DNA from: Amycolatopsis endophytica
GTDB lineage: Bacteria; Actinomycetota; Actinomycetes; Mycobacteriales; Pseudonocardiaceae
DNA: 64,000 bases
Direction: 5' to 3'
Assembly (NCBI RefSeq): GCF_013410405.1
Contig: NZ_JACCFK010000001.1
Span: forward strand, 1,550,001 to 1,614,000
The notes below the pieces were generated by a model. That model did no database searches and was not told where the DNA came from. It was given only the letters and a program-made list of their open reading frames with translations. The position numbers and the translations under genes are program-made. This document shows, piece after piece, positions 1 to 64,000 of the stretch (positions are counted from its first letter, which is position 1; each line of letters opens with the position of its first letter).

Positions 1-457
1 ACAGGATCACCGGGCGCCCGGTGTCGCGCAGCGCGGCCAGCAGCTCGCGGTCGGTGACCGAGGCGGAGGCGACCTTGTGGCACACGACGTCGAACTTCTC
101 CAGGAAGTCCACGCTCGGCACGTCCCACGGCGAGGCGAACCAGGCGAGGCCCAGCTCCGTGCAGTACCGGTCGATCTCCTGGTACTCGTCGAGGCCGAAC
201 TCGACGCGGTACCGGTAGTCCAGGTAGGTCATCTCGCCCCACGGCGTCTCGCGCCGCGTGTCGCGCATCTCCGGTGGCGTCGCGATCTCCGGGGTCCGCT
301 TCTGGAACTTCACCGCGTCCGCACCGACCTGTGCCGCGATGTCGATCAGCCGCTTGGCGATGCCGACGTCGCCGTTGTGGTTGATCCCGATCTCGGCGAC
401 GGTGTAGACGGGCAGGCCGGGGCCGACCTCGCGGGTACCGATCCGCACGGCACTCAC
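1..457 (-). CDS. neuB: N-acetylneuraminate synthase-like protein (NeuB family), 3' end outside window
   Basis: NeuB-family enzymes condense phosphoenolpyruvate with an N-acyl hexosamine to make nonulosonic (sialic-type) acids in the cytoplasm. The visible 152 residues start MSAVRIGTREVG and hold the family N-terminal barrel motifs: AEIGINHNGD near residue 22, VKFQKR near 47 and ASPWDVPSVDFL near 110. The expected C-terminal SAF/antifreeze-like domain lies beyond base 1. The GTG start overlaps the TGA of the upstream NeuA-like gene in a GTGA junction, so the two are translationally coupled. Which nonulosonate is made cannot be told from this fragment. Confidence 0.85.
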   Translation of the reverse strand, partial: MSAVRIGTREVGPGLPVYTVAEIGINHNGDVGIAKRLIDIAAQVGADAVKFQKRTPEIATPPEMRDTRRETPWGEMTYLDYRYRVEFGLDEYQEIDRYCTELGLAWFASPWDVPSVDFLEKFDVVCHKVASASVTDRELLAALRDTGRPVIL

Positions 458-1647
458 CGGGTGTTCCTCCGTTCGACGGCGTCCAGGACGAGGTCGGTCA
501 GCTCGCGGACCGCCCCCGCGCCACCCTGCCGGTCCAGCACGAGGCGCGCAGCGCGGCGGACCTCCGGCAGCGCGTCGGCCACCGCGACCGGCCAGCCCAC
601 CAGTGCCATGCACTCCAGGTCGCGCAGGTCGTTGCCGACGTAGGCGACCCGCGCCGCGTCGAGGCCCTGCTCGGCCAGCCAGTTCTTGAGCACGGCCGCC
701 TTGTCGCCGACGCCGTGCAGCACCTCGGCACCGAGTTTGCGGGCACGCGCGGCGACCACCGGGTTCTGCTCGACGGACAGGATCATCAGCGGGATCCCGG
801 CCGCCTTGAGCCGGGCCGCGCCGGCCCCGTCGGACCGGCTGACCACGACGCCCTCGGTGCCGTCCTGCAGGACGATCGCGGTGTCGTCGGTGTGCACGCC
901 GTCGAAGTCGGTGACGACCGCGTCCACGTCGATACCGGTGTGCGGCGGCGGGTCGATGACCGCGGCCAGCGCGCGGGCGATCGCCAGGTCCTCGGGGGTG
1001 TCGATCTCCACGGCGTGCTCGGCGGGGGTCTCCACCAGGCCGATCCGGCCGAAGAACCGGTGGTTCGCCCTGCGGAAACCGGGCACGCGCATGCCGTAGA
1101 CGGCGCCGGTCTCGCGGAACTCCGGCTCCCGCTCCTGCCGCAGCGGCCGGAACGACGCGTCGTGGTTGACGGCCAGCGCGCCGCCCGCGGTGTCCCGGCG
1201 CCACAGGAACTCGTGCACCCGGACCGCGGTGAACGCGCAGTCCCAGCCGCCGTCCACGATCAGCGAGACCACGTTGTCCACGGTCTCGGGGGCGATGAAC
1301 GGCGAGGTGCACTGCACCATCAGCACCACGTCGGGCTCACCCTCCGGGGTGCCGCGCATCTCGTCGAGGATGTGGCGGAGGACGGCCTCCGAACTCACCG
1401 AGTCACCCGACAGCTCGCCCGGGCGGGGCAGCACCGCGGCGCCGCTCGCCTTCGCGACCGCACCGATGTCGTCACTGTCCGTGCTGACGACCACCTGGTC
1501 GACGCGCGCCGCGGCCAGTAGCGAACGGATCGCACGGGCGATCAGCGGAGCGTCGCCGACCTTGGCGAGGTTCTTGCCCGGTACGCCCTTGGAGCCGCCC
1601 CGTGCCGGGACAACCGCCAGTACGCGGGTCTTCGGGTTCTCGGACAT
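454..1647 (-). CDS. neuA: Acylneuraminate cytidylyltransferase fused to a KdsC-like HAD phosphatase
   Basis: A 397-residue two-domain protein predicted to activate a nonulosonic acid as its CMP sugar and to remove a phosphate from the same intermediate. The N-terminal half (about 1-225) has the CMP-sugar synthetase signature VVPARGGSKGVPGKN. The C-terminal half (about 235-397) is a HAD domain: motif I VTDFDGVHTDD, a KdsC-like LSVEQNP segment and the late acidic motif YVGNDLRDLECM. The ATG at 1647 lies 7 nt after a TACCCT box, so the longer frame to 1728 is not needed. It leads the operon with neuB and is divergent from the Wzm gene. Fusions of this kind are known in nonulosonate loci; the exact substrate is unknown. 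Confidence 0.85.
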   Translation of the reverse strand: MSENPKTRVLAVVPARGGSKGVPGKNLAKVGDAPLIARAIRSLLAAARVDQVVVSTDSDDIGAVAKASGAAVLPRPGELSGDSVSSEAVLRHILDEMRGTPEGEPDVVLMVQCTSPFIAPETVDNVVSLIVDGGWDCAFTAVRVHEFLWRRDTAGGALAVNHDASFRPLRQEREPEFRETGAVYGMRVPGFRRANHRFFGRIGLVETPAEHAVEIDTPEDLAIARALAAVIDPPPHTGIDVDAVVTDFDGVHTDDTAIVLQDGTEGVVVSRSDGAGAARLKAAGIPLMILSVEQNPVVAARARKLGAEVLHGVGDKAAVLKNWLAEQGLDAARVAYVGNDLRDLECMALVGWPVAVADALPEVRRAARLVLDRQGGAGAVRELTDLVLDAVERRNTR

Positions 1648-1654
1648 CCCCGTG

Positions 1655-1660
1655 AGGGTA
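1655..1660 (-). promoter_or_regulatory. -10 box of leaderless neuA promoter
   Basis: TACCCT on the minus strand ends 7 nt before the ATG of the NeuA-HAD gene, placing the transcription start at or next to the start codon. Confidence 0.6.
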
Positions 1661-1787
1661 CGGGACCGGGAACCACACCCCCCCGTTCCCCGGCGGGGAT
1701 GACTCACCGTGCCACACCGTGATTTCACAGTGTCATCAGGGAAATCGGACGTCCCCGCCCTGCCAGGAGTGCGTGTGTCCCGCTCGC

Positions 1788-1793
1788 TACGCT
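1788..1793 (+). promoter_or_regulatory. -10 box of leaderless wzm promoter
   Basis: TACGCT followed by 7 nt and the GTG at 1801. No Shine-Dalgarno sequence precedes the GTG, which fits a leaderless message. Confidence 0.6.
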
Positions 1794-1800
1794 AGGTCCC

Positions 1801-2769
1801 GTGCAAGCCACCAGCACGGTCGACCAGACCAGCGACGATCTCGCCCGCGCGGCGGAGCTGCCGCCGTTGTCGGACAGCCGCACCTTCGGGCGCGCCGTCG
1901 GCGACATCAGGGAAGCCCTCGGGCAGCGCGAACTGTGGAGCCACCTCGGCTGGCAGGACATCAAACAGCGCTACCGCCGGTCGGTGATCGGGCCGTTCTG
2001 GATCACCATCAGCCAGGGCGTCATCGCGCTCGGCCTCGGCCTGCTCTACTCCCAGTTGTTCAACATGAACATCGGGACCTTCCTGCCCTACATCAGCGCC
2101 GGTTTCATCGTCTGGGCCTTCATCCAGGGCTGCCTTGCCGAGGGCATGGAGACGTTCATCTCCAACGAGGGCCTGATCAAGCAGATCCAGGCACCCCTGA
2201 CCGTCTACGCGCTGCGCACGGTGTGGCGGCAGACGCTGATGTTCGCGCACAACCTGATCGTCATCGTGGTCGTGGTCGGAATCTTCTTCGGCAACCTGGA
2301 CCACACCTACTCGCTGACCGCCGAGGGCGGCGTCTGCCCGCCGCCGCCGACGGACATGATCTGCCACCCCGGTCTCGGCTGGTACACGCTCAGCGCGATC
2401 CCCGCGTTCGTCCTGCTGGCGATCAACGGTGTCTGGGTGACGCTGCTGCTGGGCATCATCTCGACCCGCTACCGCGACATCCCGCAGGTGATCAACTCGC
2501 TGATCCAGCTGCTGTTCTACCTGACGCCGATCGTGTGGCCGATCGACCAGCTCAAGGGCGGCGGAGCACGGGACGGCGTCAGCTGGGCGGAACCGATCAT
2601 CCACCTCAACCCCATCTACCACTTCGTCCAGATCCTGCGTGCGCCGCTGATCGGGCAGGCCGTCAGCATCTGGAGCTGGGTCGCCGTGGGTGGCATCACG
2701 ATCGTGGGCTGGCTGCTCGCGCTCGTGGCCATGCGCAACTACCGGTCCCGAGTCTCCTACTGGGTGTGA
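1801..2769 (+). CDS. wzm: ABC-2 type permease of the galactan (polysaccharide) exporter, Rv3783-like
   Basis: Predicted membrane half of a Wzm-Wzt exporter that flips the lipid-linked galactan precursor across the plasma membrane. The 322-residue protein has a soluble N-terminal stretch with the interface-helix signature LWSHLGWQDIKQRYRRSVIG (about 43-62) typical of O-antigen-type ABC-2 permeases, then about six hydrophobic helices from residue 66 to the C-terminus. The GTG start is fixed by the TACGCT box 7 nt upstream. The ATPase gene follows after 9 bp, then glfT1, the same gene set as Rv3781-Rv3783 of M. tuberculosis. Assignment to galactan rests on this context. Confidence 0.9.
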   Translation: MQATSTVDQTSDDLARAAELPPLSDSRTFGRAVGDIREALGQRELWSHLGWQDIKQRYRRSVIGPFWITISQGVIALGLGLLYSQLFNMNIGTFLPYISAGFIVWAFIQGCLAEGMETFISNEGLIKQIQAPLTVYALRTVWRQTLMFAHNLIVIVVVVGIFFGNLDHTYSLTAEGGVCPPPPTDMICHPGLGWYTLSAIPAFVLLAINGVWVTLLLGIISTRYRDIPQVINSLIQLLFYLTPIVWPIDQLKGGGARDGVSWAEPIIHLNPIYHFVQILRAPLIGQAVSIWSWVAVGGITIVGWLLALVAMRNYRSRVSYWV

Positions 2770-2778
2770 GAACAGACC

Positions 2779-3588
2779 ATGGTCAGCATTGACGTCAAGA
2801 ACGCCTACGTCGACTTCCCGATCTTCGACGCCAAGACGCGTTCGCTGAAGAAGAAGGTCCTCGGCAAGGTCGGGGGCAAGATCGGCACCGAATCGAAGGT
2901 GCCGATCATCGAAGCGCTGCAGGACATCAGCCTGTCGCTGCGCGAGGGTGACCGCGTCGGGCTGGTCGGCCACAACGGCGCGGGCAAGTCGACGCTGCTG
3001 CGCCTGTTGTCCGGCATCTACGAGCCGACGCGCGGCCTCGCCAGGGTCGAGGGCAAGGTCGCGCCGGTGTTCGACCTCGGCGTCGGCATGGACCCGGAGA
3101 TCTCCGGCTTCGAGAACATCATGATCCGCGGCCTGTTCCTCGGCATGACGCGCAAGCAGATGGAGAAGCGGGTCGACGACATCGCGGAGTTCACCGAGCT
3201 CGGCGACTACCTGGCGATGCCGCTGCGCACGTACTCGACCGGTATGCGCGTGCGGCTCGCGCTGGGTGTCGTGACGACGATCGACCCGGAGATCCTGATC
3301 CTGGACGAGGGCATCGGCGCGGTCGACGCGGCGTTCCTCAACAAGGCCCGTGACCGGCTGGTGGATCTGGTGAACCGCTCCGGCATGTTGGTCTTCGCCT
3401 CGCACGCCGACGACCTACTCTTGGAGCTCTGCACCACGGCCATCTGGATGGACGAGGGGCGGATGAAGATGCGGGGCGGCCTGCGCGAGGTGCTCACCGC
3501 CTACAAGGGCAGGGACCCGTTCGAGAACATCAGCACGGAGATCGCGGAGCGGCTGGAAACCGCGCCGGCGGTACAGGGCGGGGAGTGA
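2779..3588 (+). CDS. wzt: ABC transporter ATPase of the galactan exporter, Rv3781-like
   Basis: ATP-binding subunit paired with the preceding permease. The 269-residue protein has Walker A GHNGAGKST (about 64-72), ABC signature YSTGMRVRLA, Walker B ILILDEGIGA and the switch histidine in FASHADD. The N-terminal 45 residues contain a basic KTRSLKKKVLGK segment as in polysaccharide-export ATPases. There is no long C-terminal carbohydrate-binding domain, so this is the short Wzt form. It is followed 1 nt later by glfT1, which implies one transcript with coupled translation. Confidence 0.92.
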   Translation: MVSIDVKNAYVDFPIFDAKTRSLKKKVLGKVGGKIGTESKVPIIEALQDISLSLREGDRVGLVGHNGAGKSTLLRLLSGIYEPTRGLARVEGKVAPVFDLGVGMDPEISGFENIMIRGLFLGMTRKQMEKRVDDIAEFTELGDYLAMPLRTYSTGMRVRLALGVVTTIDPEILILDEGIGAVDAAFLNKARDRLVDLVNRSGMLVFASHADDLLLELCTTAIWMDEGRMKMRGGLREVLTAYKGRDPFENISTEIAERLETAPAVQGGE

Positions 3589-3589
3589 C

Positions 3590-4501
3590 ATGAGCGGTCC
3601 GGAGCAGCCTCCGATGCGACCGGGCGGCGTGGCGGCGGTGGTCGTCACGCGGCACCGCCGTGAGCTGCTCGCGGACTCGGTGAAGATCATCGCTGCGCAG
3701 ACCAGGCCGGTCGACCACCTGGTGGTCGTCGACAACGGCCCGGACCAGTCCGCGCGGGACGTCGTGGAGTCCTTCCCCGGCCAGTACACCTACCTGCCCT
3801 CGCACCACAACCTCGGCGGTGCGGGCGGGTTCGCGCTGGGGATCCTGCACGCGCTGGCGCTGGGCGCCGACTGGGTGTGGCTGGCCGACGACGACGGCCG
3901 TCCCGCGGACGAGTCGGTGCTGTCGGTGCTCCTGGAGGAGGCCGAAAAGCGCGGTCTGGCCGAGGTCTCCCCGATGGTCACGAACATCAACGCGCCCGAG
4001 AAGCTGGCGTTCCCGCTGCGCCGCGGGCTCACCTGGAAGCGGTCGTCGGCCGAACTCGGTGCCGACTTCCTGCCGGGAATCGCGTCACTGTTCAACGGTG
4101 CGCTGTTCCGCGCGTCCACTTTGGATGTCGTCGGCGTGCCCGATCTGCGCCTGTTCGTGCGCGGCGACGAGGTCGAGGTGCACCGGCGGCTGGTCCGGTC
4201 CGGGCTGCCGTTCGGCACCTCGCTGCGGGTGTCCTACCTGCACCCCGACGGGTCCGACGAGTTCAAGCCCATGCTCGGCGGGCGGTTCCACGCGCAGGAC
4301 CCGGAGAACGAGGTCAAGCGCTACTACACCTACCGCAACCGCGGCTACCTGCTCTCCCAGCCGGGCATGCGGAAGATCGGCGCGCTGGAGATCCTGCGGT
4401 TCGGGCTGTACTTCGTGGGCGTCAAACGCGACCCGGCGGCGTTCGCGCAGTGGCTCAAGCTGGTGCGGCAGGGGCGGCGGGAGCGCTTCTTCCGGTACTG
4501 A
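3590..4501 (+). CDS. glfT1: Galactofuranosyltransferase GlfT1 (Rv3782-like)
   Basis: GT2-family GT-A enzyme expected to add the first galactofuranose residues to decaprenyl-PP-GlcNAc-rhamnose, priming galactan synthesis at the inner membrane face. The 303-residue protein shows the N-terminal fold motif AVVVTRHRRELL, the acceptor-loop segment NLGGAGGFALG also present in GlfT2, and the metal-binding WLADDDGRP near residue 100. The C-terminal NRGYLLSQPG helix resembles NxRN motifs of galactofuranosyltransferases. Its start sits 1 nt after the Wzt stop. Length and context match Rv3782. Confidence 0.9.
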   Translation: MSGPEQPPMRPGGVAAVVVTRHRRELLADSVKIIAAQTRPVDHLVVVDNGPDQSARDVVESFPGQYTYLPSHHNLGGAGGFALGILHALALGADWVWLADDDGRPADESVLSVLLEEAEKRGLAEVSPMVTNINAPEKLAFPLRRGLTWKRSSAELGADFLPGIASLFNGALFRASTLDVVGVPDLRLFVRGDEVEVHRRLVRSGLPFGTSLRVSYLHPDGSDEFKPMLGGRFHAQDPENEVKRYYTYRNRGYLLSQPGMRKIGALEILRFGLYFVGVKRDPAAFAQWLKLVRQGRRERFFRY

Positions 4502-4563
4502 TGGGGTTGTGCTGAGCGCGAACTCGGTTGCCGCGCAAGATCGGCGGCTGGTGTGCTGGGTCC

Positions 4564-4806
4564 ATGGCTGATGAGAAACCCGCGCTCGTGCTCCACCTCG
4601 CCACCGGCGGCGAACCGCTGCTGTTCGCACTGCCACCCGAGGACGTCGACGAGCTGACGAAGGACCTGCACCTGCACCTCGAACGCGGCTCCGTGCGGAC
4701 CGTGCAGACCAAGGACGGCGCGCGGGTCACCGTGAACTTCGCGCACGTGGCCGTCGCCTACGTCGACGACCTGCAACGCAAGAACAAGGTCTTCGGCCTG
4801 CACTGA
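4564..4806 (+). CDS. Conserved-looking small protein of unknown function
   Basis: An 80-residue acidic protein starting MADEKPALVLHL and ending NKVFGLH. It has no signal peptide or membrane helix. The pattern of alternating hydrophobic residues (ALVLHLATGG, ARVTVNFAHVAVAYV) suggests a small beta-rich domain. The ATG at 4564 is preferred over an in-frame upstream start because hydrophobic-core patterning begins there. It follows glfT1 by 62 bp in the same direction and ends just before the glfT2 terminator. I do not recognise the family. Confidence 0.6.
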   Translation: MADEKPALVLHLATGGEPLLFALPPEDVDELTKDLHLHLERGSVRTVQTKDGARVTVNFAHVAVAYVDDLQRKNKVFGLH

Positions 4807-4816
4807 GCCGTCATGG

Positions 4817-4854
4817 AAAAAAAATCGGCCCTGCCGCGCAGGGCGGCAGGGCCG
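4817..4854 (-). terminator. Intrinsic terminator of glfT2
   Basis: A perfect 11-bp GC-rich stem (4826-4836 with 4844-4854, 7-nt loop) is followed on the minus strand, after one A, by eight U residues (A run at 4817-4824). It lies just beyond the glfT2 stop codon and is the strongest rho-independent terminator in the window. Confidence 0.9.
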
Positions 4855-4869
4855 GTCGACGAGAGCCGG

Positions 4870-6810
4870 TCAGAGCCGGTAGAGGCGCTTCCAGTTCTCG
4901 CGGCTGGTGAGCTGCGGCATGGCGCGCTTGTACTGCGCCTGGACGGCGTGGCCCTCCTTGCGGAGGCGGTTCAGGGTCTTCACCGCGCGCTTGCCCAGCT
5001 CGAACATGCGCTCGCGGTCGTACTTGCGCACCCGCACGCCCTCCTGGGACGCGTCGGTGACCACGGCGGTGTCGAACAACGCCACGTGCCACCAGTGGGC
5101 CTCGTCGTTGGGCACGGCGCCCAGCGCGAAGCGGGAGCGGCCACGGAGCCGGTCGACGACACGCTTGACCAGGATCAGCCGCTGCAGGGCGGGGCGCGGC
5201 GCGGAGTTGATGATGCCGATGTCGTTCGACGCGATGCCGGGGACCTCGGTGGCGTCGTGCCGCTTCGTCTCCGGGTACTGGGCCCGGATCGCGCGGATCT
5301 CCTGCATCGCGGCGACCCCGCCGTCGGTGAGGATCTCCGGACCCTCCAGGAAGTCCTCGACCGCCTTGATCAGCGTGTGCGTCAGCCCGTACTGCATGCC
5401 GAGCAGGTAACGCACGACCTGCGCCATCAGCGTCCGGCACACCACGGTCAGGTTGAAGTCACTGTGCAGCGCCGCGGTGATGATCGAGTTGCGCAGGTTG
5501 AAGTAGCGGTGCCACTCGTCCCAGTCCTTCCAGTGGAAGTCCGCGTGCCACACGCCCGCGCCGGGCAGCGTGACCGTCGGGAAGCCGTGCGCCCGCGCCC
5601 GGTAGCTGTACTCGGCGTCATCCCACTGGAAGAAGTACGGCATCGGGTAGCCGACCGCCTTGACCACCTCGTACGGGATCAGGCACGACCACCAGCCGTT
5701 GTACCCGGCGTCGAGCCGCTTCTCCTGCCGGTTCGGCTTGCCGGTCTCCTCGTCGACGCCGAGCAGGTCCGCCGTGTTCAGGCTGTGCTCGACCGGCACA
5801 CCCGGCTCCAGGGTGTTGAGCCGCGCGTACTCGGCGCCCACGTGCAGCTGGTGCGGGTGCAGCAGGTTGAGCATCTGGCCGCCGACGATCACCGGGTTGG
5901 CGGCGAGGTTCGAGAACGCCGTCATGCGGACCACGAGGTCCGGTTCGAGCAGCACGTCGTCGTCCATGAACAGGACGTTCGCGTGCTCGGTCTCGGTGTG
6001 CCCGGCCACCTCGTACAGGCCGCGGGTGAAACCGCCCGCACCGCCGAGGTTGGGCTGGGTGATGTAGTGCAGCTTGTCGCCGAGGTCGGCCGAGACCCGC
6101 GCGAACCCGTCCCGCGAGTCGACCCGGTCGGTGCCCTGGTCGGCGACGTAGATGGCGTCCAGGGTGTCCAGCGACGGGAGGTCACCGGCCAGCGCCTGCA
6201 GGTTCTTCAGGCAGTCGTCGGCGCGGTTCATCGTGCAGATGGTGACCGCGGTCGGACGGATCTTCGCCGGGGGCTCGACGGTCCAGCGCACCCGCTCGAC
6301 GGTCAGCCGCTGCCCGGCCTGGGTCTCCAGGTCCAGCCACAGCGCGCCGCCGTCGTAGAACTTGTCGATCTTCACGTCGAACGCCACGGCCACGCCGTCA
6401 GTGCCTTCGACCTCGCGCGCCTCGATCGTGCGCGGCTCGCCCTCGATGTCGGACGCGCGGACCGCGAGCTGACCGGCGCCGCTCACGACCGCCTCGACGC
6501 GGACCTGGCGCACCTTGGTCCAGCGCTGCCAGTAGCTGGCCGGGAACCGTCCGAAGTAGGTGTTGCCGGAGACGCGGGCCGAGGGCTCCAGCGTGACGCC
6601 GTCCCGGCCGCGGTTGACCACGCCTTCGAGCACCTCGGAGTAGAGGTCCTTGGAGACGACCGGCGACGGGCCGGCGTAGAGCCCGCGCTGGGCGGTCAGG
6701 CGGCCCTCGGGAACGTGTTCGGCGAACGTGGTCTGGTCCTGCATCGCCTGGGCTCCGTTGGTCTTCGCCTTCGCGGGTGCAGGCCGTCCCGCGGCAGTCT
6801 TGCCGGCCAT
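4870..6810 (-). CDS. glfT2: Galactofuranosyltransferase GlfT2 (Rv3808c-like)
   Basis: Processive bifunctional enzyme that polymerises alternating beta-1,5/1,6 galactofuranose onto the primed lipid at the cytoplasmic membrane face. The 646-residue length matches the family. It has an N-terminal beta-sandwich domain (about 25-200), a GT-A domain with TICTMNRADDCLKNLQAL, QPNLGGAGGFTRG, metal-binding FMDDDVLL (Asp283-285), the catalytic-region WDDAEYSYRA, and a C-terminal helical domain with FNLRNSIITAAL. The ATG at 6810 is chosen for a GGAGGA Shine-Dalgarno 10 nt upstream. The upstream gene is gtrA (67-bp gap). Unlike mycobacteria, it is separated here from glf. Confidence 0.95.
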   Translation of the reverse strand: MAGKTAAGRPAPAKAKTNGAQAMQDQTTFAEHVPEGRLTAQRGLYAGPSPVVSKDLYSEVLEGVVNRGRDGVTLEPSARVSGNTYFGRFPASYWQRWTKVRQVRVEAVVSGAGQLAVRASDIEGEPRTIEAREVEGTDGVAVAFDVKIDKFYDGGALWLDLETQAGQRLTVERVRWTVEPPAKIRPTAVTICTMNRADDCLKNLQALAGDLPSLDTLDAIYVADQGTDRVDSRDGFARVSADLGDKLHYITQPNLGGAGGFTRGLYEVAGHTETEHANVLFMDDDVLLEPDLVVRMTAFSNLAANPVIVGGQMLNLLHPHQLHVGAEYARLNTLEPGVPVEHSLNTADLLGVDEETGKPNRQEKRLDAGYNGWWSCLIPYEVVKAVGYPMPYFFQWDDAEYSYRARAHGFPTVTLPGAGVWHADFHWKDWDEWHRYFNLRNSIITAALHSDFNLTVVCRTLMAQVVRYLLGMQYGLTHTLIKAVEDFLEGPEILTDGGVAAMQEIRAIRAQYPETKRHDATEVPGIASNDIGIINSAPRPALQRLILVKRVVDRLRGRSRFALGAVPNDEAHWWHVALFDTAVVTDASQEGVRVRKYDRERMFELGKRAVKTLNRLRKEGHAVQAQYKRAMPQLTSRENWKRLYRL

Positions 6811-6877
6811 CAGTTCTCAGTCCTCCAGGGGAATCCGACTCGCGTCCGCCAAGTTACACGGGTCACCCGTGAAGGAA

Positions 6878-7357
6878 TCACGAGGCGGACTCGGGCGAAA
6901 CACCGGTCACATCGTCTTCCTTGAAGACGACCCACTTGAGCATCACGAAGTTGATGGCCGTGGCGGTGCCCTGCGAGATCACCCACGCGACGGTCGGCTT
7001 GAACCGGAACTCGCCGAGTACGTGCAGCATCAGGGCATTCACGCCGATGGCGACGAGGAACGTGACGCCGTAAAGCAGCACGAAGCCGCCGATCTGCCCG
7101 GCGCCCTGCTTGCGGCCACCGGAGAACGTGAACTTCCGGTTAAGGAAAAAGGCGGTGGTGGTGCCGACGATGAAACTGATCGCACGGGCGACCGTGTCCC
7201 ACGGAGCGTAATCGAGACCGATCGCCCGTAACACCGTGTAGGTACCGAGATCGAGTAGTGCGCAAAACCCTCCGATGACCGCGAATCGCACCAACTGGCC
7301 CAGCAGGCCAGGGCTTTTCGCGGTCACTGCCTGCTCATGCGGTTCCGTGGACACCAC
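6878..7357 (-). CDS. GtrA-family membrane protein (Rv3789-like)
   Basis: A 159-residue protein with four membrane helices typical of GtrA/DPMS: about 22-42, 52-76, 90-110 and 122-142. The loop motif FFLNRKFTFSG is characteristic. Rv3789 of M. tuberculosis occupies the same place beside dprE1 and has been proposed to translocate decaprenyl-phosphoryl-arabinose or to anchor arabinan-assembly proteins; its true role is debated. It is divergent from dprE1 and precedes glfT2, with which it may be co-transcribed. The start is one of two tandem GTG codons with a GAGG upstream. Confidence 0.85.
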   Translation of the reverse strand: MVSTEPHEQAVTAKSPGLLGQLVRFAVIGGFCALLDLGTYTVLRAIGLDYAPWDTVARAISFIVGTTTAFFLNRKFTFSGGRKQGAGQIGGFVLLYGVTFLVAIGVNALMLHVLGEFRFKPTVAWVISQGTATAINFVMLKWVVFKEDDVTGVSPESAS

Positions 7358-7440
7358 TGCACTACCTCACCAGCGTGCGATTTTCCCAGGACCGGAAAAG
7401 TGTAGAAGCGCCTCCGCGAAAGCCACTCCCCGGGGATGGC

Positions 7441-7446
7441 TACCCT
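7441..7446 (+). promoter_or_regulatory. -10 box of leaderless dprE1 promoter
   Basis: TACCCT with 7 nt to the GTG at 7454. The box lies inside a possible upstream ATG extension (7436), which argues that translation begins at the GTG. Confidence 0.6.
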
Positions 7447-7453
7447 GGTCCGG

Positions 7454-8827
7454 GTGAACACGACACCGCAAACCGAGCGGCGGACACTCACCGGGTGGGC
7501 CCGCACCGCCCCGACCGTCGCTGACGTGCTGACCACGCCCGACGTCGAGACGATCGCGCGTGCGGTGACGCGGGCCGGAGAGCGCGGCGTGATCGCCCGC
7601 GGGCTCGGCCGCTCCTACGGTGACCCGGCGCAGAACGCGGGTGGCCTCGTCATCGACATGACCGCCCTGAACACGATCCACTCGATCAACCCGGACACCG
7701 GCGAGATCGACCTGGACGCCGGGGTGAGCCTCGACCAGCTGATGAGGGCGGCGCTGCCGCACGGCCTGTGGGTTCCGGTGCTGCCCGGAACGCGCCAGGT
7801 GACCATCGGTGGCGCGATCGCCAACGACATCCACGGCAAGAACCACCACAGCGCGGGCAGCTTCGGCAACCACGTGCTGTCGATGGACCTGGTCACCGCC
7901 GACGGCAAGGTCCGCACGCTGACCCCGGACGGTCCCGAATCAGAGCTGTTCTGGGCCACGGTCGCGGGCGTCGGTCTCACCGGCATCATCGTGCGCGCCA
8001 CGATCCGGATGAAGAAGACCGAAAGCGCCTACTTCTACGTGGACGCGGACCGGACGTCGAACCTGGACGAGACGCTGGAGCTGTTCACCAACGGCTCCGA
8101 CCTCAACTACGACTACTCGATGTCGGTTCCGGACCTGATCAACTCCGACAGCCGCCTCGGCCGCGCCACGTTCTCCCGCGGCTCGCTGGCCAAGCTGGAC
8201 CAGCTGCCGCCGAAGCTGCGGGCGGATCCGTTGAAGTTCGACGCGCCGCAGCTGCTGACGCTGCCCGACGTCTTCCCCAACGGGCTGGGCAACAAGCTGA
8301 CGTTCGGGATGGTGAACAACCTCTGGCAGCGCACGGTGCCGAAGAAGGGCGCGCGCGGCAAGATCCAGAACCTGACGCAGTTCTACCACCCGCTGGACAT
8401 GCTCAGCGAGTGGAACCGCGCCTACGGCTCCAAGGGTTTCCTGCAGTACCAGTTCTCCATCCCCTTCGGACGGGAGGACGCGCTCAAGGACCTGTGCCGC
8501 AAGATCGCGAACTCGGGGCACTACTCGTTCCTGAACGTGTTCAAGCGGATGGGTGAGAGCAACCCGGCCCCGCTGTCCTGGCCGACGCCGGGCTGGATGC
8601 TGAGCGTGGACTTCCCCATCAAGGACGGCCTGGGCCGCTTCTGCACCGAGATGGACGACGACGTGCTGGCCGCCGGCGGGCGGCTCTACACGGCGAAGGA
8701 CTCGCGCACCACGCCGGAAACGTTCGCCAAGATGTACCCGCGGCTGGAGGAGTGGCGCAAGATCCGCCAGTCGGTCGACCCCGAGGGCGTGTTCGCGTCC
8801 GACATGAGCCGGAGGCTTGAACTGTGA
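7454..8827 (+). CDS. dprE1: Decaprenylphosphoryl-beta-D-ribose 2'-oxidase DprE1
   Basis: FAD enzyme that oxidises decaprenyl-phosphoryl-ribose to the 2'-keto form, the first half of the epimerisation giving the arabinan donor DPA. The 457-residue protein has the FAD-binding stretch [17 protein letters not shown] (about 44-60), [14 protein letters not shown] loop near 120, and the C-terminal [11 protein letters not shown] with the lysine that is catalytic in M. tuberculosis. The residue equal to the benzothiazinone-target Cys387 is Ser384 here (GWMLSVDFP). The GTG at 7454 is set by the -10 box. The stop overlaps the dprE2 start in a GTGA junction. Confidence 0.96.
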
Positions 8828-9582
8828 TCGACGCTGTTGGCAACCCCCAGTCGCTGCTGCTGCTCGGCGGCACGTCGGACATCGCGCTGGCGATCGCCCG
8901 GAAGTACCTGACCGACGCGCCCGAACTGCGCGTCGTGCTGGCCGCGCGGGCCTCGGAGCGCCGCAAGCTGGCCGCGGAGCAGCTGCGCTCCGCGGGCGCG
9001 ATGGTGTCCGAAGTGGACTTCGACGCGAAGGACATGGAATCGCACCCCGCGATGCTGGACCAGGCGTTCGCCGGTGGCGACATCGACGTGGCCGTGGTGG
9101 CGTTCGGCCTGCTCGGCGATGCCGAGGAGGCGTGGCAGAACCACGGGATCGCGGTCGAGCTGGCGACGGTGAACTACACCGCGGCGGTGTCGGTCGGCGT
9201 GGCGCTGGCGGACAAGTTGAAGGTGCAGGGCCACGGTTCCGTGATCGCACTGTCCTCTGTGGCTGGTGAGCGGGTGCGCCGGTCGAACTTCATGTACGGC
9301 TCGACGAAGGCCGGCTTCGACGGGTTCTACCTCGGTCTTGGCGAGGCGCTGGCGCCGTCCGGCATCAAGGTGACGGTCGTGCGACCGGGCCAGGTCAAGA
9401 CGAAGATGACCGAGGGCATGGGCAAGGCCCCGCTGGAGCAGACGGCCGAGCAGGTCGCCGAGATCGCCGTGGACGCGGCCCGCAAGGGCAAGGAACTGGT
9501 GTGGGCGCCCGCGCCGTTCCGCGCGGTGATGTCGGTGCTGCGCCACGTGCCGCGGCCGATCTTCCGCAAGCTGCCGATCTGA
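8824..9582 (+). CDS. dprE2: Decaprenylphosphoryl-2-keto-beta-D-erythropentose reductase DprE2
   Basis: Short-chain dehydrogenase that reduces the DprE1 product to decaprenyl-phosphoryl-arabinose using NAD(P)H. The 252-residue protein has the nucleotide-binding [13 protein letters not shown] near residue 15, catalytic serine in IALSSVAGE and the YxxxK pair in YGSTKAG (about 159-163). The C-terminal tail is basic and ends with a hydrophobic helix suited to membrane association. It is coupled to dprE1 by the overlapping GTGA and followed by a strong hairpin, so dprE1-dprE2 is a two-gene operon. Confidence 0.95.
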
Positions 9583-9597
9583 TCCCCGGATCGACGC

Positions 9598-9630
9598 AAC
9601 GCCCCCGGACTTCGCGTCCGGGGGCGTTTT
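9598..9630 (+). terminator. Intrinsic terminator after dprE2
   Basis: Perfect 13-bp stem (9598-9610 with 9616-9628), 5-nt loop TTCGC, followed by a T run that starts in the stem (TTTT at 9627-9630). It lies between convergent genes and could also stop the minus-strand GT-C transcript, whose stop codon is at 9635. Confidence 0.85.
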
Positions 9631-9634
9631 CGCG

Positions 9635-11761
9635 TCACTGGCTCAGCCAGTAGCCGTACGAGGTGTAGTCCGGGTAGGGGTTCAACAGCGGGCGCGGCTG
9701 CTGGATCTCCAGCTGCACCGAGGAGTCCGTGATCAGCTCGCCGGGGATCGTGTAGCTGTAGGTCGACCACACGCCGTCGCGTTCGTCGCGGGTCCAGGAG
9801 CCAGCGTCGACGCCGTTGACCAGCACCCGCATGTCGAACACGGTGCCGTGCATCGCCGTGCGGGAGGTGATCGTCAGGGGTTTGCCGGGCTCCAGGTTGT
9901 GCGCCGTGAAACGCTCGCCACCCACGATCGGGCGTGAGCTGTCCACCACGTCACCCACCCGGGCCAGCGAGGTCCATGGCTGCGTGCCCACCTGTGACAG
10001 CACCGGCACGTACCCGTGCTCGCCCTCGCTGGCCAGGTCACCGACGTTCACGTAGTCCCGCAGCACCCCCGGCACCGCCTGCTCGTCGCCGCTCCCGGCC
10101 AGTGACCAGTCGGCCTCGTAGACGTTCAGCTCACGGAACGGCACGATCAACCGCCCTCCGAGATCGGGCTGGGCGTGCACGTCGAAGGTCAGCTCCGACG
10201 GCGTCCGGAGCACCCCGGCGTCCTTGAGCGGCTCCATCGACGGCCCCGGCCACGGGTCGTACACGGCGAAGTAGTCCGGCCGCTGCTCCGCGGGCAGGTG
10301 CTTGAGCGCCTCGTACAGCGAGCCCGTCCCGTTGTTCGCCGGCGCGGCGAACCCGTTCGTGGCCAGTCCGATCAGGTCCAGCACCCGGTGCTCGCCGAAG
10401 TAGGCGACCGCGCCGACGTCCTTCACCGCCACCGTCGCGTCCGGCGGCAGGTTGCCGCGCACCCACTGCGCCACCGACACGTCCGTGTCCCGGATCGCCG
10501 CCGTCGCCCGTCCGTACCGGACCGACCAGCCCGGCAGCTCCGCCAGCGTCACCACCAGCACCACCGCGAGCGCGCCGTGCAGTGAGACGCGCCGGGCCCG
10601 CGACTGGCGGGCGATCCGGCTCAGCCCGTACACGCCGATCACCACGAACAGTACGAACACCGGCATGAACGGCTGCACGTACCGCAGCTCGTGCACCAGC
10701 GCGGTGTTCAAAGTGGACACCGACAGCAGGATCAGCAGCAGCCCGGCGGCCAGTGCGAACAGCATCGGCCGCCAGGTGCGCCGCGTCAGGAACACGTAGG
10801 CCATCCCGGCCGCGAACACCAGCAGCGCACCGGGGAACGCGTAGTCCTGGATGCCGAAGCCGAAGAAGATGCCCAGGAACGACCGCGCGTTGGCCATCGT
10901 CCGGTCGACGAACTCGCTGAACCAGAACACCGGCCGGTCGTGCAGGAACGACTTCGACTGGATGCCGTTCGCCGACGCGGTCCCGGTGGCGATCTTGTAG
11001 AACACCAGCTGCGCGGCGCCGACCGCGACCGGCAGGAGCGTCCACAGTGCCCGCAGCACCGTGCTCCGCGCACCGGCTTCGCGCCGGTTCGCCCCCAACG
11101 TCCACAGTGCCGCGACCGCCAGCATCACGGCCAGGATCAGGCCCTCGGTCCGCACCAGCGCCAGCAGCGCGCCCAGGACGGGCATCCAGGTGAACCGCGG
11201 CTGCTCGTGCACGAACGCCAGCAGCGTCGCGACCACCAGCAGCATGACCAGGCCGACTTCCATGCCGCTGGCCGAACCCCACGCCAGCGGGCCGCTCACC
11301 GCGACCAGCACACCGGCCCACACCCCGACCGCCCTGGACACCAGTTTCGTGCCCAGCACCGTCACCAGCGCGGCCGTGACCGCGAAGCACAGGACGCCGA
11401 ACCCCACGGCGAACGCCAGGAAGAACGTGCCGTGGAACCCGACCGCGTAGGCGGCACCGAGCACCAGCGCGTACAGCAGACTGCTCGCGCCCGCGCTGAT
11501 GTCGTCGCCCGTGTTGAACTGGAAGAAGTGCCCCAGCCCGAGCTGGCGGCCGTACTGCAGGTGGATGTAGACGTCGTCGAGCGGCGCGATCAGCTTGCCG
11601 TCGTTCCAGCCCAGACCACTCAGGACGAACACCGCGCCGACGGCCGCCGCGAGGAGACCGGTGAGCCAGAACGCGGGATCACGGGGCAGGGCGGGACGGG
11701 ACCGCCGCGGGGCGCGGTCGACCTCGTCCGGAGCGTGCAGAACCTCGGTCACTTCACGCAC
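9635..11761 (-). CDS. GT-C superfamily membrane glycosyltransferase
   Basis: A 708-residue multispanning protein predicted to transfer sugars from a lipid-linked donor outside the membrane. Residues 30-420 contain about 11 hydrophobic helices. The first extracytoplasmic loop carries the acidic GT-C motif APLDDVYIHLQYGRQ followed by FQFNTGDDISAGASSLLY, the pattern seen in ArnT/AftB-type enzymes. The C-terminal 290 residues form a soluble, beta-rich periplasmic domain. It lies 27 bp after an unknown gene that follows aftA, so an arabinan-branching or capping role is plausible. Which Aft-type activity it has cannot be decided here. The start could be the GTG at 11761 or the next GTG 9 bp in. Confidence 0.7.
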   Translation of the reverse strand: MREVTEVLHAPDEVDRAPRRSRPALPRDPAFWLTGLLAAAVGAVFVLSGLGWNDGKLIAPLDDVYIHLQYGRQLGLGHFFQFNTGDDISAGASSLLYALVLGAAYAVGFHGTFFLAFAVGFGVLCFAVTAALVTVLGTKLVSRAVGVWAGVLVAVSGPLAWGSASGMEVGLVMLLVVATLLAFVHEQPRFTWMPVLGALLALVRTEGLILAVMLAVAALWTLGANRREAGARSTVLRALWTLLPVAVGAAQLVFYKIATGTASANGIQSKSFLHDRPVFWFSEFVDRTMANARSFLGIFFGFGIQDYAFPGALLVFAAGMAYVFLTRRTWRPMLFALAAGLLLILLSVSTLNTALVHELRYVQPFMPVFVLFVVIGVYGLSRIARQSRARRVSLHGALAVVLVVTLAELPGWSVRYGRATAAIRDTDVSVAQWVRGNLPPDATVAVKDVGAVAYFGEHRVLDLIGLATNGFAAPANNGTGSLYEALKHLPAEQRPDYFAVYDPWPGPSMEPLKDAGVLRTPSELTFDVHAQPDLGGRLIVPFRELNVYEADWSLAGSGDEQAVPGVLRDYVNVGDLASEGEHGYVPVLSQVGTQPWTSLARVGDVVDSSRPIVGGERFTAHNLEPGKPLTITSRTAMHGTVFDMRVLVNGVDAGSWTRDERDGVWSTYSYTIPGELITDSSVQLEIQQPRPLLNPYPDYTSYGYWLSQ

Positions 11762-11788
11762 ACGCCCCGGCCCGGTCTCCTCGTTGCC

Positions 11789-12568
11789 TCATCTGGCCAG
11801 GCTATCGCGCGACTCGCGCCATTGGTCGAACAGCAGGTCCCGGTGCATCTCGTGGTAGCGCGCCAGGTCGAAGACGTGCACGGTTTTCGCCCAGCGCAGT
11901 GCGTCGTCCACGCGGAACCCGTCGGCCTCCGCGCGCTCGAAATCCGTGCCCAGGTAGTAGATCCCGACCGAACCGTCGAGGGTGATCCCGGCCACCTCAC
12001 AGGACGATCCGAGGTATTCGGCACGCGTGCTCACCTCGGCGACCCGTCCGCCCTCGGTTTCCAGCACACCGGACCGCGGCCGCCCGGTGACCACCGCCGC
12101 CTGCCCGTTCGGCCAGCCGCCGTGCAGCGGGAAACCCTCCACCGGGCGCGCGAACCGCGCCGCGCGCCACCGCGTGAAGAGCAGGTCGTTCTGCCGCTCG
12201 GCATACTCGCGGAGGTCACGCAGATCGACGTTCTTGTAGTACTCGTACGAGTTCTCCTGCACGAAACCGTTGACCGTGGCCCATTCGTGGTCCCACTCGG
12301 CTTCCAGGACACGGGCGGTGCCGTTGTCGAAAGCGGTGTCGACCATCACGCGGTGGTCCCGGTAGGACGCGTAGACCTGCACGGAGAAAACGCGTTCACA
12401 CATCTCCACCGGAACCGCACCGGCGAGTTCGCCGCGGGGGTGCGGTGTCGGTCGCTGCCCGTCGGCCTGCGGGAAGTGCACGTAATTGTCGCCAGCCGCA
12501 TAGGAAACCGCGTGCGAAACACCGTCGACGACGGCGATCGTGCCGGTGCGGTACAGGGGGTAGGTCAC
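11789..12568 (-). CDS. Uncharacterised protein with an internal duplication
   Basis: A 259-residue soluble protein with no signal peptide or membrane helix. Two helical segments are clearly related: YAERQNDLLFTRWRAAR (about 139-155) and YHEMHRDLLFDQWRESR near the C-terminus (about 239-255), each preceded by a GF-containing strand. This suggests two copies of one domain. The GTG start has a GAGGGGGAA Shine-Dalgarno 5-10 nt upstream. It sits between aftA (72-bp gap) and a GT-C gene (27-bp gap) in the same direction, so it probably belongs to the arabinogalactan operon. I do not recognise the family. Confidence 0.75.
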   Translation of the reverse strand: MTYPLYRTGTIAVVDGVSHAVSYAAGDNYVHFPQADGQRPTPHPRGELAGAVPVEMCERVFSVQVYASYRDHRVMVDTAFDNGTARVLEAEWDHEWATVNGFVQENSYEYYKNVDLRDLREYAERQNDLLFTRWRAARFARPVEGFPLHGGWPNGQAAVVTGRPRSGVLETEGGRVAEVSTRAEYLGSSCEVAGITLDGSVGIYYLGTDFERAEADGFRVDDALRWAKTVHVFDLARYHEMHRDLLFDQWRESRDSLAR

Positions 12569-12640
12569 GCCGGTTCCCCCTCTGCGTTTACCCGGTTACG
12601 GACTGGTGTGTGCGCAGCAGTTTACGAGAAACTCACACAT

Positions 12641-14590
12641 TCAGCTAATCGGTGCGGCGGTGGTGTCCACGATCACGACGAACGGTCCCACTTGGCGCTG
12701 GACGAACTCGGGCGCGGAGAACAGTTCCGGCGCGAAGGACACGTCGTCCACACGCAACGGAACGCCCCGCGGGAACGTGTCGGTCGCGATCGGCATCACC
12801 AGCGTGCCGTCGTCGGCGCGGCGCAGCACGAACACGTTGGGCGCCTGGTGCGGGTTCGACCGCAACCGCGCGAGCAGGTCGGCCGAATCCGTCGCGCTCG
12901 CCCAAGCCTTGATCTCGTCGTTGCGCTGCGCGTACCCGGCCAGCGGGTTGGCGTAGTGCGGCGTGGTCTGCTGGAAACCCCAGTACGGCTCGAACGACAA
13001 CAGCCTGTCGTGCGCCGAGAGCACGATGTTGCCGGTCGCCGGTCGCCCGGTCAGCTCGCCGATCGCCGAGATCAGCTCGCCCGTCCAGTACCCGTCCTGC
13101 TCGGGGTCGTGCCCGTAGTTCGCGTTCCAGCCGTCCGGGTAGTAGTCGGATTCGGCGGTGTCCACCGTGTCCTTCATCGTGGTGCCGACGATCGTCTGGG
13201 ACACCGACACCGCGCCCAGCACGGCGAGCACGAACGCGACCGTCCGCATCGGCCGGACGTGCTTGCCCAGCCAGCGCACGAGCTCGACCAGCGCGAACAC
13301 GCCCGCCACGGCCAGTGCCACGTCGATGGTCACGATGAACCGGAACGACAGCAGCGTGGTGCGGACCAGGATCGCCAGACTGGACAACGCGAACCACAGG
13401 TAGACCAGCGCGGTCAGCACGAGCAGCACGAACGCGACCGGGTCGCGGCGTGCCCGCACCACCAGCCAGACCAGACCGGCCAGGCACAGCACGCCGAAGA
13501 AGCTCGCCGTCTGGAACGGCATCGGGAAGTAGGTGCTGATCTCGGGCAGGAAGTGCGCGGCGACGTTGGGCTTGCCCAGGCCGCCGGCCAGGATGAACGG
13601 TCCCCAGGTGATCAGCGAGATCAGCCCGGTGACCACGCCGATGCCGATCAGCCGCAGCAGTAGCCGCTTGATCACCGGGCCCGCGGGCTCACCGTCGCGG
13701 ACGTCCAGCGCCAGCGCGACCAGTGCCAGCACCACGACAGCGAACACGCCGAACACCAGGTGCAGCGTGTAGGTGACGCCGGAGAACCCGAGGTAGACGC
13801 CGATCAGCACGAGCGGCCACGCCGGCACGCGGCCGCGACGGCGCAGCACGGACCAGGTCAGCACGAGGACCGGCGGCAGCCAGGCGGTGGTCGGCCACGC
13901 GTAGGGCTCCTCGGGCGCGAGCGCGACGAAACCGGCCAGCACGGTGGCCACCGACGCCAGCAGCGCCATCCGGCGCCGCACGACGAGGCTCCACAACACG
14001 AACGCGACCACACCGGACACCGCGGCCCAGGTGATCGAGTACGGCTTGTACGCCTCCCAGCCCTCCATGCCCAGCAGGTTCGCGAACCGGCCGCCGAGCC
14101 AGAACCAGCCGCCGGGGTAGTAGGCGGCCAGGCCGTGGTAGTTCACGTCGGCCAGGCCCGCGGTCCCGGTCAGCCGCTCCAGGTACTGCAGGCGGAACGT
14201 GTTGTCCACGCTGGAGCCGCCGAGGAAGAACCGGGTGCCCTGCAGCGGGATCGCCAGCAGCAGGGTGGACAGCGCGGTGAGCGCGGCCCAGCTGCCGCCC
14301 AGGCGCACCCACAGCGGCCAGCGGGCGGCGCCGCTGTACAGCAGCGAACCGAACAGCACGATCACGATCACCGCGACGGCCAGGTTGACCAGCGCGTCCG
14401 GCACGTACGTGCCCGTGTCGACGCCCAGCTTGTTCGCGCCGAACTGCAGCACGAGGCTGAACACCACCGCCGCGACGATGCCCAGCACCAGCTCGGCCAC
14501 GGTGCGGCCGGGTCCGAGCCGGGTCAGCGGGTGGTGCGGTGCGGGTTCGGTGTCCGTGTCGCCGCCGGGCCGGGCCAAGGTGGTCGTCAC
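12641..14590 (-). CDS. aftA: Galactan 5-O-arabinofuranosyltransferase AftA (Rv3792-like)
   Basis: GT-C enzyme that adds the first arabinofuranose from decaprenyl-phosphoryl-arabinose to galactan on the outer membrane face. The 649-residue protein has about 11-13 transmembrane helices and AftA landmarks: the loop SSVDNTFRLQYLERLT with its acidic residue, DVNYHGLAAYYPGGWFWLGG, and a C-terminal extracytoplasmic domain of about 170 residues. The GTG at 14590 overlaps the UbiA stop codon (GTGA), so it is the fourth gene of a glf-PAP2-ubiA-aftA operon. In M. tuberculosis aftA lies by embCAB instead. Confidence 0.9.
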   Translation of the reverse strand: MTTTLARPGGDTDTEPAPHHPLTRLGPGRTVAELVLGIVAAVVFSLVLQFGANKLGVDTGTYVPDALVNLAVAVIVIVLFGSLLYSGAARWPLWVRLGGSWAALTALSTLLLAIPLQGTRFFLGGSSVDNTFRLQYLERLTGTAGLADVNYHGLAAYYPGGWFWLGGRFANLLGMEGWEAYKPYSITWAAVSGVVAFVLWSLVVRRRMALLASVATVLAGFVALAPEEPYAWPTTAWLPPVLVLTWSVLRRRGRVPAWPLVLIGVYLGFSGVTYTLHLVFGVFAVVVLALVALALDVRDGEPAGPVIKRLLLRLIGIGVVTGLISLITWGPFILAGGLGKPNVAAHFLPEISTYFPMPFQTASFFGVLCLAGLVWLVVRARRDPVAFVLLVLTALVYLWFALSSLAILVRTTLLSFRFIVTIDVALAVAGVFALVELVRWLGKHVRPMRTVAFVLAVLGAVSVSQTIVGTTMKDTVDTAESDYYPDGWNANYGHDPEQDGYWTGELISAIGELTGRPATGNIVLSAHDRLLSFEPYWGFQQTTPHYANPLAGYAQRNDEIKAWASATDSADLLARLRSNPHQAPNVFVLRRADDGTLVMPIATDTFPRGVPLRVDDVSFAPELFSAPEFVQRQVGPFVVIVDTTAAPIS

Positions 14591-15594
14591 AGGTAGAAGG
14601 TGACCCCGAGGGTGACCACCCACAGCACGCCCAGGACCTGCAGGATGCGGTCCTTGAGCACGATCTCGTCCGGCGCGCCCGCGGTGCCGCCGTCGACGTC
14701 GACCGCGTACCGCAGCACCGCGACGACGAACGGGACCATCGAGATGACCGGCCAGATCGACTGGTCGGAGCCCTCACGCAGCTCGAACGCCCACAGCGAG
14801 TACGACATGATCAGGATCGCCGCCGCCGTCGCCCACACGAAGCGCAGGTAGCTGGCCGAGTACTTCTTCAGCGACGACCGGATCTTCGCTCCGGTGCGCT
14901 CGAAGAGCATGATCTCGGCGTAGCGCTTGCCCGCGACCATGAACAGCGAACCGAACGCGGTGACCAGCAGGAACCACTGCGACAGGGCGATACCGGCGGC
15001 GACACCACCGGCGATCGAGCGCATCAGGAAGCCCGATCCGACGATCGCCAGGTCGATCACCGGCTGGTGCTTGAGGCCGAAGCAGTAGCCCAGCTGCACC
15101 GCCTCGTAGACGCCCAGCACGATCGCCAGTTGCGGGCTCGCCATGAACGACAGGGCCAGGCCGACGCCGAAGAACAGCACCGCGGCCGCGTAGGCGGCGG
15201 GCACCGGCACGATCCCGGCCGCGATCGGCCGGTTCCGCTTCGTCGGGTGCGCCTTGTCCGCCTCGACGTCGACGGCGTCGTTGATCAGGTACACCGACGA
15301 CGCGACCAGGCTGAACGCCACGAACGCGATGACCGCGTCCAGGAGCACCGAACCGTTGGTGATCTGGGCCGCGGTGAACGGCGCCACGAAGACCAGGACG
15401 TTCTTCGCCCACTGCTTCGGGCGCGCCGTCTTCGCGACGCCGAGGACCATGCCCACCGGGCCGCGCTTGGCGGCGGGGGCCGGTTCGGCCGCCGGGGACT
15501 CGGTGGCCTCCGGCGCCGTCGTCTTCGCTTCGGCCGCCTCGCTGGTTTCGTCCACGATCTCGGCTTCCGCGGCGTTGTCAACTGATTTGGTCAC
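14587..15594 (-). CDS. ubiA: Decaprenyl-phosphate phosphoribosyltransferase UbiA (Rv3806c-like)
   Basis: Integral membrane prenyltransferase that moves 5-phosphoribose from PRPP to decaprenyl phosphate, committing it to arabinan donor synthesis. The 335-residue protein begins with an acidic, Ala-rich cytoplasmic tail of about 45 residues not needed for the fold. Then come ARPKQWAKN, the first Asp-rich motif NDAVDVEADKAHPTKRNRP and about nine helices. The GTG start at 15594 follows the PAP2 stop by 10 bp with GGGAAC upstream. The stop overlaps aftA. Motifs and neighbours make the assignment firm. Confidence 0.93.
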   Translation of the reverse strand: MTKSVDNAAEAEIVDETSEAAEAKTTAPEATESPAAEPAPAAKRGPVGMVLGVAKTARPKQWAKNVLVFVAPFTAAQITNGSVLLDAVIAFVAFSLVASSVYLINDAVDVEADKAHPTKRNRPIAAGIVPVPAAYAAAVLFFGVGLALSFMASPQLAIVLGVYEAVQLGYCFGLKHQPVIDLAIVGSGFLMRSIAGGVAAGIALSQWFLLVTAFGSLFMVAGKRYAEIMLFERTGAKIRSSLKKYSASYLRFVWATAAAILIMSYSLWAFELREGSDQSIWPVISMVPFVVAVLRYAVDVDGGTAGAPDEIVLKDRILQVLGVLWVVTLGVTFYL

Positions 15595-15604
15595 GGGTGG
15601 TTCC

Positions 15605-17387
<1,783 letters not shown>

Positions 17388-17390
17388 TCA

Positions 17391-18275
17391 CTATTGCGCG
17401 TCACGCAGGCCGGGCAGCACGTCGGAGACCACTTCTTCGAGCACCGACTCGCGCCCCGCGTACGGGCCCGACGAGCGCGGCCAGTGCACCACGACGTCGG
17501 TGAAGCCGAGTTCGCCCGCGCGGCCCGCCGCGTCGACGAACGCCTCCTTGCTGACCAGGGAGAACACCGGTGCGGCGTCCAGGCTGAGGTACCGGTGGAC
17601 CTCGTCGCGTTCGCGGCCGTTCTCGGCCAGCACCTGGTCGAACCGCTGGGACAACGCGGCGATGTCCGTCCACCACTCGTCGAGCGTTTCGGCCCCGCGG
17701 CCCGTGGTCACCCAGCCGCCACCATAAGTTGCGGCAACCTTCATCGCGCGCGGCCCATTCGCCGCGACGAGAAACGGAATTCGCGGCCGCTGGACACATC
17801 CGGGCAGATTCCGCGCGCCGCGCGCGGTGTAATACGTGCCCTCGTAGTCGAAACCGTCGGTGATGAGCAGGCCGTCGAGCGCCTCGACGAACTCGGCGAA
17901 CCGGTCGGAGCGCTGCCGCGGGGTCAGCTCCGGCTCGCCGAGGACCTGCGTGTCGTAGCCGAGACCGCCCGCGCCGATCCCGAGGATGACGCGGCCGTCG
18001 GCCACGTCGTCGAGGGTGATCAGCTCACGCGTGAACGGGACCGGGTGCCGGAAGTTCGGCGAGGCCACGAACGTGCCGAGCCGGATGGTCGAGGTGACCG
18101 TGGCGGCGGCGGTCAGCGTCGGCACCGCGCCGAACCACGGACCGTCGACCAGCGTCCGCCAGCCCAGGTGGTCGTAGGTCCAGGCGTGGTCGAAGCCGTA
18201 CTCCTCGGCGGCCCGCCACTTCGGCTCGGCCGCCCACCACCGGTCCTCGGGAAGAATCACGATGCCTGCGCGCAC
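17391..18275 (-). CDS. LLM-class, probably F420-dependent, oxidoreductase
   Basis: A 294-residue luciferase-like monooxygenase-fold protein. Family features are the N-terminal AGIVILPEDRWW strand, WTYDHLGW, the IRLGTFVASPNFRHP segment and LGIGAGGLGYD near residue 100. In actinobacteria such enzymes usually use cofactor F420, but the substrate is unknown. The GTG start lies 6 nt after a TAGCGT box, and the HAD gene is divergent 63 bp away. It ends 48 bp upstream of the glf start without overlap, so co-transcription with glf is possible but glf has its own promoter. Confidence 0.85.
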   Translation of the reverse strand: MRAGIVILPEDRWWAAEPKWRAAEEYGFDHAWTYDHLGWRTLVDGPWFGAVPTLTAAATVTSTIRLGTFVASPNFRHPVPFTRELITLDDVADGRVILGIGAGGLGYDTQVLGEPELTPRQRSDRFAEFVEALDGLLITDGFDYEGTYYTARGARNLPGCVQRPRIPFLVAANGPRAMKVAATYGGGWVTTGRGAETLDEWWTDIAALSQRFDQVLAENGRERDEVHRYLSLDAAPVFSLVSKEAFVDAAGRAGELGFTDVVVHWPRSSGPYAGRESVLEEVVSDVLPGLRDAQ

Positions 18276-18281
18276 CGGCCC

Positions 18282-18287
18282 ACGCTA
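18282..18287 (-). promoter_or_regulatory. -10 box of leaderless oxidoreductase promoter
   Basis: TAGCGT on the minus strand, 6 nt before the GTG at 18275. Confidence 0.5.
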
Positions 18288-18326
18288 TCGGTCGGCACCG
18301 GCGACCGGCCCACCGCGCACCCCGGG

Positions 18327-18332
18327 GACAAT
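18327..18332 (+). promoter_or_regulatory. -10 box of leaderless HAD-phosphatase promoter
   Basis: GACAAT, 6 nt before the GTG at 18339; the first base departs from the TAnnnT consensus. Confidence 0.4.
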
Positions 18333-18338
18333 GGGGGT

Positions 18339-19154
18339 GTGGAGAAACCCCTGCTGATCGCGTCGGATGTGGACGGCACCCTGCTCGACCCGCTGGAACG
18401 GATGTCGCCCCGCACCGCCGCCGTGCTGAGCCGCGCCATGGAGGCGGGGGTCCCGGTCGTACTCGCCACCGGGCGCCCGCCGCGCTGGATCCCGGCCGTC
18501 GCCGACGCCGGCGGCCTGACCGGTTACGCGGTGTGCGCGAACGGTGCCGTGCTGTACGACATCGGCCACGACGAGGTCGTCAGCGTGCACGGCGCGCTGG
18601 AGCCGATGCTGCTGGGCGACGCCGTCGACGAGCTGACCAAGGCGCTGCCGGGTTGCGGCTTCGCCGCCGAGCGCGTCGGCAGGCGCGCGGTGGACCCGGA
18701 CGTGCGGCACCTGGTGATCGAGCACGGCTACCGCAACCCGTGGGGCGACGGCGAGGGCGTGCCGGTGTCGCGCGCGGAGATCGTGGGGCGGCCCGCGGTG
18801 AAACTGCTGGTCAGCCACCCGGACATGACGTCGGACGAGATGGCGCGGGCGGCCAGGGCGGTGCTCGACGAATCGTTCGACATCACGTTCTCGGCCGGTG
18901 GCGGCCTGATCGAACTGGCCGCGCACGGCATCACGAAGGCCACCGGACTGGCCGAGGTGGCCGAGCGGTTCGGCGTGCCGGTGGAGCGGATCATCGCGTT
19001 CGGCGACATGCCCAACGACCTGGACATGCTGCGCTGGGCCGGTCACGGCGTGGCGATGGCGAACGCGCACCCGGCCGTGCTGGAGATCGCCGACGAGGTG
19101 ACCGGCCCGAACGGCGAAGACGGCGTCGCCCAGGTTCTGGAGCGCTGGTTCTAG
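18339..19154 (+). CDS. Cof-type HAD phosphatase (Rv3813c-like)
   Basis: A 271-residue type-IIB haloacid dehalogenase hydrolase. Motif I is SDVDGTLLD (residues about 9-17), motif II is in VLATGRP (about 44-50), the lysine motif is near AHGITKATGL, and motif III is FGDMPNDLDML (about 217-227). Such enzymes dephosphorylate small metabolites such as sugar phosphates or flavin precursors; the substrate is unknown. The M. tuberculosis relative Rv3813c is also near the galactan genes. Its TAG stop and the stop of the convergent GT-C gene share one CTAG palindrome. Confidence 0.88.
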   Translation: MEKPLLIASDVDGTLLDPLERMSPRTAAVLSRAMEAGVPVVLATGRPPRWIPAVADAGGLTGYAVCANGAVLYDIGHDEVVSVHGALEPMLLGDAVDELTKALPGCGFAAERVGRRAVDPDVRHLVIEHGYRNPWGDGEGVPVSRAEIVGRPAVKLLVSHPDMTSDEMARAARAVLDESFDITFSAGGGLIELAAHGITKATGLAEVAERFGVPVERIIAFGDMPNDLDMLRWAGHGVAMANAHPAVLEIADEVTGPNGEDGVAQVLERWF

Positions 19155-20491
19155 CCGCAGGGCACGTATGTCAGGCGGGCGTCGCCAGTGAGCTGGGCAA
19201 GGAGGCGGGCCTCGGCGTCGGCGCGGAGGTAGAGCGTGAGCCAGCTCGCCCCGCCACGACGGAACGTCGCCACGTCGTAACGCTCCGCGTATTCGGTGGC
19301 GATCTCGCACCGCTGGGCGGAGTCGTACCAGGCCAGCGGGGCGGCGAGCACGGGCAGGCCGAAGTTGGCGACGGGCGCGTACTCGTCCTCCAGGTCGGGG
19401 CCGGTGATGCCGGTGATCGTCATGCGTGCCCCGGCGCGGTAGGCCAGCGCGGCGTTGCCGAACGTGTCGATGCTCGATCCCGCCGGGAGCCGGTCCCGCA
19501 GCCAGTGCCCGATCTCCGTGGCCTGGGACAGCCGGTCCCGGTCGGTGCGCACGACCTGCTGGGCCGCGACCGCGACGGGCACGCTGACCGCGCACACCAC
19601 GAGCGCGACGGCACCTGCCGCGCGCCGCTCCAGCAGGCCGCGCCGCGGACGCGGTGACGGGCGAGCGCGGCGGGCGCCCAGCTTGCCGCACAGCGCGGCC
19701 ACGCCGACCGCGAGCAGCGCGCACACCAGGAAGCCGTACGGCAGGTGCGCCGACGCGGACCACCCGGCACGGCCGTAGTAGGTGGTCTCCCACGCCCACC
19801 ACGGCACCAGGAACACCAGCGCGCCCAGCAGGTACCCCACGGGCGCCCACCAGCTGGAGCGGCGCCGCACCGCGGTCGACACCAGCCACACCTCGCCGAG
19901 CAGGGCGAACACGAGCCCGTCCGACCGGGTCATCACGGCCAGCGCGGCGAGCACCCCGCCGACCAGCGGGTGCCCGGTGACCAGTGCCAGGCACCCGGCC
20001 AGCACGAGCAGGACGAACAGCGGCGTCCCGGTGCCCGCGAGGCCCTGGGCGGCCAGGATGCTCGCCCCCGCCGTCAGCACCGCCGCGACGGGACCGGCCC
20101 CCGGGGCGAACCGGTCGGCCAGCAGGCAGGCCAGTACGACGCAGCCGAGCGCGCACGCCACCCCCAGCACGACCGCGCCGGTGACGATGTCCGCGCCGAA
20201 GGCCGCCCGCGGGAGCGTGACCAGCACCAGCCACAGGAAGTCCGGCACGCCCTCGACCCGCTCGCCGATCGTGTAGACCGCGCCGTAGCCCTCGGCCATG
20301 TTGCGGGCGTAGCGGAACGTGACGAACGCGTCGTCCGGCACTGTCGCCACCGCGAGCTGCAGGACCAGGGCGAACACGAGCGCGAGGAGCAGGATCCAGG
20401 CCCGGCGGGCACGGTCGGTCCCGGCGCGCGGCCACACCGCGATCGCGACCACCGCCAGCGCCACCCATACGGCGGCCAGGGCCCCAGTCAC
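19151..20491 (-). CDS. GT-C arabinofuranosyltransferase-like membrane protein (AftB-like)
   Basis: A 446-residue protein with about ten hydrophobic helices. The first outer loop holds the GT-C acidic motif VPDDAFVTFRYARNMAEG followed by YTIGERVEGVPDFLW, close in style to AftB, which adds terminal beta-1,2-arabinose. It is shorter than mycobacterial AftB (over 600 residues), because the soluble C-terminal domain is only about 100 residues. The GTG at 20491 has a GGAGGGG Shine-Dalgarno, giving a clear start well inside a longer open frame. Specific activity is inferred from motif and context only. Confidence 0.65.
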   Translation of the reverse strand: MTGALAAVWVALAVVAIAVWPRAGTDRARRAWILLLALVFALVLQLAVATVPDDAFVTFRYARNMAEGYGAVYTIGERVEGVPDFLWLVLVTLPRAAFGADIVTGAVVLGVACALGCVVLACLLADRFAPGAGPVAAVLTAGASILAAQGLAGTGTPLFVLLVLAGCLALVTGHPLVGGVLAALAVMTRSDGLVFALLGEVWLVSTAVRRRSSWWAPVGYLLGALVFLVPWWAWETTYYGRAGWSASAHLPYGFLVCALLAVGVAALCGKLGARRARPSPRPRRGLLERRAAGAVALVVCAVSVPVAVAAQQVVRTDRDRLSQATEIGHWLRDRLPAGSSIDTFGNAALAYRAGARMTITGITGPDLEDEYAPVANFGLPVLAAPLAWYDSAQRCEIATEYAERYDVATFRRGGASWLTLYLRADAEARLLAQLTGDARLTYVPCG

Positions 20492-20562
20492 ATTCCCCTC
20501 CGTGACGCCGCTCCACCCTTGGAGTGGATATCGGTCCGGCGCCGGAATCGTTTCGATCCGGC

Positions 20563-21960
20563 TCAGATCTGGTCGGTGAGCGCCTGGTAGTCGATCTTCC
20601 CGCTGGCCAGCAGCGGGATCGTGTCGATCGAGCGCACGTCGAACCCGGAGGCGTGCAGGTGCAGCCGGTCGGAGAGCGCCCGCGACGCGGCGCGGCAGGT
20701 CTCCGCGGGCACCCCCTCGGCGAACAACACGACCTTGTCGTCGCCCGCGACCGCCGCCACGATGTCGATACCGAGACCGGTCGCGCGGGTGGCGTGCTCC
20801 AGGTCGTCGAGGCTGATCCGGTTGCCGAACACCTTGCCGATGCGCTTGAACCGGCCGGTGACGAACAGGAACCCCTCCTCGTCGAGGTAACCGAGGTCGC
20901 CGGTGGGCAGCACGCCGCCGCATTCGTCGCCGAGCGCGAGCTGGGCGGCGTTCTCGGCGTAGCCCATCATCACGTTCGGCCCGCGGTAGACGATCTCACC
21001 GCTGATCTTGGGGTGGGTGGTGTCCGTACCGTCCGGGCGCCGCACCGCGAACCGGCCGCCGGGCAGCGCGGGCCCGACCGAGCCGAGCTTCTCGGCGAGC
21101 CGCTCCGCGGGCATCACCGCCATCCGCGGCGCGGCCTCGGTCTGGCCGTACATCACGAACAGCCGCCCGCCCGCCGTGCGCATCTTGGTGTCGAACTCGG
21201 CGATCAGCTCCGGCCGCATCCGGCCGCCCGCCTGGGTCAGCGTGTGCACCCCGGGGTTGGCGGACGGGTCGAAGTCGAGCTTCGACAGCATTTCGTAGTG
21301 GTAGGGCACGCCGGCGACCGTCGTGCACTCGTGCGCGGCGACGGCGTCCCAGAAGCCGCGGCCCAGGATGCCCTCCCGCTCGACCACCACGGTCGCGCCG
21401 CTGACCAGGTGCGAGTTGAGCACGGACAGGCCGTAGGCGTAGTGCAGCGGCAACGTCGTGGGCGCGACCTCGCGCTCGTCGATGCCGAGCACGTCGGAGA
21501 TCGCGTGCGCGTTGGTCAGTATCGCCTTGCGCGACAACCGCACCAGCTTCGGATTTCCGGTGGAACCGCTGGTCGGCAGCACCACGGCGAGGTCGGGGTG
21601 CGGGCGGATGCCGTCCTCGTCGAGCCGCAGCCAGTGCCCGTCCTCGGCTCGGTACCCGGCGGGCGGCCCGGTCACGGGCGCGTCGAGCACCGCGGCCGGG
21701 CGGTAGCGCTCGATCAGCATCTCCAGCACCGGCACGTCGAGCCCCGGATCGATGAGCGCGACCGCGCGGAACGCGTGCACCGCCGCGAGGTAGCGCAGCA
21801 CACTCGTCACGTCGACACCGGTGCGGGCGAACAGGACACCGTCCGGGAGCACCGCGAGCCGGTCGGCCCGGCGCTCGACCTCGGTGATCAGCGCGGAACC
21901 GTCGAGGACGGTACCCGTCTCCGCGTCGACGAGCCGGGCTCCGGGAGCCAGCAGGGTCAC
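20563..21960 (-). CDS. AMP-forming acyl/aryl ligase
   Basis: A 465-residue ANL-superfamily ligase, which activates a carboxylic acid as its adenylate. It has the phosphate loop LPTSGSTGNPKLVRLS (about 143-158), the A5 motif MYGQTEAAPRM, TGDLGYLDEEGFLFVTGR and the C-terminal lysine loop LLASGKIDYQAL. It is shorter than typical acyl-CoA synthetases (500-550). No carrier-protein domain or NRPS gene is nearby. The GTG at 21960 has GGAGG 9 nt upstream. A DegT-fold gene is divergent 82 bp away, suggesting a shared pathway. The acid substrate is unknown. Confidence 0.85.
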   Translation of the reverse strand: MTLLAPGARLVDAETGTVLDGSALITEVERRADRLAVLPDGVLFARTGVDVTSVLRYLAAVHAFRAVALIDPGLDVPVLEMLIERYRPAAVLDAPVTGPPAGYRAEDGHWLRLDEDGIRPHPDLAVVLPTSGSTGNPKLVRLSRKAILTNAHAISDVLGIDEREVAPTTLPLHYAYGLSVLNSHLVSGATVVVEREGILGRGFWDAVAAHECTTVAGVPYHYEMLSKLDFDPSANPGVHTLTQAGGRMRPELIAEFDTKMRTAGGRLFVMYGQTEAAPRMAVMPAERLAEKLGSVGPALPGGRFAVRRPDGTDTTHPKISGEIVYRGPNVMMGYAENAAQLALGDECGGVLPTGDLGYLDEEGFLFVTGRFKRIGKVFGNRISLDDLEHATRATGLGIDIVAAVAGDDKVVLFAEGVPAETCRAASRALSDRLHLHASGFDVRSIDTIPLLASGKIDYQALTDQI

Positions 21961-22042
21961 AGGACCTTCCCTCCGTCGCGCGAGACCGTCCGTACAGTTT
22001 CCCGGACACCCGAACGACCCACAGTAAAGGAACCCCGCACCC

Positions 22043-23017
22043 ATGATTCCCCTCACCGCGGTCGACGTCCGCGACGCCGAATCCCTCGTGGTGGAGGTGC
22101 TGCGGTCCGGGTCGCTCGCGCGGGGGCCGATGGTCGCCCGGTTCGAGGAGGGCTTCGCCCGCGCGGCGGGGGCCGTGCACGCCGTCGCGGTGAACAGCGG
22201 TACCGCGGCTCTGGTCACGGCGCTGCGCGCGCACGGCCTCGCGGCGGGCGATGAGGTGATCACGTCACCGCTGGCCGACGCCGCGACACTCGCCGCGGTG
22301 CGGGAAGCGGGTGCCGACGTCCGGTTCGCCGACATCACCCCGGACTACGCGCTCGATCCGGAGGCCGTCGCGGCGGCGATCACGGCGGGTACCAGGGCGG
22401 TCCTGCCGGTGCGCCCGTTCGGCCGCCCCACGGACCTGGGCCAGCTGGCGGCGCTGGCCGCGGAACACGGGCTGCCCGTGGTGGAGGACGCGGGCCCGGC
22501 CTTCGGCGCGGCCGGTGACGGGACGAACTGCTTCTCGTTGTCCCCCGGTGCGATCGTGACGACCGGACAGGGCGGCGTGCTCACCACGAACGACGGCGAG
22601 CTTGCCGCGCGACTGCGGGCCGCGCGTGACCGGGGCGTGGCGATGTCGGAGCTGCACGCCGCCGTCGGCATCCCGCAACTGTCCCGTGTGGACGAGGCGA
22701 TCGCGGCCCGCCGCACCAACGCGCGAGCGCTGGCCCTCGGCCTGACCGGGACGCCCGGTCTCGCCGTGCCTGACGGGCACGAGTGGCACACCTTCCCGGT
22801 GCTGGTCGGACCGCACGCGATGCTCGCCAGGGAGGAGCTGGTCGCGGAACTGGCCGGGCGCGGCGTGGAAACCGGCGTGCCCGACCGCGCGCCGGAAGAG
22901 TTCCGGGTCGCTGCCCTGGTTTCCGGGCAGGCCCTGTCCCTGCCGTCGCACCAGGCACTGTCCGAGTCCGATGTGGACAGGGTCGTACGTGAGGTCAGAG
23001 ACGCGCTGGGGGCGTGA
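22043..23017 (+). CDS. DegT/DnrJ/EryC1-fold protein lacking the PLP lysine
   Basis: A 324-residue protein of the sugar aminotransferase fold: NSGTAALVTAL (about 53-63), PVRPFGRPTDL and VVEDAGPAFGA, with the aspartate that normally binds the PLP ring. In the usual lysine motif FSxxxxKxxTTGEGG the sequence reads FSLSPGAIVTTGQGG, so the Schiff-base lysine is alanine. It is also shorter than family norms (360-400). It is therefore unlikely to be a standard transaminase; a binding, regulatory or altered-chemistry role is possible. The ATG has AAAGGAA 10 nt upstream. It is divergent from the AMP ligase and convergent with the MFS gene. Confidence 0.8.
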   Translation: MIPLTAVDVRDAESLVVEVLRSGSLARGPMVARFEEGFARAAGAVHAVAVNSGTAALVTALRAHGLAAGDEVITSPLADAATLAAVREAGADVRFADITPDYALDPEAVAAAITAGTRAVLPVRPFGRPTDLGQLAALAAEHGLPVVEDAGPAFGAAGDGTNCFSLSPGAIVTTGQGGVLTTNDGELAARLRAARDRGVAMSELHAAVGIPQLSRVDEAIAARRTNARALALGLTGTPGLAVPDGHEWHTFPVLVGPHAMLAREELVAELAGRGVETGVPDRAPEEFRVAALVSGQALSLPSHQALSESDVDRVVREVRDALGA

Positions 23018-24179
23018 GCACCGGCTCCTCCACAGTGGACAGGAGGGCCAAGCCGATCGCGGGCAGCGCGATCAACGGCATCAGCGCGGTCCGCAGGGAG
23101 GTGGCGTCGGCGAGCGCGCCCAGCAGCGGGCTCGCGAGACCGCCGATGCTCACCGTGAGGCCGAGCGTGACCCCGCTCGCGGTGCCCATGCGCCGCGGCA
23201 GGTAGTCCTGGCCGAGCGTGATGTGCAGCGAGAACGGGACGTACAGCCCGGCCGAGGTGCACGCGACGAACAGATACAGCAGCGGCCCCGGCACGAACAC
23301 GGTGCCCGCCACGGACAGGACCGTCAGCGCGTAGGACCACCGCACGACCGGCAGGCGGCCGAACCGCGCGGCGAGCACGCCACCGGCCAGCGTGCCGACC
23401 GCGCCGCCGAGGTAGAGCACGAACAACGCGGCCGTGCCGGCGACCGCTCCCCCGCCCGCCCGCTGGGTCGCGTACAGGGAGATGAACGTGCTCAGCCCGA
23501 CGAAGACGATCGAGCGGCACACGATGGCTCCGGACAGCTTCGCGAACGAGGACCAGTCGTCCCGGCCCGCCGTCTCGCGCGCGTCCGGCGCCGTGGTCGA
23601 CGGCCGCGGGATCTTCCGCAACGCGGCCCCGCACAGCGCGGCCCCGGCGAGCGCGGGGACGATCAGGAACGGCGACGCGCCGAGGCCGCCGGTCGCGATC
23701 ACCGACGCGACCATCAGCGGCGCCACGGCGAACCCGATGTTGCCGCCGAGGGAGAACCAGCTCATCGCGGTGTGACTGCCCCGTGCGGCGAGCCGGGCCA
23801 CGCGCGCGGCCTCCGGGTGGTAGGCCGCGACCCCGATCCCGGACACCGCGACGACGACCAGCGTCAGCGCGTAGGAGCCGCTGACCCCGGCCAGCGCCAC
23901 CCCGAGCCCGCTCGTCAGCGCGCTGACCGGCAGCAGCCACGGCATCGACCACCGGTCGGCGAGCGCGCCGAACACCGGCTGCACGACCGAGGACAGCAGG
24001 GACGCGGCCAGGACGATGCCGGACGCGGCGGCGTAGGTGTAGGCCCGCTCGGCGACGAAGAACGGCACCAACGACGCGACCGCGCCCTGGTAGATGTCGA
24101 CGCACGCGTGCCCGAGCGAGAGCCGGGTGATCAGCGAAGTGAACACCGGTCCAGTTTTCGCCGGTCCAGAGTGGCGCAC
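22995..24179 (-). CDS. MFS exporter of the fosmidomycin-resistance (Fsr) type
   Basis: A 394-residue, 12-helix major facilitator. Fsr-like features are GHACVDIYQGAVASLVPFF at the N-terminus, SVVQPVFGALADRWSMPWLLP and AAYHPEAARVARLA. These proteins export fosmidomycin-like or other small drugs. The gene starts only 17 nt from a divergent AraC-type regulator, a common drug-exporter/regulator arrangement. The GTG at 24179 lies 7 nt after CAGATT, so a leaderless message is possible. An alternative GTG about 33 nt in would remove eleven residues. The stop region overlaps the DegT-like gene by 23 bp. Confidence 0.85.
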   Translation of the reverse strand: MRHSGPAKTGPVFTSLITRLSLGHACVDIYQGAVASLVPFFVAERAYTYAAASGIVLAASLLSSVVQPVFGALADRWSMPWLLPVSALTSGLGVALAGVSGSYALTLVVVAVSGIGVAAYHPEAARVARLAARGSHTAMSWFSLGGNIGFAVAPLMVASVIATGGLGASPFLIVPALAGAALCGAALRKIPRPSTTAPDARETAGRDDWSSFAKLSGAIVCRSIVFVGLSTFISLYATQRAGGGAVAGTAALFVLYLGGAVGTLAGGVLAARFGRLPVVRWSYALTVLSVAGTVFVPGPLLYLFVACTSAGLYVPFSLHITLGQDYLPRRMGTASGVTLGLTVSIGGLASPLLGALADATSLRTALMPLIALPAIGLALLSTVEEPVLTPPARL

Positions 24180-24185
24180 TTCCGC

Positions 24186-24191
24186 TAATCT
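24186..24191 (+). promoter_or_regulatory. -10 box of AraC gene, overlapping the divergent MFS promoter
   Basis: TAATCT on the plus strand precedes GTG 24197 by 5 nt and ATG 24200 by 8 nt. The opposite-strand -10 candidate for the MFS gene covers nearly the same bases. Confidence 0.5.
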
Positions 24192-24196
24192 GCCAA

Positions 24197-24946
24197 GTGA
24201 TGTCTGGAATCCGCCACACCCCGCGGGCGCCCACCACGATGCGCGCGCTCGCGCCCGGGGAGCGCATCGACGCGCACCACCACGACGAGCACCAGATCAT
24301 CTACGCGGGCTCCGGCGTCGTGACCGTCACGACCGACGCGGGCACCTGGTTCGCCCCCGGCACGCGTGCGATCTGGGTGCCGGCCGGATGCGTGCACGCG
24401 CACTTCGCCCACGGCAGGCTCGACCTGCACATGCTCGGCGTGCCCCCGGACACCAACCCGCTCGGCCTGGACGTGCCGACGGTGCTGTCCGTCAGCCCCC
24501 TGCTGCGCGAACTGATCCTGGCCTGCACCCGCGACCCCGACGACGGTTCCGCCGAGCGACGGCGGCTGCGCGCGGTCCTGCTCGACCAGCTGCGCGCGTC
24601 ACCGCAGCAGCCCGTCCAGCTGCCCACCCCTGCCGACCGGCGGCTCGCCGACGTCTGCGACCTGCTGCACCACGACTGCGCCGACCCGCGCACGCTCGCG
24701 CAGCTCGGGGCGGTCGTCGGGGCGAGCGAGCGCACCCTGAGCCGCCTCTTCCACCGCGACCTGGGCATGTCGTTCCCGCAGTGGCGCACGCAGCTGCGGC
24801 TCTACCACGCGCTGCGCCTGCTGGCCGAGGACGTGCCGGTGACCGCGGTCGCGCACCGGTGCGGCTGGTCGTCGGCCAGCGCGTTCATCGACGTGTTCCG
24901 GCGCGCCTTCGGGTACACCCCGGGCACGCACAACCGTCGTCCGTGA
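24197..24946 (+). CDS. AraC-family regulator with N-terminal cupin
   Basis: A 249-residue transcription factor. Residues 15-85 form a cupin ligand-binding domain (HHHDEHQIIYAGSG, then VPAGCVHAH). Residues 150-245 carry the two helix-turn-helix motifs of AraC proteins: TLAQLGAVVGASERTLSRLF and VTAVAHRCGWSSASAFIDVFRRAFGYTPG. It most likely controls the divergent Fsr-like exporter, as in NimR/NimT-type pairs. GTG 24197 is directly followed by ATG at 24200; either may be used. Confidence 0.9.
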   Translation: MMSGIRHTPRAPTTMRALAPGERIDAHHHDEHQIIYAGSGVVTVTTDAGTWFAPGTRAIWVPAGCVHAHFAHGRLDLHMLGVPPDTNPLGLDVPTVLSVSPLLRELILACTRDPDDGSAERRRLRAVLLDQLRASPQQPVQLPTPADRRLADVCDLLHHDCADPRTLAQLGAVVGASERTLSRLFHRDLGMSFPQWRTQLRLYHALRLLAEDVPVTAVAHRCGWSSASAFIDVFRRAFGYTPGTHNRRP

Positions 24947-24960
24947 ACGGCCGGCGCGGC

Positions 24961-24966
24961 TACGCT
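24961..24966 (+). promoter_or_regulatory. -10 box of leaderless lhgO promoter
   Basis: TACGCT, 6 nt before the GTG at 24973. Confidence 0.55.
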
Positions 24967-24972
24967 GGTCCC

Positions 24973-26157
24973 GTGGTGAACCGGGTGGTGGTCGTCGGCG
25001 GCGGGATCATCGGGCTCGCGGTCGCGTGGGAGCTGACCCGGCGCGGTTCCGCGGTGACCGTGCTGGAGAAGGAGGACCGCTGGGCCGCGCACCAGACCGG
25101 TCACAACTCCAACGTGGTGCACGCCGGGTTGTACTACAAACCGGGCTCGGCCAAGGCACGCCTGTCCGTGGCGGGCAACCGGTCTATTGTGGACTTCGCG
25201 CGCGAGCACGGGGTGCCGGTCGAGGTGTGCGGCAAGCTCGTCGTGGCGACCAGCGAGGCCGAGCTGCCCGCGCTCGGCGTGCTCGCCGAACGGGCCGAGG
25301 CCAACGGCGTGCCCGCGAAGCTGATCAGCGCGGCCGAGGCCCGCGAGTACGAGCCGGAGGTCGCCTGCGTGCGGGCCCTGCGGGTCGAGTCCACCGGGAT
25401 CATCGACTTCCCGCGCGTCTGCACCGCGCTCGTCCGGCTGCTCACCGAACACGGCGCCGACCTGCGGCTGGACACCACGGTCCGCGGCATCCGGACCGGG
25501 TCGACCGCGCGCGTCGAGGTCGCCACCGGCGACGAGGTGCTCCGCGCCGACGCGCTGGTCAACTGCGCGGGCCTGCAGTCCGACCGGGTCGCCGAGCTGG
25601 CCGGGCTGCGGCCGGGAGCCCGGATCGTCCCGTTCCGCGGTGAGTACTACGAGCTGCGGCCGGAGCGGCGGCACCTGGTGCGCGGCCTGATCTACCCGGT
25701 GCCCGACCCGGCGCTGCCGTTCCTGGGCGTGCACCTGACGCGGATGCTCGACGGCAGCGTCCACGCCGGACCGAACGCGGTACTGGCCTTGCGCCGCGAG
25801 GGATACCGCTGGCGCGACGTCTCACCAGCCGACCTGGCCGACGTCGCCCGCTTCCCCGGCGCGTGGCGGCTCGCGCGGAAGTGGGCCTACCCGACGGGAC
25901 TGGAGGAGGTGCTGCGGTCGCTGTCGAAGCGCCGGTTCGCGGCGAGCCTCGCGCGGCTGGTCCCGGCGGTCGGCCCGGACGACATCGTGCGGCACGGCTC
26001 CGGCGTGCGGGCACAGGCGCTGCGCCCGGACGGCTCACTGGTCGACGACTTCCTCATCGAGACCGCGCCACACCAGGTGCACGTGCTCAACGCGCCCTCA
26101 CCCGCCGCGACGAGCGCACTGGAGATCGCGAAGCACGTCGCCGACCAGGTGTCCTGA
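24973..26157 (+). CDS. lhgO: L-2-hydroxyglutarate oxidase (LhgO-like)
   Basis: FAD oxidoreductase of the DAO family that oxidises L-2-hydroxyglutarate to 2-oxoglutarate, often a repair reaction at the membrane. The 394-residue protein begins with the Rossmann motif VVVGGGIIGLAVAWEL, then EKEDRWAAHQTGHNSNVVHAGLYY, a segment specific to LhgO, and ends with NAPSPAATSALEIA. Length fits LhgO (about 400). The GTG is set by a TACGCT box. A 21-bp tandem repeat begins 3 nt after its stop. Confidence 0.9.
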   Translation: MVNRVVVVGGGIIGLAVAWELTRRGSAVTVLEKEDRWAAHQTGHNSNVVHAGLYYKPGSAKARLSVAGNRSIVDFAREHGVPVEVCGKLVVATSEAELPALGVLAERAEANGVPAKLISAAEAREYEPEVACVRALRVESTGIIDFPRVCTALVRLLTEHGADLRLDTTVRGIRTGSTARVEVATGDEVLRADALVNCAGLQSDRVAELAGLRPGARIVPFRGEYYELRPERRHLVRGLIYPVPDPALPFLGVHLTRMLDGSVHAGPNAVLALRREGYRWRDVSPADLADVARFPGAWRLARKWAYPTGLEEVLRSLSKRRFAASLARLVPAVGPDDIVRHGSGVRAQALRPDGSLVDDFLIETAPHQVHVLNAPSPAATSALEIAKHVADQVS

Positions 26158-26159
26158 AC

Positions 26160-26233
26160 CGGCCAACACGCTGACCGGAACGGCCAACACGCTGACCGGA
26201 GCGGCCAACACGGCGACCGGAGGGGCAAACACG
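26160..26233 (+). repeat. 21-bp tandem repeat, three full copies and a partial
   Basis: Units at 26160-26180, 26181-26201 and 26202-26222 are near-identical; the consensus read from its AAC is AACACGCTGACCGGAACGGC plus C. A degenerate partial copy follows to 26233. It lies between the stop codons of convergent lhgO and the DUF3558 lipoprotein. A related repeat is at 58054-58101. Confidence 0.9.
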
Positions 26234-26241
26234 GCCGTGGG

Positions 26242-26766
26242 TCAGTGGGGCGGGAGGTGCGTGGCCACTGTCGGGGCGACGCGCTCGGCGACCACGCAGG
26301 ACTTCTCCGGCTCCATCAGGTTCTGGCCGCTGATCACCACGAACTCGGTCTCGCCGAGTTCGGTGCCCAGGTTGCACAGCCAGTCGCCCATGATGGACGA
26401 GTAGACCTGCCACGTGACGCCGCCGAGCTCCTTCTCCCCGACCGGCTGTGCGGCGAAGTACTCCGCCATGGTCTGGTCGGTGCCGTAGAAGAGCTGCACG
26501 GAGTCGTCGAGATCCGCCTCCGGATCGGTCGGGCGGAAGTCGCAGCCCGGCGGCACCCGCTGTTTCGGCTGGGCGGGCATCGGGGTGCCGGGGCCGAGGC
26601 CGAGGTCGGCGGCCTCGTCGGTGGTGAGCAGCGTGCACGGGTCGGTCGAACTCACCGGCGCCACGGTCACCCGTCCCGGCGCCGGTTGCGGTGTCCCGGT
26701 GACCGTGGCCGTACAGGCGCTGACCAGTCCTGCCGCGGCCACCACCGCGGCGATCCGCCACCTCAC
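26242..26766 (-). CDS. DUF3558-type lipoprotein
   Basis: A 174-residue exported lipoprotein. The signal peptide IAAVVAAAGLVSAC ends in a lipobox with Cys at about residue 18. The mature part has DPCTLLTTDEAADLG, the opening motif of DUF3558, and later cysteines in PPGCDFRP, DWLCNLG and EKSCVV that probably form disulfides. The function of the family is unknown. The GTG at 26766 has a GGGAGG Shine-Dalgarno; the long upstream extension is an artefact of high GC. Confidence 0.85.
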   Translation of the reverse strand: MRWRIAAVVAAAGLVSACTATVTGTPQPAPGRVTVAPVSSTDPCTLLTTDEAADLGLGPGTPMPAQPKQRVPPGCDFRPTDPEADLDDSVQLFYGTDQTMAEYFAAQPVGEKELGGVTWQVYSSIMGDWLCNLGTELGETEFVVISGQNLMEPEKSCVVAERVAPTVATHLPPH

Positions 26767-26872
26767 TGAAGCCTCCCGGGCCAGGTTTAACCGCTCGGTA
26801 ACTCGCGGCGTCATCGGTTGTCCCCGGCCGAACCTAGCCTGGCGAGCGCCCCGACGAGAGGGAGACGCCGCG

Positions 26873-27628
26873 ATGAGTACCGATCCGTTCGAGATCACGT
26901 TGCCCGTCCAGACCGGCATCGGTGTGATCGCGCCGTTCGACTTCGCCCTCGACCGCGAGCTGTGGCGCTGGGTCCCCGAACACGCCTGCCTGCACACCAC
27001 GCGCCTGCCCTACCTCCCGGAACCGGTCACCGTGCAGCTGGCCGAGGCGCTGGCCAACCCGCACGGCGTGCGCCGCGCCACCAGGGACCTGCTCGTGCCG
27101 GAACCCGAGGTCGTCACGTTCGCGTGCACCTCGGGCAGCTTCGTCGACGGCGCCGCCGGTGAGGCCGCGCTGGTCGCCGCGATGCTCGACGCCGGCGCCC
27201 CGCGTGCGCTGACCACGTCAGGCGCCGTGGTCAGCACGCTGGCGGAGCTGGGTGCGCGGCGGGTCGCGGTCGTCACGCCCTACGTCGACGAGGTGACCGG
27301 CCGACTGCTGTCGTTCCTCGCCGAGTACGGGATCACCACGACCGCCAGTGTCGGGCTGAACCTGCTCGGCGACATCTGGAAGATGAACTACGCGCACGTG
27401 CTCGCCGCGGTCGCCGAACTGGACACGACCGGCGCCGACGCGTTGTTCGTGAGCTGCACCAACGTGCCCACCTACGACGTGATCGAACCGCTCCAGCAGC
27501 GGCTGGGGATCCCGGTGCTGACCGCGAACCAGGTCACCGTCCGGTCGGCCCTGCGCGCCGCGGGCGTCGCCGTCGACCGGGGCCTCGGGCTGCCCGCGCG
27601 CCCGGAGATCCGGCTGGCGACCGGGTAG
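26873..27628 (+). CDS. Asp/Glu racemase-superfamily enzyme (maleate isomerase-like)
   Basis: A 251-residue protein of the maleate cis-trans isomerase/arylmalonate decarboxylase group. The two catalytic cysteines are visible in FACTSGSFVDG (about residue 83) and SCTNVPTYD (about 195), each followed by the usual Thr/Asn. GIGVIAPFDF marks the first strand. Reaction in this organism is unknown: isomerisation, racemisation or decarboxylation are all possible. The ATG has GAGAGGGAG upstream. serS follows by 67 bp with its own TACGCT promoter element. Confidence 0.83.
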   Translation: MSTDPFEITLPVQTGIGVIAPFDFALDRELWRWVPEHACLHTTRLPYLPEPVTVQLAEALANPHGVRRATRDLLVPEPEVVTFACTSGSFVDGAAGEAALVAAMLDAGAPRALTTSGAVVSTLAELGARRVAVVTPYVDEVTGRLLSFLAEYGITTTASVGLNLLGDIWKMNYAHVLAAVAELDTTGADALFVSCTNVPTYDVIEPLQQRLGIPVLTANQVTVRSALRAAGVAVDRGLGLPARPEIRLATG

Positions 27629-27695
27629 CGGGAAACTCGCTGGTCGGCCTCGTTACGCTGGAGCGCATCCGTACCGGCTCGTACCTGGAGTACCG

Positions 27696-28985
27696 ATGCA
27701 CGACGCCCGCCTGCTGCTCGACCCCGACGCGAACGCGGCCGCCAAGCTGCGCCGTCGTGGGTACGTGCTCGACACCGACCACCTGGGCAAGCTGGTGAGC
27801 AGGCGATCCTCCGTGATCAGCGAGGGCGACCAGGCACGTGCCGAATCGAAGAAAGCCGCGGCCGAGGTCGGCGCCGCGGCCAAGCGCGGTGAGGACGTCA
27901 CCGAGCTGCGCGAGCGGGCCCGTGAGCTGAAGAACCGGATCGGCAGGCTCGAAGAGGAGCAGCGCGAGGTCGAGGCGGAGCTCACCGAGTTCCTGCTCGG
28001 CGTCCCGAACATCCCGCTGGACGAAATCCCGGACGGCGCCACCGAGGAGTTCGCCGAAGAGGTGCGCCGCGTCGGCGAACCGCCGGAGTTCGGGTTCGAG
28101 CCGCAGGACCACGTCGACCTCGGCGAGCGTGCCGGCTTCCTCGACCTGACGCGCGCGACCAAGCTGTCCGGGCCACGGTTCGCGGTGTTCAAGAACGCCG
28201 GTTCGCGCCTGCAGCGCGCGCTGGCGCAGTTCTTCCTCGACATCCACACCGGCGAACACGGGTACACCGAGTTCAGCCTGCCCTCGCTCGTCACCCGCCC
28301 GACCATGACCGGCACCGGTCAGCTGCCGAAGTTCGAAGAGGACCTGTTCCGCACCGGCGTGGCCGACCGGGAGCTGTTCCTCATCCCGACCGCCGAGGTG
28401 CCGCTGGTCAACCTGCATGCGGGCGAGATCCTGCCGCTGGAGGACCTGCCGCTGCGCTACACCGCGCACACGCCGTGCTTCCGCTCGGAGGCGGGTTCGT
28501 ACGGCAAGGACACCCGCGGCCTCATCCGGCAGCACGAGTTCTCCAAGGTCGAGCTCGTGCAGTTCGTCGAGGAGGAGCGCTCGCGCGAAGCGCTGGAGGA
28601 GATCCTGGCGCACGCCGAGACCCCGTTGCGGCGGCTGGGCCTGCCCTACCGCGTCATCAAGCTCGCGGCGGGCGACACCGGCTTCACGGCGCAGATCACC
28701 TTCGACATCGAAGTGTGGCTGCCCAGCCAGGGCACCTACCGGGAGATTTCGAGCGCCTCGGACACGGGCGCCTTCCAGGCGCGCCGCGCGAACATTCGCG
28801 GCAAGGGCAAGGACGGCAAGCGCGCCCAGATCGCGACGCTGAACGCCTCCGGCCTGCCGATCGGGCGCACCCTGGTGGCGCTGCTGGAGAACAACCAGCA
28901 GGCCGACGGGTCGATCCGGATCCCCGAGGCGCTGGTGCCCTACACCCGGTTCGAGGTCATCAACCCGGACGGCTCCACGTCCTGA
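27696..28985 (+). CDS. serS: Seryl-tRNA synthetase
   Basis: Class II synthetase that charges tRNA-Ser. The 429-residue protein has the N-terminal coiled-coil arm (about 25-105, rich in Glu/Arg/Lys), class II motif 2 in HTPCFRSEAGSYGKDTRG (about 258-275) and motif 3 in NASGLPIGRTLVALLENNQ (about 385-403). The usual Cys-containing serine-site loop reads ISSASDTGAFQARR, without cysteines. The ATG has CTGGAG 5 nt upstream. Synteny with Rv3834c next to Rv3835/Rv3836 homologues supports this being the housekeeping enzyme. Confidence 0.95.
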   Translation: MHDARLLLDPDANAAAKLRRRGYVLDTDHLGKLVSRRSSVISEGDQARAESKKAAAEVGAAAKRGEDVTELRERARELKNRIGRLEEEQREVEAELTEFLLGVPNIPLDEIPDGATEEFAEEVRRVGEPPEFGFEPQDHVDLGERAGFLDLTRATKLSGPRFAVFKNAGSRLQRALAQFFLDIHTGEHGYTEFSLPSLVTRPTMTGTGQLPKFEEDLFRTGVADRELFLIPTAEVPLVNLHAGEILPLEDLPLRYTAHTPCFRSEAGSYGKDTRGLIRQHEFSKVELVQFVEEERSREALEEILAHAETPLRRLGLPYRVIKLAAGDTGFTAQITFDIEVWLPSQGTYREISSASDTGAFQARRANIRGKGKDGKRAQIATLNASGLPIGRTLVALLENNQQADGSIRIPEALVPYTRFEVINPDGSTS

Positions 28986-29094
28986 CGCGTTTTCCGGGGG
29001 ACGCTCACGTGAGTGATCCCTGATGGTGTCAGTTTCACACCCCCGCTGAGCTGTGAACACCTGTCGTGGCTCAACAACGGGGAAGGAGCAAGCC

Positions 29095-29874
29095 ATGACT
29101 GGCACCATGCGTCCGGAAGAGCTCATGGAGAACGCCGTGGTGGACAACCACGGGAACAAGATCGGCAAGGTCGGCACGGTCTACGTCGCCGACGACACGC
29201 AGCAGCCGGAGTGGGTCACCGTCCGAACCGGACTGTTCGGCCACAAGGAGAGCTTCGTGCCGCTGCAGGGCGCCACGATGGACCGCGACGGGGTGCACGT
29301 GCGGGTGTCCAAGGAAAAGGTCTCCGAGGCGCCCCAGACCGACGGCGACCGGCATCTGTCCGAACAGGAAAGTGCCGAGCTGTACCGGTTCTACGACATG
29401 CCCGCCCCGCGCGCCAGCCGCGAGAACCGCGGCACGATGGGCGACCGCACCACCGAGCGCGCCACCACGCCGAAACCGCAGCCGGGTGCGCGCGGCAGGG
29501 CCGGTGAGTCGATGACCCGCTCCGAGGAGCGGCTCAACGTCGGCACCGAGCGCGTCGAAACCGGCAAGGTGCGGCTGCGCAAGTACACCGTCACCGAGGA
29601 GCAGCAGGTCAAGGTGCCGGTGACGCACGAAGAGGTGCGGCTGGAACGCGAGCCGATCACCGACGGCGACCGCACCGGCGCCCGGATCGCCGACGAGGAG
29701 CAGGAGGTCACCCTCCACGAGGAGCGGCCGAAGGTCGACAAGGAGACCGTGCCGGTGGAGAAGGTGCGCCTGGACAAGGAGACCGTCCGCGACGAGGAGA
29801 CGGTGTCCGGGCAGGTCCGCAAGGAGCGCGTCGAGATCGACGAGGACACCAAGGGCCGCCACAAGAACCGCTGA
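29095..29874 (+). CDS. PRC-barrel protein with DUF2382 stress domain
   Basis: A 259-residue, highly charged cytoplasmic protein. Residues 1-80 form a PRC-barrel (VVDNHGNKIGKVGTVYVAD, then GHKESFVPLQGA). A Pro/Arg-rich linker follows, and residues 145-255 form DUF2382 with repeated EERL, VPVTHEEVRLEREP and VDKETVPVEKVRLDKETV patterns as in YsnF/AvaK-type stress proteins. Such proteins are often under general-stress sigma factors; no clear promoter of that type was identified. The ATG has GGAAGGAG 7 nt upstream. A long palindrome lies just after the stop. Confidence 0.88.
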   Translation: MTGTMRPEELMENAVVDNHGNKIGKVGTVYVADDTQQPEWVTVRTGLFGHKESFVPLQGATMDRDGVHVRVSKEKVSEAPQTDGDRHLSEQESAELYRFYDMPAPRASRENRGTMGDRTTERATTPKPQPGARGRAGESMTRSEERLNVGTERVETGKVRLRKYTVTEEQQVKVPVTHEEVRLEREPITDGDRTGARIADEEQEVTLHEERPKVDKETVPVEKVRLDKETVRDEETVSGQVRKERVEIDEDTKGRHKNR

Positions 29875-29881
29875 CGACGAC

Positions 29882-29937
29882 CTTCCCCCACTGTGGCATC
29901 GGTGGCGTTCCACGCTACGAATGCCGCAGTGGGGAAG
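29882..29937. repeat. Long imperfect palindrome between convergent genes
   Basis: Arms 29882-29899 and 29921-29937 pair over 17 positions with one bulge and one mismatch; the 21-nt centre contains a further 4-bp hairpin (GTGG with CCAC). No T run follows on either strand. It may end transcription of the two converging genes or be a dispersed palindromic element. Confidence 0.8.
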
Positions 29938-29942
29938 CGCGC

Positions 29943-30848
<906 letters not shown>

Positions 30849-30854
30849 ACACCC

Positions 30855-30860
30855 ACCCTA
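30855..30860 (-). promoter_or_regulatory. -10 box of leaderless dehalogenase promoter
   Basis: TAGGGT on the minus strand, 6 nt before the GTG at 30848. Confidence 0.5.
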
Positions 30861-30871
30861 GGGGCTCGGCC

Positions 30872-31324
30872 TCAGCTGATCGAGACCGCGACGACGAGAC
30901 CCAGCGCCAGGTGCGCGGCCGCGACCACGACGCTCGCCGGGGCGAACTGGTCGCTTTGCATGGTCGCCTTCACGTCGATCCGGGTCGACCACTCCAGCAG
31001 CCGCACCGCCAGCACCTGCACGATGATGCCGAGCAGGCCGTAGACCAGCGAGGTGATCAGGCCCTCGGTGAGGTCACTGGCCGAGTTGAAGATCGCGATG
31101 ACCACGATGAACGCCATCGACAGCATCCCGGACGCGGTCACGATCACCGCGTTCGGCAGACCACGGCGCACCAGGTCGGACAGCTTGCCCGGGGTGGTCC
31201 AGTCGATCGCGTAGAACCCGACCAGCATCAGCAGCAGCCCGATGACGCCGTACAGCAGGATCGCGCCGATCCCGCGCACGAGATCGGAACCGAACGTCTC
31301 GGACAGCGCGAGGGTGTGGGTCAC
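30872..31324 (-). CDS. DUF350 membrane protein (YjfL-like)
   Basis: A 150-residue protein with four membrane helices (about 19-41, 59-82, 88-107, 128-149), matching the small DUF350 family. Between helices lies the conserved-looking NAVIVTASGMLSMAFIVVIA segment. It is the last gene of a three-gene operon with an ATP-grasp enzyme and an anchored repetitive protein, the same trio as YjfL-YjfC-YjfM or YgiB-YgiC relatives in enterobacteria. It may form the membrane platform of the module; function unknown. The GTG has GGGAGA upstream. Confidence 0.8.
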   Translation of the reverse strand: MTHTLALSETFGSDLVRGIGAILLYGVIGLLLMLVGFYAIDWTTPGKLSDLVRRGLPNAVIVTASGMLSMAFIVVIAIFNSASDLTEGLITSLVYGLLGIIVQVLAVRLLEWSTRIDVKATMQSDQFAPASVVVAAAHLALGLVVAVSIS

Positions 31325-31367
31325 GGGGTCTCCCAGTTCGATGGTGTGAGTGAACGCGGGTGGTTTA

Positions 31368-32534
31368 TCACGATTGCGGGATCCGGTGGGGGACGAACGC
31401 GGCCCCGTCGTCGGTGACCAGTCCCGCGGTCTCGCGGATGCCCAGTCCGGCCGAGGTGTCGCCGACGATCCACGCGCCCAGCGCCGGGCGGAACCCGTCG
31501 AACTCGGGCAGCGGGTCGAACGCCTGGTAGACGTAGCCCTCGGCGCCGTAGACGCCGCCCGTCTCGGTCTCGTACCCGGGCGCCACGATCTGCACGTTCG
31601 CGCCCTCGCGCCCCAGTTTGGGCTTGCGCACGTACTCGGTGAGGATGCCGGGCTGGTCGACGAACGCGGGCAGCAGGTTCGGGTGGCCGGGGTAGTTCTC
31701 CCACAGGATCGCCAGCAGTGTCTTGTTGGACAGCAGCATCTTCCACAGCGGCTCGACCCACAGGGTCTGCGGCAGCGACTGGGCGGCGAAGCGGCCGAAC
31801 TCCTCCTCGACCACCCACTCCCACGGGTAGAGCTTGACCACGGTGTTCATCGGGGCCTCTTCGAGGTCGACGAACCGCTTGAGCACCGGATCCCAGCCGA
31901 TCTCCTCGATGGCGAGCCCGACGGTGTCCAGCCCCGCCTCGGCCGCGGTCTCCTGCAGGTAGGAGGTGGTGATGTGGTCCTCGCCCGTGGGGTCGGCGCT
32001 GGACCAGGTGAAGTACAGCTCGTTGGTGGGCAGCTGCCCGCGGATCTCCTGCCAGCGCTCGACGAGGCGCTCGTGCACGGAGTTCCACTGGTCGTCGTCC
32101 GGGAAGACCTCGGTCTTCCAGTGCCACTGCAGCACCGCGGCCTCCAGCAGGGAGGTCGGGGTGTCGGCGTTGTACTCCAGCAGCTTCGCCGGGCCGCGGC
32201 CGTCGTAGCGCAGGTCGAAGCGGCCGTAGACGTGCGGATCGCGACGCTTCCAGGATTCGGCGATGTGCGGCCACACCCATTCCGGGATGCCGAACTCGCG
32301 GTAGCGCTCGGTCAGGACGACGTTGTCGACGGCCTCCAGGCACATCGAGTGCAGCAGTTCGACGTCGGCTTCGAGGCTGAGCACCTCGTCCATCTCCAGG
32401 ACGTAGTGCACCGACTCGTCCCAGTACGGACGGTCCTGTCCGGAGCCGTAGCGGGCGGGCGTGCCGAACACGAGGCCCTGCTCTTCGACGATGCGCTGCC
32501 AGTCCCGCCGCGGCTGGGCGGTCCCCCTTCGCAC
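31368..32534 (-). CDS. Glutathionylspermidine-synthase-like ATP-grasp ligase (YgiC/YjfC-like)
   Basis: A 388-residue ATP-grasp enzyme related to the synthetase half of glutathionylspermidine synthase, forming amide bonds with ATP. Visible family segments are YGRFDLRYDGRGPAKLLEYN (about 103-122) with the ATP/Mg residues, TPTSLLEAAVLQWHW, YPWEWVVEEEFG, NKTLLAILWENYPGHPNLLP and EYVRKPKLGREGANV, the nucleotide-binding loop. It is alone, without the amidase domain of E. coli Gss. Its start is 1 nt after the stop of the upstream partner gene, implying coupling. Substrates are unknown. Confidence 0.88.
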   Translation of the reverse strand: MRRGTAQPRRDWQRIVEEQGLVFGTPARYGSGQDRPYWDESVHYVLEMDEVLSLEADVELLHSMCLEAVDNVVLTERYREFGIPEWVWPHIAESWKRRDPHVYGRFDLRYDGRGPAKLLEYNADTPTSLLEAAVLQWHWKTEVFPDDDQWNSVHERLVERWQEIRGQLPTNELYFTWSSADPTGEDHITTSYLQETAAEAGLDTVGLAIEEIGWDPVLKRFVDLEEAPMNTVVKLYPWEWVVEEEFGRFAAQSLPQTLWVEPLWKMLLSNKTLLAILWENYPGHPNLLPAFVDQPGILTEYVRKPKLGREGANVQIVAPGYETETGGVYGAEGYVYQAFDPLPEFDGFRPALGAWIVGDTSAGLGIRETAGLVTDDGAAFVPHRIPQS

Positions 32535-32535
32535 C

Positions 32536-33168
32536 CTAGGATCCCCCGCTCTTCCCGCCGGTGTCGCTGCTGCTCCCGCCGCTGCTCTTGCCGCTGATGC
32601 CGAAGCCTCCGCGCTGCACGGTCTTGCCGGAGTTGGTCTTGACCGTCGTGTTGCCGGAGGGCTTGGTGTAGCTGCCGCCGGACACGGGCTGGCCGACCGT
32701 GCCGGTGCCGCCGTAGTTGTAGCGGTACTGCGTCATCCCGCCACCGGGCAGCGGGATGAACCAGAACCCGCCGACGGCGTTGTACTGGCCGCCGTGGGTC
32801 CGGATGTAGTCGTCGTCGCAGTACTCGTCGGGCTGCACGACGTTGTTGCCGTCGGTGCAGACGGCGCTCACCTCGTTGCCGGTGCCCGCGATGTACCAGG
32901 TCGCGACCACGGCCACCAGGCCGACCGTCACGCCGCCGCCGATCAGCACCTTGCGCCGCGTGGCGGACTTGCGCTCCGCCTCGGCGCGGGCCTCCTGCTC
33001 GGCGATCTCCTGCCGCTCCTGCTCCGCCAGCGCCTGACGCCGGGCCCGTTGCTCGGCCAGCGTCGGTTCCCGCGGCTGGGACGTGGACGGGTCCTGGAAC
33101 CGCATCGACCCGCGCGGGGGCTCTTCTTCCGGGGGTCGCTGGCCGCCCGGCGCACCGTCGTCTGTCAT
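32536..33168 (-). CDS. Single-pass membrane protein with Gly/Ser/Thr-rich outer domain (YgiB/YjfM-like)
   Basis: A 210-residue protein. Residues 1-85 are cytoplasmic and charged with a Glu/Arg/Gln-rich predicted coiled coil (LAEQERQEIAEQEARAEAE). A membrane helix spans about 90-110. The outer part contains CTDGNNVVQPDEYCDDDYI and a glycine-rich tail with GGGMTQYRYNYGG and RGGFG. The RGGFG ending resembles DUF1190 proteins encoded with YgiC in E. coli. I infer it is the partner or substrate of the ATP-grasp enzyme. Low complexity makes formal homology uncertain. The ATG at 33168 is the first good start. Confidence 0.75.
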   Translation of the reverse strand: MTDDGAPGGQRPPEEEPPRGSMRFQDPSTSQPREPTLAEQRARRQALAEQERQEIAEQEARAEAERKSATRRKVLIGGGVTVGLVAVVATWYIAGTGNEVSAVCTDGNNVVQPDEYCDDDYIRTHGGQYNAVGGFWFIPLPGGGMTQYRYNYGGTGTVGQPVSGGSYTKPSGNTTVKTNSGKTVQRGGFGISGKSSGGSSSDTGGKSGGS

Positions 33169-33216
33169 CGCGCTCACCCTAACCACCCGAGGGGTGTCCC
33201 GTCCTCCGGACGCAGG

Positions 33217-33222
33217 CATTAT
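33217..33222 (+). promoter_or_regulatory. -10 box of leaderless Rv3835-like gene
   Basis: CATTAT, 7 nt before the ATG at 33230. Confidence 0.4.
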
Positions 33223-33229
33223 GGGGGCG

Positions 33230-34162
33230 ATGCTCGGAGATGGAGTGGAAAAAGGCACGCTGCGCACCCGGCTGGTGATGGCGGGTGTCTTTTTGGGCGC
33301 CATCCTGGCGTTGTCGCTGAGTGTCGCGTTCTCGTGGGGCGGGGCGGTCAGCGGCGGGGGCGAGGTCGAGGAGTCGCCCGAGGCGAAGGCCGCGTTCGCC
33401 GCGCCGCCGGGCAGTTGCGTCACCTGGACGATGCCGGACGTGTCGGACATCCACATCGTGCCGTGCGCGCAGCCGCACCTGTACGAGGTGACCGGTGTGG
33501 TCGACATCGGCGACAAGTACCCACCGGAGGCGCCGGCGCCGACGGTCGACCAGTGGCGGGACATCGCGCTGGAGCGGTGCAGTGAGGGCGTTTCGGCCTA
33601 CCTGGGCGCGGCGCTGGACCCGTTCGGCAAGTTCACGGTCAGCGCCCTGCGCCCCGGCAACGACGAGTGGGCCGACGGTGAACGCGAGATGCGGTGCGTG
33701 CTGCAGTGGGCCGCGCCCGGCGGGCAGCTGGAGCCGATCACCGGCAACGCGGCGGGCCAGTCGCAGGCGGCCGTATGGGAGCCGGGGACCTGTCTGGCGC
33801 TGGCGGGCAAGACGGTCGGCAACCCGATCGACTGCGCGCGGCCGCACTCCTACGAGATCGTCGCCACACTGGACCTCAAGACGAAGTTCGACGACGGCTA
33901 CCCGTCGCAGAACGACCAGAAGGCGTGGCTGGACACCGAGTGCAACAAAGCCGTGCAGGACTACGCGGGCGAGATCGATCTGGCGGCGCAGAAGCTGATC
34001 CTCGGGTGGGACGTGCGTGAGCAGGAGAGCTGGGACGTCGGTTCGACGCTGGTGAACTGCAAGGTCGGCGCGAAGCTGGAGGACAACAGCGGTCTGGCGC
34101 CGGTGACGGGCAGCATCCGCAAGGGCGGCACACCGCCGCCGTCCCCGAGCCCGGGCGGGTAG
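33230..34162 (+). CDS. Septum-formation family membrane protein (Rv3835-like)
   Basis: A 310-residue protein with a short cytoplasmic N-terminus, one membrane helix (about 15-37) and a large extracytoplasmic part with two repeats of the Septum_form type. Each repeat has a paired-Cys pattern: GSCVTWTMP with VPCAQPHLYEV, and GTCLALAGKT with DCARPHSYEI. The family is named from proteins implicated in septum formation; the molecular function is unknown. The Pro-rich tail is probably disordered. It lies 3 bp upstream of a minimal metalloprotease as in the Rv3835-Rv3836 pair. Confidence 0.88.
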   Translation: MLGDGVEKGTLRTRLVMAGVFLGAILALSLSVAFSWGGAVSGGGEVEESPEAKAAFAAPPGSCVTWTMPDVSDIHIVPCAQPHLYEVTGVVDIGDKYPPEAPAPTVDQWRDIALERCSEGVSAYLGAALDPFGKFTVSALRPGNDEWADGEREMRCVLQWAAPGGQLEPITGNAAGQSQAAVWEPGTCLALAGKTVGNPIDCARPHSYEIVATLDLKTKFDDGYPSQNDQKAWLDTECNKAVQDYAGEIDLAAQKLILGWDVREQESWDVGSTLVNCKVGAKLEDNSGLAPVTGSIRKGGTPPPSPSPGG

Positions 34163-34165
34163 ACG

Positions 34166-34516
34166 GTGCCGGTGGAGATGACGGCGGCCCGGTTCGAGGA
34201 ACTGGTGGCCGACGCGCTGGACGAGGTCCCCGGGGAACTCGCCGGCGCCATGGACAACGTGGTCGTGCTGGTGGAGGACCACAACGAGGAAGCGCCCGAC
34301 ATCCTTGGCCTCTACCACGGCGTCGCACTGACCGAGCGGACCAGCGACTACGGCGGCGTGCTGCCCGACCGGATCTCCATCTACCGGACGCCGATCCTGC
34401 GGATGTGCGAGTCCGAGGACCAGGTGGTGGAGGAAGTGCTGATCACGGTCGTGCACGAAATCGCGCACCACTTCGGCATCGACGACAGCCGCCTGCACGA
34501 ACTCGGCTGGGGCTAG
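34166..34516 (+). CDS. Minimal zinc metalloprotease (Rv3836-like)
   Basis: A 116-residue protein of the minimal zincin family (DUF1025/MMP-like). It has VVHEIAHHFGIDDSRLHELGW, a HExxHxxGxxD-type zinc motif near residue 95-105, and the family N-terminus ARFEELVADALDEVP. A conserved YRTPILR segment precedes the motif. Peptidase activity is likely but substrates are unknown. The GTG at 34166 or the ATG at 34178 may be the start. It is translationally close to the septum-formation gene. Confidence 0.88.
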   Translation: MPVEMTAARFEELVADALDEVPGELAGAMDNVVVLVEDHNEEAPDILGLYHGVALTERTSDYGGVLPDRISIYRTPILRMCESEDQVVEEVLITVVHEIAHHFGIDDSRLHELGWG

Positions 34517-34522
34517 CAGCAG

Positions 34523-34560
34523 CGAGGCGAGCCCGCCGGCCGGGCACCCCGCTTGCCTCG
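34523..34560 (+). terminator. Possible hairpin after the metalloprotease gene
   Basis: Arms 34523-34532 and 34551-34560 pair over 10 bp with one G-T pair. No T run follows, so termination is uncertain. The rest of the 159-bp gap up to 34675 holds the MFS promoter region (TACACT at 34649). Confidence 0.35.
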
Positions 34561-34675
34561 GAACTCCCCCACCCCTGCACGAAAGTCCTGATCAACTCGC
34601 TTCCCGCACCGCCCCCGTGGCAGCATACGAACACAGGGACACGGGGGATACACTGAGGGTGATCATGAAGGACCG

Positions 34676-35887
34676 ATGCCGGTTCGGCGGCTGACCTGGC
34701 TGCTGTCGGCCAACGCGGTGGGCAACCTGGCCGACGGGATCGGCAAGGTGGCCTTCCCGCTGCTGGCCGCGACCCTGACCCGCGACCCGCTCCAGATCGG
34801 GGCCCTCTCGGCCACCCAGTTCCTGCCCTGGCTGCTGTTCGGCGTGCTCGCCGGGACGCTCGCGGACCGCGTCGACCGCAGGCGGGCCGTCATCCTCGCC
34901 AACGTCGGGCGCGCGGTGGTCGTCGGCGCCACGGCGCTGCTCGTGTACACCGGGGCGCTCACGATCTGGCTCGTTTACGTCGCCGCGCTGCTGCTGGGCG
35001 CGGCGGAGACCGTCGCGGAGAGCGCGGGCAACGCGATGATCCCGGCCCTGGCCCGCCCGGACCAGCTGGAGAGCGCGAACAGCAAGTTCCAGGCCGCGGA
35101 GATCCTGGGCCAGACGTTCCTGGGCGGGCCGGTCGGCAGCCTCACGTTCGCGGTGTTCGCCGCGTTCCCGTTCCTGCTGAACTCGGCGGGCTTCGCGATC
35201 GCCGCCGCGCTGCTGCTCGGCCTCGCGGGCGGTTTCCGCCCGAAGGCACCCGCCGAACCGACCCGGTTGCGCACCGACCTCGTCGACGGCCTCCGCTGGC
35301 TGCTGCACCACCCGCTGCTGCTCCGCCTGGTGATCGTCGCCGGGCTGATCAGTTTCACCAGTGAGCTGGCCCAGGCCCAGCTGGTGCTGTACGCGCTCGA
35401 AGACCTCGGCTTGAGCGAGGCCGCGTTCGGGCTGTTCACGTTCGTCGGCGGTATCGGCGGGCTGATCGGCGCCGCCGTGGCGCCCCGTCTGGTGCGGCGC
35501 GCCGGACGGCGGCCGGTGCTGGTCAGCGGCATCGTCGCGGGTGGTCTCGGCTTCGGCGCGATGGGCCTGGTGCATCAGCCGGTCGCGTCGGCGGCGCTGT
35601 TCGGCCTGTTCGCGGCCGCCGTCGTGGCGGTGAACGTCGTGCTGGCGACCGCCCGCCACACGCTGGTGCCGGGCGAACTGCTCGGCCGTGTGCTGGGGGT
35701 GTGGCGGACGGTCGTGTGGGGTGCGATCCCGCTCGGCGCCCTGCTCGGGGGCGCGTTGACGCAGGTGCTGGGCAGTGCGAGCGCGACGTTCGCGGTGTCC
35801 GGCGCGGCGCAGATCGCGCTGGCCGCGCTCGCCGCGCTCCTGCTGTGGCGCTTTTCCCTCGAACGCGAGGCGGTCAGCTCTTCCTGA
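34676..35887 (+). CDS. MFS transporter (MFS_3/enterobactin-exporter-like)
   Basis: A 403-residue, 12-helix major facilitator of the EntS/MFS_3 type. The loop 2-3 motif is GVLAGTLADRVDRRRAVI (about 59-76), and NSKFQAAEILGQTFLGGPVG is a family-typical helix 5 region. It lacks a periplasmic domain. Substrate unknown; relatives export siderophores or macrolides. The ATG at 34676 has GAAGGA upstream. Its 3' end overlaps the convergent acyl-CoA synthetase by 14 bp. Confidence 0.85.
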   Translation: MPVRRLTWLLSANAVGNLADGIGKVAFPLLAATLTRDPLQIGALSATQFLPWLLFGVLAGTLADRVDRRRAVILANVGRAVVVGATALLVYTGALTIWLVYVAALLLGAAETVAESAGNAMIPALARPDQLESANSKFQAAEILGQTFLGGPVGSLTFAVFAAFPFLLNSAGFAIAAALLLGLAGGFRPKAPAEPTRLRTDLVDGLRWLLHHPLLLRLVIVAGLISFTSELAQAQLVLYALEDLGLSEAAFGLFTFVGGIGGLIGAAVAPRLVRRAGRRPVLVSGIVAGGLGFGAMGLVHQPVASAALFGLFAAAVVAVNVVLATARHTLVPGELLGRVLGVWRTVVWGAIPLGALLGGALTQVLGSASATFAVSGAAQIALAALAALLLWRFSLEREAVSSS

Positions 35888-37448
35888 GCAGGAACCGCTG
35901 CACCTTGCCGCTCGGCGTCTTCGGCAGCTCCGGCACGAAGTGCACCTGACGCGGATAGGCGTGCGCGGCGAAGCGCGTCTTCACCAGCTGCTGCAGCTCC
36001 GCGACCAGCTCCTCGCCGGGCTCGGCACCCGCGCGGAGCACGACGAACGCGGCCAGCACCTCGCCCCGCAGCTCGTCCGGCAGCCCGACGACGGCCGCCT
36101 CGGCGACGGACTCGTGCTGCAGCAGCACGCTCTCCACCTCGAACGGCCCGATCCGGTACCCGGCCATCAGGATCACGTCGTCGTCCCGCGACGCGAACGT
36201 GAAGTAGCCGTCCGGGGACTTCGTCGCCACGTCGCCGGTCAGGTACCAGCGGCCGTCCGCGGAGAACCGTTCCGCGGTGCGGTCGGGCGCGTCGCGGTAG
36301 CCGGTGAACCACATCAGCGGGCTCTCGTGCAGGTCGACGGCCACGCGGCCCTGTTCCCCGTCCGGCGCGACCTCGTCGGAGTCCGGCCGCAGCACCTGGG
36401 CCGCCCAGCCCGGCAGCACGCGCCCCATCGAGCCCGGCCGCAGCTCGCCCCGCACGTCCGGGTGCCAGCCGTTGCCGATCACCATGCCCAGCTCGGTCTG
36501 GCCGTAGTGGTCCAGGATCGGCACGCCGAAGCTCTTCCGCGCCCACTCGATGACGTCGGGGTTCAGCGGCTCGCCCGCGGACGAGCAGTGCCGCAGCGCG
36601 AGCCCGTCCGGCACCGGCACGTCGGCGTTGCGCAGCGCCCGGTACACCGTCGGCCCGGCGGTGAAGTTGGTGACGCCGAAACGTTCCAGCACCGCGTAGG
36701 TCAGCTCCGGCGAGAACCCGGCGTGCAGCAGGAGGCTGCGCTGCCCGAGGGCCAATGGGCCGATCAGGGCGTAGTACAGCCCGTACGCCCAGCCCGGGTC
36801 GGCGGCGTTCCAGAACACGTCGCCGGGCCGCTGGTCCAGGCCGGTCTCCTGGTACATCCGGAACGTGGCGAGCGCACGGGCCGGGATCGGCACACCCTTC
36901 GGCGTTCCCGTCGTGCCGGAGGTGTACAGCTCGATGATCGTGCCGTCGCCGCCCACCGTCTCCGGTTCCGGCTGCGGTTCGGCGCGCAACAGGTCGGCGA
37001 ACGCGAGGTCGTCGCCGCTCGCCTCCCCGGTGACGATCACCCGCCGCTCACCAGGGACTTCGTCGAGCTTCGCGCGCTGCGACGCGTCCGCGACGACCAC
37101 CCGCACGCCACCGGTCCTGGTCTCGATCGCGGGCGGCGCGAACGCGGTGAACAGCGGCACCTGCACCGCGCCCAGCCGCCAGATCCCCAGCACCGCGACG
37201 ACGAGGTCCGCGGACTTCGCCATCAGCGTCGCGACGCGGTCACCACGGCCGACGCCCAGACCGGCGAGCGACGTCGCGAAGCGCGCGGACGCGTCCCGCA
37301 ACTCGCCGAACGTGACGTCCCGGCTGGTCAGGTCCGGTTCGACCACCGTGAGCGCCACGGCGTCGGCCGGGTGGTCGTCGCACAGCAGCCGCGCCACGCA
37401 GGCGCCGGGCCGGTCGTAGCGGGACAGCAGGTCGGCGATGCTCGTCAT
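35874..37448 (-). CDS. Acetyl/medium-chain acyl-CoA synthetase-like ligase
   Basis: A 524-residue AMP-forming synthetase that activates a carboxylate to its CoA ester. It has P-loop LYTSGTTGTPKGVP (about 169-182), NAADPGWAYGLYY (Acs/MACS-type), DHYGQTELGM, WYLTGDVATKSPDGYFTFASRDDDVI and the C-terminal TPSGKVQRF with catalytic lysine. The WAYG and GYRIGPFEVES segments point to the Acs/MACS branch rather than long-chain FadD. The ATG at 37448 gives the right length. No pathway partner is adjacent. Confidence 0.88.
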   Translation of the reverse strand: MTSIADLLSRYDRPGACVARLLCDDHPADAVALTVVEPDLTSRDVTFGELRDASARFATSLAGLGVGRGDRVATLMAKSADLVVAVLGIWRLGAVQVPLFTAFAPPAIETRTGGVRVVVADASQRAKLDEVPGERRVIVTGEASGDDLAFADLLRAEPQPEPETVGGDGTIIELYTSGTTGTPKGVPIPARALATFRMYQETGLDQRPGDVFWNAADPGWAYGLYYALIGPLALGQRSLLLHAGFSPELTYAVLERFGVTNFTAGPTVYRALRNADVPVPDGLALRHCSSAGEPLNPDVIEWARKSFGVPILDHYGQTELGMVIGNGWHPDVRGELRPGSMGRVLPGWAAQVLRPDSDEVAPDGEQGRVAVDLHESPLMWFTGYRDAPDRTAERFSADGRWYLTGDVATKSPDGYFTFASRDDDVILMAGYRIGPFEVESVLLQHESVAEAAVVGLPDELRGEVLAAFVVLRAGAEPGEELVAELQQLVKTRFAAHAYPRQVHFVPELPKTPSGKVQRFLLRKS

Positions 37449-37544
37449 GAGCGCATGCTGCTCGGCCGCGCCGCCGTCCGCCACCCCCGGATGGGGGCCG
37501 ATCAGCGTCTGGTGCCGCCCGCCCGGCTGGTGCTGGAATGTCCT

Positions 37545-37949
37545 ATGCGGATCAGCGATCCCGGTGAGCCGGTCGCGGCGCGGCGACGGCTCGTCCTCGC
37601 CAGCGTCGCCGGCTTCGCGCTGGGCGCCGGGCTGATCGGCGTGCTGTGGGCGTCCAGCACCGCGGTGAGCGGCCCGACCGCGGACGCCAGAGCCGCCTGC
37701 GACGCGCTGTCCAGGGCCGGGCCGCTGCCCGAGGGCCGGATCGGCCGGGGCACGCTCGAACCCGGCGTGCTGCAGCACATCATGGCGGCCGACCAGCTCG
37801 CCTCGGCGGCCGCCGAGGTCAGCTCGGCCTACGACGACCTCGCCGACCGCATCGACGGTGTCCGCCGGATGGCGCTGAGCCTCAACTTCGCCGACCCCAA
37901 CGGTCGCCGCGACCTCGCCGACGCCCGCGAACTGTGCGACACCATATGA
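37545..37949 (+). CDS. Small single-pass membrane protein of unknown function
   Basis: A 134-residue protein with one N-terminal helix (about 15-38) that may be an uncleaved signal anchor. The outer part has two cysteines (AACDAL, ARELCDTI) flanking an Ala-rich helical region with HIMAADQLASAAAEVSSAYDDLADR. It starts at an ATG shortly after a TGGAAT element and is divergent from the acyl-CoA synthetase. I do not recognise the family; the helical, two-Cys design suggests an envelope protein. Confidence 0.65.
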   Translation: MRISDPGEPVAARRRLVLASVAGFALGAGLIGVLWASSTAVSGPTADARAACDALSRAGPLPEGRIGRGTLEPGVLQHIMAADQLASAAAEVSSAYDDLADRIDGVRRMALSLNFADPNGRRDLADARELCDTI

Positions 37950-37974
37950 CGTTGGGGAGCCGGGGGCGGTGGCG

Positions 37975-38625
37975 TTACCGGCCGCCGCCGTTGCCCTTTT
38001 CGATGGTCTTGACCGTGAGCTGCTCGCCAGGGATCTTGTCGCTCGCGCAGCCAGTGGTGGGCAGCTCGACGAACATCGAGGCCGTCTCCTGCGGCGGGTA
38101 GATCCGCAGGCCGCGCACCTGCTGCGGCTGGCAGGTCACCGTGTCGTAGTTCTGCACGTTGACGAACCCGATCTCGGCGTAGGCGGTGTCGCCGTTGTTC
38201 AGCGTGAAGGCCCCGCCCTTCTCGCCCTTCCGGACCGCTGGGGCGCCCACCTGGTGCCCGTCCTCGCCCGCGACGTAGGAGACGCCGGGGAAGCCCTGGA
38301 TGACACACGGGTGGTCACTCACGTTCGTGAAGATCAGCGGCCGGTACACGGTGCCGGCACCGGCGTCGCCCTGGCCCATCGTGAGCTTGAGGTCGCCGGA
38401 CTTGCACAGCGTGTCGGCGGTCTTCGTGCCGGTGGCCTCGTCCGGTGCGCTGGTCGTGGCGCTTTCGGTCGTCGGCGCCGCGGCCGAGGTGCTCTGCGGG
38501 GTGGTGGCCGGAGCGCTCGACTCCGCGGCGTTCTCGGTTCCTGCCGTCCCGCACCCGGTCACCACGGCCGCCAGGGCGGCGGCCGACACACCCAGTCCGA
38601 TGCGCACTGCGTTCACTCGAAGCAC
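37975..38625 (-). CDS. DUF4232-domain lipoprotein
   Basis: A 216-residue exported lipoprotein. The signal peptide ends in the lipobox VVTGC (Cys about 24). A Ser/Thr/Ala-rich linker of about 45 residues leads to a DUF4232 beta-sandwich: RPLIFTNVSDHPCVIQGFPGVSYV, then CQPQQVRGLRIYPP. DUF4232 occurs in actinobacterial secreted proteins of unknown role. The GTG at 38625 has a GGGAGGGGAAA Shine-Dalgarno. The 152 bp upstream to 38777 contain only its promoter region and the tail of the mutase transcript. Confidence 0.85.
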   Translation of the reverse strand: MLRVNAVRIGLGVSAAALAAVVTGCGTAGTENAAESSAPATTPQSTSAAAPTTESATTSAPDEATGTKTADTLCKSGDLKLTMGQGDAGAGTVYRPLIFTNVSDHPCVIQGFPGVSYVAGEDGHQVGAPAVRKGEKGGAFTLNNGDTAYAEIGFVNVQNYDTVTCQPQQVRGLRIYPPQETASMFVELPTTGCASDKIPGEQLTVKTIEKGNGGGR

Positions 38626-38777
38626 GATCTTTCCCCTCCCTGTGCTGATCGAAGCACTACCCGGAGGACGTGCGGTCCACACGCAGGGTTGCGCGGGCTA
38701 CGCGATTCTCCGACCATCCGCGGCGACATGCGGTGAAAGTACAACAGGGCGGGATCCGGTACCGGCCGGAATGTCGC

Positions 38778-39395
38778 CTACATGGGCATTCCGACCCAGT
38801 TCAGGCATCGCCAGCCGCCGTCGGTCCGCCGCTCCAGCTCGATGACGCCGGTGTTCGGGACGAGACCCTGATCCGCCAGCTCGGGCCGCACGTTCGGGGC
38901 CAGCCATTCGGCGCCGAGCCGCATCAGGCCACCGTGGCTCACCAGCACCACGACATCCTCCGATCGGGTGGCAGCGTGACGCTGGGCAAGACCCTCGACC
39001 GCGGTGGTGAACCGCTTCCTGGCCTGCTCACCGGTCTCGCCGCCGGGCATCGCCACGTCCAGTTCACCGCGGGTCCACTGCGCGACGACGGACACGTACG
39101 TCTCGACCGCGGCCTGATCGTTGCGGCCTTCCAGGTCGCCGACGACGATCTCGTGCACACCCTCGACCCGCTCGACCGGCAGGCCCAGCGCCTGCGCCAG
39201 CGGAGCGGCGGTCTGTTGCGCGCGAGTCGCGTAGGAGGCGTGGACGGCCCGCACCGGCTCGGCCGCGAGCTTCCCGGCGAGCTGCCGCGCCTGCTCCCGG
39301 CCCAGCTCGGTCAGTTCGGGACCGGGCAGGGCGGTGTCGAGGATCTTCGCCACGTTGGCCGGGGTCTGCCCGTGCCTGACCAGGTACAGCTTCAC
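38778..39395 (-). CDS. Histidine phosphatase/phosphoglycerate mutase-family protein (Rv3837c-like)
   Basis: A 205-residue member of the histidine phosphatase superfamily. The catalytic RHG motif is at the N-terminus (LYLVRHGQTPAN, His about 8), the acidic residue is in EIVVGDLEGR and the second His is in VLVSHGGLMRL. Small actinobacterial members dephosphorylate varied metabolites rather than phosphoglycerate. Its GTG overlaps the PheA stop (GTGA), the same arrangement as Rv3838c-Rv3837c. Confidence 0.88.
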   Translation of the reverse strand: MKLYLVRHGQTPANVAKILDTALPGPELTELGREQARQLAGKLAAEPVRAVHASYATRAQQTAAPLAQALGLPVERVEGVHEIVVGDLEGRNDQAAVETYVSVVAQWTRGELDVAMPGGETGEQARKRFTTAVEGLAQRHAATRSEDVVVLVSHGGLMRLGAEWLAPNVRPELADQGLVPNTGVIELERRTDGGWRCLNWVGMPM

Positions 39396-40306
39396 GCCTG
39401 CTCCCCTCTCTGCACGGCCGCGACCCAGCCGTCGGCATCGGCGAAATCCTCGTTGCGGGCCGCGGGTTCGATGGTGGCGCGGACCCCGTCGGCGCGGGCG
39501 AACGAGCCGAGGAACCGGACATCGCGGCAGCGACGGCGCAGCGCGGACACCGCGTCGGCGATGCGTGGTTCCGCCACGTGCCCCTCGAAGTCGATGAAGA
39601 ACCGGTACTCGCCGAAGTTCTGCTTGTTCGGACGGGCATCGAGGCGCGTCAGGTTGATGCCGCGGGTCGCGAGTTCGGTGAGCAGCGCGGCGAGTGTGCC
39701 GGTGCGGTTGGCGGCCGCCGCGACGAGCGACGTGCGGTCGGCACCCGTCGGATCGGGCAGCGTCACCGGGGGTTTGCGCATCAGCAGGAACCGCGTGCGG
39801 GCGTCGCGGACATCGGCGACCTCGGTGGCCAGCACCTTCAGCGGGTAGTGCTCGACCGCCACCGGCGCCGTCACCGCCGCGTCGAACTCCCCGGCCTGCA
39901 CCGCGACCGCGGCGGCGGCGGTCGATCCCGCGGCCACCGCGCGCGCGCCGGGCAGGTTCTCCTCCAGCCACTGGCGAACCTGGGCCAGCGCGTGCGGATG
40001 GCTCGCCACCGTACGGATTTCGCCGGCGTCCTCGCGTGTGAGGACGCTGAAATGCACCGGCAGCAAGGCTTCCGCGACACCGATCAGCGGCTCGCGCTCG
40101 GCGAGGCTGTCCAGCGTCGCGGGAACGGCGCCCTCGACGGAGTTCTCGACCGGCACGCACGCCGCGTCGGCCTCGCCCTTGCGGACGGCGTCGAGCGCCT
40201 GCGGGATCGTTTCGGCGGCGACGAGTTCGTCTCCCGGCGTGGTGAAAGTGCGGGCCGCCTGCTCGGTGAACGTCCCGATCGGCCCGAAATATGCGATCCG
40301 TGACAC
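39392..40306 (-). CDS. pheA: Prephenate dehydratase
   Basis: Monofunctional enzyme converting prephenate to phenylpyruvate in phenylalanine synthesis. The 304-residue protein has YFGPIGTFTEQAA at the N-terminus, the periplasmic-binding-like catalytic fold with VPVENSVEGAV and the catalytic TRF in ARTRFLLM (about 178), then an ACT regulatory domain starting NRTGTLAALLTELA with the phenylalanine-binding region and NFGEYRFFIDFEGH. The GTG start is 6 nt after TAGCCT. Feedback inhibition via ACT is expected. Confidence 0.95.
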   Translation of the reverse strand: MSRIAYFGPIGTFTEQAARTFTTPGDELVAAETIPQALDAVRKGEADAACVPVENSVEGAVPATLDSLAEREPLIGVAEALLPVHFSVLTREDAGEIRTVASHPHALAQVRQWLEENLPGARAVAAGSTAAAAVAVQAGEFDAAVTAPVAVEHYPLKVLATEVADVRDARTRFLLMRKPPVTLPDPTGADRTSLVAAAANRTGTLAALLTELATRGINLTRLDARPNKQNFGEYRFFIDFEGHVAEPRIADAVSALRRRCRDVRFLGSFARADGVRATIEPAARNEDFADADGWVAAVQRGEQA

Positions 40307-40312
40307 GCCGAC

Positions 40313-40318
40313 AGGCTA
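40313..40318 (-). promoter_or_regulatory. -10 box of leaderless pheA promoter
   Basis: TAGCCT on the minus strand, 6 nt before the GTG at 40306. Confidence 0.55.
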
Positions 40319-40403
40319 CGCACCGCGGCCGGTGCTGCTCTGTTCAGGCGTTCGAGTGGGTCTCGTGGTTACGTGCAGTCGCGTTTTTTGGCATGGTGTA
40401 GGG

Positions 40404-41018
40404 GTGACTGCCGAATCGGGCACCCAACCCACCGGCAAGCGAACGGAGGACCAGGTCGCACCCGCAACTCCCGCCCTGGTGCTGTGTGCCGTCGACGAAC
40501 CACTCGCCAGCGCGTGGCGATCCGTTGTGGACACCATGACCGGATCGGTGCGCGTGCACCGGGGTTCGGTGCTGGACGTGGTCGCCGACGCCGTGGTGAG
40601 CCCGGCGAACTCGTCCGGCTGGATGCGCGGCGGGATCGACGCCGTCTACGCGCGGGCGTTCCCGTCGGTCGAACAGAACGTGCGCAGCGCGGTCCTCGCC
40701 TACCACGGCGGCGAACTCCCCGTCGGCGACGCGGTCGTGGTGCCCACCGGTGAGCCCGCGCCGGCGTGGCTGATCAGCGCGCCGACGATGCGTGAGCCCG
40801 GCGAACGCCTGCCCGCCGACACGGTGCACCCGTACCTGGCGGCGCGAGCGGTGTTCCTGCGCTGGCGCGACGGCACGCTCGAACAGGGCGTCCCGGTGCG
40901 CGCGGTCGTCGAAACGATCGCGATGCCCGGTCTGGGCACCGGGGTCGGCGGGGTCGGTCCGGAGACCTGCGCCCGTCAGGTCGCGGCGGCCTGGGACGAG
41001 GTCTTCCGGCGGAAATAA
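40404..41018 (+). CDS. Macro-domain protein
   Basis: A 204-residue protein whose residues 45-204 form a macro domain, the ADP-ribose binding fold. VVADAVVSPANSSGWMRGGID is the first ligand loop and TIAMPGLGTGVGGVGPETCARQ the phosphate-binding loop. The N-terminal 40 residues look disordered. Macro domains may remove ADP-ribose from proteins or nucleic acids, or hydrolyse its derivatives. The Asn/Gly-rich loop resembles tail-type macro proteins rather than PARG. GTG start; the divergent neighbour is pheA. Confidence 0.82.
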   Translation: MTAESGTQPTGKRTEDQVAPATPALVLCAVDEPLASAWRSVVDTMTGSVRVHRGSVLDVVADAVVSPANSSGWMRGGIDAVYARAFPSVEQNVRSAVLAYHGGELPVGDAVVVPTGEPAPAWLISAPTMREPGERLPADTVHPYLAARAVFLRWRDGTLEQGVPVRAVVETIAMPGLGTGVGGVGPETCARQVAAAWDEVFRRK

Positions 41019-41161
41019 CGCTCCCGCGCTGGTCACCAGGCGGATCCGGGCCGCGTGTAGAAGGTCACAGCGCATTCACGCGCGGTAAGCCCTACCGTTG
41101 AAGCTGCGTTACCGGAGATGTCGACGCCAGCCCAGCCCACCGACGGGCAAGGAGTGTGGGA

Positions 41162-42094
41162 ATGCCACGGGTACGTGAGCTCAGCCCGTACGTCGAGCTC
41201 CACCGGGAGCAGTGGCGGGAACTGCGCCGCAGCACCCCGCTGCCGCTGACGGCCGAGGAGCTGCGCCGCCTGCGGGGCCTCGGGGAGCAGATCGACCTGA
41301 CCGAGGTCGCCGAGATCTACCTGCCGCTGTCGCGGATGATCAACCTGCAGGTCGCGGCCCGTCAGCGTCTGTACGAGGCGACCACGAGCTTCCTCGGCGA
41401 GGACTGCCGCGGCACGAAGGTGCCGTTCGTGATCGGCATCGCGGGCAGCGTCGCGGTCGGCAAGTCGACCACCGCGCGCATCCTGCGCACCCTGCTCGCC
41501 CGCTGGCCCGACCACCCGCGCGTCGACCTGGTCACCACCGACGGGTTCCTGTACCCGAAGGCCGAGCTGGTGCGGCGCGGCATCATGCACCGCAAGGGCT
41601 TCCCGGAGAGCTACGACCGCCGCGCGCTGCTGCGGTTCGTGTCCGACGTCAAGTCCGGCGCCGAATCGGTCAGCGCGCCGGTGTACTCCCACCTGGCCTA
41701 CGACATCCTGCCCGGCGAGGAGCAGGTCGTGAACCGGCCGGACATCCTCATCATCGAGGGCCTCAACGTGCTGCAGCCGGGCCCGAGCCTGACCGTGTCG
41801 GACCTGTTCGACTTCTCCATCTACGTCGACGCGCACATCGAGGACATCGAACACTGGTACGTGGAGCGGTTCCTCAAACTGCGCGGCACGGCCTTCGCCG
41901 ACCCCGCCTCGCACTTCCACCACTTCGCGACGCTGGACGACGTCGAGGCCCGCGCCGAGGCGCGGCACCTGTGGCGCACCATCAACGAACCGAACCTGGT
42001 GGACAACATCCTGCCGACCCGCCCGCGCGCGACGCTGGTGCTCCGAAAGGACGCCGACCACAGCATCAACCGCGTCCGCCTGCGCAAACTGTAG
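41162..42094 (+). CDS. coaA: Pantothenate kinase, type I
   Basis: First enzyme of coenzyme A synthesis, phosphorylating pantothenate. The 310-residue protein has P-loop [14 protein letters not shown] (about 93-106), [16 protein letters not shown], the substrate segment [14 protein letters not shown] and [11 protein letters not shown]. The [17 protein letters not shown] and [10 protein letters not shown] motifs are typical of the bacterial CoaA enzyme, which is feedback-inhibited by CoA. The ATG has AAGGAG upstream. The 143 bp before it contain TACCGT as a likely -10 element. Confidence 0.96.
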
Positions 42095-42221
42095 GCGCCT
42101 CCTCGGCCGAACGGCTGATTCCGCCGTCGGAGTGGTAACCGGTTGGCCGATACCGCCGGTAGGCCGCGAACCGCACCCTGTAGTACAGGAAACACGCTCT
42201 GACCAGGGAGGAGGCCCGCCG

Positions 42222-42344
42222 ATGTTCGCGATCATCGCCACCTGGGTCGGCGCCGTGCTCGGGATCACGGTGCTGCTGGTGATGGCCTTCGGTGCGTTCG
42301 TCCTCGACTTCGAAGACGCGCTCGCCGACCGCCGCCGTACCTAA
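42222..42344 (+). CDS. 40-residue single-helix membrane peptide
   Basis: A very small gene with a strong Shine-Dalgarno GGGAGGAGG 7 nt before the ATG. The product has one membrane helix (about 4-27) followed by an acidic then basic tail ending DRRRT. It lies 127 bp after coaA and overlaps the stop of the convergent B1 gene by 4 bp. Function unknown; its coding nature is supported by the Shine-Dalgarno and clean helix. Confidence 0.6.
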   Translation: MFAIIATWVGAVLGITVLLVMAFGAFVLDFEDALADRRRT

Positions 42345-43822
42345 GCCGGTCCGTCGTCGGTGGTGACCTGCAGGTCGTCGAGGGCGGTCAGGTAGTCGTC
42401 GAGGTCGAACTCCAGTTCGTCGTCCTCGTCGTAGGTGAGCCGCTCCTCGAGGACCGCGGTCAGCTCCGCCAGGACCTCGTCGCGTTCCAGGCCGGACTCG
42501 GTCAGGCGCTGCGCGGCCGCCCACGTCTCGGCGGGCTCGCCGTCCCACAGCTGGTCGACGACCGTGGTCAGCGCGACCGCACGCAGCTCCGACTCGTCGT
42601 CTTCGAACTCCGCCGCGAACTCGGCCAGCACGAGCATGCGCCGCTGCTCCGGATCGGACGGGTCGAGCTCGACCTCGTCGTCCTCGGTCTCGACGGTCAG
42701 CGACGGGAGGGCGAACTGGCGGCGTTCGAGCAGCTCCTGCACGGCGTCCGGGGTGAGGTCGTCGGAACCGGCCAGGTAGGCGTCCAAAGAGGACTCACCT
42801 TCGGGCTCGCGGTCGTCCAGCCTGTCCTCGACGGCCTCGACCAGCGCGGTGAGGGCGTCCTCGGCCAGGCCGTCGCGCTCGCCGAACACGCGCGCCCACA
42901 CCGGCAGCAGCGCGGCCATCGCCGCGTCCTGCTCGTCGGTCAGCTCGATCTGCCCGTCGTCCACGAAATCCACAAAGGACGTCAGCTTGGCCGGGCCGAC
43001 CCGCAGCGGGCGCCGCGAGTCGTGCTCCAGCCCGAACTCGATGACGCGCAGCGCGACCACGCGGGCGTCCTCGCTGTCGCCGACCTCGTCGCCGGCCGCG
43101 GCGAAGAAGGAGTCGATGATCTCGGCCTGCTCCTCGACGGTGAGCGGCTCCGGCTCCTCGACCTCGTCCGGCTCCGGCAGGGTGCGCAGCCGGGCCAGCG
43201 CGAGCGCGCGGAACCGGACGAAGTCCTCGCCCACCTCGGGCTCGGCCTGCCATTCGGTGCCCGCGAAGGCGTCCGCGACCACCTCGTGCGCGACCTCGGG
43301 GCCGATCCGCTCGCTGGTCGACTCGCCGACGGCCCGCAGCTCGGCCAGCACGTCCTGGGGCGACTCGACGATCGCGGCGTCGGTGACCCATCCGCCGAAG
43401 CTGCCGTAGTTGATCGAGACGACCAGCCCGTGGGTGCCGAACGAGACCAGCACGGAACTCTCGTCGCCGTAGACGTCCGTGGTGCGCCAGCACTCGCCCG
43501 CGGTGACCTGGTTCAGCCGCGGCGCCCACGCCGGTTCGGGCAGGCCGAACTTCTCCAGCGCCAGTCCCGCGGCCTCGCGGTGGTCCTCGTCGGTGGCCAG
43601 CACCCGCAGCGCGGCCAGCGCCGGGACCAGGCGCTCCGGCTCGGCGGTCCGCGCGGCGAGGTCGATCAGCCCGGCCGCGAGATCGTCGTCGGCCTCCCAC
43701 CACTCGCCGAGGATCTCCGAGGTGACCAGCTCGACGCGGGTCGGATCGGCGTCGTTCCCCAGCTCGGCGAAGGCGTTCAGAACCTCGTCGAAGGGAGTCT
43801 CCAGCTGCGGCACCTCGGTCAT
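42341..43822 (-). CDS. Unknown acidic protein, family B copy 1 (of duplicated A-B pair)
   Basis: A 493-residue, strongly acidic, helical cytoplasmic protein. Its first 300 residues match the neighbour at 44909-46081: VELVTSEILGEWW here versus VELIASTILGDLW, then ECWRTTDVYGD versus ECWQQADVFGD, and LRVGPAKLTSF versus LRVGPGKFEVL. The C-terminal 150 residues (very Asp/Glu rich, predicted alpha helices) are extra in this copy. It is the last gene of a four-gene operon A2-B2-A1-B1. No catalytic motif is recognised; I do not recognise the family by name. Confidence 0.8.
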   Translation of the reverse strand: MTEVPQLETPFDEVLNAFAELGNDADPTRVELVTSEILGEWWEADDDLAAGLIDLAARTAEPERLVPALAALRVLATDEDHREAAGLALEKFGLPEPAWAPRLNQVTAGECWRTTDVYGDESSVLVSFGTHGLVVSINYGSFGGWVTDAAIVESPQDVLAELRAVGESTSERIGPEVAHEVVADAFAGTEWQAEPEVGEDFVRFRALALARLRTLPEPDEVEEPEPLTVEEQAEIIDSFFAAAGDEVGDSEDARVVALRVIEFGLEHDSRRPLRVGPAKLTSFVDFVDDGQIELTDEQDAAMAALLPVWARVFGERDGLAEDALTALVEAVEDRLDDREPEGESSLDAYLAGSDDLTPDAVQELLERRQFALPSLTVETEDDEVELDPSDPEQRRMLVLAEFAAEFEDDESELRAVALTTVVDQLWDGEPAETWAAAQRLTESGLERDEVLAELTAVLEERLTYDEDDELEFDLDDYLTALDDLQVTTDDGPA

Positions 43823-43873
43823 GGAGCCATGTTCGCACCAGCGGCGCCCGCCCCCACGAGCGGGACCGCCGTT

Positions 43874-44893
43874 TCACTCCTTGGGCAGAGCGATCCGGGC
43901 GTTCCGGATTTCGGCGATCAACCGGGCCTTGCGGCGGTGGGTCGCGACCAGCTCCGCGAGGTAGGGCGCGAACTCCGCCTGCCTGCCGACGGTGCGGTAC
44001 AGCGTGCGCAGCCGGCGCAGCGCCCGCGCGGCCTCGCGGTAGTGCTCGACGCTCTTGCGGCCGATCAGCTCGTCGACGTGGCGCCGGTGCACGTCCAGCA
44101 GCTCGGCGGCCTCGTCGCACCGGCCCGCGGCGACCAGACCGCCGATCAGCTCGTCGGCGTGCTCCGGGGTCGGCTCCCGCTCGAACTGGGCGCGCTGCAG
44201 GCTGAGCACGTCGTCGGCCAGCTCGGTCGCGGCCGGGTCCTGCTTGAGGGCGCGGGCGGCGTAGGTGATCGCCTCACCGGTGCGCCCGGCGGCCCGCAGC
44301 ACGCGGACGATGCGCAGGCTCGCCTCCAGCCGCGGGAGCTGCCGGGACAGGATCGCGACCAGGCCGTCGACGTCGCCGGAGATCTCCACGAGCTGCTCGT
44401 GCAGCCGCTCGGCCACCGCCTCCCGCACCGGGTCGCGGCGGGCCCTGTCGACGTGCGAGCGCAGCTGGGCCAGCCCGGTTTCGCCGAGCGCGGCGGCGAA
44501 CTCGGCCAGGTCCACCTCCGGCCGGGGGCCGTCGAACGCGATCCCCGCCAGCCAGTCCGCCAGCTCGACGGGGTCCGGCGGCCGCGCCACGCACGCCCGC
44601 GCGTAGAGGCCGAGCGCCCGGCGCAGCTCGGCGCCGTCGCCCTCGTCACGGCTGATGCGCTCGACGGTGCGGCGCGCGAGCGGGGCCACGTCGGCGCGGG
44701 TGCCGGAGTCGAGCAGGCGCTGCACGGTGTCCAGCACCGGGCCGATCGTGCTGGGCTCGGGTTCGCGCTCGGATGTCCCGGCCCGGTCTTCGAGCGACCG
44801 CCGCAGCTCCGGATCGCGCCCGGCCTGCTCCAGCAGCAACCCGGCCAGCGTCTCGGCGTCGAGGGATTTCAGGTAGGCGCGGAGATCGCTCAC
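43874..44893 (-). CDS. Unknown helical-repeat protein, family A copy 1
   Basis: A 339-residue protein made almost wholly of predicted helices, in TPR-like pairs. It begins SDLRAYLKSLDAETLAGLLL and ends RKARLIAEIRNARIALPKE, both closely mirrored in copy 2 (46078-47103). The GTG at 44893 aligns the N-terminus with copy 2; an ATG at 44902 would add three residues. It is 15 bp after B2 and 51 bp before B1. The fold suggests a scaffold or peptide-binding protein. Name of the family is not recognised with certainty; it may be related to actinobacterial DUF6880/SWIM-associated proteins. Confidence 0.78.
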   Translation of the reverse strand: MSDLRAYLKSLDAETLAGLLLEQAGRDPELRRSLEDRAGTSEREPEPSTIGPVLDTVQRLLDSGTRADVAPLARRTVERISRDEGDGAELRRALGLYARACVARPPDPVELADWLAGIAFDGPRPEVDLAEFAAALGETGLAQLRSHVDRARRDPVREAVAERLHEQLVEISGDVDGLVAILSRQLPRLEASLRIVRVLRAAGRTGEAITYAARALKQDPAATELADDVLSLQRAQFEREPTPEHADELIGGLVAAGRCDEAAELLDVHRRHVDELIGRKSVEHYREAARALRRLRTLYRTVGRQAEFAPYLAELVATHRRKARLIAEIRNARIALPKE

Positions 44894-44908
44894 CCCGCAC
44901 ATCCTGGC

Positions 44909-46081
44909 CTACGGGCGGCGCAGGGCGATCGGGACGGCACTCTCCGTTTCGTGATCGAAATCGTCCCGGTACTCGGCGAGCCGCGCGCGGAACTCCTCGA
45001 CGATCTCCTCCAGCTCCTCCAGCAGCCGGTCGATCGCCGACGGCGCCAGGCCCGAGCGCGCTCCGGCCCACCTGGCCCACGACGGCAGGACGATGAGCAG
45101 ACCCTCCAGCACGTCGTCCGAGGTTTCGCCGGCCCAGAGGACATGGTCGAGCAGCACCTCGAACTTGCCGGGGCCGACGCGCAGCGGCTGCCCGAGGTCG
45201 TCGTCGCAGCCGAAGTCGACGATGATCCGGACGCTGCGCGCGAGGTCGCCGGTGACCTCGCCGGATTCGGCCAGGAACGCGCCGACCAGCTCGTCTCGCT
45301 CGTCGTCGCCGAACGTCTCGGGCTCGACCACCGGGTCGGCGGGCGGCATGGCCCGCAGCCGCGCCGCGACCAGGGCACGCATCGGGGCGAACGGGTCCTC
45401 TTCCGCCACCGCCGGGGGCAACAGGGCGATGACGCTCTCGTTGACCGCGATGGCGTCTTCGAGGATCCGGCGCGCGCGGGCGGGCGGAACCGGCTCGGTC
45501 ACCATGACCTCGCTGGCCTCCTGGCCCGCGCGCATCTCGTCGACGACCTCGTCGACGTTGTCGATGAGGTAGAGGTCGCCCAGCCCGCCACCGCTGAAAT
45601 CGACCTCGGCGACCAACCCGTGCGGTTTCCCGCCCAGCCTGCAGCGCAGCACCAGCGCGGCGCCGTCGCCGAACACGTCGGCCTGCTGCCAGCACTCGTC
45701 GACGACGACCGCACCCAGGGCCTCGCCCCACGGCGGCTCCGGCATGGCGGTGAACGCGTCGGCCGCCGCGGCGGCGCGGGTGCGCTGCGCCTCGGTGAGG
45801 CCGAGGTGCTCGATCATGCGCAGCAGCGCGCGGGCGGCCGGGCTCGGCCTGCGGGCGGCGTCGTCGATCAGCGGCAGCAGCACGTCGTGCTCGGCGCCCG
45901 CGGGCTGCCACAGGTCACCGAGGATGGTCGAGGCGATCAGCTCGACCTCGACCGGATCACGCTCGGCGAGCGCGTCGTCGGCGTCGGCGAGAACGGTTTT
46001 GAGCAGCTGGCGGCGTTCCGTCGCGAGACTGGACTTCGTGGTCTTCTTGGTGGGCTTGCGGCCCCGGCTGACCGGGCTCAT
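44909..46081 (-). CDS. Unknown protein, family B copy 2
   Basis: A 390-residue protein related to B1 over most of its length but with a basic N-terminus (SRGRKPTKKTTKSS) and no long acidic C-terminal extension. It contains ECWQQADVFGDGAALVLRC and EVDFSGGGLGDLYLIDN, likely a beta-rich middle domain, between helical ends. Its ATG overlaps the A2 stop codon (ATGA), so A2 and B2 are made together. No enzyme motif is recognised. Confidence 0.8.
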   Translation of the reverse strand: MSPVSRGRKPTKKTTKSSLATERRQLLKTVLADADDALAERDPVEVELIASTILGDLWQPAGAEHDVLLPLIDDAARRPSPAARALLRMIEHLGLTEAQRTRAAAAADAFTAMPEPPWGEALGAVVVDECWQQADVFGDGAALVLRCRLGGKPHGLVAEVDFSGGGLGDLYLIDNVDEVVDEMRAGQEASEVMVTEPVPPARARRILEDAIAVNESVIALLPPAVAEEDPFAPMRALVAARLRAMPPADPVVEPETFGDDERDELVGAFLAESGEVTGDLARSVRIIVDFGCDDDLGQPLRVGPGKFEVLLDHVLWAGETSDDVLEGLLIVLPSWARWAGARSGLAPSAIDRLLEELEEIVEEFRARLAEYRDDFDHETESAVPIALRRP

Positions 46082-47103
46082 CCGCTCATAGTGGCACGCC
46101 CCGGCACCGCCTTGGGCACGGCGATGCGGGCGTTGCGGACCTCGACCAGCAGGCGTGTCTTGCGCTTGTGCGTCTCGACCAGTCCGGCCAGGTACTCGCC
46201 GAACTCGGGCACGAGATCCGCGCGCCGGTGCAGGGTGCGCAGGTCACGCAGCCGCCGGGCCGCCTCGCGGTAGCCGCCGGGGGCCCTGAGCTGGATCAGT
46301 TCCTCGACGTGCACGCGGTAGACGGGGATCGCCCCGGCCGGATCGCGATCGGCGAGACGGCCGAGGGCGTCGTCCCGCTCGGCGGGCCAGCGGTCGAGCT
46401 CCTCGGCGGCGGCACGCAACGCGCGGTAGGTGCCGGGCGAGGGGTGACGGCGGAACTCGGCGCGGCGCAGGGCGAGCACGCCTTCGTGTGGGTGCACGAC
46501 GGTGCGCGCGGCGTGGGCGATGGCTTCGCCGTGGCGGCCCGCCGAACGCAGCAGGCGGACGATGCGCAGTGTGGTGGCCGGGGTGGGTGGCTGGGCGGAG
46601 AGGATTTCCAGCAGCGTGTCGACGTCGCCGGTGACCTCGGCGAGCTGCTCGGTGAGACGGGGGTCGGGCGGACCTTGCGCGAGCGCCGCCCGGATGTGCG
46701 CCAGTCCCTCGTCGCCGAGAGCGGGCGCGAAATCGGCGAGGGTGATTTCCGGCTGTCCGGGACGGTCCTTCGCCGCCAGCAGCCAGTCGGCCAGTTCGCG
46801 CGGATCGGGCGGGTGGACGGCGCAGGCGCGGGCGTACAAGCCGATCGCGCGGCGCAGCTCGGCTCCGGTGGCGTCGCTGTCGGCCATGCGGCGGGCCAGC
46901 GGGGTCAGATCGGCCTGGGTCCCGGCGTCGAGAAGTCGTTGCAGAGTGTCGAGAACCGGGCCGGCCTTCCCTTGCGCGACGGCGCGCAGTTCCAGCTCAT
47001 GCCGTAACCGAGGGTCACGGACGGCCTGATCGAGCAGGAGTTCGGCCAGCGTCTCCGCATCGAGGGTGCGCAGGTACGCACGCAGATCCGGAGCCGGGGT
47101 CAC
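46078..47103 (-). CDS. Unknown helical-repeat protein, family A copy 2
   Basis: A 341-residue all-helical protein paralogous to A1 (43874-44893). Shared landmarks are DLRAYLRTLDAETLAELLLDQA at the start, PVLDTLQRLLDAGTQ, LRRAIGLYARAC.VHPPDP and EVRNARIAVPK at the end. It is the first gene of the A2-B2-A1-B1 operon. The GTG lies 6 nt after AGGATT. Similar overall size and order of both copies show that the A-B pair duplicated as a unit. Confidence 0.8.
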   Translation of the reverse strand: MTPAPDLRAYLRTLDAETLAELLLDQAVRDPRLRHELELRAVAQGKAGPVLDTLQRLLDAGTQADLTPLARRMADSDATGAELRRAIGLYARACAVHPPDPRELADWLLAAKDRPGQPEITLADFAPALGDEGLAHIRAALAQGPPDPRLTEQLAEVTGDVDTLLEILSAQPPTPATTLRIVRLLRSAGRHGEAIAHAARTVVHPHEGVLALRRAEFRRHPSPGTYRALRAAAEELDRWPAERDDALGRLADRDPAGAIPVYRVHVEELIQLRAPGGYREAARRLRDLRTLHRRADLVPEFGEYLAGLVETHKRKTRLLVEVRNARIAVPKAVPGRATMSG

Positions 47104-47178
47104 GCGAACAATCCTGCCGCACCCGAAGGTGGGAGACTGTCACCCGGCAGCGTGGACTTGCTTGACGGAGAGTGAGCA

Positions 47179-47526
47179 TCAACAGGGGCTGAGCCACTGG
47201 AAGAAGTACCCGGTGGACGCGCCACGATCGAGGTCGTCCAACAGGGGGACGGGCGAGATCTCCGGAACGCTGCGCGGATACGGGCGCCACCGGCCCGCGT
47301 CGGCGAGGTAGTAGAGCGACCACATCTCGTCGGCGCCGTAGCGGAGCTGGGCGAAGGGGCGTTCGGCCGCTCCCCCGCTCGACCGGTCGGCGCGCCGCTC
47401 GACGAGGGTCACGATGCGCCCGCGCCAGCGGGACCCGATCGTGTACTCACCGCGCTGACCAGCCGGAACCCGCCGCTCACACCAGCGATCGATCTGGCGT
47501 TGCTGGAGCTCGGGAATCGGCGACAT
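47179..47526 (-). CDS. DUF3024-domain protein
   Basis: A 115-residue protein matching the small DUF3024 family: YTIGSRWRGRIVTLVERR (about 27-44), the AQLRYGADEMWSLYYLADAGRWRPY strand-rich core and GYFFQWL at the end. The function is unknown. The ATG at 47526 is chosen because family similarity starts at once with PIPELQQRQIDRWCE; a GTG two codons upstream is an alternative. It is transcribed toward the A-B operon, ending 75 bp before it. Confidence 0.75.
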   Translation of the reverse strand: MSPIPELQQRQIDRWCERRVPAGQRGEYTIGSRWRGRIVTLVERRADRSSGGAAERPFAQLRYGADEMWSLYYLADAGRWRPYPRSVPEISPVPLLDDLDRGASTGYFFQWLSPC

Positions 47527-47618
47527 ACCCACAGTGATACCGCAACCCGATCGGGTAGTGCGGAACCGGCTGCTGCCGCCTGTGACACTCGACGATCCGC
47601 GACCGGCGTTCCGGAGAC

Positions 47619-49109
47619 TCAGGCGCTGCCCGAAGAGACGGCCGGGTAGCGGTTCTTCGGTTCGCTCACCGACCAGCCGCCGAGGAGCAGGCCGACCCCG
47701 ATCGCGCCGAGGACGATCCCCGCGACCACACCGGCACCGGCGAAGAGCGCGATCACCGTCAGGAGCATCAGGACGAGACCGACGCCCATCATCGCCCACG
47801 CGCCCCACAGACGCTCACGCGCAACGGGCGGCGGAGCGGCGGCGGCGCGCGGCACCGGTGCCGCCATGACGGGAACGGCCCGCGGCACCGGCGGCGGCGG
47901 GATGGGTTGCGGGGCAACGGGTTGTGGCGCCAAGTCCAGGGTTCGCCACGCGGTCGGCAGGTCGAGCACGCCGGCCCCGAGCTCGCGGGCGCGCGCGAGC
48001 CGGGGTTCGGTGGCGGGGACGTCTTCGGCGACGGCGAGGTGCGTGACCGACGCCGTGAGGTTCTTCGCCAGCGGGATCCGCGCCGCGAGCACGGCCGCCC
48101 GTAACGCGTCGGCGGCGGCGGTGCCGCCCAGGACGAGAACCCGCGTCCTGGCCGGGGTCGTGGTCCGGCGCAGGTCCGCCAGCGCCTCCGGAACGCCGAG
48201 CGCTTCGGCGACGTGCCTCAGGTCCCGCTCCTCCCGGGCCGTCACGATGCCGTCGGATTCGGCCACGGACCGCATCGCGGCGACGAAGTCCAGGTGCGCG
48301 CCGCGCACGTCCGCCGGGGACATACCGGCGTCGGCCGCCAGCGCGGCCAGCTCCGCCGCTTCCGCCGCGGACAGGTAGTGGTCGGCGAGGACGTCCGCGA
48401 GCAGATCCTGATAGGGGGTGGCCACCGTTTCGATGCGGTCGACCAGACCCGAGACCCAGGTGCCCGCGGCGGCCGGGGCGGGCACCGGACGGCTCACCGG
48501 GCGCCCGGTGACGGCCAGGCGCGGCAGCTGCGGGAGTTCGAAGGAACGCTCGAAGGCCAGCCGGTGCGTGCCGACCAGCGCCGTGACGATCCGCGCGCAG
48601 GCGAGAGCGTCGGGAGCGGCCATGTGCGCCGCGAACCCGCCGAGGCCGAGTGCCTCCGCCACGGTGGCCAGGCGGTAGTTCGGCAGCCGCAGGGCCGACC
48701 GCGCCGCGTCCAGCGTGCAGACGCCGGGCAGTGTCGGCAGCCGCAGTCCGATCCGGTCCAGTTCCGCCGCCAGGAATCCCTGCTCGAAGCTCAGGTTGTG
48801 CCCGACGAGCACGCTGCCCCGGCACAGGTCGAGCAGGTGCCCGATCACCTGCCCGAGCGACGGCGCCGAATCCAGCTCCGCGCGCGTGATGCCGTGCACC
48901 CTGGCCGGGCCGGGGTGCACGCCCGGCCCGGGATCGACCAGTGTCGAGAACTCGCCGAGCACCGTCCCGTCGGCGCGCACGCGGACCGCGGCGAGTTCGA
49001 CGATCCGGCCGGGCCGCAACCCGGTCGTCTCGAAGTCGATCGCGGTGAACTCGGTCCCGGTGGCGGCAAAACGCCCCGAACCGGACATGGGAACGATATC
49101 GATGAGCAT
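47619..49109 (-). CDS. DEDDh exonuclease with TerB-like, BRCT-like and membrane domains
   Basis: A 496-residue multidomain protein. Residues 18-180 are a DnaQ-type 3'-5' exonuclease: FTAIDFETTGLRPG (Exo I), VGHNLSFEQGFL (Exo II) and HMAAPDALACARI (Exo III with His and Asp). Residues 235-305 are helical and TerB-like. Residues 320-395 resemble a BRCT domain (TRVLVLGGTAAAD, VTHLAVAEDV, LDLPTAWRTL). A Pro-rich linker then leads to two membrane helices near 440-485. Domain calls after the exonuclease are inferences. An AGGGA lies upstream of the ATG at 49109. Confidence 0.78.
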   Translation of the reverse strand: MLIDIVPMSGSGRFAATGTEFTAIDFETTGLRPGRIVELAAVRVRADGTVLGEFSTLVDPGPGVHPGPARVHGITRAELDSAPSLGQVIGHLLDLCRGSVLVGHNLSFEQGFLAAELDRIGLRLPTLPGVCTLDAARSALRLPNYRLATVAEALGLGGFAAHMAAPDALACARIVTALVGTHRLAFERSFELPQLPRLAVTGRPVSRPVPAPAAAGTWVSGLVDRIETVATPYQDLLADVLADHYLSAAEAAELAALAADAGMSPADVRGAHLDFVAAMRSVAESDGIVTAREERDLRHVAEALGVPEALADLRRTTTPARTRVLVLGGTAAADALRAAVLAARIPLAKNLTASVTHLAVAEDVPATEPRLARARELGAGVLDLPTAWRTLDLAPQPVAPQPIPPPPVPRAVPVMAAPVPRAAAAPPPVARERLWGAWAMMGVGLVLMLLTVIALFAGAGVVAGIVLGAIGVGLLLGGWSVSEPKNRYPAVSSGSA

Positions 49110-49237
49110 CCGGTCTTCCCTGGTCGAGGATTGACGAGTACTTCATCGCGCCGGATCCGAAAACGTTCCGTCCGCGACCTGATCGTGATCTCCGGAAATT
49201 CTGTAACGGATTCCGGCCCGCTCGCGAGGAAAGAGCT

Positions 49238-50041
49238 GTGCCTGATGCTTCCGCCGCGCCGCAACGACGCGTGCCCACCTGGATCAAGGTCGCCCTCGCG
49301 GTGTTCGCGGTGCTTTTCGTCCTCGGCGCGCTGTTCGGGCGGTCCAGTGAAAAACCGGTCGCGCAGCCGCAACCCGCGCCCCCGGCGACCACTGCTGCCG
49401 CCACCACTACGCCCGCGGATCCGGTCTACCGCGTCGCGCGGGTGGACGGGGATGTCGTCGTCTTGAGCGATACCGCGGGAATCTCGAAAACCGTTTACGT
49501 CCCCGGCATTCAGCTCGCCACGGATTGTTACGGAACGGAAACCGCGACCTGGGCCGCGAATTTCCTCACCGGCCACGAAGTCACGCTGCAGTCGGTCGCC
49601 GAACAAACGGGCAGGACGCTGGCGCACGTCGTTCTCACTGACGGCACGGACTACGCGGTCGCCGCGCTACAGGGCGGTTACGCGCGGTTCGCGGCGGGCA
49701 CGGTCACCGACGCCTACGCCGCCTCACTGCGGACCGCCGAAGGCGCGGCCAGTGCCGCGAAGGCCGGCCTGTGGGGTCCGCCCTGCAACGGCAGCCCCAC
49801 CACACCGCCGGTCGCGCCGCCGCCGGTCACCGTCGCGCCGCCGCCCGCGAGCACGCCGAAGCCGGTGACGACGAAACCGGCCACCACACAACCCACCGAG
49901 GACGAGGACACCGGCACGACGAGCGCCTACTACCCCAACTGCGCGGCGGCGAAGGCCGCGGGCGCCGCACCACTGCACCGCGGCGATCCGGGCTACCGGT
50001 CGGGCCTGGACCGGGACAACGACGGCGTCGCTTGCGAATGA
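49238..50041 (+). CDS. Secreted/anchored SNase-fold protein with Excalibur domain; nuclease site degenerate
   Basis: A 267-residue protein with one membrane helix (about 16-36), a Pro/Thr linker, an SNase-like barrel (about 62-180), a long Pro/Thr-rich linker and a C-terminal Excalibur calcium motif (YYPNCAAAKAAGAAP, then DRDNDGVACE). In the SNase domain the arginine in GRTLAHV is kept, but the loop that normally reads RLxGIDTPE is YVPGIQLAT, so the other catalytic residues appear lost. It may bind rather than cut. GTG start with GAGGAAAG upstream. Confidence 0.8.
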   Translation: MPDASAAPQRRVPTWIKVALAVFAVLFVLGALFGRSSEKPVAQPQPAPPATTAAATTTPADPVYRVARVDGDVVVLSDTAGISKTVYVPGIQLATDCYGTETATWAANFLTGHEVTLQSVAEQTGRTLAHVVLTDGTDYAVAALQGGYARFAAGTVTDAYAASLRTAEGAASAAKAGLWGPPCNGSPTTPPVAPPPVTVAPPPASTPKPVTTKPATTQPTEDEDTGTTSAYYPNCAAAKAAGAAPLHRGDPGYRSGLDRDNDGVACE

Positions 50042-50073
50042 CCCGCTCAGCCTTCCTGTGATATCCACGAACC

Positions 50074-51468
50074 GTGGATCCCATCGTGCAAACCGGTTCC
50101 GGGGCCGTCCGGGGGCTGGGTGGCGACGTCAGTTCCTTCAAGGGCATCCCGTTCGCCGGACCGCTGACCGGGGCCGCCCGCTTCCAGGCGCCCGCCGCGC
50201 CGGAGCGGTGGGACGGCACGCGGGACGCGCTGCGCTTCTCGGCCGCGCCGCCGCAGGGGAGCCTGTTCCCCGGGTTGCCCGCGGCGTGGCAGCCCGGTGA
50301 CGAGGACGCCAGCCTGAGCGTCAACGTGTGGACCCCGGACCCGGGTGGCGCCGGGCTTCCGGTCATGGTCTGGATCTACGGCGGCGCCTACCTGATGGGC
50401 ACGTCGAGCCAGGCCGAATACGACGGCACGAACCTGGCCCGTGACGGGGTGGTCGTCGTGTCGTTCAACTACCGCGTCGGGATCGAGGGGTTCGGCTGGC
50501 TGCCGGGGGCGCCGGCCAACCGGGCGTTTCTCGACCAGCTCGCGGCACTGCGATGGGTGCAGGAGAACATCGCGAACTTCGGCGGCGACCCGGGCAACGT
50601 GACCCTGTTCGGTGAGTCCGCGGGCGGCACGTCGGTCGCGGCGCTGACCGCGTCCGACGCCGGGCGCGGGTTGTTCCGCAGGGCGATCGGGCAGAGCATC
50701 GCGCACGGGTTCCTGTCGGAGAACCGCGTGCGGCGCACCACCGAGCGCATCGCGGGCGCGCTCGGCGTCCCGGCCACGCTGGAGGGTTTCAGCCAGGTCC
50801 CGTCCGAGGCGATCCACGCCGTCCAGATGGTGCCCGGTGAGATCACGCCGTTCGGCCCGGTCGTCGACGGTGACCTGCTCACCGACCTGCCGTGGCACAG
50901 CCCGCGCGGCGACGTGGACCTCGTCGCCGGCTTCAACCACGACGAGTTCACCCTGTTCGTCGCGGGCCAGGACCTCTCCGGCGCCGATCCGGCCGCGACC
51001 GCGGGCGCGGTGGGCCTGCCACCCGGCGCCGTCACCGAGTACCGCGCCGCGCACCCCGGCATCTCCGACACCGACCTGCACGTCCTGATCATGTCCGACC
51101 GCACGTTCCGCATGCCGTCGCTGTGGTCGGCGCGCAACCACCCCGGCCGCAGCTGGTGTTACGAGCTGACCTGGCCGACGCCGGCGCTCGGCGGCGTGCT
51201 GCGCGCGTGCCACGGCCTCGACCTACCGCTCACGTTCGGCAACTTCTCCGGCCCGTTCGCCCGGATGCTGCTGGGCAGCCCGGTCCCGCCCGAGGCGGAG
51301 ACACTGTCGCGGGAGATCCGCAGGTCATGGGTGTCGTTCGCGACCACCGGCGACCCCGGCTGGCCCGAGTACGAAAAGGACACCGCGCTCACCCGCATCT
51401 GGGACGTGCCGGTCTCGGTGGCCGGCGACCCGATCGCGAGCTCGCGCCGCATCTGGGAGGCGGCGTGA
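50074..51468 (+). CDS. Type-B carboxylesterase
   Basis: A 464-residue alpha/beta hydrolase of the carboxylesterase/para-nitrobenzyl esterase type. It has the oxyanion loop WIYGGAYLMG, the nucleophile elbow FGESAGGTS (Ser about 182), the family motif ASLSVNVWTPD and the catalytic His in CHGLDLPLTFG. The protein looks cytoplasmic. It is a little shorter than the usual 490-530 residues. Natural substrate is unknown. The GTG at 50074 is 32 bp after the preceding stop. Confidence 0.9.
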   Translation: MDPIVQTGSGAVRGLGGDVSSFKGIPFAGPLTGAARFQAPAAPERWDGTRDALRFSAAPPQGSLFPGLPAAWQPGDEDASLSVNVWTPDPGGAGLPVMVWIYGGAYLMGTSSQAEYDGTNLARDGVVVVSFNYRVGIEGFGWLPGAPANRAFLDQLAALRWVQENIANFGGDPGNVTLFGESAGGTSVAALTASDAGRGLFRRAIGQSIAHGFLSENRVRRTTERIAGALGVPATLEGFSQVPSEAIHAVQMVPGEITPFGPVVDGDLLTDLPWHSPRGDVDLVAGFNHDEFTLFVAGQDLSGADPAATAGAVGLPPGAVTEYRAAHPGISDTDLHVLIMSDRTFRMPSLWSARNHPGRSWCYELTWPTPALGGVLRACHGLDLPLTFGNFSGPFARMLLGSPVPPEAETLSREIRRSWVSFATTGDPGWPEYEKDTALTRIWDVPVSVAGDPIASSRRIWEAA

Positions 51469-51495
51469 AGACCGTCGTGGACCTGCCGGGCTGAC

Positions 51496-51501
51496 TAGGC
51501 T
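51496..51501 (+). promoter_or_regulatory. -10 box of leaderless response-regulator promoter
   Basis: TAGGCT, 6 nt before the ATG at 51508. Confidence 0.55.
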
Positions 51502-51507
51502 CGGGGT

Positions 51508-52134
51508 ATGGCCATCGAGGTGCTGCTCGTCGACGACCACGAGGTCGTGCGGCGCGGCCTGCGGGAGATGTTGAGCGACGAACCGGACATCGAGGTCGTC
51601 GCCGAGGCGGGCAGTGCCGACGAGGCGCTCGCGGTGGCCATGCACGTCGAGCCGGATGTCGCGGTCGTCGACGTGCGGCTCGGGGACACCGACGGCGTCG
51701 CGCTGTGCCGGGAGCTGCGGGCCCGGCCGAACCCGCCGTACTGCCTGGTGCTGACCGCGTTCGACGACGAGGAGGCGATGGTCGGCGCGATCATGGCCGG
51801 CGCGTCCGGCTACCTGCTCAAACAGGTGCGGGGGCAGGACGTGGTCAACGCCGTGCGCGAGGTCGCCGCGGGCCGGTCCCTGCTCGACCCGGTCACCACC
51901 GCCCGCGTGCTGGACAAGCTGCGGCACCCGGCCGAGGACGAGCTGGCGCGGCTCACCGACCGGGAACGCACCGTTCTGGAGCTGATCGGCGAGGGCCTGT
52001 CGAACCGGGAGATCGCCGAGCGCCTGTTCCTCGCCGAGAAGACGGTGAAGAACCACGTCACGTCGGTGCTGTCGAAGCTGGGCATGCAGCGCCGCACGCA
52101 GGCGGTCGCCTGGGTCGCCCGCCGGGGGAAGTAG
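51508..52134 (+). CDS. NarL/DevR-type LuxR response regulator
   Basis: A 208-residue two-component regulator. The receiver domain (1-120) has [13 protein letters not shown] with the acidic pair, the phosphorylated Asp in [13 protein letters not shown] (about 54) and the Lys in GYLLKQVRG. The C-terminal LuxR HTH has [40 protein letters not shown] in two parts around 150-190. It is closest in style to DevR/DosR. No kinase is adjacent; a DevS-like kinase lies at the end of this window. The next gene starts 3 nt after its stop. Confidence 0.92.
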
Positions 52135-52137
52135 GAG

Positions 52138-53739
52138 GTGACTCCCGCCGCCACGTCGTTCTTCACGAAAGTCCCGGTGGACGAGCGCTACGACGACTGG
52201 CTGACCTATCCGGTGCGGCGGCGCGTCCTGGTGGTGGTGCGCACGGTGACGACCCTGACCAGGCTGCTCGACGTGCTGTCGCTGCTGCGGACCGATCACC
52301 GGGTCCAGGTGGTGTTCACCCACGATCCGCACCGCACGGCGATCTTCGGCGCCGGTGTGCCGGAGGCGCTCCACCGCCTCGGCGCCCCGGTCGTCCCGTG
52401 GGATCAGGCGGTCGCCACGCCGTTCGACCTCGCACTGGCGGCCAGCGAGAACGACGAGCTGCACCGGCTGGACGCGCCGGTCCTGCTGTTCGCGCACGGC
52501 ATCGGCTTCCAGAAGTACTACCCGGGCGGGACCGTGGTCGCCGGCATGAACCCCCGCCGCCTGGTGCGGAACGGCCGCGTGGTGCCTGCCGCGGTCGTGC
52601 TCTCCCACGCCGACCAGCTCGAACAGCTGCGCCGGGCCTGCCCGCCCGCGGCCGAGCGCGGCGTCGTCGTCGGCGATCCGACCCACGACCGCCTCCTGGC
52701 CAGCACCCATCGCGCCCCGCGCTACCGGCGTGAGCTGGGCAGCGGCGACCGGATGCCGGTCCTGCTCGCGTCCACCTGGGGCCCCGGCTCGCTGATCGGC
52801 GCCGATCCGGATCTGCCCGCCCGGCTGACCTCGGAACTGGACGTGGACCTGTTCCAGGTGACCGTCGTGCTCCACCCCGGGATCTGGGCACACGGGACGT
52901 GGCAGGTCAGGGCGTGGCTCGACCGGCCGGGGCTCACCGTCCTCCCGCCCGAGCGGGGCTGGCAGGCCGCGCTCGTCGGTGCCCGCTGCGTGATCACGGA
53001 CGAGGGGTCGCTGGCGCTGTACGCCGCGTCGGTTCGCGCTCCGCTGCTGCTCGGGGGCACGCGGGCGGCCACCACCGTTCCCGGTTCTCCCTTGGCCGAA
53101 CTCGCCGCGGCCGCGCCGCGACTCCCCGCCGGCTCGCCCCGGCACGCGATCGAAACGGTCGCCAACGATTTCAGCGGTATCGCCCAGCGTGCCGTCGACC
53201 TGCCGGGGAAGTGCGCGGAAACCCTGCGCCGCCTGCTGTACGACCACCTACGGCTGCCGGAACCGGACACGGCCGCCGCGTTCCCCGCGGCCGACACCCC
53301 GGAACCGAGCACGAGACCGGTGACCGCCTTCGTCGCGGGAGGCCGTCCGGGCGAGGTGATGCGCTTTCCCGCGTCCGTGCCGCGCCACCCCCTGCCGGGG
53401 CAGCACGTCGTCGCACACGAGACGGACGCGGAACTGGCCGAACTGGACGGGGCGGCGATCGTCTACAACGACCTCGCCGGGACCGGCGAGTTCGGCCACT
53501 GGGCCGGGACCGTGCTCCGGCGGTGGCCCGCGGCGCGTCTCGCCGCGGCCCGAGACGGCGACCGGTGCCTCGTCCGCACCCACGATGGTGACGACTTCAC
53601 CTTGCGCGCCACCGGATGCGGCGATCCGGTGCTCCTCGCTTCGGTGGCCTACCTCCGGCTGCTGCACGGGCTCCCCGTCGCCGGGCACTACCGGGTCAGG
53701 CAGGGCGATCGCGAGATCACGGTCGTGGCAGGGTCCTGA
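52138..53739 (+). CDS. Unknown GT-B-like protein (CDP-glycerol glycerophosphotransferase-like)
   Basis: A 533-residue protein with no signal peptide. Residues 25-400 alternate beta strands and helices as in two Rossmann domains: VLVVVRTVTTLTRLLDVLSLL, APVLLFAHGIGFQKYYPG (similar to CDP-glycerol glycerophosphotransferases), PVLLASTWGPGSL and AARCVITDEGSLALYAA-like region with the conserved DEGS pattern of GT-B folds. A separate C-terminal domain (400-533) follows. The GTG starts 3 nt after the response regulator, so it is in that operon. Its 3' end overlaps the convergent STAND gene by 23 bp. Function unknown. Confidence 0.7.
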   Translation: MTPAATSFFTKVPVDERYDDWLTYPVRRRVLVVVRTVTTLTRLLDVLSLLRTDHRVQVVFTHDPHRTAIFGAGVPEALHRLGAPVVPWDQAVATPFDLALAASENDELHRLDAPVLLFAHGIGFQKYYPGGTVVAGMNPRRLVRNGRVVPAAVVLSHADQLEQLRRACPPAAERGVVVGDPTHDRLLASTHRAPRYRRELGSGDRMPVLLASTWGPGSLIGADPDLPARLTSELDVDLFQVTVVLHPGIWAHGTWQVRAWLDRPGLTVLPPERGWQAALVGARCVITDEGSLALYAASVRAPLLLGGTRAATTVPGSPLAELAAAAPRLPAGSPRHAIETVANDFSGIAQRAVDLPGKCAETLRRLLYDHLRLPEPDTAAAFPAADTPEPSTRPVTAFVAGGRPGEVMRFPASVPRHPLPGQHVVAHETDAELAELDGAAIVYNDLAGTGEFGHWAGTVLRRWPAARLAAARDGDRCLVRTHDGDDFTLRATGCGDPVLLASVAYLRLLHGLPVAGHYRVRQGDREITVVAGS

Positions 53740-55816
53740 GCTTCGCCAGCAGATCGGCCTGCCGTGGATGTCCGTCGTGCGCCAGGCGCTCCCAGACCCC
53801 GCCCCAGTGCCGACGGGCGGTCTCCACGTCCTTGCGTGCTGCCGCCGCGTCGCCGAGTGCTTCGGTGATTTCGAGGTCGTACTGCCTGGCACCGGCACCG
53901 GTCGCCAGCTGCCATGCCTCGAACAGCACCCGCTCCGCCTCCTCCGGCGCACGACGGGTAAGCGCTTTCCCCGACACAGTGAGAAGCCGGGAAAGGTTGC
54001 GCGGCTCGGTCGTGTACCGCAGCGCCTCGTCCACCCACCGCAAAGCCTCGTCGGTCCGGCCGAGTTTGACGAGGACGTTGGCCGCCATGCGGGCGTGGAT
54101 GCCGCAGGCCCGGTAGCCCCGCTCGCCCAGCTCGCGGTCGATCTCGTACGCGGCCTGGAAACACCGGGCCGCCTGTTCGAGGTTGCCGGACTCCTCGTGG
54201 AACCGTCCCAGGCTCTCGTAGACGGAGGACTCCAGCTCGCGGTCCGCGCCGCCGACCAGCTCGCGAGCCCGTTCCAGCACGGGCCAGGCGTGCGCGAACT
54301 GGTGCAGGATCGTGTAGGTGCGGCCCTGCTGGGCGAGGTTGCGGACCAGCGACGCCGTGTCGCCGGACCGCTCGCCCGCGACCACACCACAGCCGTAGAG
54401 GCGGGCGAAGAGCCAGTGGTGCCCCCGGTTCAGCTGGACCACTTCGAGCGCCCCGCACATCCGGATGACGTCGGCGAACCGCCCGCGTTCGAGCGCCAGT
54501 GGAACCAGCCGGTCGTAGACCTGAAGCTCCGCCTCCAGCCAGTCGAGCGGCGCACGACCGTCGAAGTCCGCGTCTCCGTCGACCGCCTGGTAGCGGCGCA
54601 GGCGATCCGGGCTGGTCAGCTCGTCACCACGCACGGCCTGGCGGGTGTGGAACTCGATCAGCGCGTCGGTGGCCGAATCGTCCGGGCGGACGACGAGCCT
54701 GGCCGAGTTGTACAGCCGCCAGCGGGACCCGCCCGCGGGCGCGAGGAAGTTCGACGTGCGCAGCTCCGCGATGGACTCCAGGGAGGCGCCGAGGACCGTC
54801 GCGGTCTGCGCGGTGACCGTCGGCCCTGGATGCGACGCGAGCGCCGACAGCAACGACCGCGCCTGCGGCGAGAGGGTCGCGAGTGCCGCCGTGAAACCCG
54901 CGGTGATGCGGTCGTGGCCACCGCCGCGGATCTGCGCGAGGACCCCGCGCACGGTGCCGGTGTGGCGCACGAGCACCCCGGCCGACCTGATGGCCCCGGG
55001 ATTGTGGTCGCAGACCTCGACCAGTTCCCGCGCGGCCACCGGATCCGCGTGCACCAGCTGCGGATTCGCCAGCCGCGCAAGGAGTTCGAGCCCGGCTCCG
55101 TCGTCGAGCCCCGTCAGCGGCACTTCGTCCGGGTAGTCCACGAGGAGTTCGGCACCGGCCTCGCGGCTCAGCAGCAGCACCAGGCTCATCGGGGCGGGCG
55201 GCACGACGGTCCGGATGTCCTCGGCGCTGTCGATCCCGTCCAGGACGAGGAGGAAACGCCGGGCCGCGGTGATCGCGCGGTACTGGTCGAGCGTGCCTGC
55301 GACGTCGAGTTCGTCGAGCACGAACCCGAGCTTCGCCGCGATGTCGCGGATGACCGCGGTTCGCGGCACCGAGCCACCGGTGCGGTGGTCCGACAGGTCG
55401 ACGTAGACCTGCCCGTCGGGGAACCGGTCGTGGCGGTCCTGCGCGATCTGCCAGGCCAGCGCGGTCTTGCCCACGCTCCGCGGTCCGGTCAGCACGAACA
55501 CGCCCTGATCCGGCAGGGCGTGCCGGATGCGCTCGTAGTTGACGAACGGCCCGTGGTTGACCGGTACCGCGCCGGGTCGCGGAGTCCCGCTGTCGTGGAG
55601 CAACCTCGCCAGTTGTCCGAGCGCGGCGGGATCCCGGTCGATCAGGTCGCCGAGGGCGGCGCGCACCGCTGTCTCGTCGGTGAGCAGGGTCGCGAGTTCA
55701 CGGCCGGCGTGACGCTCCGCGAGGCGGCCGCGGACGTAGTCGTAGAGCTGCCCGCCACCGGTGAAGGCAGCGCCGACGACGCGGTTGATCACCGTCTCCA
55801 GGACCGTTTCCCACAT
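53717..55816 (-). CDS. STAND-type NTPase with C-terminal TPR repeats
   Basis: A 699-residue signalling NTPase. Residues 1-85 form an N-terminal helical region; 90-300 hold an NB-ARC-like domain with Walker A LTGPRSVGKTALAW and Walker B RFLLVLDGID; 320-390 look like a winged helix; 450-699 are TPR-like helices (SSVYESLGRFHEESGNLEQAARCF, MAANVLVKLGRTDEALRWV). STAND proteins oligomerise on sensing a signal and act in regulation or antiphage defence. No fused effector is clear; the N-terminal helices might be one. The ATG at 55816 has GAGGGGAG upstream. Confidence 0.85.
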   Translation of the reverse strand: MWETVLETVINRVVGAAFTGGGQLYDYVRGRLAERHAGRELATLLTDETAVRAALGDLIDRDPAALGQLARLLHDSGTPRPGAVPVNHGPFVNYERIRHALPDQGVFVLTGPRSVGKTALAWQIAQDRHDRFPDGQVYVDLSDHRTGGSVPRTAVIRDIAAKLGFVLDELDVAGTLDQYRAITAARRFLLVLDGIDSAEDIRTVVPPAPMSLVLLLSREAGAELLVDYPDEVPLTGLDDGAGLELLARLANPQLVHADPVAARELVEVCDHNPGAIRSAGVLVRHTGTVRGVLAQIRGGGHDRITAGFTAALATLSPQARSLLSALASHPGPTVTAQTATVLGASLESIAELRTSNFLAPAGGSRWRLYNSARLVVRPDDSATDALIEFHTRQAVRGDELTSPDRLRRYQAVDGDADFDGRAPLDWLEAELQVYDRLVPLALERGRFADVIRMCGALEVVQLNRGHHWLFARLYGCGVVAGERSGDTASLVRNLAQQGRTYTILHQFAHAWPVLERARELVGGADRELESSVYESLGRFHEESGNLEQAARCFQAAYEIDRELGERGYRACGIHARMAANVLVKLGRTDEALRWVDEALRYTTEPRNLSRLLTVSGKALTRRAPEEAERVLFEAWQLATGAGARQYDLEITEALGDAAAARKDVETARRHWGGVWERLAHDGHPRQADLLAKLRTLPRP

Positions 55817-55876
55817 GCAGGCTCCCCTCGCCGCCGACGCCAAGCTAGCAGGGTGGAACGATCACGTCACCCAACG

Positions 55877-56932
55877 TCAGGCCAGCTGGTAGCCGCGTCC
55901 GGGCCGGATCAGCGCGACCGCGACGCCGATGACCGCGCCGAGCACCGTGGCCACGAGCCGGTCGGCGGTGACGGCGACCGTGTCGACGGGCGCGGACAGC
56001 GAGCCGAGCAGCAGCACCAGCGGCGTCACGAACACCATGGCGATCGCGTAGTTGCGGATGACCGTCAGCTCCGCGCCGAGCAGCGCGACGACGATCAGCG
56101 CCAGTTTCGCGGGTTGCGGCAGGTCGAGCGCCAGCAGCACCGCCGCGACGAGAACGCCGACGACGGTGCCCGAGACGCGCTGGATGAAGCGGTGCATCGT
56201 GTGCTGCAGGTGCGTGGCCTGCAGGACCGCGGCGGCCGCGACCGTCGCCCAGTACGGGTGCCCGAGGCCGACCGCGTGCGCGATCAGTCCGGCCGCCAGT
56301 ACCGCCGCGAACACCTTCACCGCACGCGGCCACTCGTGTGCGGTCCGGTGCACGGCGGCCCGCAGCCCGGCCCGCCACGAGGTCGTGCGGGTCCGGTCGT
56401 GGTCGAAGAACGGCCAGCCGGACAGCGCCACGGTCCAGGCCACGACCGCGCTAGCCGCGGCGACGGCGACCTGGGCGCCGACGCCCGGCCAGCTGACCGG
56501 GAAGGCGGACGTGGTGCCGACGGCGAAGACGAACATGAGCCCGCCGGGCGGCCCGGACCGGATACCGTCCGTGAGCAGTTTCGCGACGGCCGCGACCACG
56601 GCGACCAGGATGGCGACCGGCAGCGGCCCCCACCCGGCCGCCGAAACCGCGCCACCGAGTCCGACGGCGAGCGTCAGACCTGCACCGATCACGGCGAGCA
56701 CACGGGCCCTCACCGGGTACGGCTCGAAGCGCGCATGCACCGCCGTCATGCCGCCGAACGCCGCCGCGGGCGCCAGTTCGGTGTGCCCCGCGATCACAAC
56801 CGCGATCAGGACTATGTTCGCCCCGGTCATGGCCCGAAACGCGGACGCCAGCGCCCGGTCCACCGGCCGCAGCTGCCACCAGCCGCGCGGCGAGAGCGCG
56901 CGGAGCAGGTCGTGGCGAGCGAAATTATTCAC
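55877..56932 (-). CDS. FUSC/aromatic-acid exporter-like membrane protein
   Basis: A 351-residue membrane protein of the fusaric-acid resistance (FUSC) type. Two sets of about five helices (35-155 and 205-340) flank a short basic loop. The second half has the family motif QATHLQHTMHRFIQRVSGTVVGV and RNYAIAMVFVTPL. Such proteins are thought to export aromatic acids or antibiotics. It is divergent from a MarR regulator (44-bp gap), a standard export/regulation pair. GTG start 7 nt after TAGTAT. Confidence 0.85.
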   Translation of the reverse strand: MNNFARHDLLRALSPRGWWQLRPVDRALASAFRAMTGANIVLIAVVIAGHTELAPAAAFGGMTAVHARFEPYPVRARVLAVIGAGLTLAVGLGGAVSAAGWGPLPVAILVAVVAAVAKLLTDGIRSGPPGGLMFVFAVGTTSAFPVSWPGVGAQVAVAAASAVVAWTVALSGWPFFDHDRTRTTSWRAGLRAAVHRTAHEWPRAVKVFAAVLAAGLIAHAVGLGHPYWATVAAAAVLQATHLQHTMHRFIQRVSGTVVGVLVAAVLLALDLPQPAKLALIVVALLGAELTVIRNYAIAMVFVTPLVLLLGSLSAPVDTVAVTADRLVATVLGAVIGVAVALIRPGRGYQLA

Positions 56933-56939
56933 GAGTAAA

Positions 56940-56945
56940 ATACTA
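56940..56945 (-). promoter_or_regulatory. -10 box of leaderless FUSC promoter
   Basis: TAGTAT on the minus strand, 7 nt before the GTG at 56932. Confidence 0.5.
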
Positions 56946-56953
56946 CCGAAAGA

Positions 56954-56965
56954 TTCGTGTACGAA
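56954..56965. promoter_or_regulatory. Possible MarR operator
   Basis: TTCGTGTACGAA is an inverted repeat of 5-bp arms with a 2-bp centre in the 44-bp gap between the FUSC and MarR genes, the expected place for an autoregulating MarR site. Confidence 0.4.
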
Positions 56966-56976
56966 GGGGCTCAGCG

Positions 56977-57462
56977 GTGAGTGATCTCGTCGACAGGGTG
57001 CGGCGCCAGTGGCTGGACGTGCATCCCGATCTCGACACGACGGGGATGGCCGTGGTCGGCCGGGTGCTGCGGCTCGCCTCCCTGATCCGCCGCGCGACCG
57101 ACGATCTTCTGGTGGCCCACGACCTCAACCGCGCGGAGTTCGACGTACTGTGTGCGTTGCGGCGCAACGAGGTGCTCAACCCGGGCCAGATCAGCCGGGA
57201 GATGCTGTCCTCCGGCGCGGCCATCACCAAGCGCCTCGACCGCCTCGAACGGCTCGGCCTGGTGTCCCGGACGGCGAGCGAACGCGACCGGCGCGTGGTG
57301 CAGGTACGGCTGACCGAGCGGGGCACGCTGCTGATCGACCAGCTCCTGCCGGAACACCTCGAAGGCGAGAAGGCCGCACTGGCCAAACTGGACCCCGGCC
57401 AGCGCGACGAGCTGGCCGGCCTGCTCAAGGTGATGCTGGAAACGGTCGAGGGCATCACGTAG
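56977..57462 (+). CDS. MarR-family transcriptional regulator
   Basis: A 161-residue winged-helix repressor. The HTH and wing are clear: LNPGQISREMLSSGAAITKRL (about 67-87) and LGLVSRTASERDRRVVQVRLTERG (about 94-117). Such proteins usually release DNA on binding a phenolic or aromatic ligand. It most likely represses the divergent FUSC exporter and itself. The GTG has AAGGGG 8-9 nt upstream. Confidence 0.92.
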   Translation: MSDLVDRVRRQWLDVHPDLDTTGMAVVGRVLRLASLIRRATDDLLVAHDLNRAEFDVLCALRRNEVLNPGQISREMLSSGAAITKRLDRLERLGLVSRTASERDRRVVQVRLTERGTLLIDQLLPEHLEGEKAALAKLDPGQRDELAGLLKVMLETVEGIT

Positions 57463-57533
57463 GCCCGTACCCGCACCGTAGCGTGCCGGTCCGGGCGGGT
57501 TCGGCGTGACAGCCGCCGGTCGTGTGGTTTCGT

Positions 57534-57539
57534 TACGTT
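57534..57539 (+). promoter_or_regulatory. -10 box of leaderless secreted-protein promoter
   Basis: TACGTT, 6 nt before the ATG at 57546. Confidence 0.5.
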
Positions 57540-57545
57540 CGCGAC

Positions 57546-57866
57546 ATGAAGTTCCGCAAGACGACGATCGTCCTCATCGGACTCGCCGCGCTCGGGGCGG
57601 TGTTCCCCGGCACCGCCTCCGCCGCGACGCCGAAGCTGAGCTGCGTCAAGGTGAAGGTCGACAACGGCTGGACGAGCGACGAAGCCACCGCGACCAACAA
57701 GTGCGCGGCCAATGTGCAGGTCAAGTTCCAGATCGACAACGACTTCGACTCCGGCTGGCGAACCCTGAAACCGGGCCAGGACACGACCTACGGCTACGCC
57801 GCCTGGGGCGGCTTCGACGGTCTGCAGATCAAGTACAAGGGCAAGACCTACTTCAACCCCGGCTGA
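57546..57866 (+). CDS. Small secreted protein resembling the tendamistat alpha-amylase inhibitor fold
   Basis: A 106-residue protein with a Sec signal peptide (TTIVLIGLAALGAVF, cleavage after TASA about residue 26). The mature 80 residues show the tendamistat-like order: SCVKVKV, a W followed by SxxA, a second Cys (NKCAANVQVKF), an acidic turn, then KPGQDTTYGY. Only one disulfide is possible, and the inhibitor triad Trp-Arg-Tyr is reduced to Trp. So the fold is plausible but amylase inhibition is doubtful. It has its own leaderless promoter. Confidence 0.6.
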   Translation: MKFRKTTIVLIGLAALGAVFPGTASAATPKLSCVKVKVDNGWTSDEATATNKCAANVQVKFQIDNDFDSGWRTLKPGQDTTYGYAAWGGFDGLQIKYKGKTYFNPG

Positions 57867-58053
57867 GCGGCAACCCCCACAACAAAACCGCCACCCGGCA
57901 ACGAAAGCCCCACCGCCCGAACCAGCCCCCTCCCGCAACCCGATCCCCGGAAACGCCGGGCGCGCCAGCGCCCAGGCGCCCGGGGCGTGGCGAAGCGAAG
58001 CCGGCGCCTGCAGCCGCGCGCAGCGCAAACCCCGCGTAGCGCCCGCGACCGCA

Positions 58054-58101
58054 GAACTCGCGCACCGGAACGTGGAACTCGACCGCGGAAACGTGGGACT
58101 C
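58054..58101 (+). repeat. 21-bp tandem repeat, second locus
   Basis: Units 58054-58074 and 58075-58095 plus a partial third. Read from the AAC, the unit is AACTCGCGCACCGGAACGTG plus G, which matches the 26160 repeat at about 15 of 21 positions. It ends directly beside the stop codon of the minus-strand substrate-binding gene. The rest of the gap 57867-58053 is C-rich and shows no gene. Confidence 0.8.
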
Positions 58102-58107
58102 GCGCGG

Positions 58108-59100
58108 CTAAGCGAGGATCGCGTTGTATTCCGGCGCCTTCTTCACCAATCCGCTGTCCAGGTGGAACTTCCGCGCCACGTCGTAGGACGCCTGCTGAAC
58201 CTCGGGCCCCGGCGGCACCTCGTCGCGCAAAATCGGCAGCAGCGCGTCCAGCGCGGCGGCATCCGTCGATTTCAAGTACTGCCCCAGCAGTTCCCGTGCC
58301 CCGGCCGGATCGCCGTGGATGTCGGTCATCGCCCGGCCCACCGCCCGCTGGAAGGCCGCGAACTCGGTCTTCTTGCGGTCCAGCAGCTTCCGCGTGCTGA
58401 ACACGACCCCGTGCAGCGCGCCTTTCAGGCTCGGCACGTCGCCGCGTGCCGGGGACAGGTAGATCCGGCCGGCACCGGCCGCCTCGGCCTGCTGCCCGAT
58501 CGGCTGGAAGAAGGCCAGCGCGTCCACCCGCTCCGATTTCAGCGCGCCGATCGCGGAGGTGGCGGCGCTGCCGAGGTTCACCAGTGTCGCGTCCACGGCG
58601 GCGTCGCGCCCGATGGTCTGGAACAGGTAGTTGACCAGCGCCTCGGTGCCGCTGCCCGGTCCGGTGATGCCGATGTTGCGGCCCACCAGCGCCTGGACCT
58701 TCTCCTCCGGCGTGGCCGCTTCCGGGAACGACGGTGGCACGACGACGTCCACGTAGTACTCGGTGACCAGGCTCGTCACGATCCGGGTGCCGTCGTCGAT
58801 CTTGGCGAGGTTGAACGCGTCCGTGATCACCCCGGCGCCGAGGTCGATGCTGCCGGACTTGAGCGCCGCCGCGACCTTCGCGCCGGTGCCCAGCCGGGGG
58901 CGTTCGCCCAGCGTCACGCCTTCGGCGGCGAAATAGCCCCGCTTCTCCGCGATGAACAACGGGAAGAACGCCGCGGAGTCGCTGATCTGGCCGACGTTGA
59001 GCACACCGGCAGGTGTCGTCGATTCGCGTGTCGCACACGCTCCAGCCAGCAGCAACGGTGTCGCGGTAAGCGCTTTCAGGATCGTCCGGCGGTCAGTCAT
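58108..59100 (-). CDS. ABC transporter substrate-binding lipoprotein (NMT1/SsuA-like)
   Basis: A 330-residue exported binding protein. The N-terminus has a twin-arginine start (DRRTILKAL) and a lipobox LLAGAC (Cys about 22). The mature part is of the nitrate/sulfonate/taurine (NMT1) class: VGQISDSAAFFPLFIAEKRGYF, GSGTEALVNYLF and LVNLGSAATSAIGAL. Its ATG overlaps the permease stop by 8 bp. It is the last gene of the hydrolase-ATPase-permease-binding-protein operon. The ligand is unknown; an organic anion is likely from the family. Confidence 0.88.
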   Translation of the reverse strand: MTDRRTILKALTATPLLLAGACATRESTTPAGVLNVGQISDSAAFFPLFIAEKRGYFAAEGVTLGERPRLGTGAKVAAALKSGSIDLGAGVITDAFNLAKIDDGTRIVTSLVTEYYVDVVVPPSFPEAATPEEKVQALVGRNIGITGPGSGTEALVNYLFQTIGRDAAVDATLVNLGSAATSAIGALKSERVDALAFFQPIGQQAEAAGAGRIYLSPARGDVPSLKGALHGVVFSTRKLLDRKKTEFAAFQRAVGRAMTDIHGDPAGARELLGQYLKSTDAAALDALLPILRDEVPPGPEVQQASYDVARKFHLDSGLVKKAPEYNAILA

Positions 59101-59914
59101 CGAGCGGCTTCCACCGGTTGACGCGACGCCCGATCAGTCCGACCAGGACGTTCAGCAGCCCCGCCACGACGCTCAGCACGACCAGCGTCGCGAACACGCC
59201 CGCGGTGTCGAACTGGGCGGCCGCGTCGTTGATCAGGTACCCGAGGCCGCGGTTGGACGCGACCAGCTCGCCGATCACCGCACCGATGAGGGCGTACGGG
59301 ATCGCCACCTTCAGCCCGGTCAGCAGCCCGGTCATCGACGCCGGCAGCACCACCTTGCGAGCGATGTCGCGGCGGTTGCCGCCCATCAGGCGCACGGCGT
59401 CGACCAGCCCGCGGTCGACCTCCCGGACACCGGCCGCGGTGTTGAGGAACACCAGGAAGAACACCGTCGCGGCGGCGAGCAGCACCTTCATGTGCATGCC
59501 GATGCCGAACCACACGATGAACAGCGGCGCGAGCGCGACCTTCGGAATCGAGTACAGGGCCATCATGAACGGGTCGAGAACGCGGTAGAGCAGGTTCAGC
59601 GACGCCAGCACGAAACCGGCGATCGCGCCCGTGACCGCGCCGAGCAGGAAGCCGTAGACGATCTCCTGCACGGTGATCCAGGTGTTCGTCCACAGTGTCC
59701 CGTCGCCTGCCCATTCGCCGAGGCGCCGGACGATGTCGGTGGGTTTGCTGGTGAACGTGCTGTCGATCCATCGGTCGGCGGCGATCTGCCACAGCACCAG
59801 GAACACCACGAGCAGCGCGATCCGCAGCGCCCAGACGGTGGTCGTGGTGCCGTGCCGCTGCCACCAGGTGCGGTCGACGCTGACGCGGACGGGACCGGTC
59901 GCCGCGATGGTCAT
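59093..59914 (-). CDS. ABC transporter permease (SsuC/TauC-like)
   Basis: A 273-residue inner membrane permease with six helices. The cytoplasmic EAA loop reads LVDAVRLMGGNRRDIARKVVLPASMTG in part around residue 170-195, the ATPase docking site. FTSKPTDIVRRLGEW near residue 52 is typical of nitrate/sulfonate permeases. Stop and start overlap neighbours on both sides (ATGA with the ATPase, 8 bp with the binding protein). Confidence 0.92.
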   Translation of the reverse strand: MTIAATGPVRVSVDRTWWQRHGTTTTVWALRIALLVVFLVLWQIAADRWIDSTFTSKPTDIVRRLGEWAGDGTLWTNTWITVQEIVYGFLLGAVTGAIAGFVLASLNLLYRVLDPFMMALYSIPKVALAPLFIVWFGIGMHMKVLLAAATVFFLVFLNTAAGVREVDRGLVDAVRLMGGNRRDIARKVVLPASMTGLLTGLKVAIPYALIGAVIGELVASNRGLGYLINDAAAQFDTAGVFATLVVLSVVAGLLNVLVGLIGRRVNRWKPLDD

Positions 59915-60669
59915 GAGACGGCCTCCTTGAGTGCCCCGGCCAGTTCCCGGTGCAGGGACACGAATTCCGGGTCGACGCGCAGGTCGTCGGCGGAGCGGGG
60001 ACGGGTGAGGGTGATCTCGCGGTCGAGCAGGATCGCGCCGAGCGAGCCGAGCACGACGACGCGGTCGCCGAGCATCAGTGCCTCCTCGATGTCGTGGGTC
60101 ACGAACACGACGGTCTGGCCGCTGCCCTGCCACAGCCGCAACAGCTCCTCCTGCAGTTCGGTGCGCAGTTGCGCGTCGAGCGCGCCGAACGGTTCGTCCA
60201 TGAGCAGGGTTTCCGGTGCGCCGGCGAGCATCCGCGCGAGGCTGGCGCGGCGCCGCATGCCGCCGGACAGCTCACGCGGGTAGTGCTTCTCGAATCCGCT
60301 CAGTCCCACGCGTTTGATCAGTTCCAGCGCGATCTCGCGGCGCTGGCGGGCGTCGGTCCCGCGGATCTCCAGCGGCATTTCGACGTTGCGCAGCACGTCC
60401 CGCCACGGCATCAGCGTGTCGTGCTGAGTGAGGTATCCGATGCTGGTTTCCGGGCCGTCGAGCCTGCGCGCGTGGTACCGGATCTCGCCACTGCTCGGTT
60501 CGGTGAGCCCGGCGAGCATGTTGAGCAGCGTCGATTTGCCGCACCCGCTGCGGCCGAGCAGGGTCACGAAGCTGCCCTGCTCGATGTCCAGGCTGAACTC
60601 GCGGAGCGCGACGACGGCCGAGTCGTCCTTGACGAACTGCTTGGTGATCGCGTCCGCGGTGAGGCTCAT
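59911..60669 (-). CDS. ABC transporter ATPase (SsuB/TauB-like)
   Basis: A 252-residue ATPase with Walker A GRSGCGKSTLLN (about 39-50), Q-loop TQHDTLMPW, signature LSGGMRRRASLAR, Walker B TLLMDEPFGALD and switch His in FVTHDIEEAL. Its ATG overlaps the stop of the upstream DUF6282 gene, so substrate hydrolase and transporter are translated together. Confidence 0.93.
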   Translation of the reverse strand: MSLTADAITKQFVKDDSAVVALREFSLDIEQGSFVTLLGRSGCGKSTLLNMLAGLTEPSSGEIRYHARRLDGPETSIGYLTQHDTLMPWRDVLRNVEMPLEIRGTDARQRREIALELIKRVGLSGFEKHYPRELSGGMRRRASLARMLAGAPETLLMDEPFGALDAQLRTELQEELLRLWQGSGQTVVFVTHDIEEALMLGDRVVVLGSLGAILLDREITLTRPRSADDLRVDPEFVSLHRELAGALKEAVS

Positions 60670-61586
60670 GCGCCGGCCCCCACGAGTGCGCGGCTGTTGG
60701 TGACGATCATGGTGTGCACCTCGTCCTCGGTGAAGCCGTACTCCAGCAGCCGGTCGGCCGCCAGCGCGAGGCCGTCCTCGACCGGCGGGTTGAACGGCTG
60801 GCCCAGGTCGCTGGAGATCACGGAATGCTCCGGGCCGACCGCGCGGATGTTGCCGAGCCAGACATCCCAGGCGACCTTGCCGGTGTAGGGCGTGCTGAAA
60901 CACCGTTCCAGGAGCGCCCCCTGCTCGGCGAGCGCACGCTGGCGCTCGATGCCGATGCGCTGGGACGTGAATTCGGGGTGCGTGACGACGATCCGCCGCA
61001 CACCCTCCGCGACGGCCGCTTCGATGACCGCGGCGGACTCGTCCTGGTGCAGGTGGCCGGTCGCCAGTGTCATGTCGTGCTGGGCGATCAGGCTCAGCAC
61101 CTGCCGGGTCACGTCGAGTACCTTGCCGTCGTCGTCCAGCACGGCGACCGGGTCCGCGGCCATCCCGGCGGCGGCGAGGTCGGCCTGGAGCCGCGCCCAC
61201 ATCGGCGGTTGCGCGCCCTCGGGTGCCTCGGCCTGGCACTGACGCTGGTTCGCGCTGTCCACGGTGGGCAGCCAGGCGAACGTGGCCCCGCCGCGTCCGG
61301 CGATCTCGACGGCGATCGGGTTCATGCCGCCGACGGAGGCGTTGAGCGTGATGGCCCCTCGCACATCGACCCCGGTGACCCGCCGTACGACCGCGGCCCG
61401 TTCGGCGGTGGCCAGGTAGTGGGATTTGAGGACGAACCCGGCGAGCCCACCTTCGGCGAAGCGCTCCGCGAGGGTGACATCGTCGATGCGCCGCTCCATC
61501 ACGTCCGGCGCGACGTGGATGTGCACGTCATAGGCGCCGCGGACCAGTGCTCGGGCACGTGAGGTGGGTACCGGGTGATCTGCCAT
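60666..61586 (-). CDS. DUF6282/amidohydrolase-like metal-dependent hydrolase
   Basis: A 306-residue TIM-barrel protein of the metallo-hydrolase superfamily. The metal motif is YDVHIHVAPD (HxH, about residue 22-24); further metal-site candidates are LKSHYL, ATGHLHQDES and VVTHPEF, and the final Asp in VISSDLGQP. Its first catalytic step is probably hydrolysis or lyase chemistry on the imported compound. The ATG has AAAGGAG 6 nt upstream. A 26-bp palindromic operator lies 25 bp upstream of the start, so the operon is regulated by the GntR protein. Confidence 0.8.
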   Translation of the reverse strand: MADHPVPTSRARALVRGAYDVHIHVAPDVMERRIDDVTLAERFAEGGLAGFVLKSHYLATAERAAVVRRVTGVDVRGAITLNASVGGMNPIAVEIAGRGGATFAWLPTVDSANQRQCQAEAPEGAQPPMWARLQADLAAAGMAADPVAVLDDDGKVLDVTRQVLSLIAQHDMTLATGHLHQDESAAVIEAAVAEGVRRIVVTHPEFTSQRIGIERQRALAEQGALLERCFSTPYTGKVAWDVWLGNIRAVGPEHSVISSDLGQPFNPPVEDGLALAADRLLEYGFTEDEVHTMIVTNSRALVGAGA

Positions 61587-61610
61587 GCCGCTCCTTTGCG
61601 CCACTATGCT

Positions 61611-61636
61611 CGCCACGATTGTTAACAATCTTGGCG
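61611..61636. promoter_or_regulatory. GntR/FCD operator upstream of the hydrolase-ABC operon
   Basis: The centre GATTGTTAACAATC (61617-61630) is a perfect palindrome; flanks CGCCA and TGGCG extend it to 26 bp with only one mismatched pair. The core TTGTTnACAA recurs at the GntR promoter. Confidence 0.75.
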
Positions 61637-61693
61637 ACAGGCGTCAAGGGGATGGCGGTTTTCTCAGGTGGACCGGCAGCGCGGAGCGGCGCC

Positions 61694-62356
61694 TCAGGCC
61701 TGGTCGGCCTCGCGCAGCGCCGAGATCACGCTGCTCAGGTGCTTCCGCACCGCCGCGGCAGCAGCCTCACCATCATGGGCGCAGATGGCGTCGATGATGG
61801 CCAGGTGCTCGGGCAGCGAGACCGACGGGCGGCCCGGACGCATCGCCAGGCGGAACTGGTGACGCACGCTCTGCGCGCGCAGCCGCTCCAGGACGTGGCC
61901 CGCCGTGTGCTGGCCGCTGATTTCCCGCACCCGGCGGTGCAGCTGCTGGTTCAGCCCCGAGTACCCCATGACGTCCCCGGACGCGACCGCCTTGCGCATC
62001 GCCTTGCCGAGGGCCGCCAACTCGCGGATCTCGTCCTCGCCGATGCGCTCGGCGGCCTTCTCCGCGCACAGGCCCTCGACGACCATGCGCACCTCGGAGA
62101 TTTCGATGGCCTCTTCGAGCGACACCGCGCGCACCCGTGCACCGCGGTTCTGCACCCGCTCCACCAGGCCCTCGTTGGCGAGTTCGAGCAGCGCGATGCG
62201 GATGTTCGCCCGGCTCGCGGCGAACTGCGCCGACAGATCGGCCTCGACCAGGCGCTGGTTCGGCACGAACTCACCGTGGATGATCGCCTCCCGGATGGCG
62301 TCCACCACCGGCTTCTCGACTTCGGCCTGCTCGCCCACACCCGCTCCCGCTCGCAT
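61694..62356 (-). CDS. GntR-family regulator with FCD ligand domain
   Basis: A 220-residue repressor. The winged-helix N-terminus has VVDAIREAIIHGEFVPNQRL and LSAQFAASRANIRIALLELANEGLVER (about 18-70). The C-terminal FCD domain binds a metal and a carboxylate ligand; its Asp/His/His residues are in RMVVEGLCAE-like helix, QQLHRRVRE and SLPEHLAIIDAI. It sits between its two operators and controls the divergent operons. The ATG at 62356 is chosen because the operator lies just upstream; an ATG at 62380 would add eight residues. Confidence 0.88.
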   Translation of the reverse strand: MRAGAGVGEQAEVEKPVVDAIREAIIHGEFVPNQRLVEADLSAQFAASRANIRIALLELANEGLVERVQNRGARVRAVSLEEAIEISEVRMVVEGLCAEKAAERIGEDEIRELAALGKAMRKAVASGDVMGYSGLNQQLHRRVREISGQHTAGHVLERLRAQSVRHQFRLAMRPGRPSVSLPEHLAIIDAICAHDGEAAAAAVRKHLSSVISALREADQA

Positions 62357-62366
62357 TGTTGACAAT
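62355..62366. promoter_or_regulatory. Second GntR operator, over the -35 of the dehydrogenase promoter
   Basis: ATTGTTGACAAT, an inverted repeat sharing TTGTTnACAA with 61617-61630. On the plus strand it contains TTGACA (62360-62365), with TCTACT 18 nt further on as a possible -10, so binding would block the dehydrogenase promoter as well as gntR. Confidence 0.6.
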
Positions 62367-62422
62367 TTTGTCGTGAACATCGTCTACTCGGATCGTAGTC
62401 GGTCGTCGAGGAGGAACCCCTT

Positions 62423-63223
62423 ATGTCCGGAAAATCGCCCGTCGTCGCCGTTCTCGGCCTCGGGGAAGCGGGCACCGAGTTCGCCCGCGACCTGCGTGCG
62501 GCCGGGGCCGTCGTGCGCGGGTACGACCCGGCGTTCACCACGGACTTCACCAGTGAGGCCGAGGCCGCCGAAGGGGCTGACCTCGTGCTCAGCGTCAACA
62601 GCTCGGCCGCCGCGGTCGGCGCGCTGCGGGCCGGGCTGCCGAAGGTCAGCGGCGTCTGGGCCGACCTCAACACCGCCTCCCCCGGCAAGAAACGCGAACT
62701 GGCCGCCATCGCGCGCGAGGCCGCCGTCGACTTCGCCGATGTCGCGATCATGGCGCCGGTCCCCGGCAAAGGTCTGACCGTGCCGATGCTCGCCACCGGA
62801 CCCGCCGCCGACGGGGTCGCCAAGATCCTGGGCCCGCTCGGCGCGAAAGTCGAGGTGATGGACGGCGAGGCCGGTCTCGCGGCGGAACGGAAACTGCTGC
62901 GCAGCGTCTTCTTCAAGGGCATGTCCGCGGCGGTCGTCGAAGCGCTGGAAGCGGCTCGCGCGGCGGGCTGCGAGGACTGGCTACGTGGCGTCATCGTCAC
63001 CGAACTCACCGGCGCGAGCGAATCCACTGTGGACCGTCTGGTGACCGGCAGCCACAAGCACGCCAAGCGCCGCACCGCGGAGATGGCCGCCGCCGCGGAG
63101 ATGCTGGGCGACCTTGGCGTGGCCGCGGACGTCGCGGCGGCGTCGCGGGATCAGCTGGCCCGCCTCTCCAACGGCAGCTCGAACGCCACGAGCGTGCCCA
63201 GGCTGGGCGAGGAGTTGAGGTAG
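62423..63223 (+). CDS. 6-phosphogluconate/3-hydroxyisobutyrate dehydrogenase-like protein with DUF1932
   Basis: A 266-residue NAD(P)-dependent dehydrogenase. Residues 8-21 form the nucleotide-binding motif VLGLGEAGTEFARDL. The catalytic-loop region DLNTASPGKK and MAPVPGKGL follow, with the lysine in KLLRSVFFKGM (about 150-160). The C-terminal 110 residues match DUF1932. It likely oxidises a hydroxy acid formed by the DUF6282 enzyme. The ATG has GAGGAGGAA upstream. Its 3' end overlaps the convergent histidine kinase by 73 bp. Confidence 0.85.
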   Translation: MSGKSPVVAVLGLGEAGTEFARDLRAAGAVVRGYDPAFTTDFTSEAEAAEGADLVLSVNSSAAAVGALRAGLPKVSGVWADLNTASPGKKRELAAIAREAAVDFADVAIMAPVPGKGLTVPMLATGPAADGVAKILGPLGAKVEVMDGEAGLAAERKLLRSVFFKGMSAAVVEALEAARAAGCEDWLRGVIVTELTGASESTVDRLVTGSHKHAKRRTAEMAAAAEMLGDLGVAADVAAASRDQLARLSNGSSNATSVPRLGEELR

Positions 63224-64000
63224 AACTTCCCGCCCGCGCGCGTCGCGCGTTCCTCCAGGTGCCGCAGGCCGCGGGTCTGCACGTCCTGCGGCACCCCGGC
63301 GCCGTTGTCGCGGACCCGCAGCCGCACCCCATCGGCGTCACGGACCAGCGTCACCCTCGTCTCGCTCGCCCCCGAGTGCCGGACCACATTGGACAGTGCC
63401 TCGCGCAGCGCGGCGCGGATGTGGTCCGCGCGCTCGGCCGGGATGTCGGCCAGCTCACCGGACAGCTCCAGCGTGGGCGGGAACCCGAGCAGCTCGCCCG
63501 CGATCCGCACCTCGGCACGCGCGGACTCGGCCAGATCCGTGGCCGACGGCTGCTCCGACGCCTCCGGCTCCGGCGACCGCAGCTCGCGTACGGTGTGCCG
63601 GATCTCCTCGATGGTCTCGTCGAGCTGGTCGATCGCCTCGCCGAGCCGGGTCGCGTCGGTCGAGGCGAACCGCTTGCGCATCCGCCGCCGCACCCGGTCC
63701 AGCTGCATGCCCGCCGCGTACAACCGCTGCACGATCACGTCGTGCAGCTCGCGGGCGATGCGCTCGCGCTCCTGGTAGAGCGTGATGCGGTGGCGGTCGT
63801 TGGCGGCCTCGGCCAGCGCCAGCACGACACCGACCTGCGCGGCGAACGCCGTCAGCACCTCGACCATAGCGGGCTCGAACGGGCTACCGGTCCGCTCCCG
63901 GTACACCGCGAGCGCGCCCAGCACCCGGCCACCGGATCCGAACGGCGCCGCCGCGAACGGCCCGAACCGGCGCAGCTCGGACGGCACGTACGGGGCCGTG
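63151..64000 (-). CDS. DevS-like sensor histidine kinase, N-terminus outside window
   Basis: The C-terminal 282 residues are visible. They contain the end of a GAF domain (FGSGGRVLGALAVYRE), the HisKA_3 phospho-acceptor ERERIARELHDVIVQRLYA with its His, and the HATPase_c N-box EALSNVVRHSG and G-box DNGAGVP. The ATP lid GLRHLEERATRAGG completes the domain. This is the NarL-partner type of kinase. The cognate regulator may be the DevR-type gene at 51508 or one beyond the window. The frame stays open past base 64000. Confidence 0.9.
   Translation of the reverse strand, partial: TAPYVPSELRRFGPFAAAPFGSGGRVLGALAVYRERTGSPFEPAMVEVLTAFAAQVGVVLALAEAANDRHRITLYQERERIARELHDVIVQRLYAAGMQLDRVRRRMRKRFASTDATRLGEAIDQLDETIEEIRHTVRELRSPEPEASEQPSATDLAESARAEVRIAGELLGFPPTLELSGELADIPAERADHIRAALREALSNVVRHSGASETRVTLVRDADGVRLRVRDNGAGVPQDVQTRGLRHLEERATRAGGKFYLNSSPSLGTLVAFELPLERRAS

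Follow-up and report, generated by a model that had tools for sequence, protein, structure and literature searches.

The closest described counterparts of the locus reported here are proteins that combine a SWIM zinc finger with DUF6880 (PF21810), the phage-defence candidate PDC-S62 of PADLOC, proteins carrying DUF1841 (PF08897), DUF6398 (PF19935), or PRiA4_ORF3 (PF07929), and, in general shape, TPR superhelix proteins such as the O-GlcNAc transferase TPR, designed CTPRs, and BamD. In this work, we examined a window of 64,000 nucleotides (the whole stretch of DNA analysed) from Amycolatopsis endophytica, in which four minus-strand ORFs are arranged as A2-B2-A1-B1 (Table 1). The first-pass annotation had described them as a duplicated gene pair, and the alignments bear this out: A1 and A2 are 50% identical (E 8e-94), B1 and B2 are 35% identical over approximately 320 residues (E 4e-39), and both are true paralogues. 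The two A copies share both ends and the two B copies share the ECW...DV.GD and LRVGP.K blocks, as had been proposed. At E 0.01, A1 and A2 are the only two A matches in their own genome, and B1 and B2 the only two B matches. The reported ATGA overlap between A2 and B2 is 4 nt long, and the spacer between B2 and A1 is 6 nt from the A1 ATG or 15 nt from an in-frame GTG, the latter fitting the 15-bp gap of the annotation. The boundary gene downstream is presumably coaA; this name, as well as pheA and SPFH, comes from reading the sequences rather than from a family search.

Table 1. Features of the A2-B2-A1-B1 locus and its neighbours (positions within the window).
Feature	Position	Strand	Description
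coaA (presumed)	41156..42094	+	Convergent downstream boundary gene; served as synteny control
B1	42341..43822	-	Full-length B protein, 493 aa
B1 C-terminal part missing from B2	42341..42805	-	Approximately residues 340-493
A1	43874..44902	-	DUF6880-type, 342 aa; modelled TPR-like alpha-solenoid
B2	44909..46081	-	B-core protein, 390 aa, without C-terminal DUF1841-type domain; fast-evolving
A2	46078..47103	-	DUF6880-family, SWIM-less, 341 aa, GTG start; close paralogue of A1
DUF3024 protein	47179..47496	-	75 nt before A2; PF11225, 73.8 bits
Exonuclease (RNase_T)	47619..49109	-	Upstream neighbour, same strand as A2; PF00929, 82.2 bits

Both families had been called unknown, which holds for B (an unnamed family often carrying DUF1841) but not for A. 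A is a member of the DUF6880 family: A2 matches PF21810 with 39.5 bits, above the curated cut-off of 27.3, and A1 scores 20.7 bits, below that cut-off, but is 50% identical to A2. The AlphaFold2 model of A1 (mean pLDDT 90.8) has 19 helices and zero strands, in agreement with the earlier description of A as all-helical proteins of about 340 residues. The best PDB matches of this model are TPR superhelices, and a TPR-like superhelix is the predicted fold of A. The likeness is general, with TM-scores below 0.4 to the TPR proteins named above, and the TPR models of Pfam stay below cut-off in A (TPR_14 in A1: 20.2 bits against 23.5). A1, A2, and all A genes in loci L005-L029 lack a SWIM finger (CxC...CxH before the DUF6880 region), whereas some distant relatives have one at the N-terminus. 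A CxCP..CKH pattern is present in 8/21 distant A loci (L041, L044, L052, L053, L105, L136, L137, and L138), and L045 is doubtful as a ninth, its open frame overlapping an adjacent gene. Pfam SWIM was confirmed in L105 and L136 but not in L097. Furthermore, A1 and A2 have approximately 340 aa compared with approximately 440 aa in many relatives, the difference being gaps in the middle. A DUF6880 search at E 1e-10 gave 7/296, which is a lower bound because this threshold misses the window's own A genes.

Neither B1 nor B2 has a Pfam match of its own. Read together with its homologues, the AlphaFold2 model of B1 (mean pLDDT 93.3) is predicted to contain a helical N-terminus, a small alpha/beta domain (ECW..DVYGD), a helical domain (PLRVGP), and a C-terminal DUF1841-like domain, placed by alignment at approximately residues 366-485. 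The PF08897 domains of three homologues (P0074, P0075, and P0079) occupy the same alignment columns as the B1 C-terminal part. The homologue P0036, with 56% identity across 98% of B1, has PF08897 near its end at 25.4 bits, narrowly above the 24-bit cut-off, while the copy in B1 itself gives no match and appears too diverged to do so. B2 stops before this domain and lacks it, its match to the B profile ending at 407 of 535 positions; the profile match of the A. anabasis B2 runs to its end, though this protein has no Pfam match. The 150-residue acidic extension previously attributed to B1 appears to be an ancestral domain of DUF1841 type, lost from B2 rather than gained by B1. Other B-core proteins have the core in common (DVYGD-type and PLRVGP/DPLRWSP blocks) but differ in carrying PRiA4_ORF3, which is absent from B1 and B2, or DUF6398 at the C-terminus, and none of their examined loci has an A gene close by. 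By these comparisons, B is an unnamed actinobacterial family with exchangeable C-terminal ends.

Natural gene losses rank the four genes. Among 15 clade genomes, each counted once, B1 is present in 15, A1 and A2 in 13 each, and B2 in 9. The presence of B1 in our 25 named loci is by choice, because those loci were found through B; B1 was also found in 11/11 further genomes of the genus that were not chosen by B, of which five repeat named loci (G356=L007, G359=L005, G362=L008, G363=L006, and G364=L009). Neither A copy is indispensable, since A. anabasis lacks A1 and A. rhizosphaerae lacks A2 as well as B2. A. taiwanensis keeps B1 alone, with no A at the locus (L009) or in the genome search (G364), and B2 is absent in L009 and L025, both of which lack A2. 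Of the 13 genomes carrying A2, four are without B2, namely, G355 and G365 in one subclade and G358 and G361 in another; a B2 query in these genomes finds B1 and otherwise only matches of E 0.01-1. This distribution points to at least two independent losses of B2 from genomes that kept A2. These losses, together with the incomplete sets of A. anabasis, A. rhizosphaerae, and A. taiwanensis, contradict the proposed retention of both pairs as a unit.

The dN/dS values against three relatives (L005-L007) suggest that selection maintains the protein product of each of the four genes: 0.28-0.31 for A1, 0.17-0.23 for A2, 0.21-0.25 for B1, and 0.53-0.54 for B2, which is the fastest evolving of the four at about twice the value of B1. 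These values also bear on the model of the first-pass annotation, in which A1-B1 and A2-B2 are two matched pairs with copy-specific clients. The four genes do occur together in 8/15 genomes and A2 together with B2 in 9, with B2 never seen without A2 (0/9). However, given the gene losses, the disappearance of the DUF1841 domain from B2, and the dN/dS of B2, such copy-specific pairing is disfavoured and we regard it as quite improbable; in A. anabasis, moreover, which has no A1, the retained second-copy genes are ordered B2-A2.

The A-B unit was probably duplicated in tandem before the Amycolatopsis/Prauserella split. A quick B tree was rooted at the midpoint, with SH-aLRT as its only support measure. 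In it, the B2 clade together with the full-length A. anabasis B2 falls outside all B1-type genes, including those of Prauserella, with supports of 98 for the B1 side and 93 for B2 with A. anabasis. In a careful A tree, rooted on one distant outgroup row, the AU test rejected a recent A1+A2 duplication (p 0.031) but not an A2-first order (p 0.10). The long or short rows of L098, L101, and L027 were left out of this tree and kept in the quick A tree.

Whether A and B are neighbours across genomes depends on where one looks. Among the 25 named genomes found through B, A is directly adjacent to B in 20, and one or two genes separate them in L012, L013, L021, and L023, which gives 24 genomes with A close to B. 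However, this adjacency inside the clade is weak evidence, because coaA, which is unrelated to A and B, stays within 3 kb of B almost as often (23/25). Outside the clade, each of the two is commonly found without the other: the same slot holds A without B in six fetched genomes (L092, L093, L095, L096, L098, and L101), and A is absent from 20/20 stretches (6-13 kb each) with B-core proteins from other genomes and likewise from the B-core loci L139-L141. No A-B fusion was found among 252 homologues, of which 120 match the A profile only and 132 the B profile only. The 60-genome family sample may include genomes that are also among the named loci.

The coaA synteny and the separate occurrence of A and B outside the clade speak for the possibility that A and B have no functional relationship and have stayed together only by vertical inheritance of a chromosomal slot in the clade, as do the genes intervening in four loci and the absence of A1, A2, or B2 from one clade genome or another. 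We consider this explanation a serious one, although it falls short of probable. It sits less easily with the organization of most loci, in which A and B point the same way and either overlap or have short spacers between them (an exception is A. orientalis, L027, where A is shortened and inverted), with the second copy having arisen as an A2-B2 pair, and with the absence of B2 from every genome lacking A2. The suggestion that A and B work as partners is therefore upheld in part: true paralogy, adjacency in the clade, and the occurrence of B2 only together with A2 favour it, whereas the coaA control, separate occurrence, and losses weigh against it.

Our tentative preference, held at less than an even chance and rated no higher than the neighbour explanation above, is that A and B are non-enzymatic scaffolds or adaptors, with B2 as an optional, decaying copy. 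Since B1 is found in every clade genome and A is usually present twice, sometimes once, and once not at all, the working set is most likely B1 plus one or two A. Both proteins are encoded in one short-spaced gene run and would be made from a single transcript. The SWIM-less, TPR-like superhelix of A would recognize a ligand, either a protein or a peptide. In B, whose core is constant, the choice of partner would fall to the module at the C-terminus, which is DUF1841-type in this locus and DUF6398 or PRiA4_ORF3 in certain relatives, and A may contact B1 physically. Since the tandem duplication, B2 has shed this module and evolved rapidly, and it has been deleted at least twice while A2 stayed. 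The vague idea of a paired module now becomes a simple question, namely, A2 binding B1 where B2 is missing, and two families annotated without function gain an anatomy and a history.

Links to PADLOC candidate families hint at nucleic-acid or defence-type origins. The profile PDC-S62 matches 4/4 scanned distant full-length A relatives over their length (E 3e-28 to 2e-57), the exonuclease in the window matches PDC-S48 (E 2.5e-78), and the DUF3024 protein partially matches PDC-S43 (E 3e-7). Among the other window genes, 0/13 tested match PADLOC at E 1e-3, and coaA has no PADLOC match. Together with an SF1-helicase-like gene that adjoins A in related genera, these matches would suit a module for defence or nucleic-acid stress that is chromosomal and non-mobile, is composed of exonuclease, DUF3024, A, and B, and is drawn from phage-defence-candidate families. 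We find such a module unlikely. A1 (E 9e-4) and A2 (E 5e-4) match PDC-S62 over only 66-70 of 566 positions, at the C-terminal end and with approximately 16 bits, and neither B protein has any match at E 1e-3. Furthermore, the locus keeps its synteny and is found almost throughout the clade, without a patchy distribution; A2 and B1 have no match in phages and A2 none in plasmids, and the sole "plasmid" match of B1 is a record of 11.85 Mb. Most PDCs also lack experimental validation (PMC12988326). A variant that we rate slightly lower still joins this origin to the adaptor reading: a single B1 with one A solenoid or two may form a domesticated chromosomal module derived from the defence-candidate family (SWIM+DUF6880, PDC-S62), which would have lost the zinc finger and recruited B, with its interchangeable C-terminal targeting domain, beside a DnaQ-type exonuclease. 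Two different A solenoids would then share one B in most clade species, and B2 would be a truncated competitor or a relic.

In the phylum sample, 5/21 genomes match the DUF1841 part of the B profile only, so the B core is present in 16, counting the window's own genome. The SEC-C protein L126 likewise matches only the DUF1841 part and was not counted as a B-core protein. A link between B-core genes and toxin-antitoxin families was considered and set aside as post hoc, with Poisson p of 0.005-0.07 depending on the family (PIN or Phd) and distance.

The four minus-strand genes A2-B2-A1-B1 were confirmed at positions 47103-42341, as placed in the first-pass annotation, and represent a true duplication of one gene pair. 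The two DUF6880-family helical proteins, A1 and A2, share 50% identity over their full length, while B1 and B2 share 35% identity over ~320 residues. No further copy of A or B was found in this genome at an E-value limit of 0.01. In comparisons with A. thermalba, A. deserti, and A. tucumanensis, dN/dS was below 1 for all four genes, with values of 0.17-0.23 for A2, 0.21-0.25 for B1, 0.28-0.31 for A1, and 0.53-0.54 for B2, which is the fastest-evolving of the four.

Coordinates of the genes in the window and of related features in loci (L) fetched from other genomes
Feature	Source	Coordinates	Strand or position
A2	window	47103-46078	minus
B2	window	46081-44909	minus
A1	window	44902-43874	minus
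B1	window	43822-42341	minus
DUF3024 gene	window		minus; upstream, 75 nt before A2
RNase_T-type exonuclease gene	window		minus; upstream of A2-B2-A1-B1
Presumed coaA	window		downstream of B1, convergent
DnaQ-type exonuclease, related to the window's	three Amycolatopsis species	L010:8656-9909, L012:7738-8958, L013:5644-6846	between A and B
Large SF1-helicase-like protein	related genera	L021:4268-7333, L093:5508-7859	directly upstream of A
A-type gene with SPFH/band-7-like neighbor (example)	other Pseudonocardiaceae	L106:6127-8604	
A	A. orientalis	L027:11503-12468	inverted, convergent with B
B-core genes	G030	L141:5782-6828, 11675-13213, 13267-14943	
Toxin-antitoxin-type genes (Pfam)	other genomes	L139:7522-9995, L141:5782-7517, L146:4134-7033, L147:3296-5499, L148:3190-5830	adjoining B

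Neither B1 nor B2 matched any Pfam model above the cut-off. In an alignment of 21 members (the two window proteins and 19 homologs), DUF1841 was found in eight and PRiA4_ORF3 in four; DUF1841 lay in the C-terminal part in six of the eight B-type proteins checked and preceded PRiA4_ORF3 where both were present. The C-terminal part of B1 that B2 lacks, previously described as an acidic extension, is best read as an ancestral domain, because homologs (P0074, P0075, and P0079) carry DUF1841 in the same alignment columns and P0036, which shares 56% identity with B1 across 98% of the B1 sequence, also matches this domain (25.4 bits, barely above the cut-off). The segment appears to have been lost by B2 rather than added to B1, since the A. 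anabasis B2, which branches as sister to the remaining B2 genes, retains a match to the B profile through to its end (it has no Pfam match). Among 12 more distant B-core proteins, DUF6398 was found above the cut-off in five and below it in one, PRiA4_ORF3 in one, and no match in five. The predicted structure of B1 is confident (pLDDT 93.3), and no convincing match was found among solved and viral structures. Other large actinobacterial proteins that lack the B core (L124, L126, L127, L128, and L129) also have a DUF1841-type region resembling the B1 tail, close to their N-terminus; one of them has a SEC-C motif.

In a quick, midpoint-rooted B tree, the B2 clade falls outside all B1-type genes, including those of Prauserella. 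A more careful A tree rejected a recent A1+A2 duplication (AU test, p = 0.031) and did not reject the A2-first order that agrees with the B tree (p = 0.10). Together, these trees suggest that the duplication of the pair probably predates the split of these genera and was followed by losses.

With 11 same-genus genomes added, five of which repeated named ones, 15 distinct genomes were compared. B1 is present in all 15, A1 and A2 in 13 each, and B2 in nine; the complete set occurs in eight. Four genomes, G355 and G365 from the subclade of the window and G358 and G361 from the G360-type subclade, keep A2 without B2 and have A2 followed directly by A1; in these, a B2 query recovered B1 and otherwise only matches at E-values of 0.01 to 1. 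As these genomes belong to two subclades, B2 was lost at least twice while A2 was retained, and B2 without A2 was never seen in the 15 genomes. Both A2 and B2 are absent from A. rhizosphaerae (A1-B1) and A. taiwanensis (B1 alone); in A. anabasis, A1 is missing and the order is B2-A2-exonuclease-B1. These losses provide a clean natural-deletion argument. Given the losses, fastest evolution, and missing domain of B2, what selection appears to preserve is B1 together with one or both A genes, contrary to the earlier proposal that both pairs are retained as a unit, perhaps with copy-specific clients.

The first-pass annotation also suggested that A and B work as partners and called for a check of their neighborhood across genomes. 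In 25 loci found through close B homologs in named genomes, all from Amycolatopsis, Prauserella, or Qaidamihabitans, A lies near B in 24; as far as marker genes show, it directly adjoins B in 20 and is separated by one or two genes in four, and A. taiwanensis has B alone. However, in 23 of these loci the convergent gene that we take to be coaA is no more than 3 kb from B (in one of the other two, the contig ends), and vertical synteny therefore explains most of this closeness. Among 60 genomes of the family, 36 had a match to A and 24 a match to B (E-value 1e-5), with A adjacent in seven of nine having a B match of at least 400 bits. Six fetched genomes (L092, L093, L095, L096, L098, and L101) have A in the coaA slot beside an SF1-helicase-like gene without B, and no A was found on L139-L141 or 20 further stretches with B-core proteins, several of which are short. 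Across 296 genomes sampled from the phylum, matches to the B profile occurred in 21 (16 through the core, own genome included, and five through the DUF1841 part alone). The DUF6880 model matched seven, at a limit too strict to recover the A genes of the window itself; G114 was the one genome with both matches, and they lie on different contigs. An A-B fusion was not seen among 252 homologs.

The SF1-helicase-like proteins of L021 and L094 contain AAA_11, and that of L094 has a weak PLDc_2 match. In seven of 11 loci from other Pseudonocardiaceae genera (L099-L109), an A-type gene lies within ~6 kb of what is presumably an SPFH/band-7-like gene instead of B. The inverted A of A. orientalis matches without ~60 N-terminal profile positions.

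Neighboring genes hint at a defense role for the locus: the window exonuclease matches the PADLOC candidate family PDC-S48 (E-value 2.5e-78) and the DUF3024 gene PDC-S43 (E-value 3e-7), with no match among 13 other window genes tested (three and 10 in two scans). However, within the clade the locus keeps its synteny and is close to fixed, A2 and B1 have no match in phages, and experimental validation is lacking for most PDC families (PMC12988326). The exonucleases of L010 and L012 match PDC-S48 (548 and 522 bits, respectively) and contain a BRCT domain by Pfam. This intervening type is rare, with one match in 13 genus genomes (E-value 1e-60); that match, in G360, is megabases from the A and B genes, which argues against a fixed exonuclease-A-B link.

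A and B are best interpreted as a scaffold or adaptor set, in which one or two related A solenoids would work with one multi-domain B, whose C-terminal module would choose the partner. This reading builds on the families, losses, and selection documented here and on predicted folds, and presumes a contact, a transcript, and a client. The earlier interpretation is partly supported, in that duplication and local adjacency hold and matched-pair retention does not. The locus represents ordinary genome evolution of uncharacterized families, and the unnamed B domain family merits description.

The B core also duplicates alone elsewhere, as G030 has three B-core genes in ~9 kb on a stretch that lacks A, and a PRiA4_ORF3 end is present in at least one of them. 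Toxin-antitoxin-type genes adjoin B in five of 23 B-core stretches from other genomes, comprising Phd-PIN, Phd-ParE, RES-Xre/MbcA, NTP_transf-HepT, and PIN types; a sixth candidate neighbor (L157) had no Pfam match. The enrichment, assessed post hoc, gave p = 0.005-0.07. In G030, the sole Phd match in 8.3 Mb adjoins one of its B genes.
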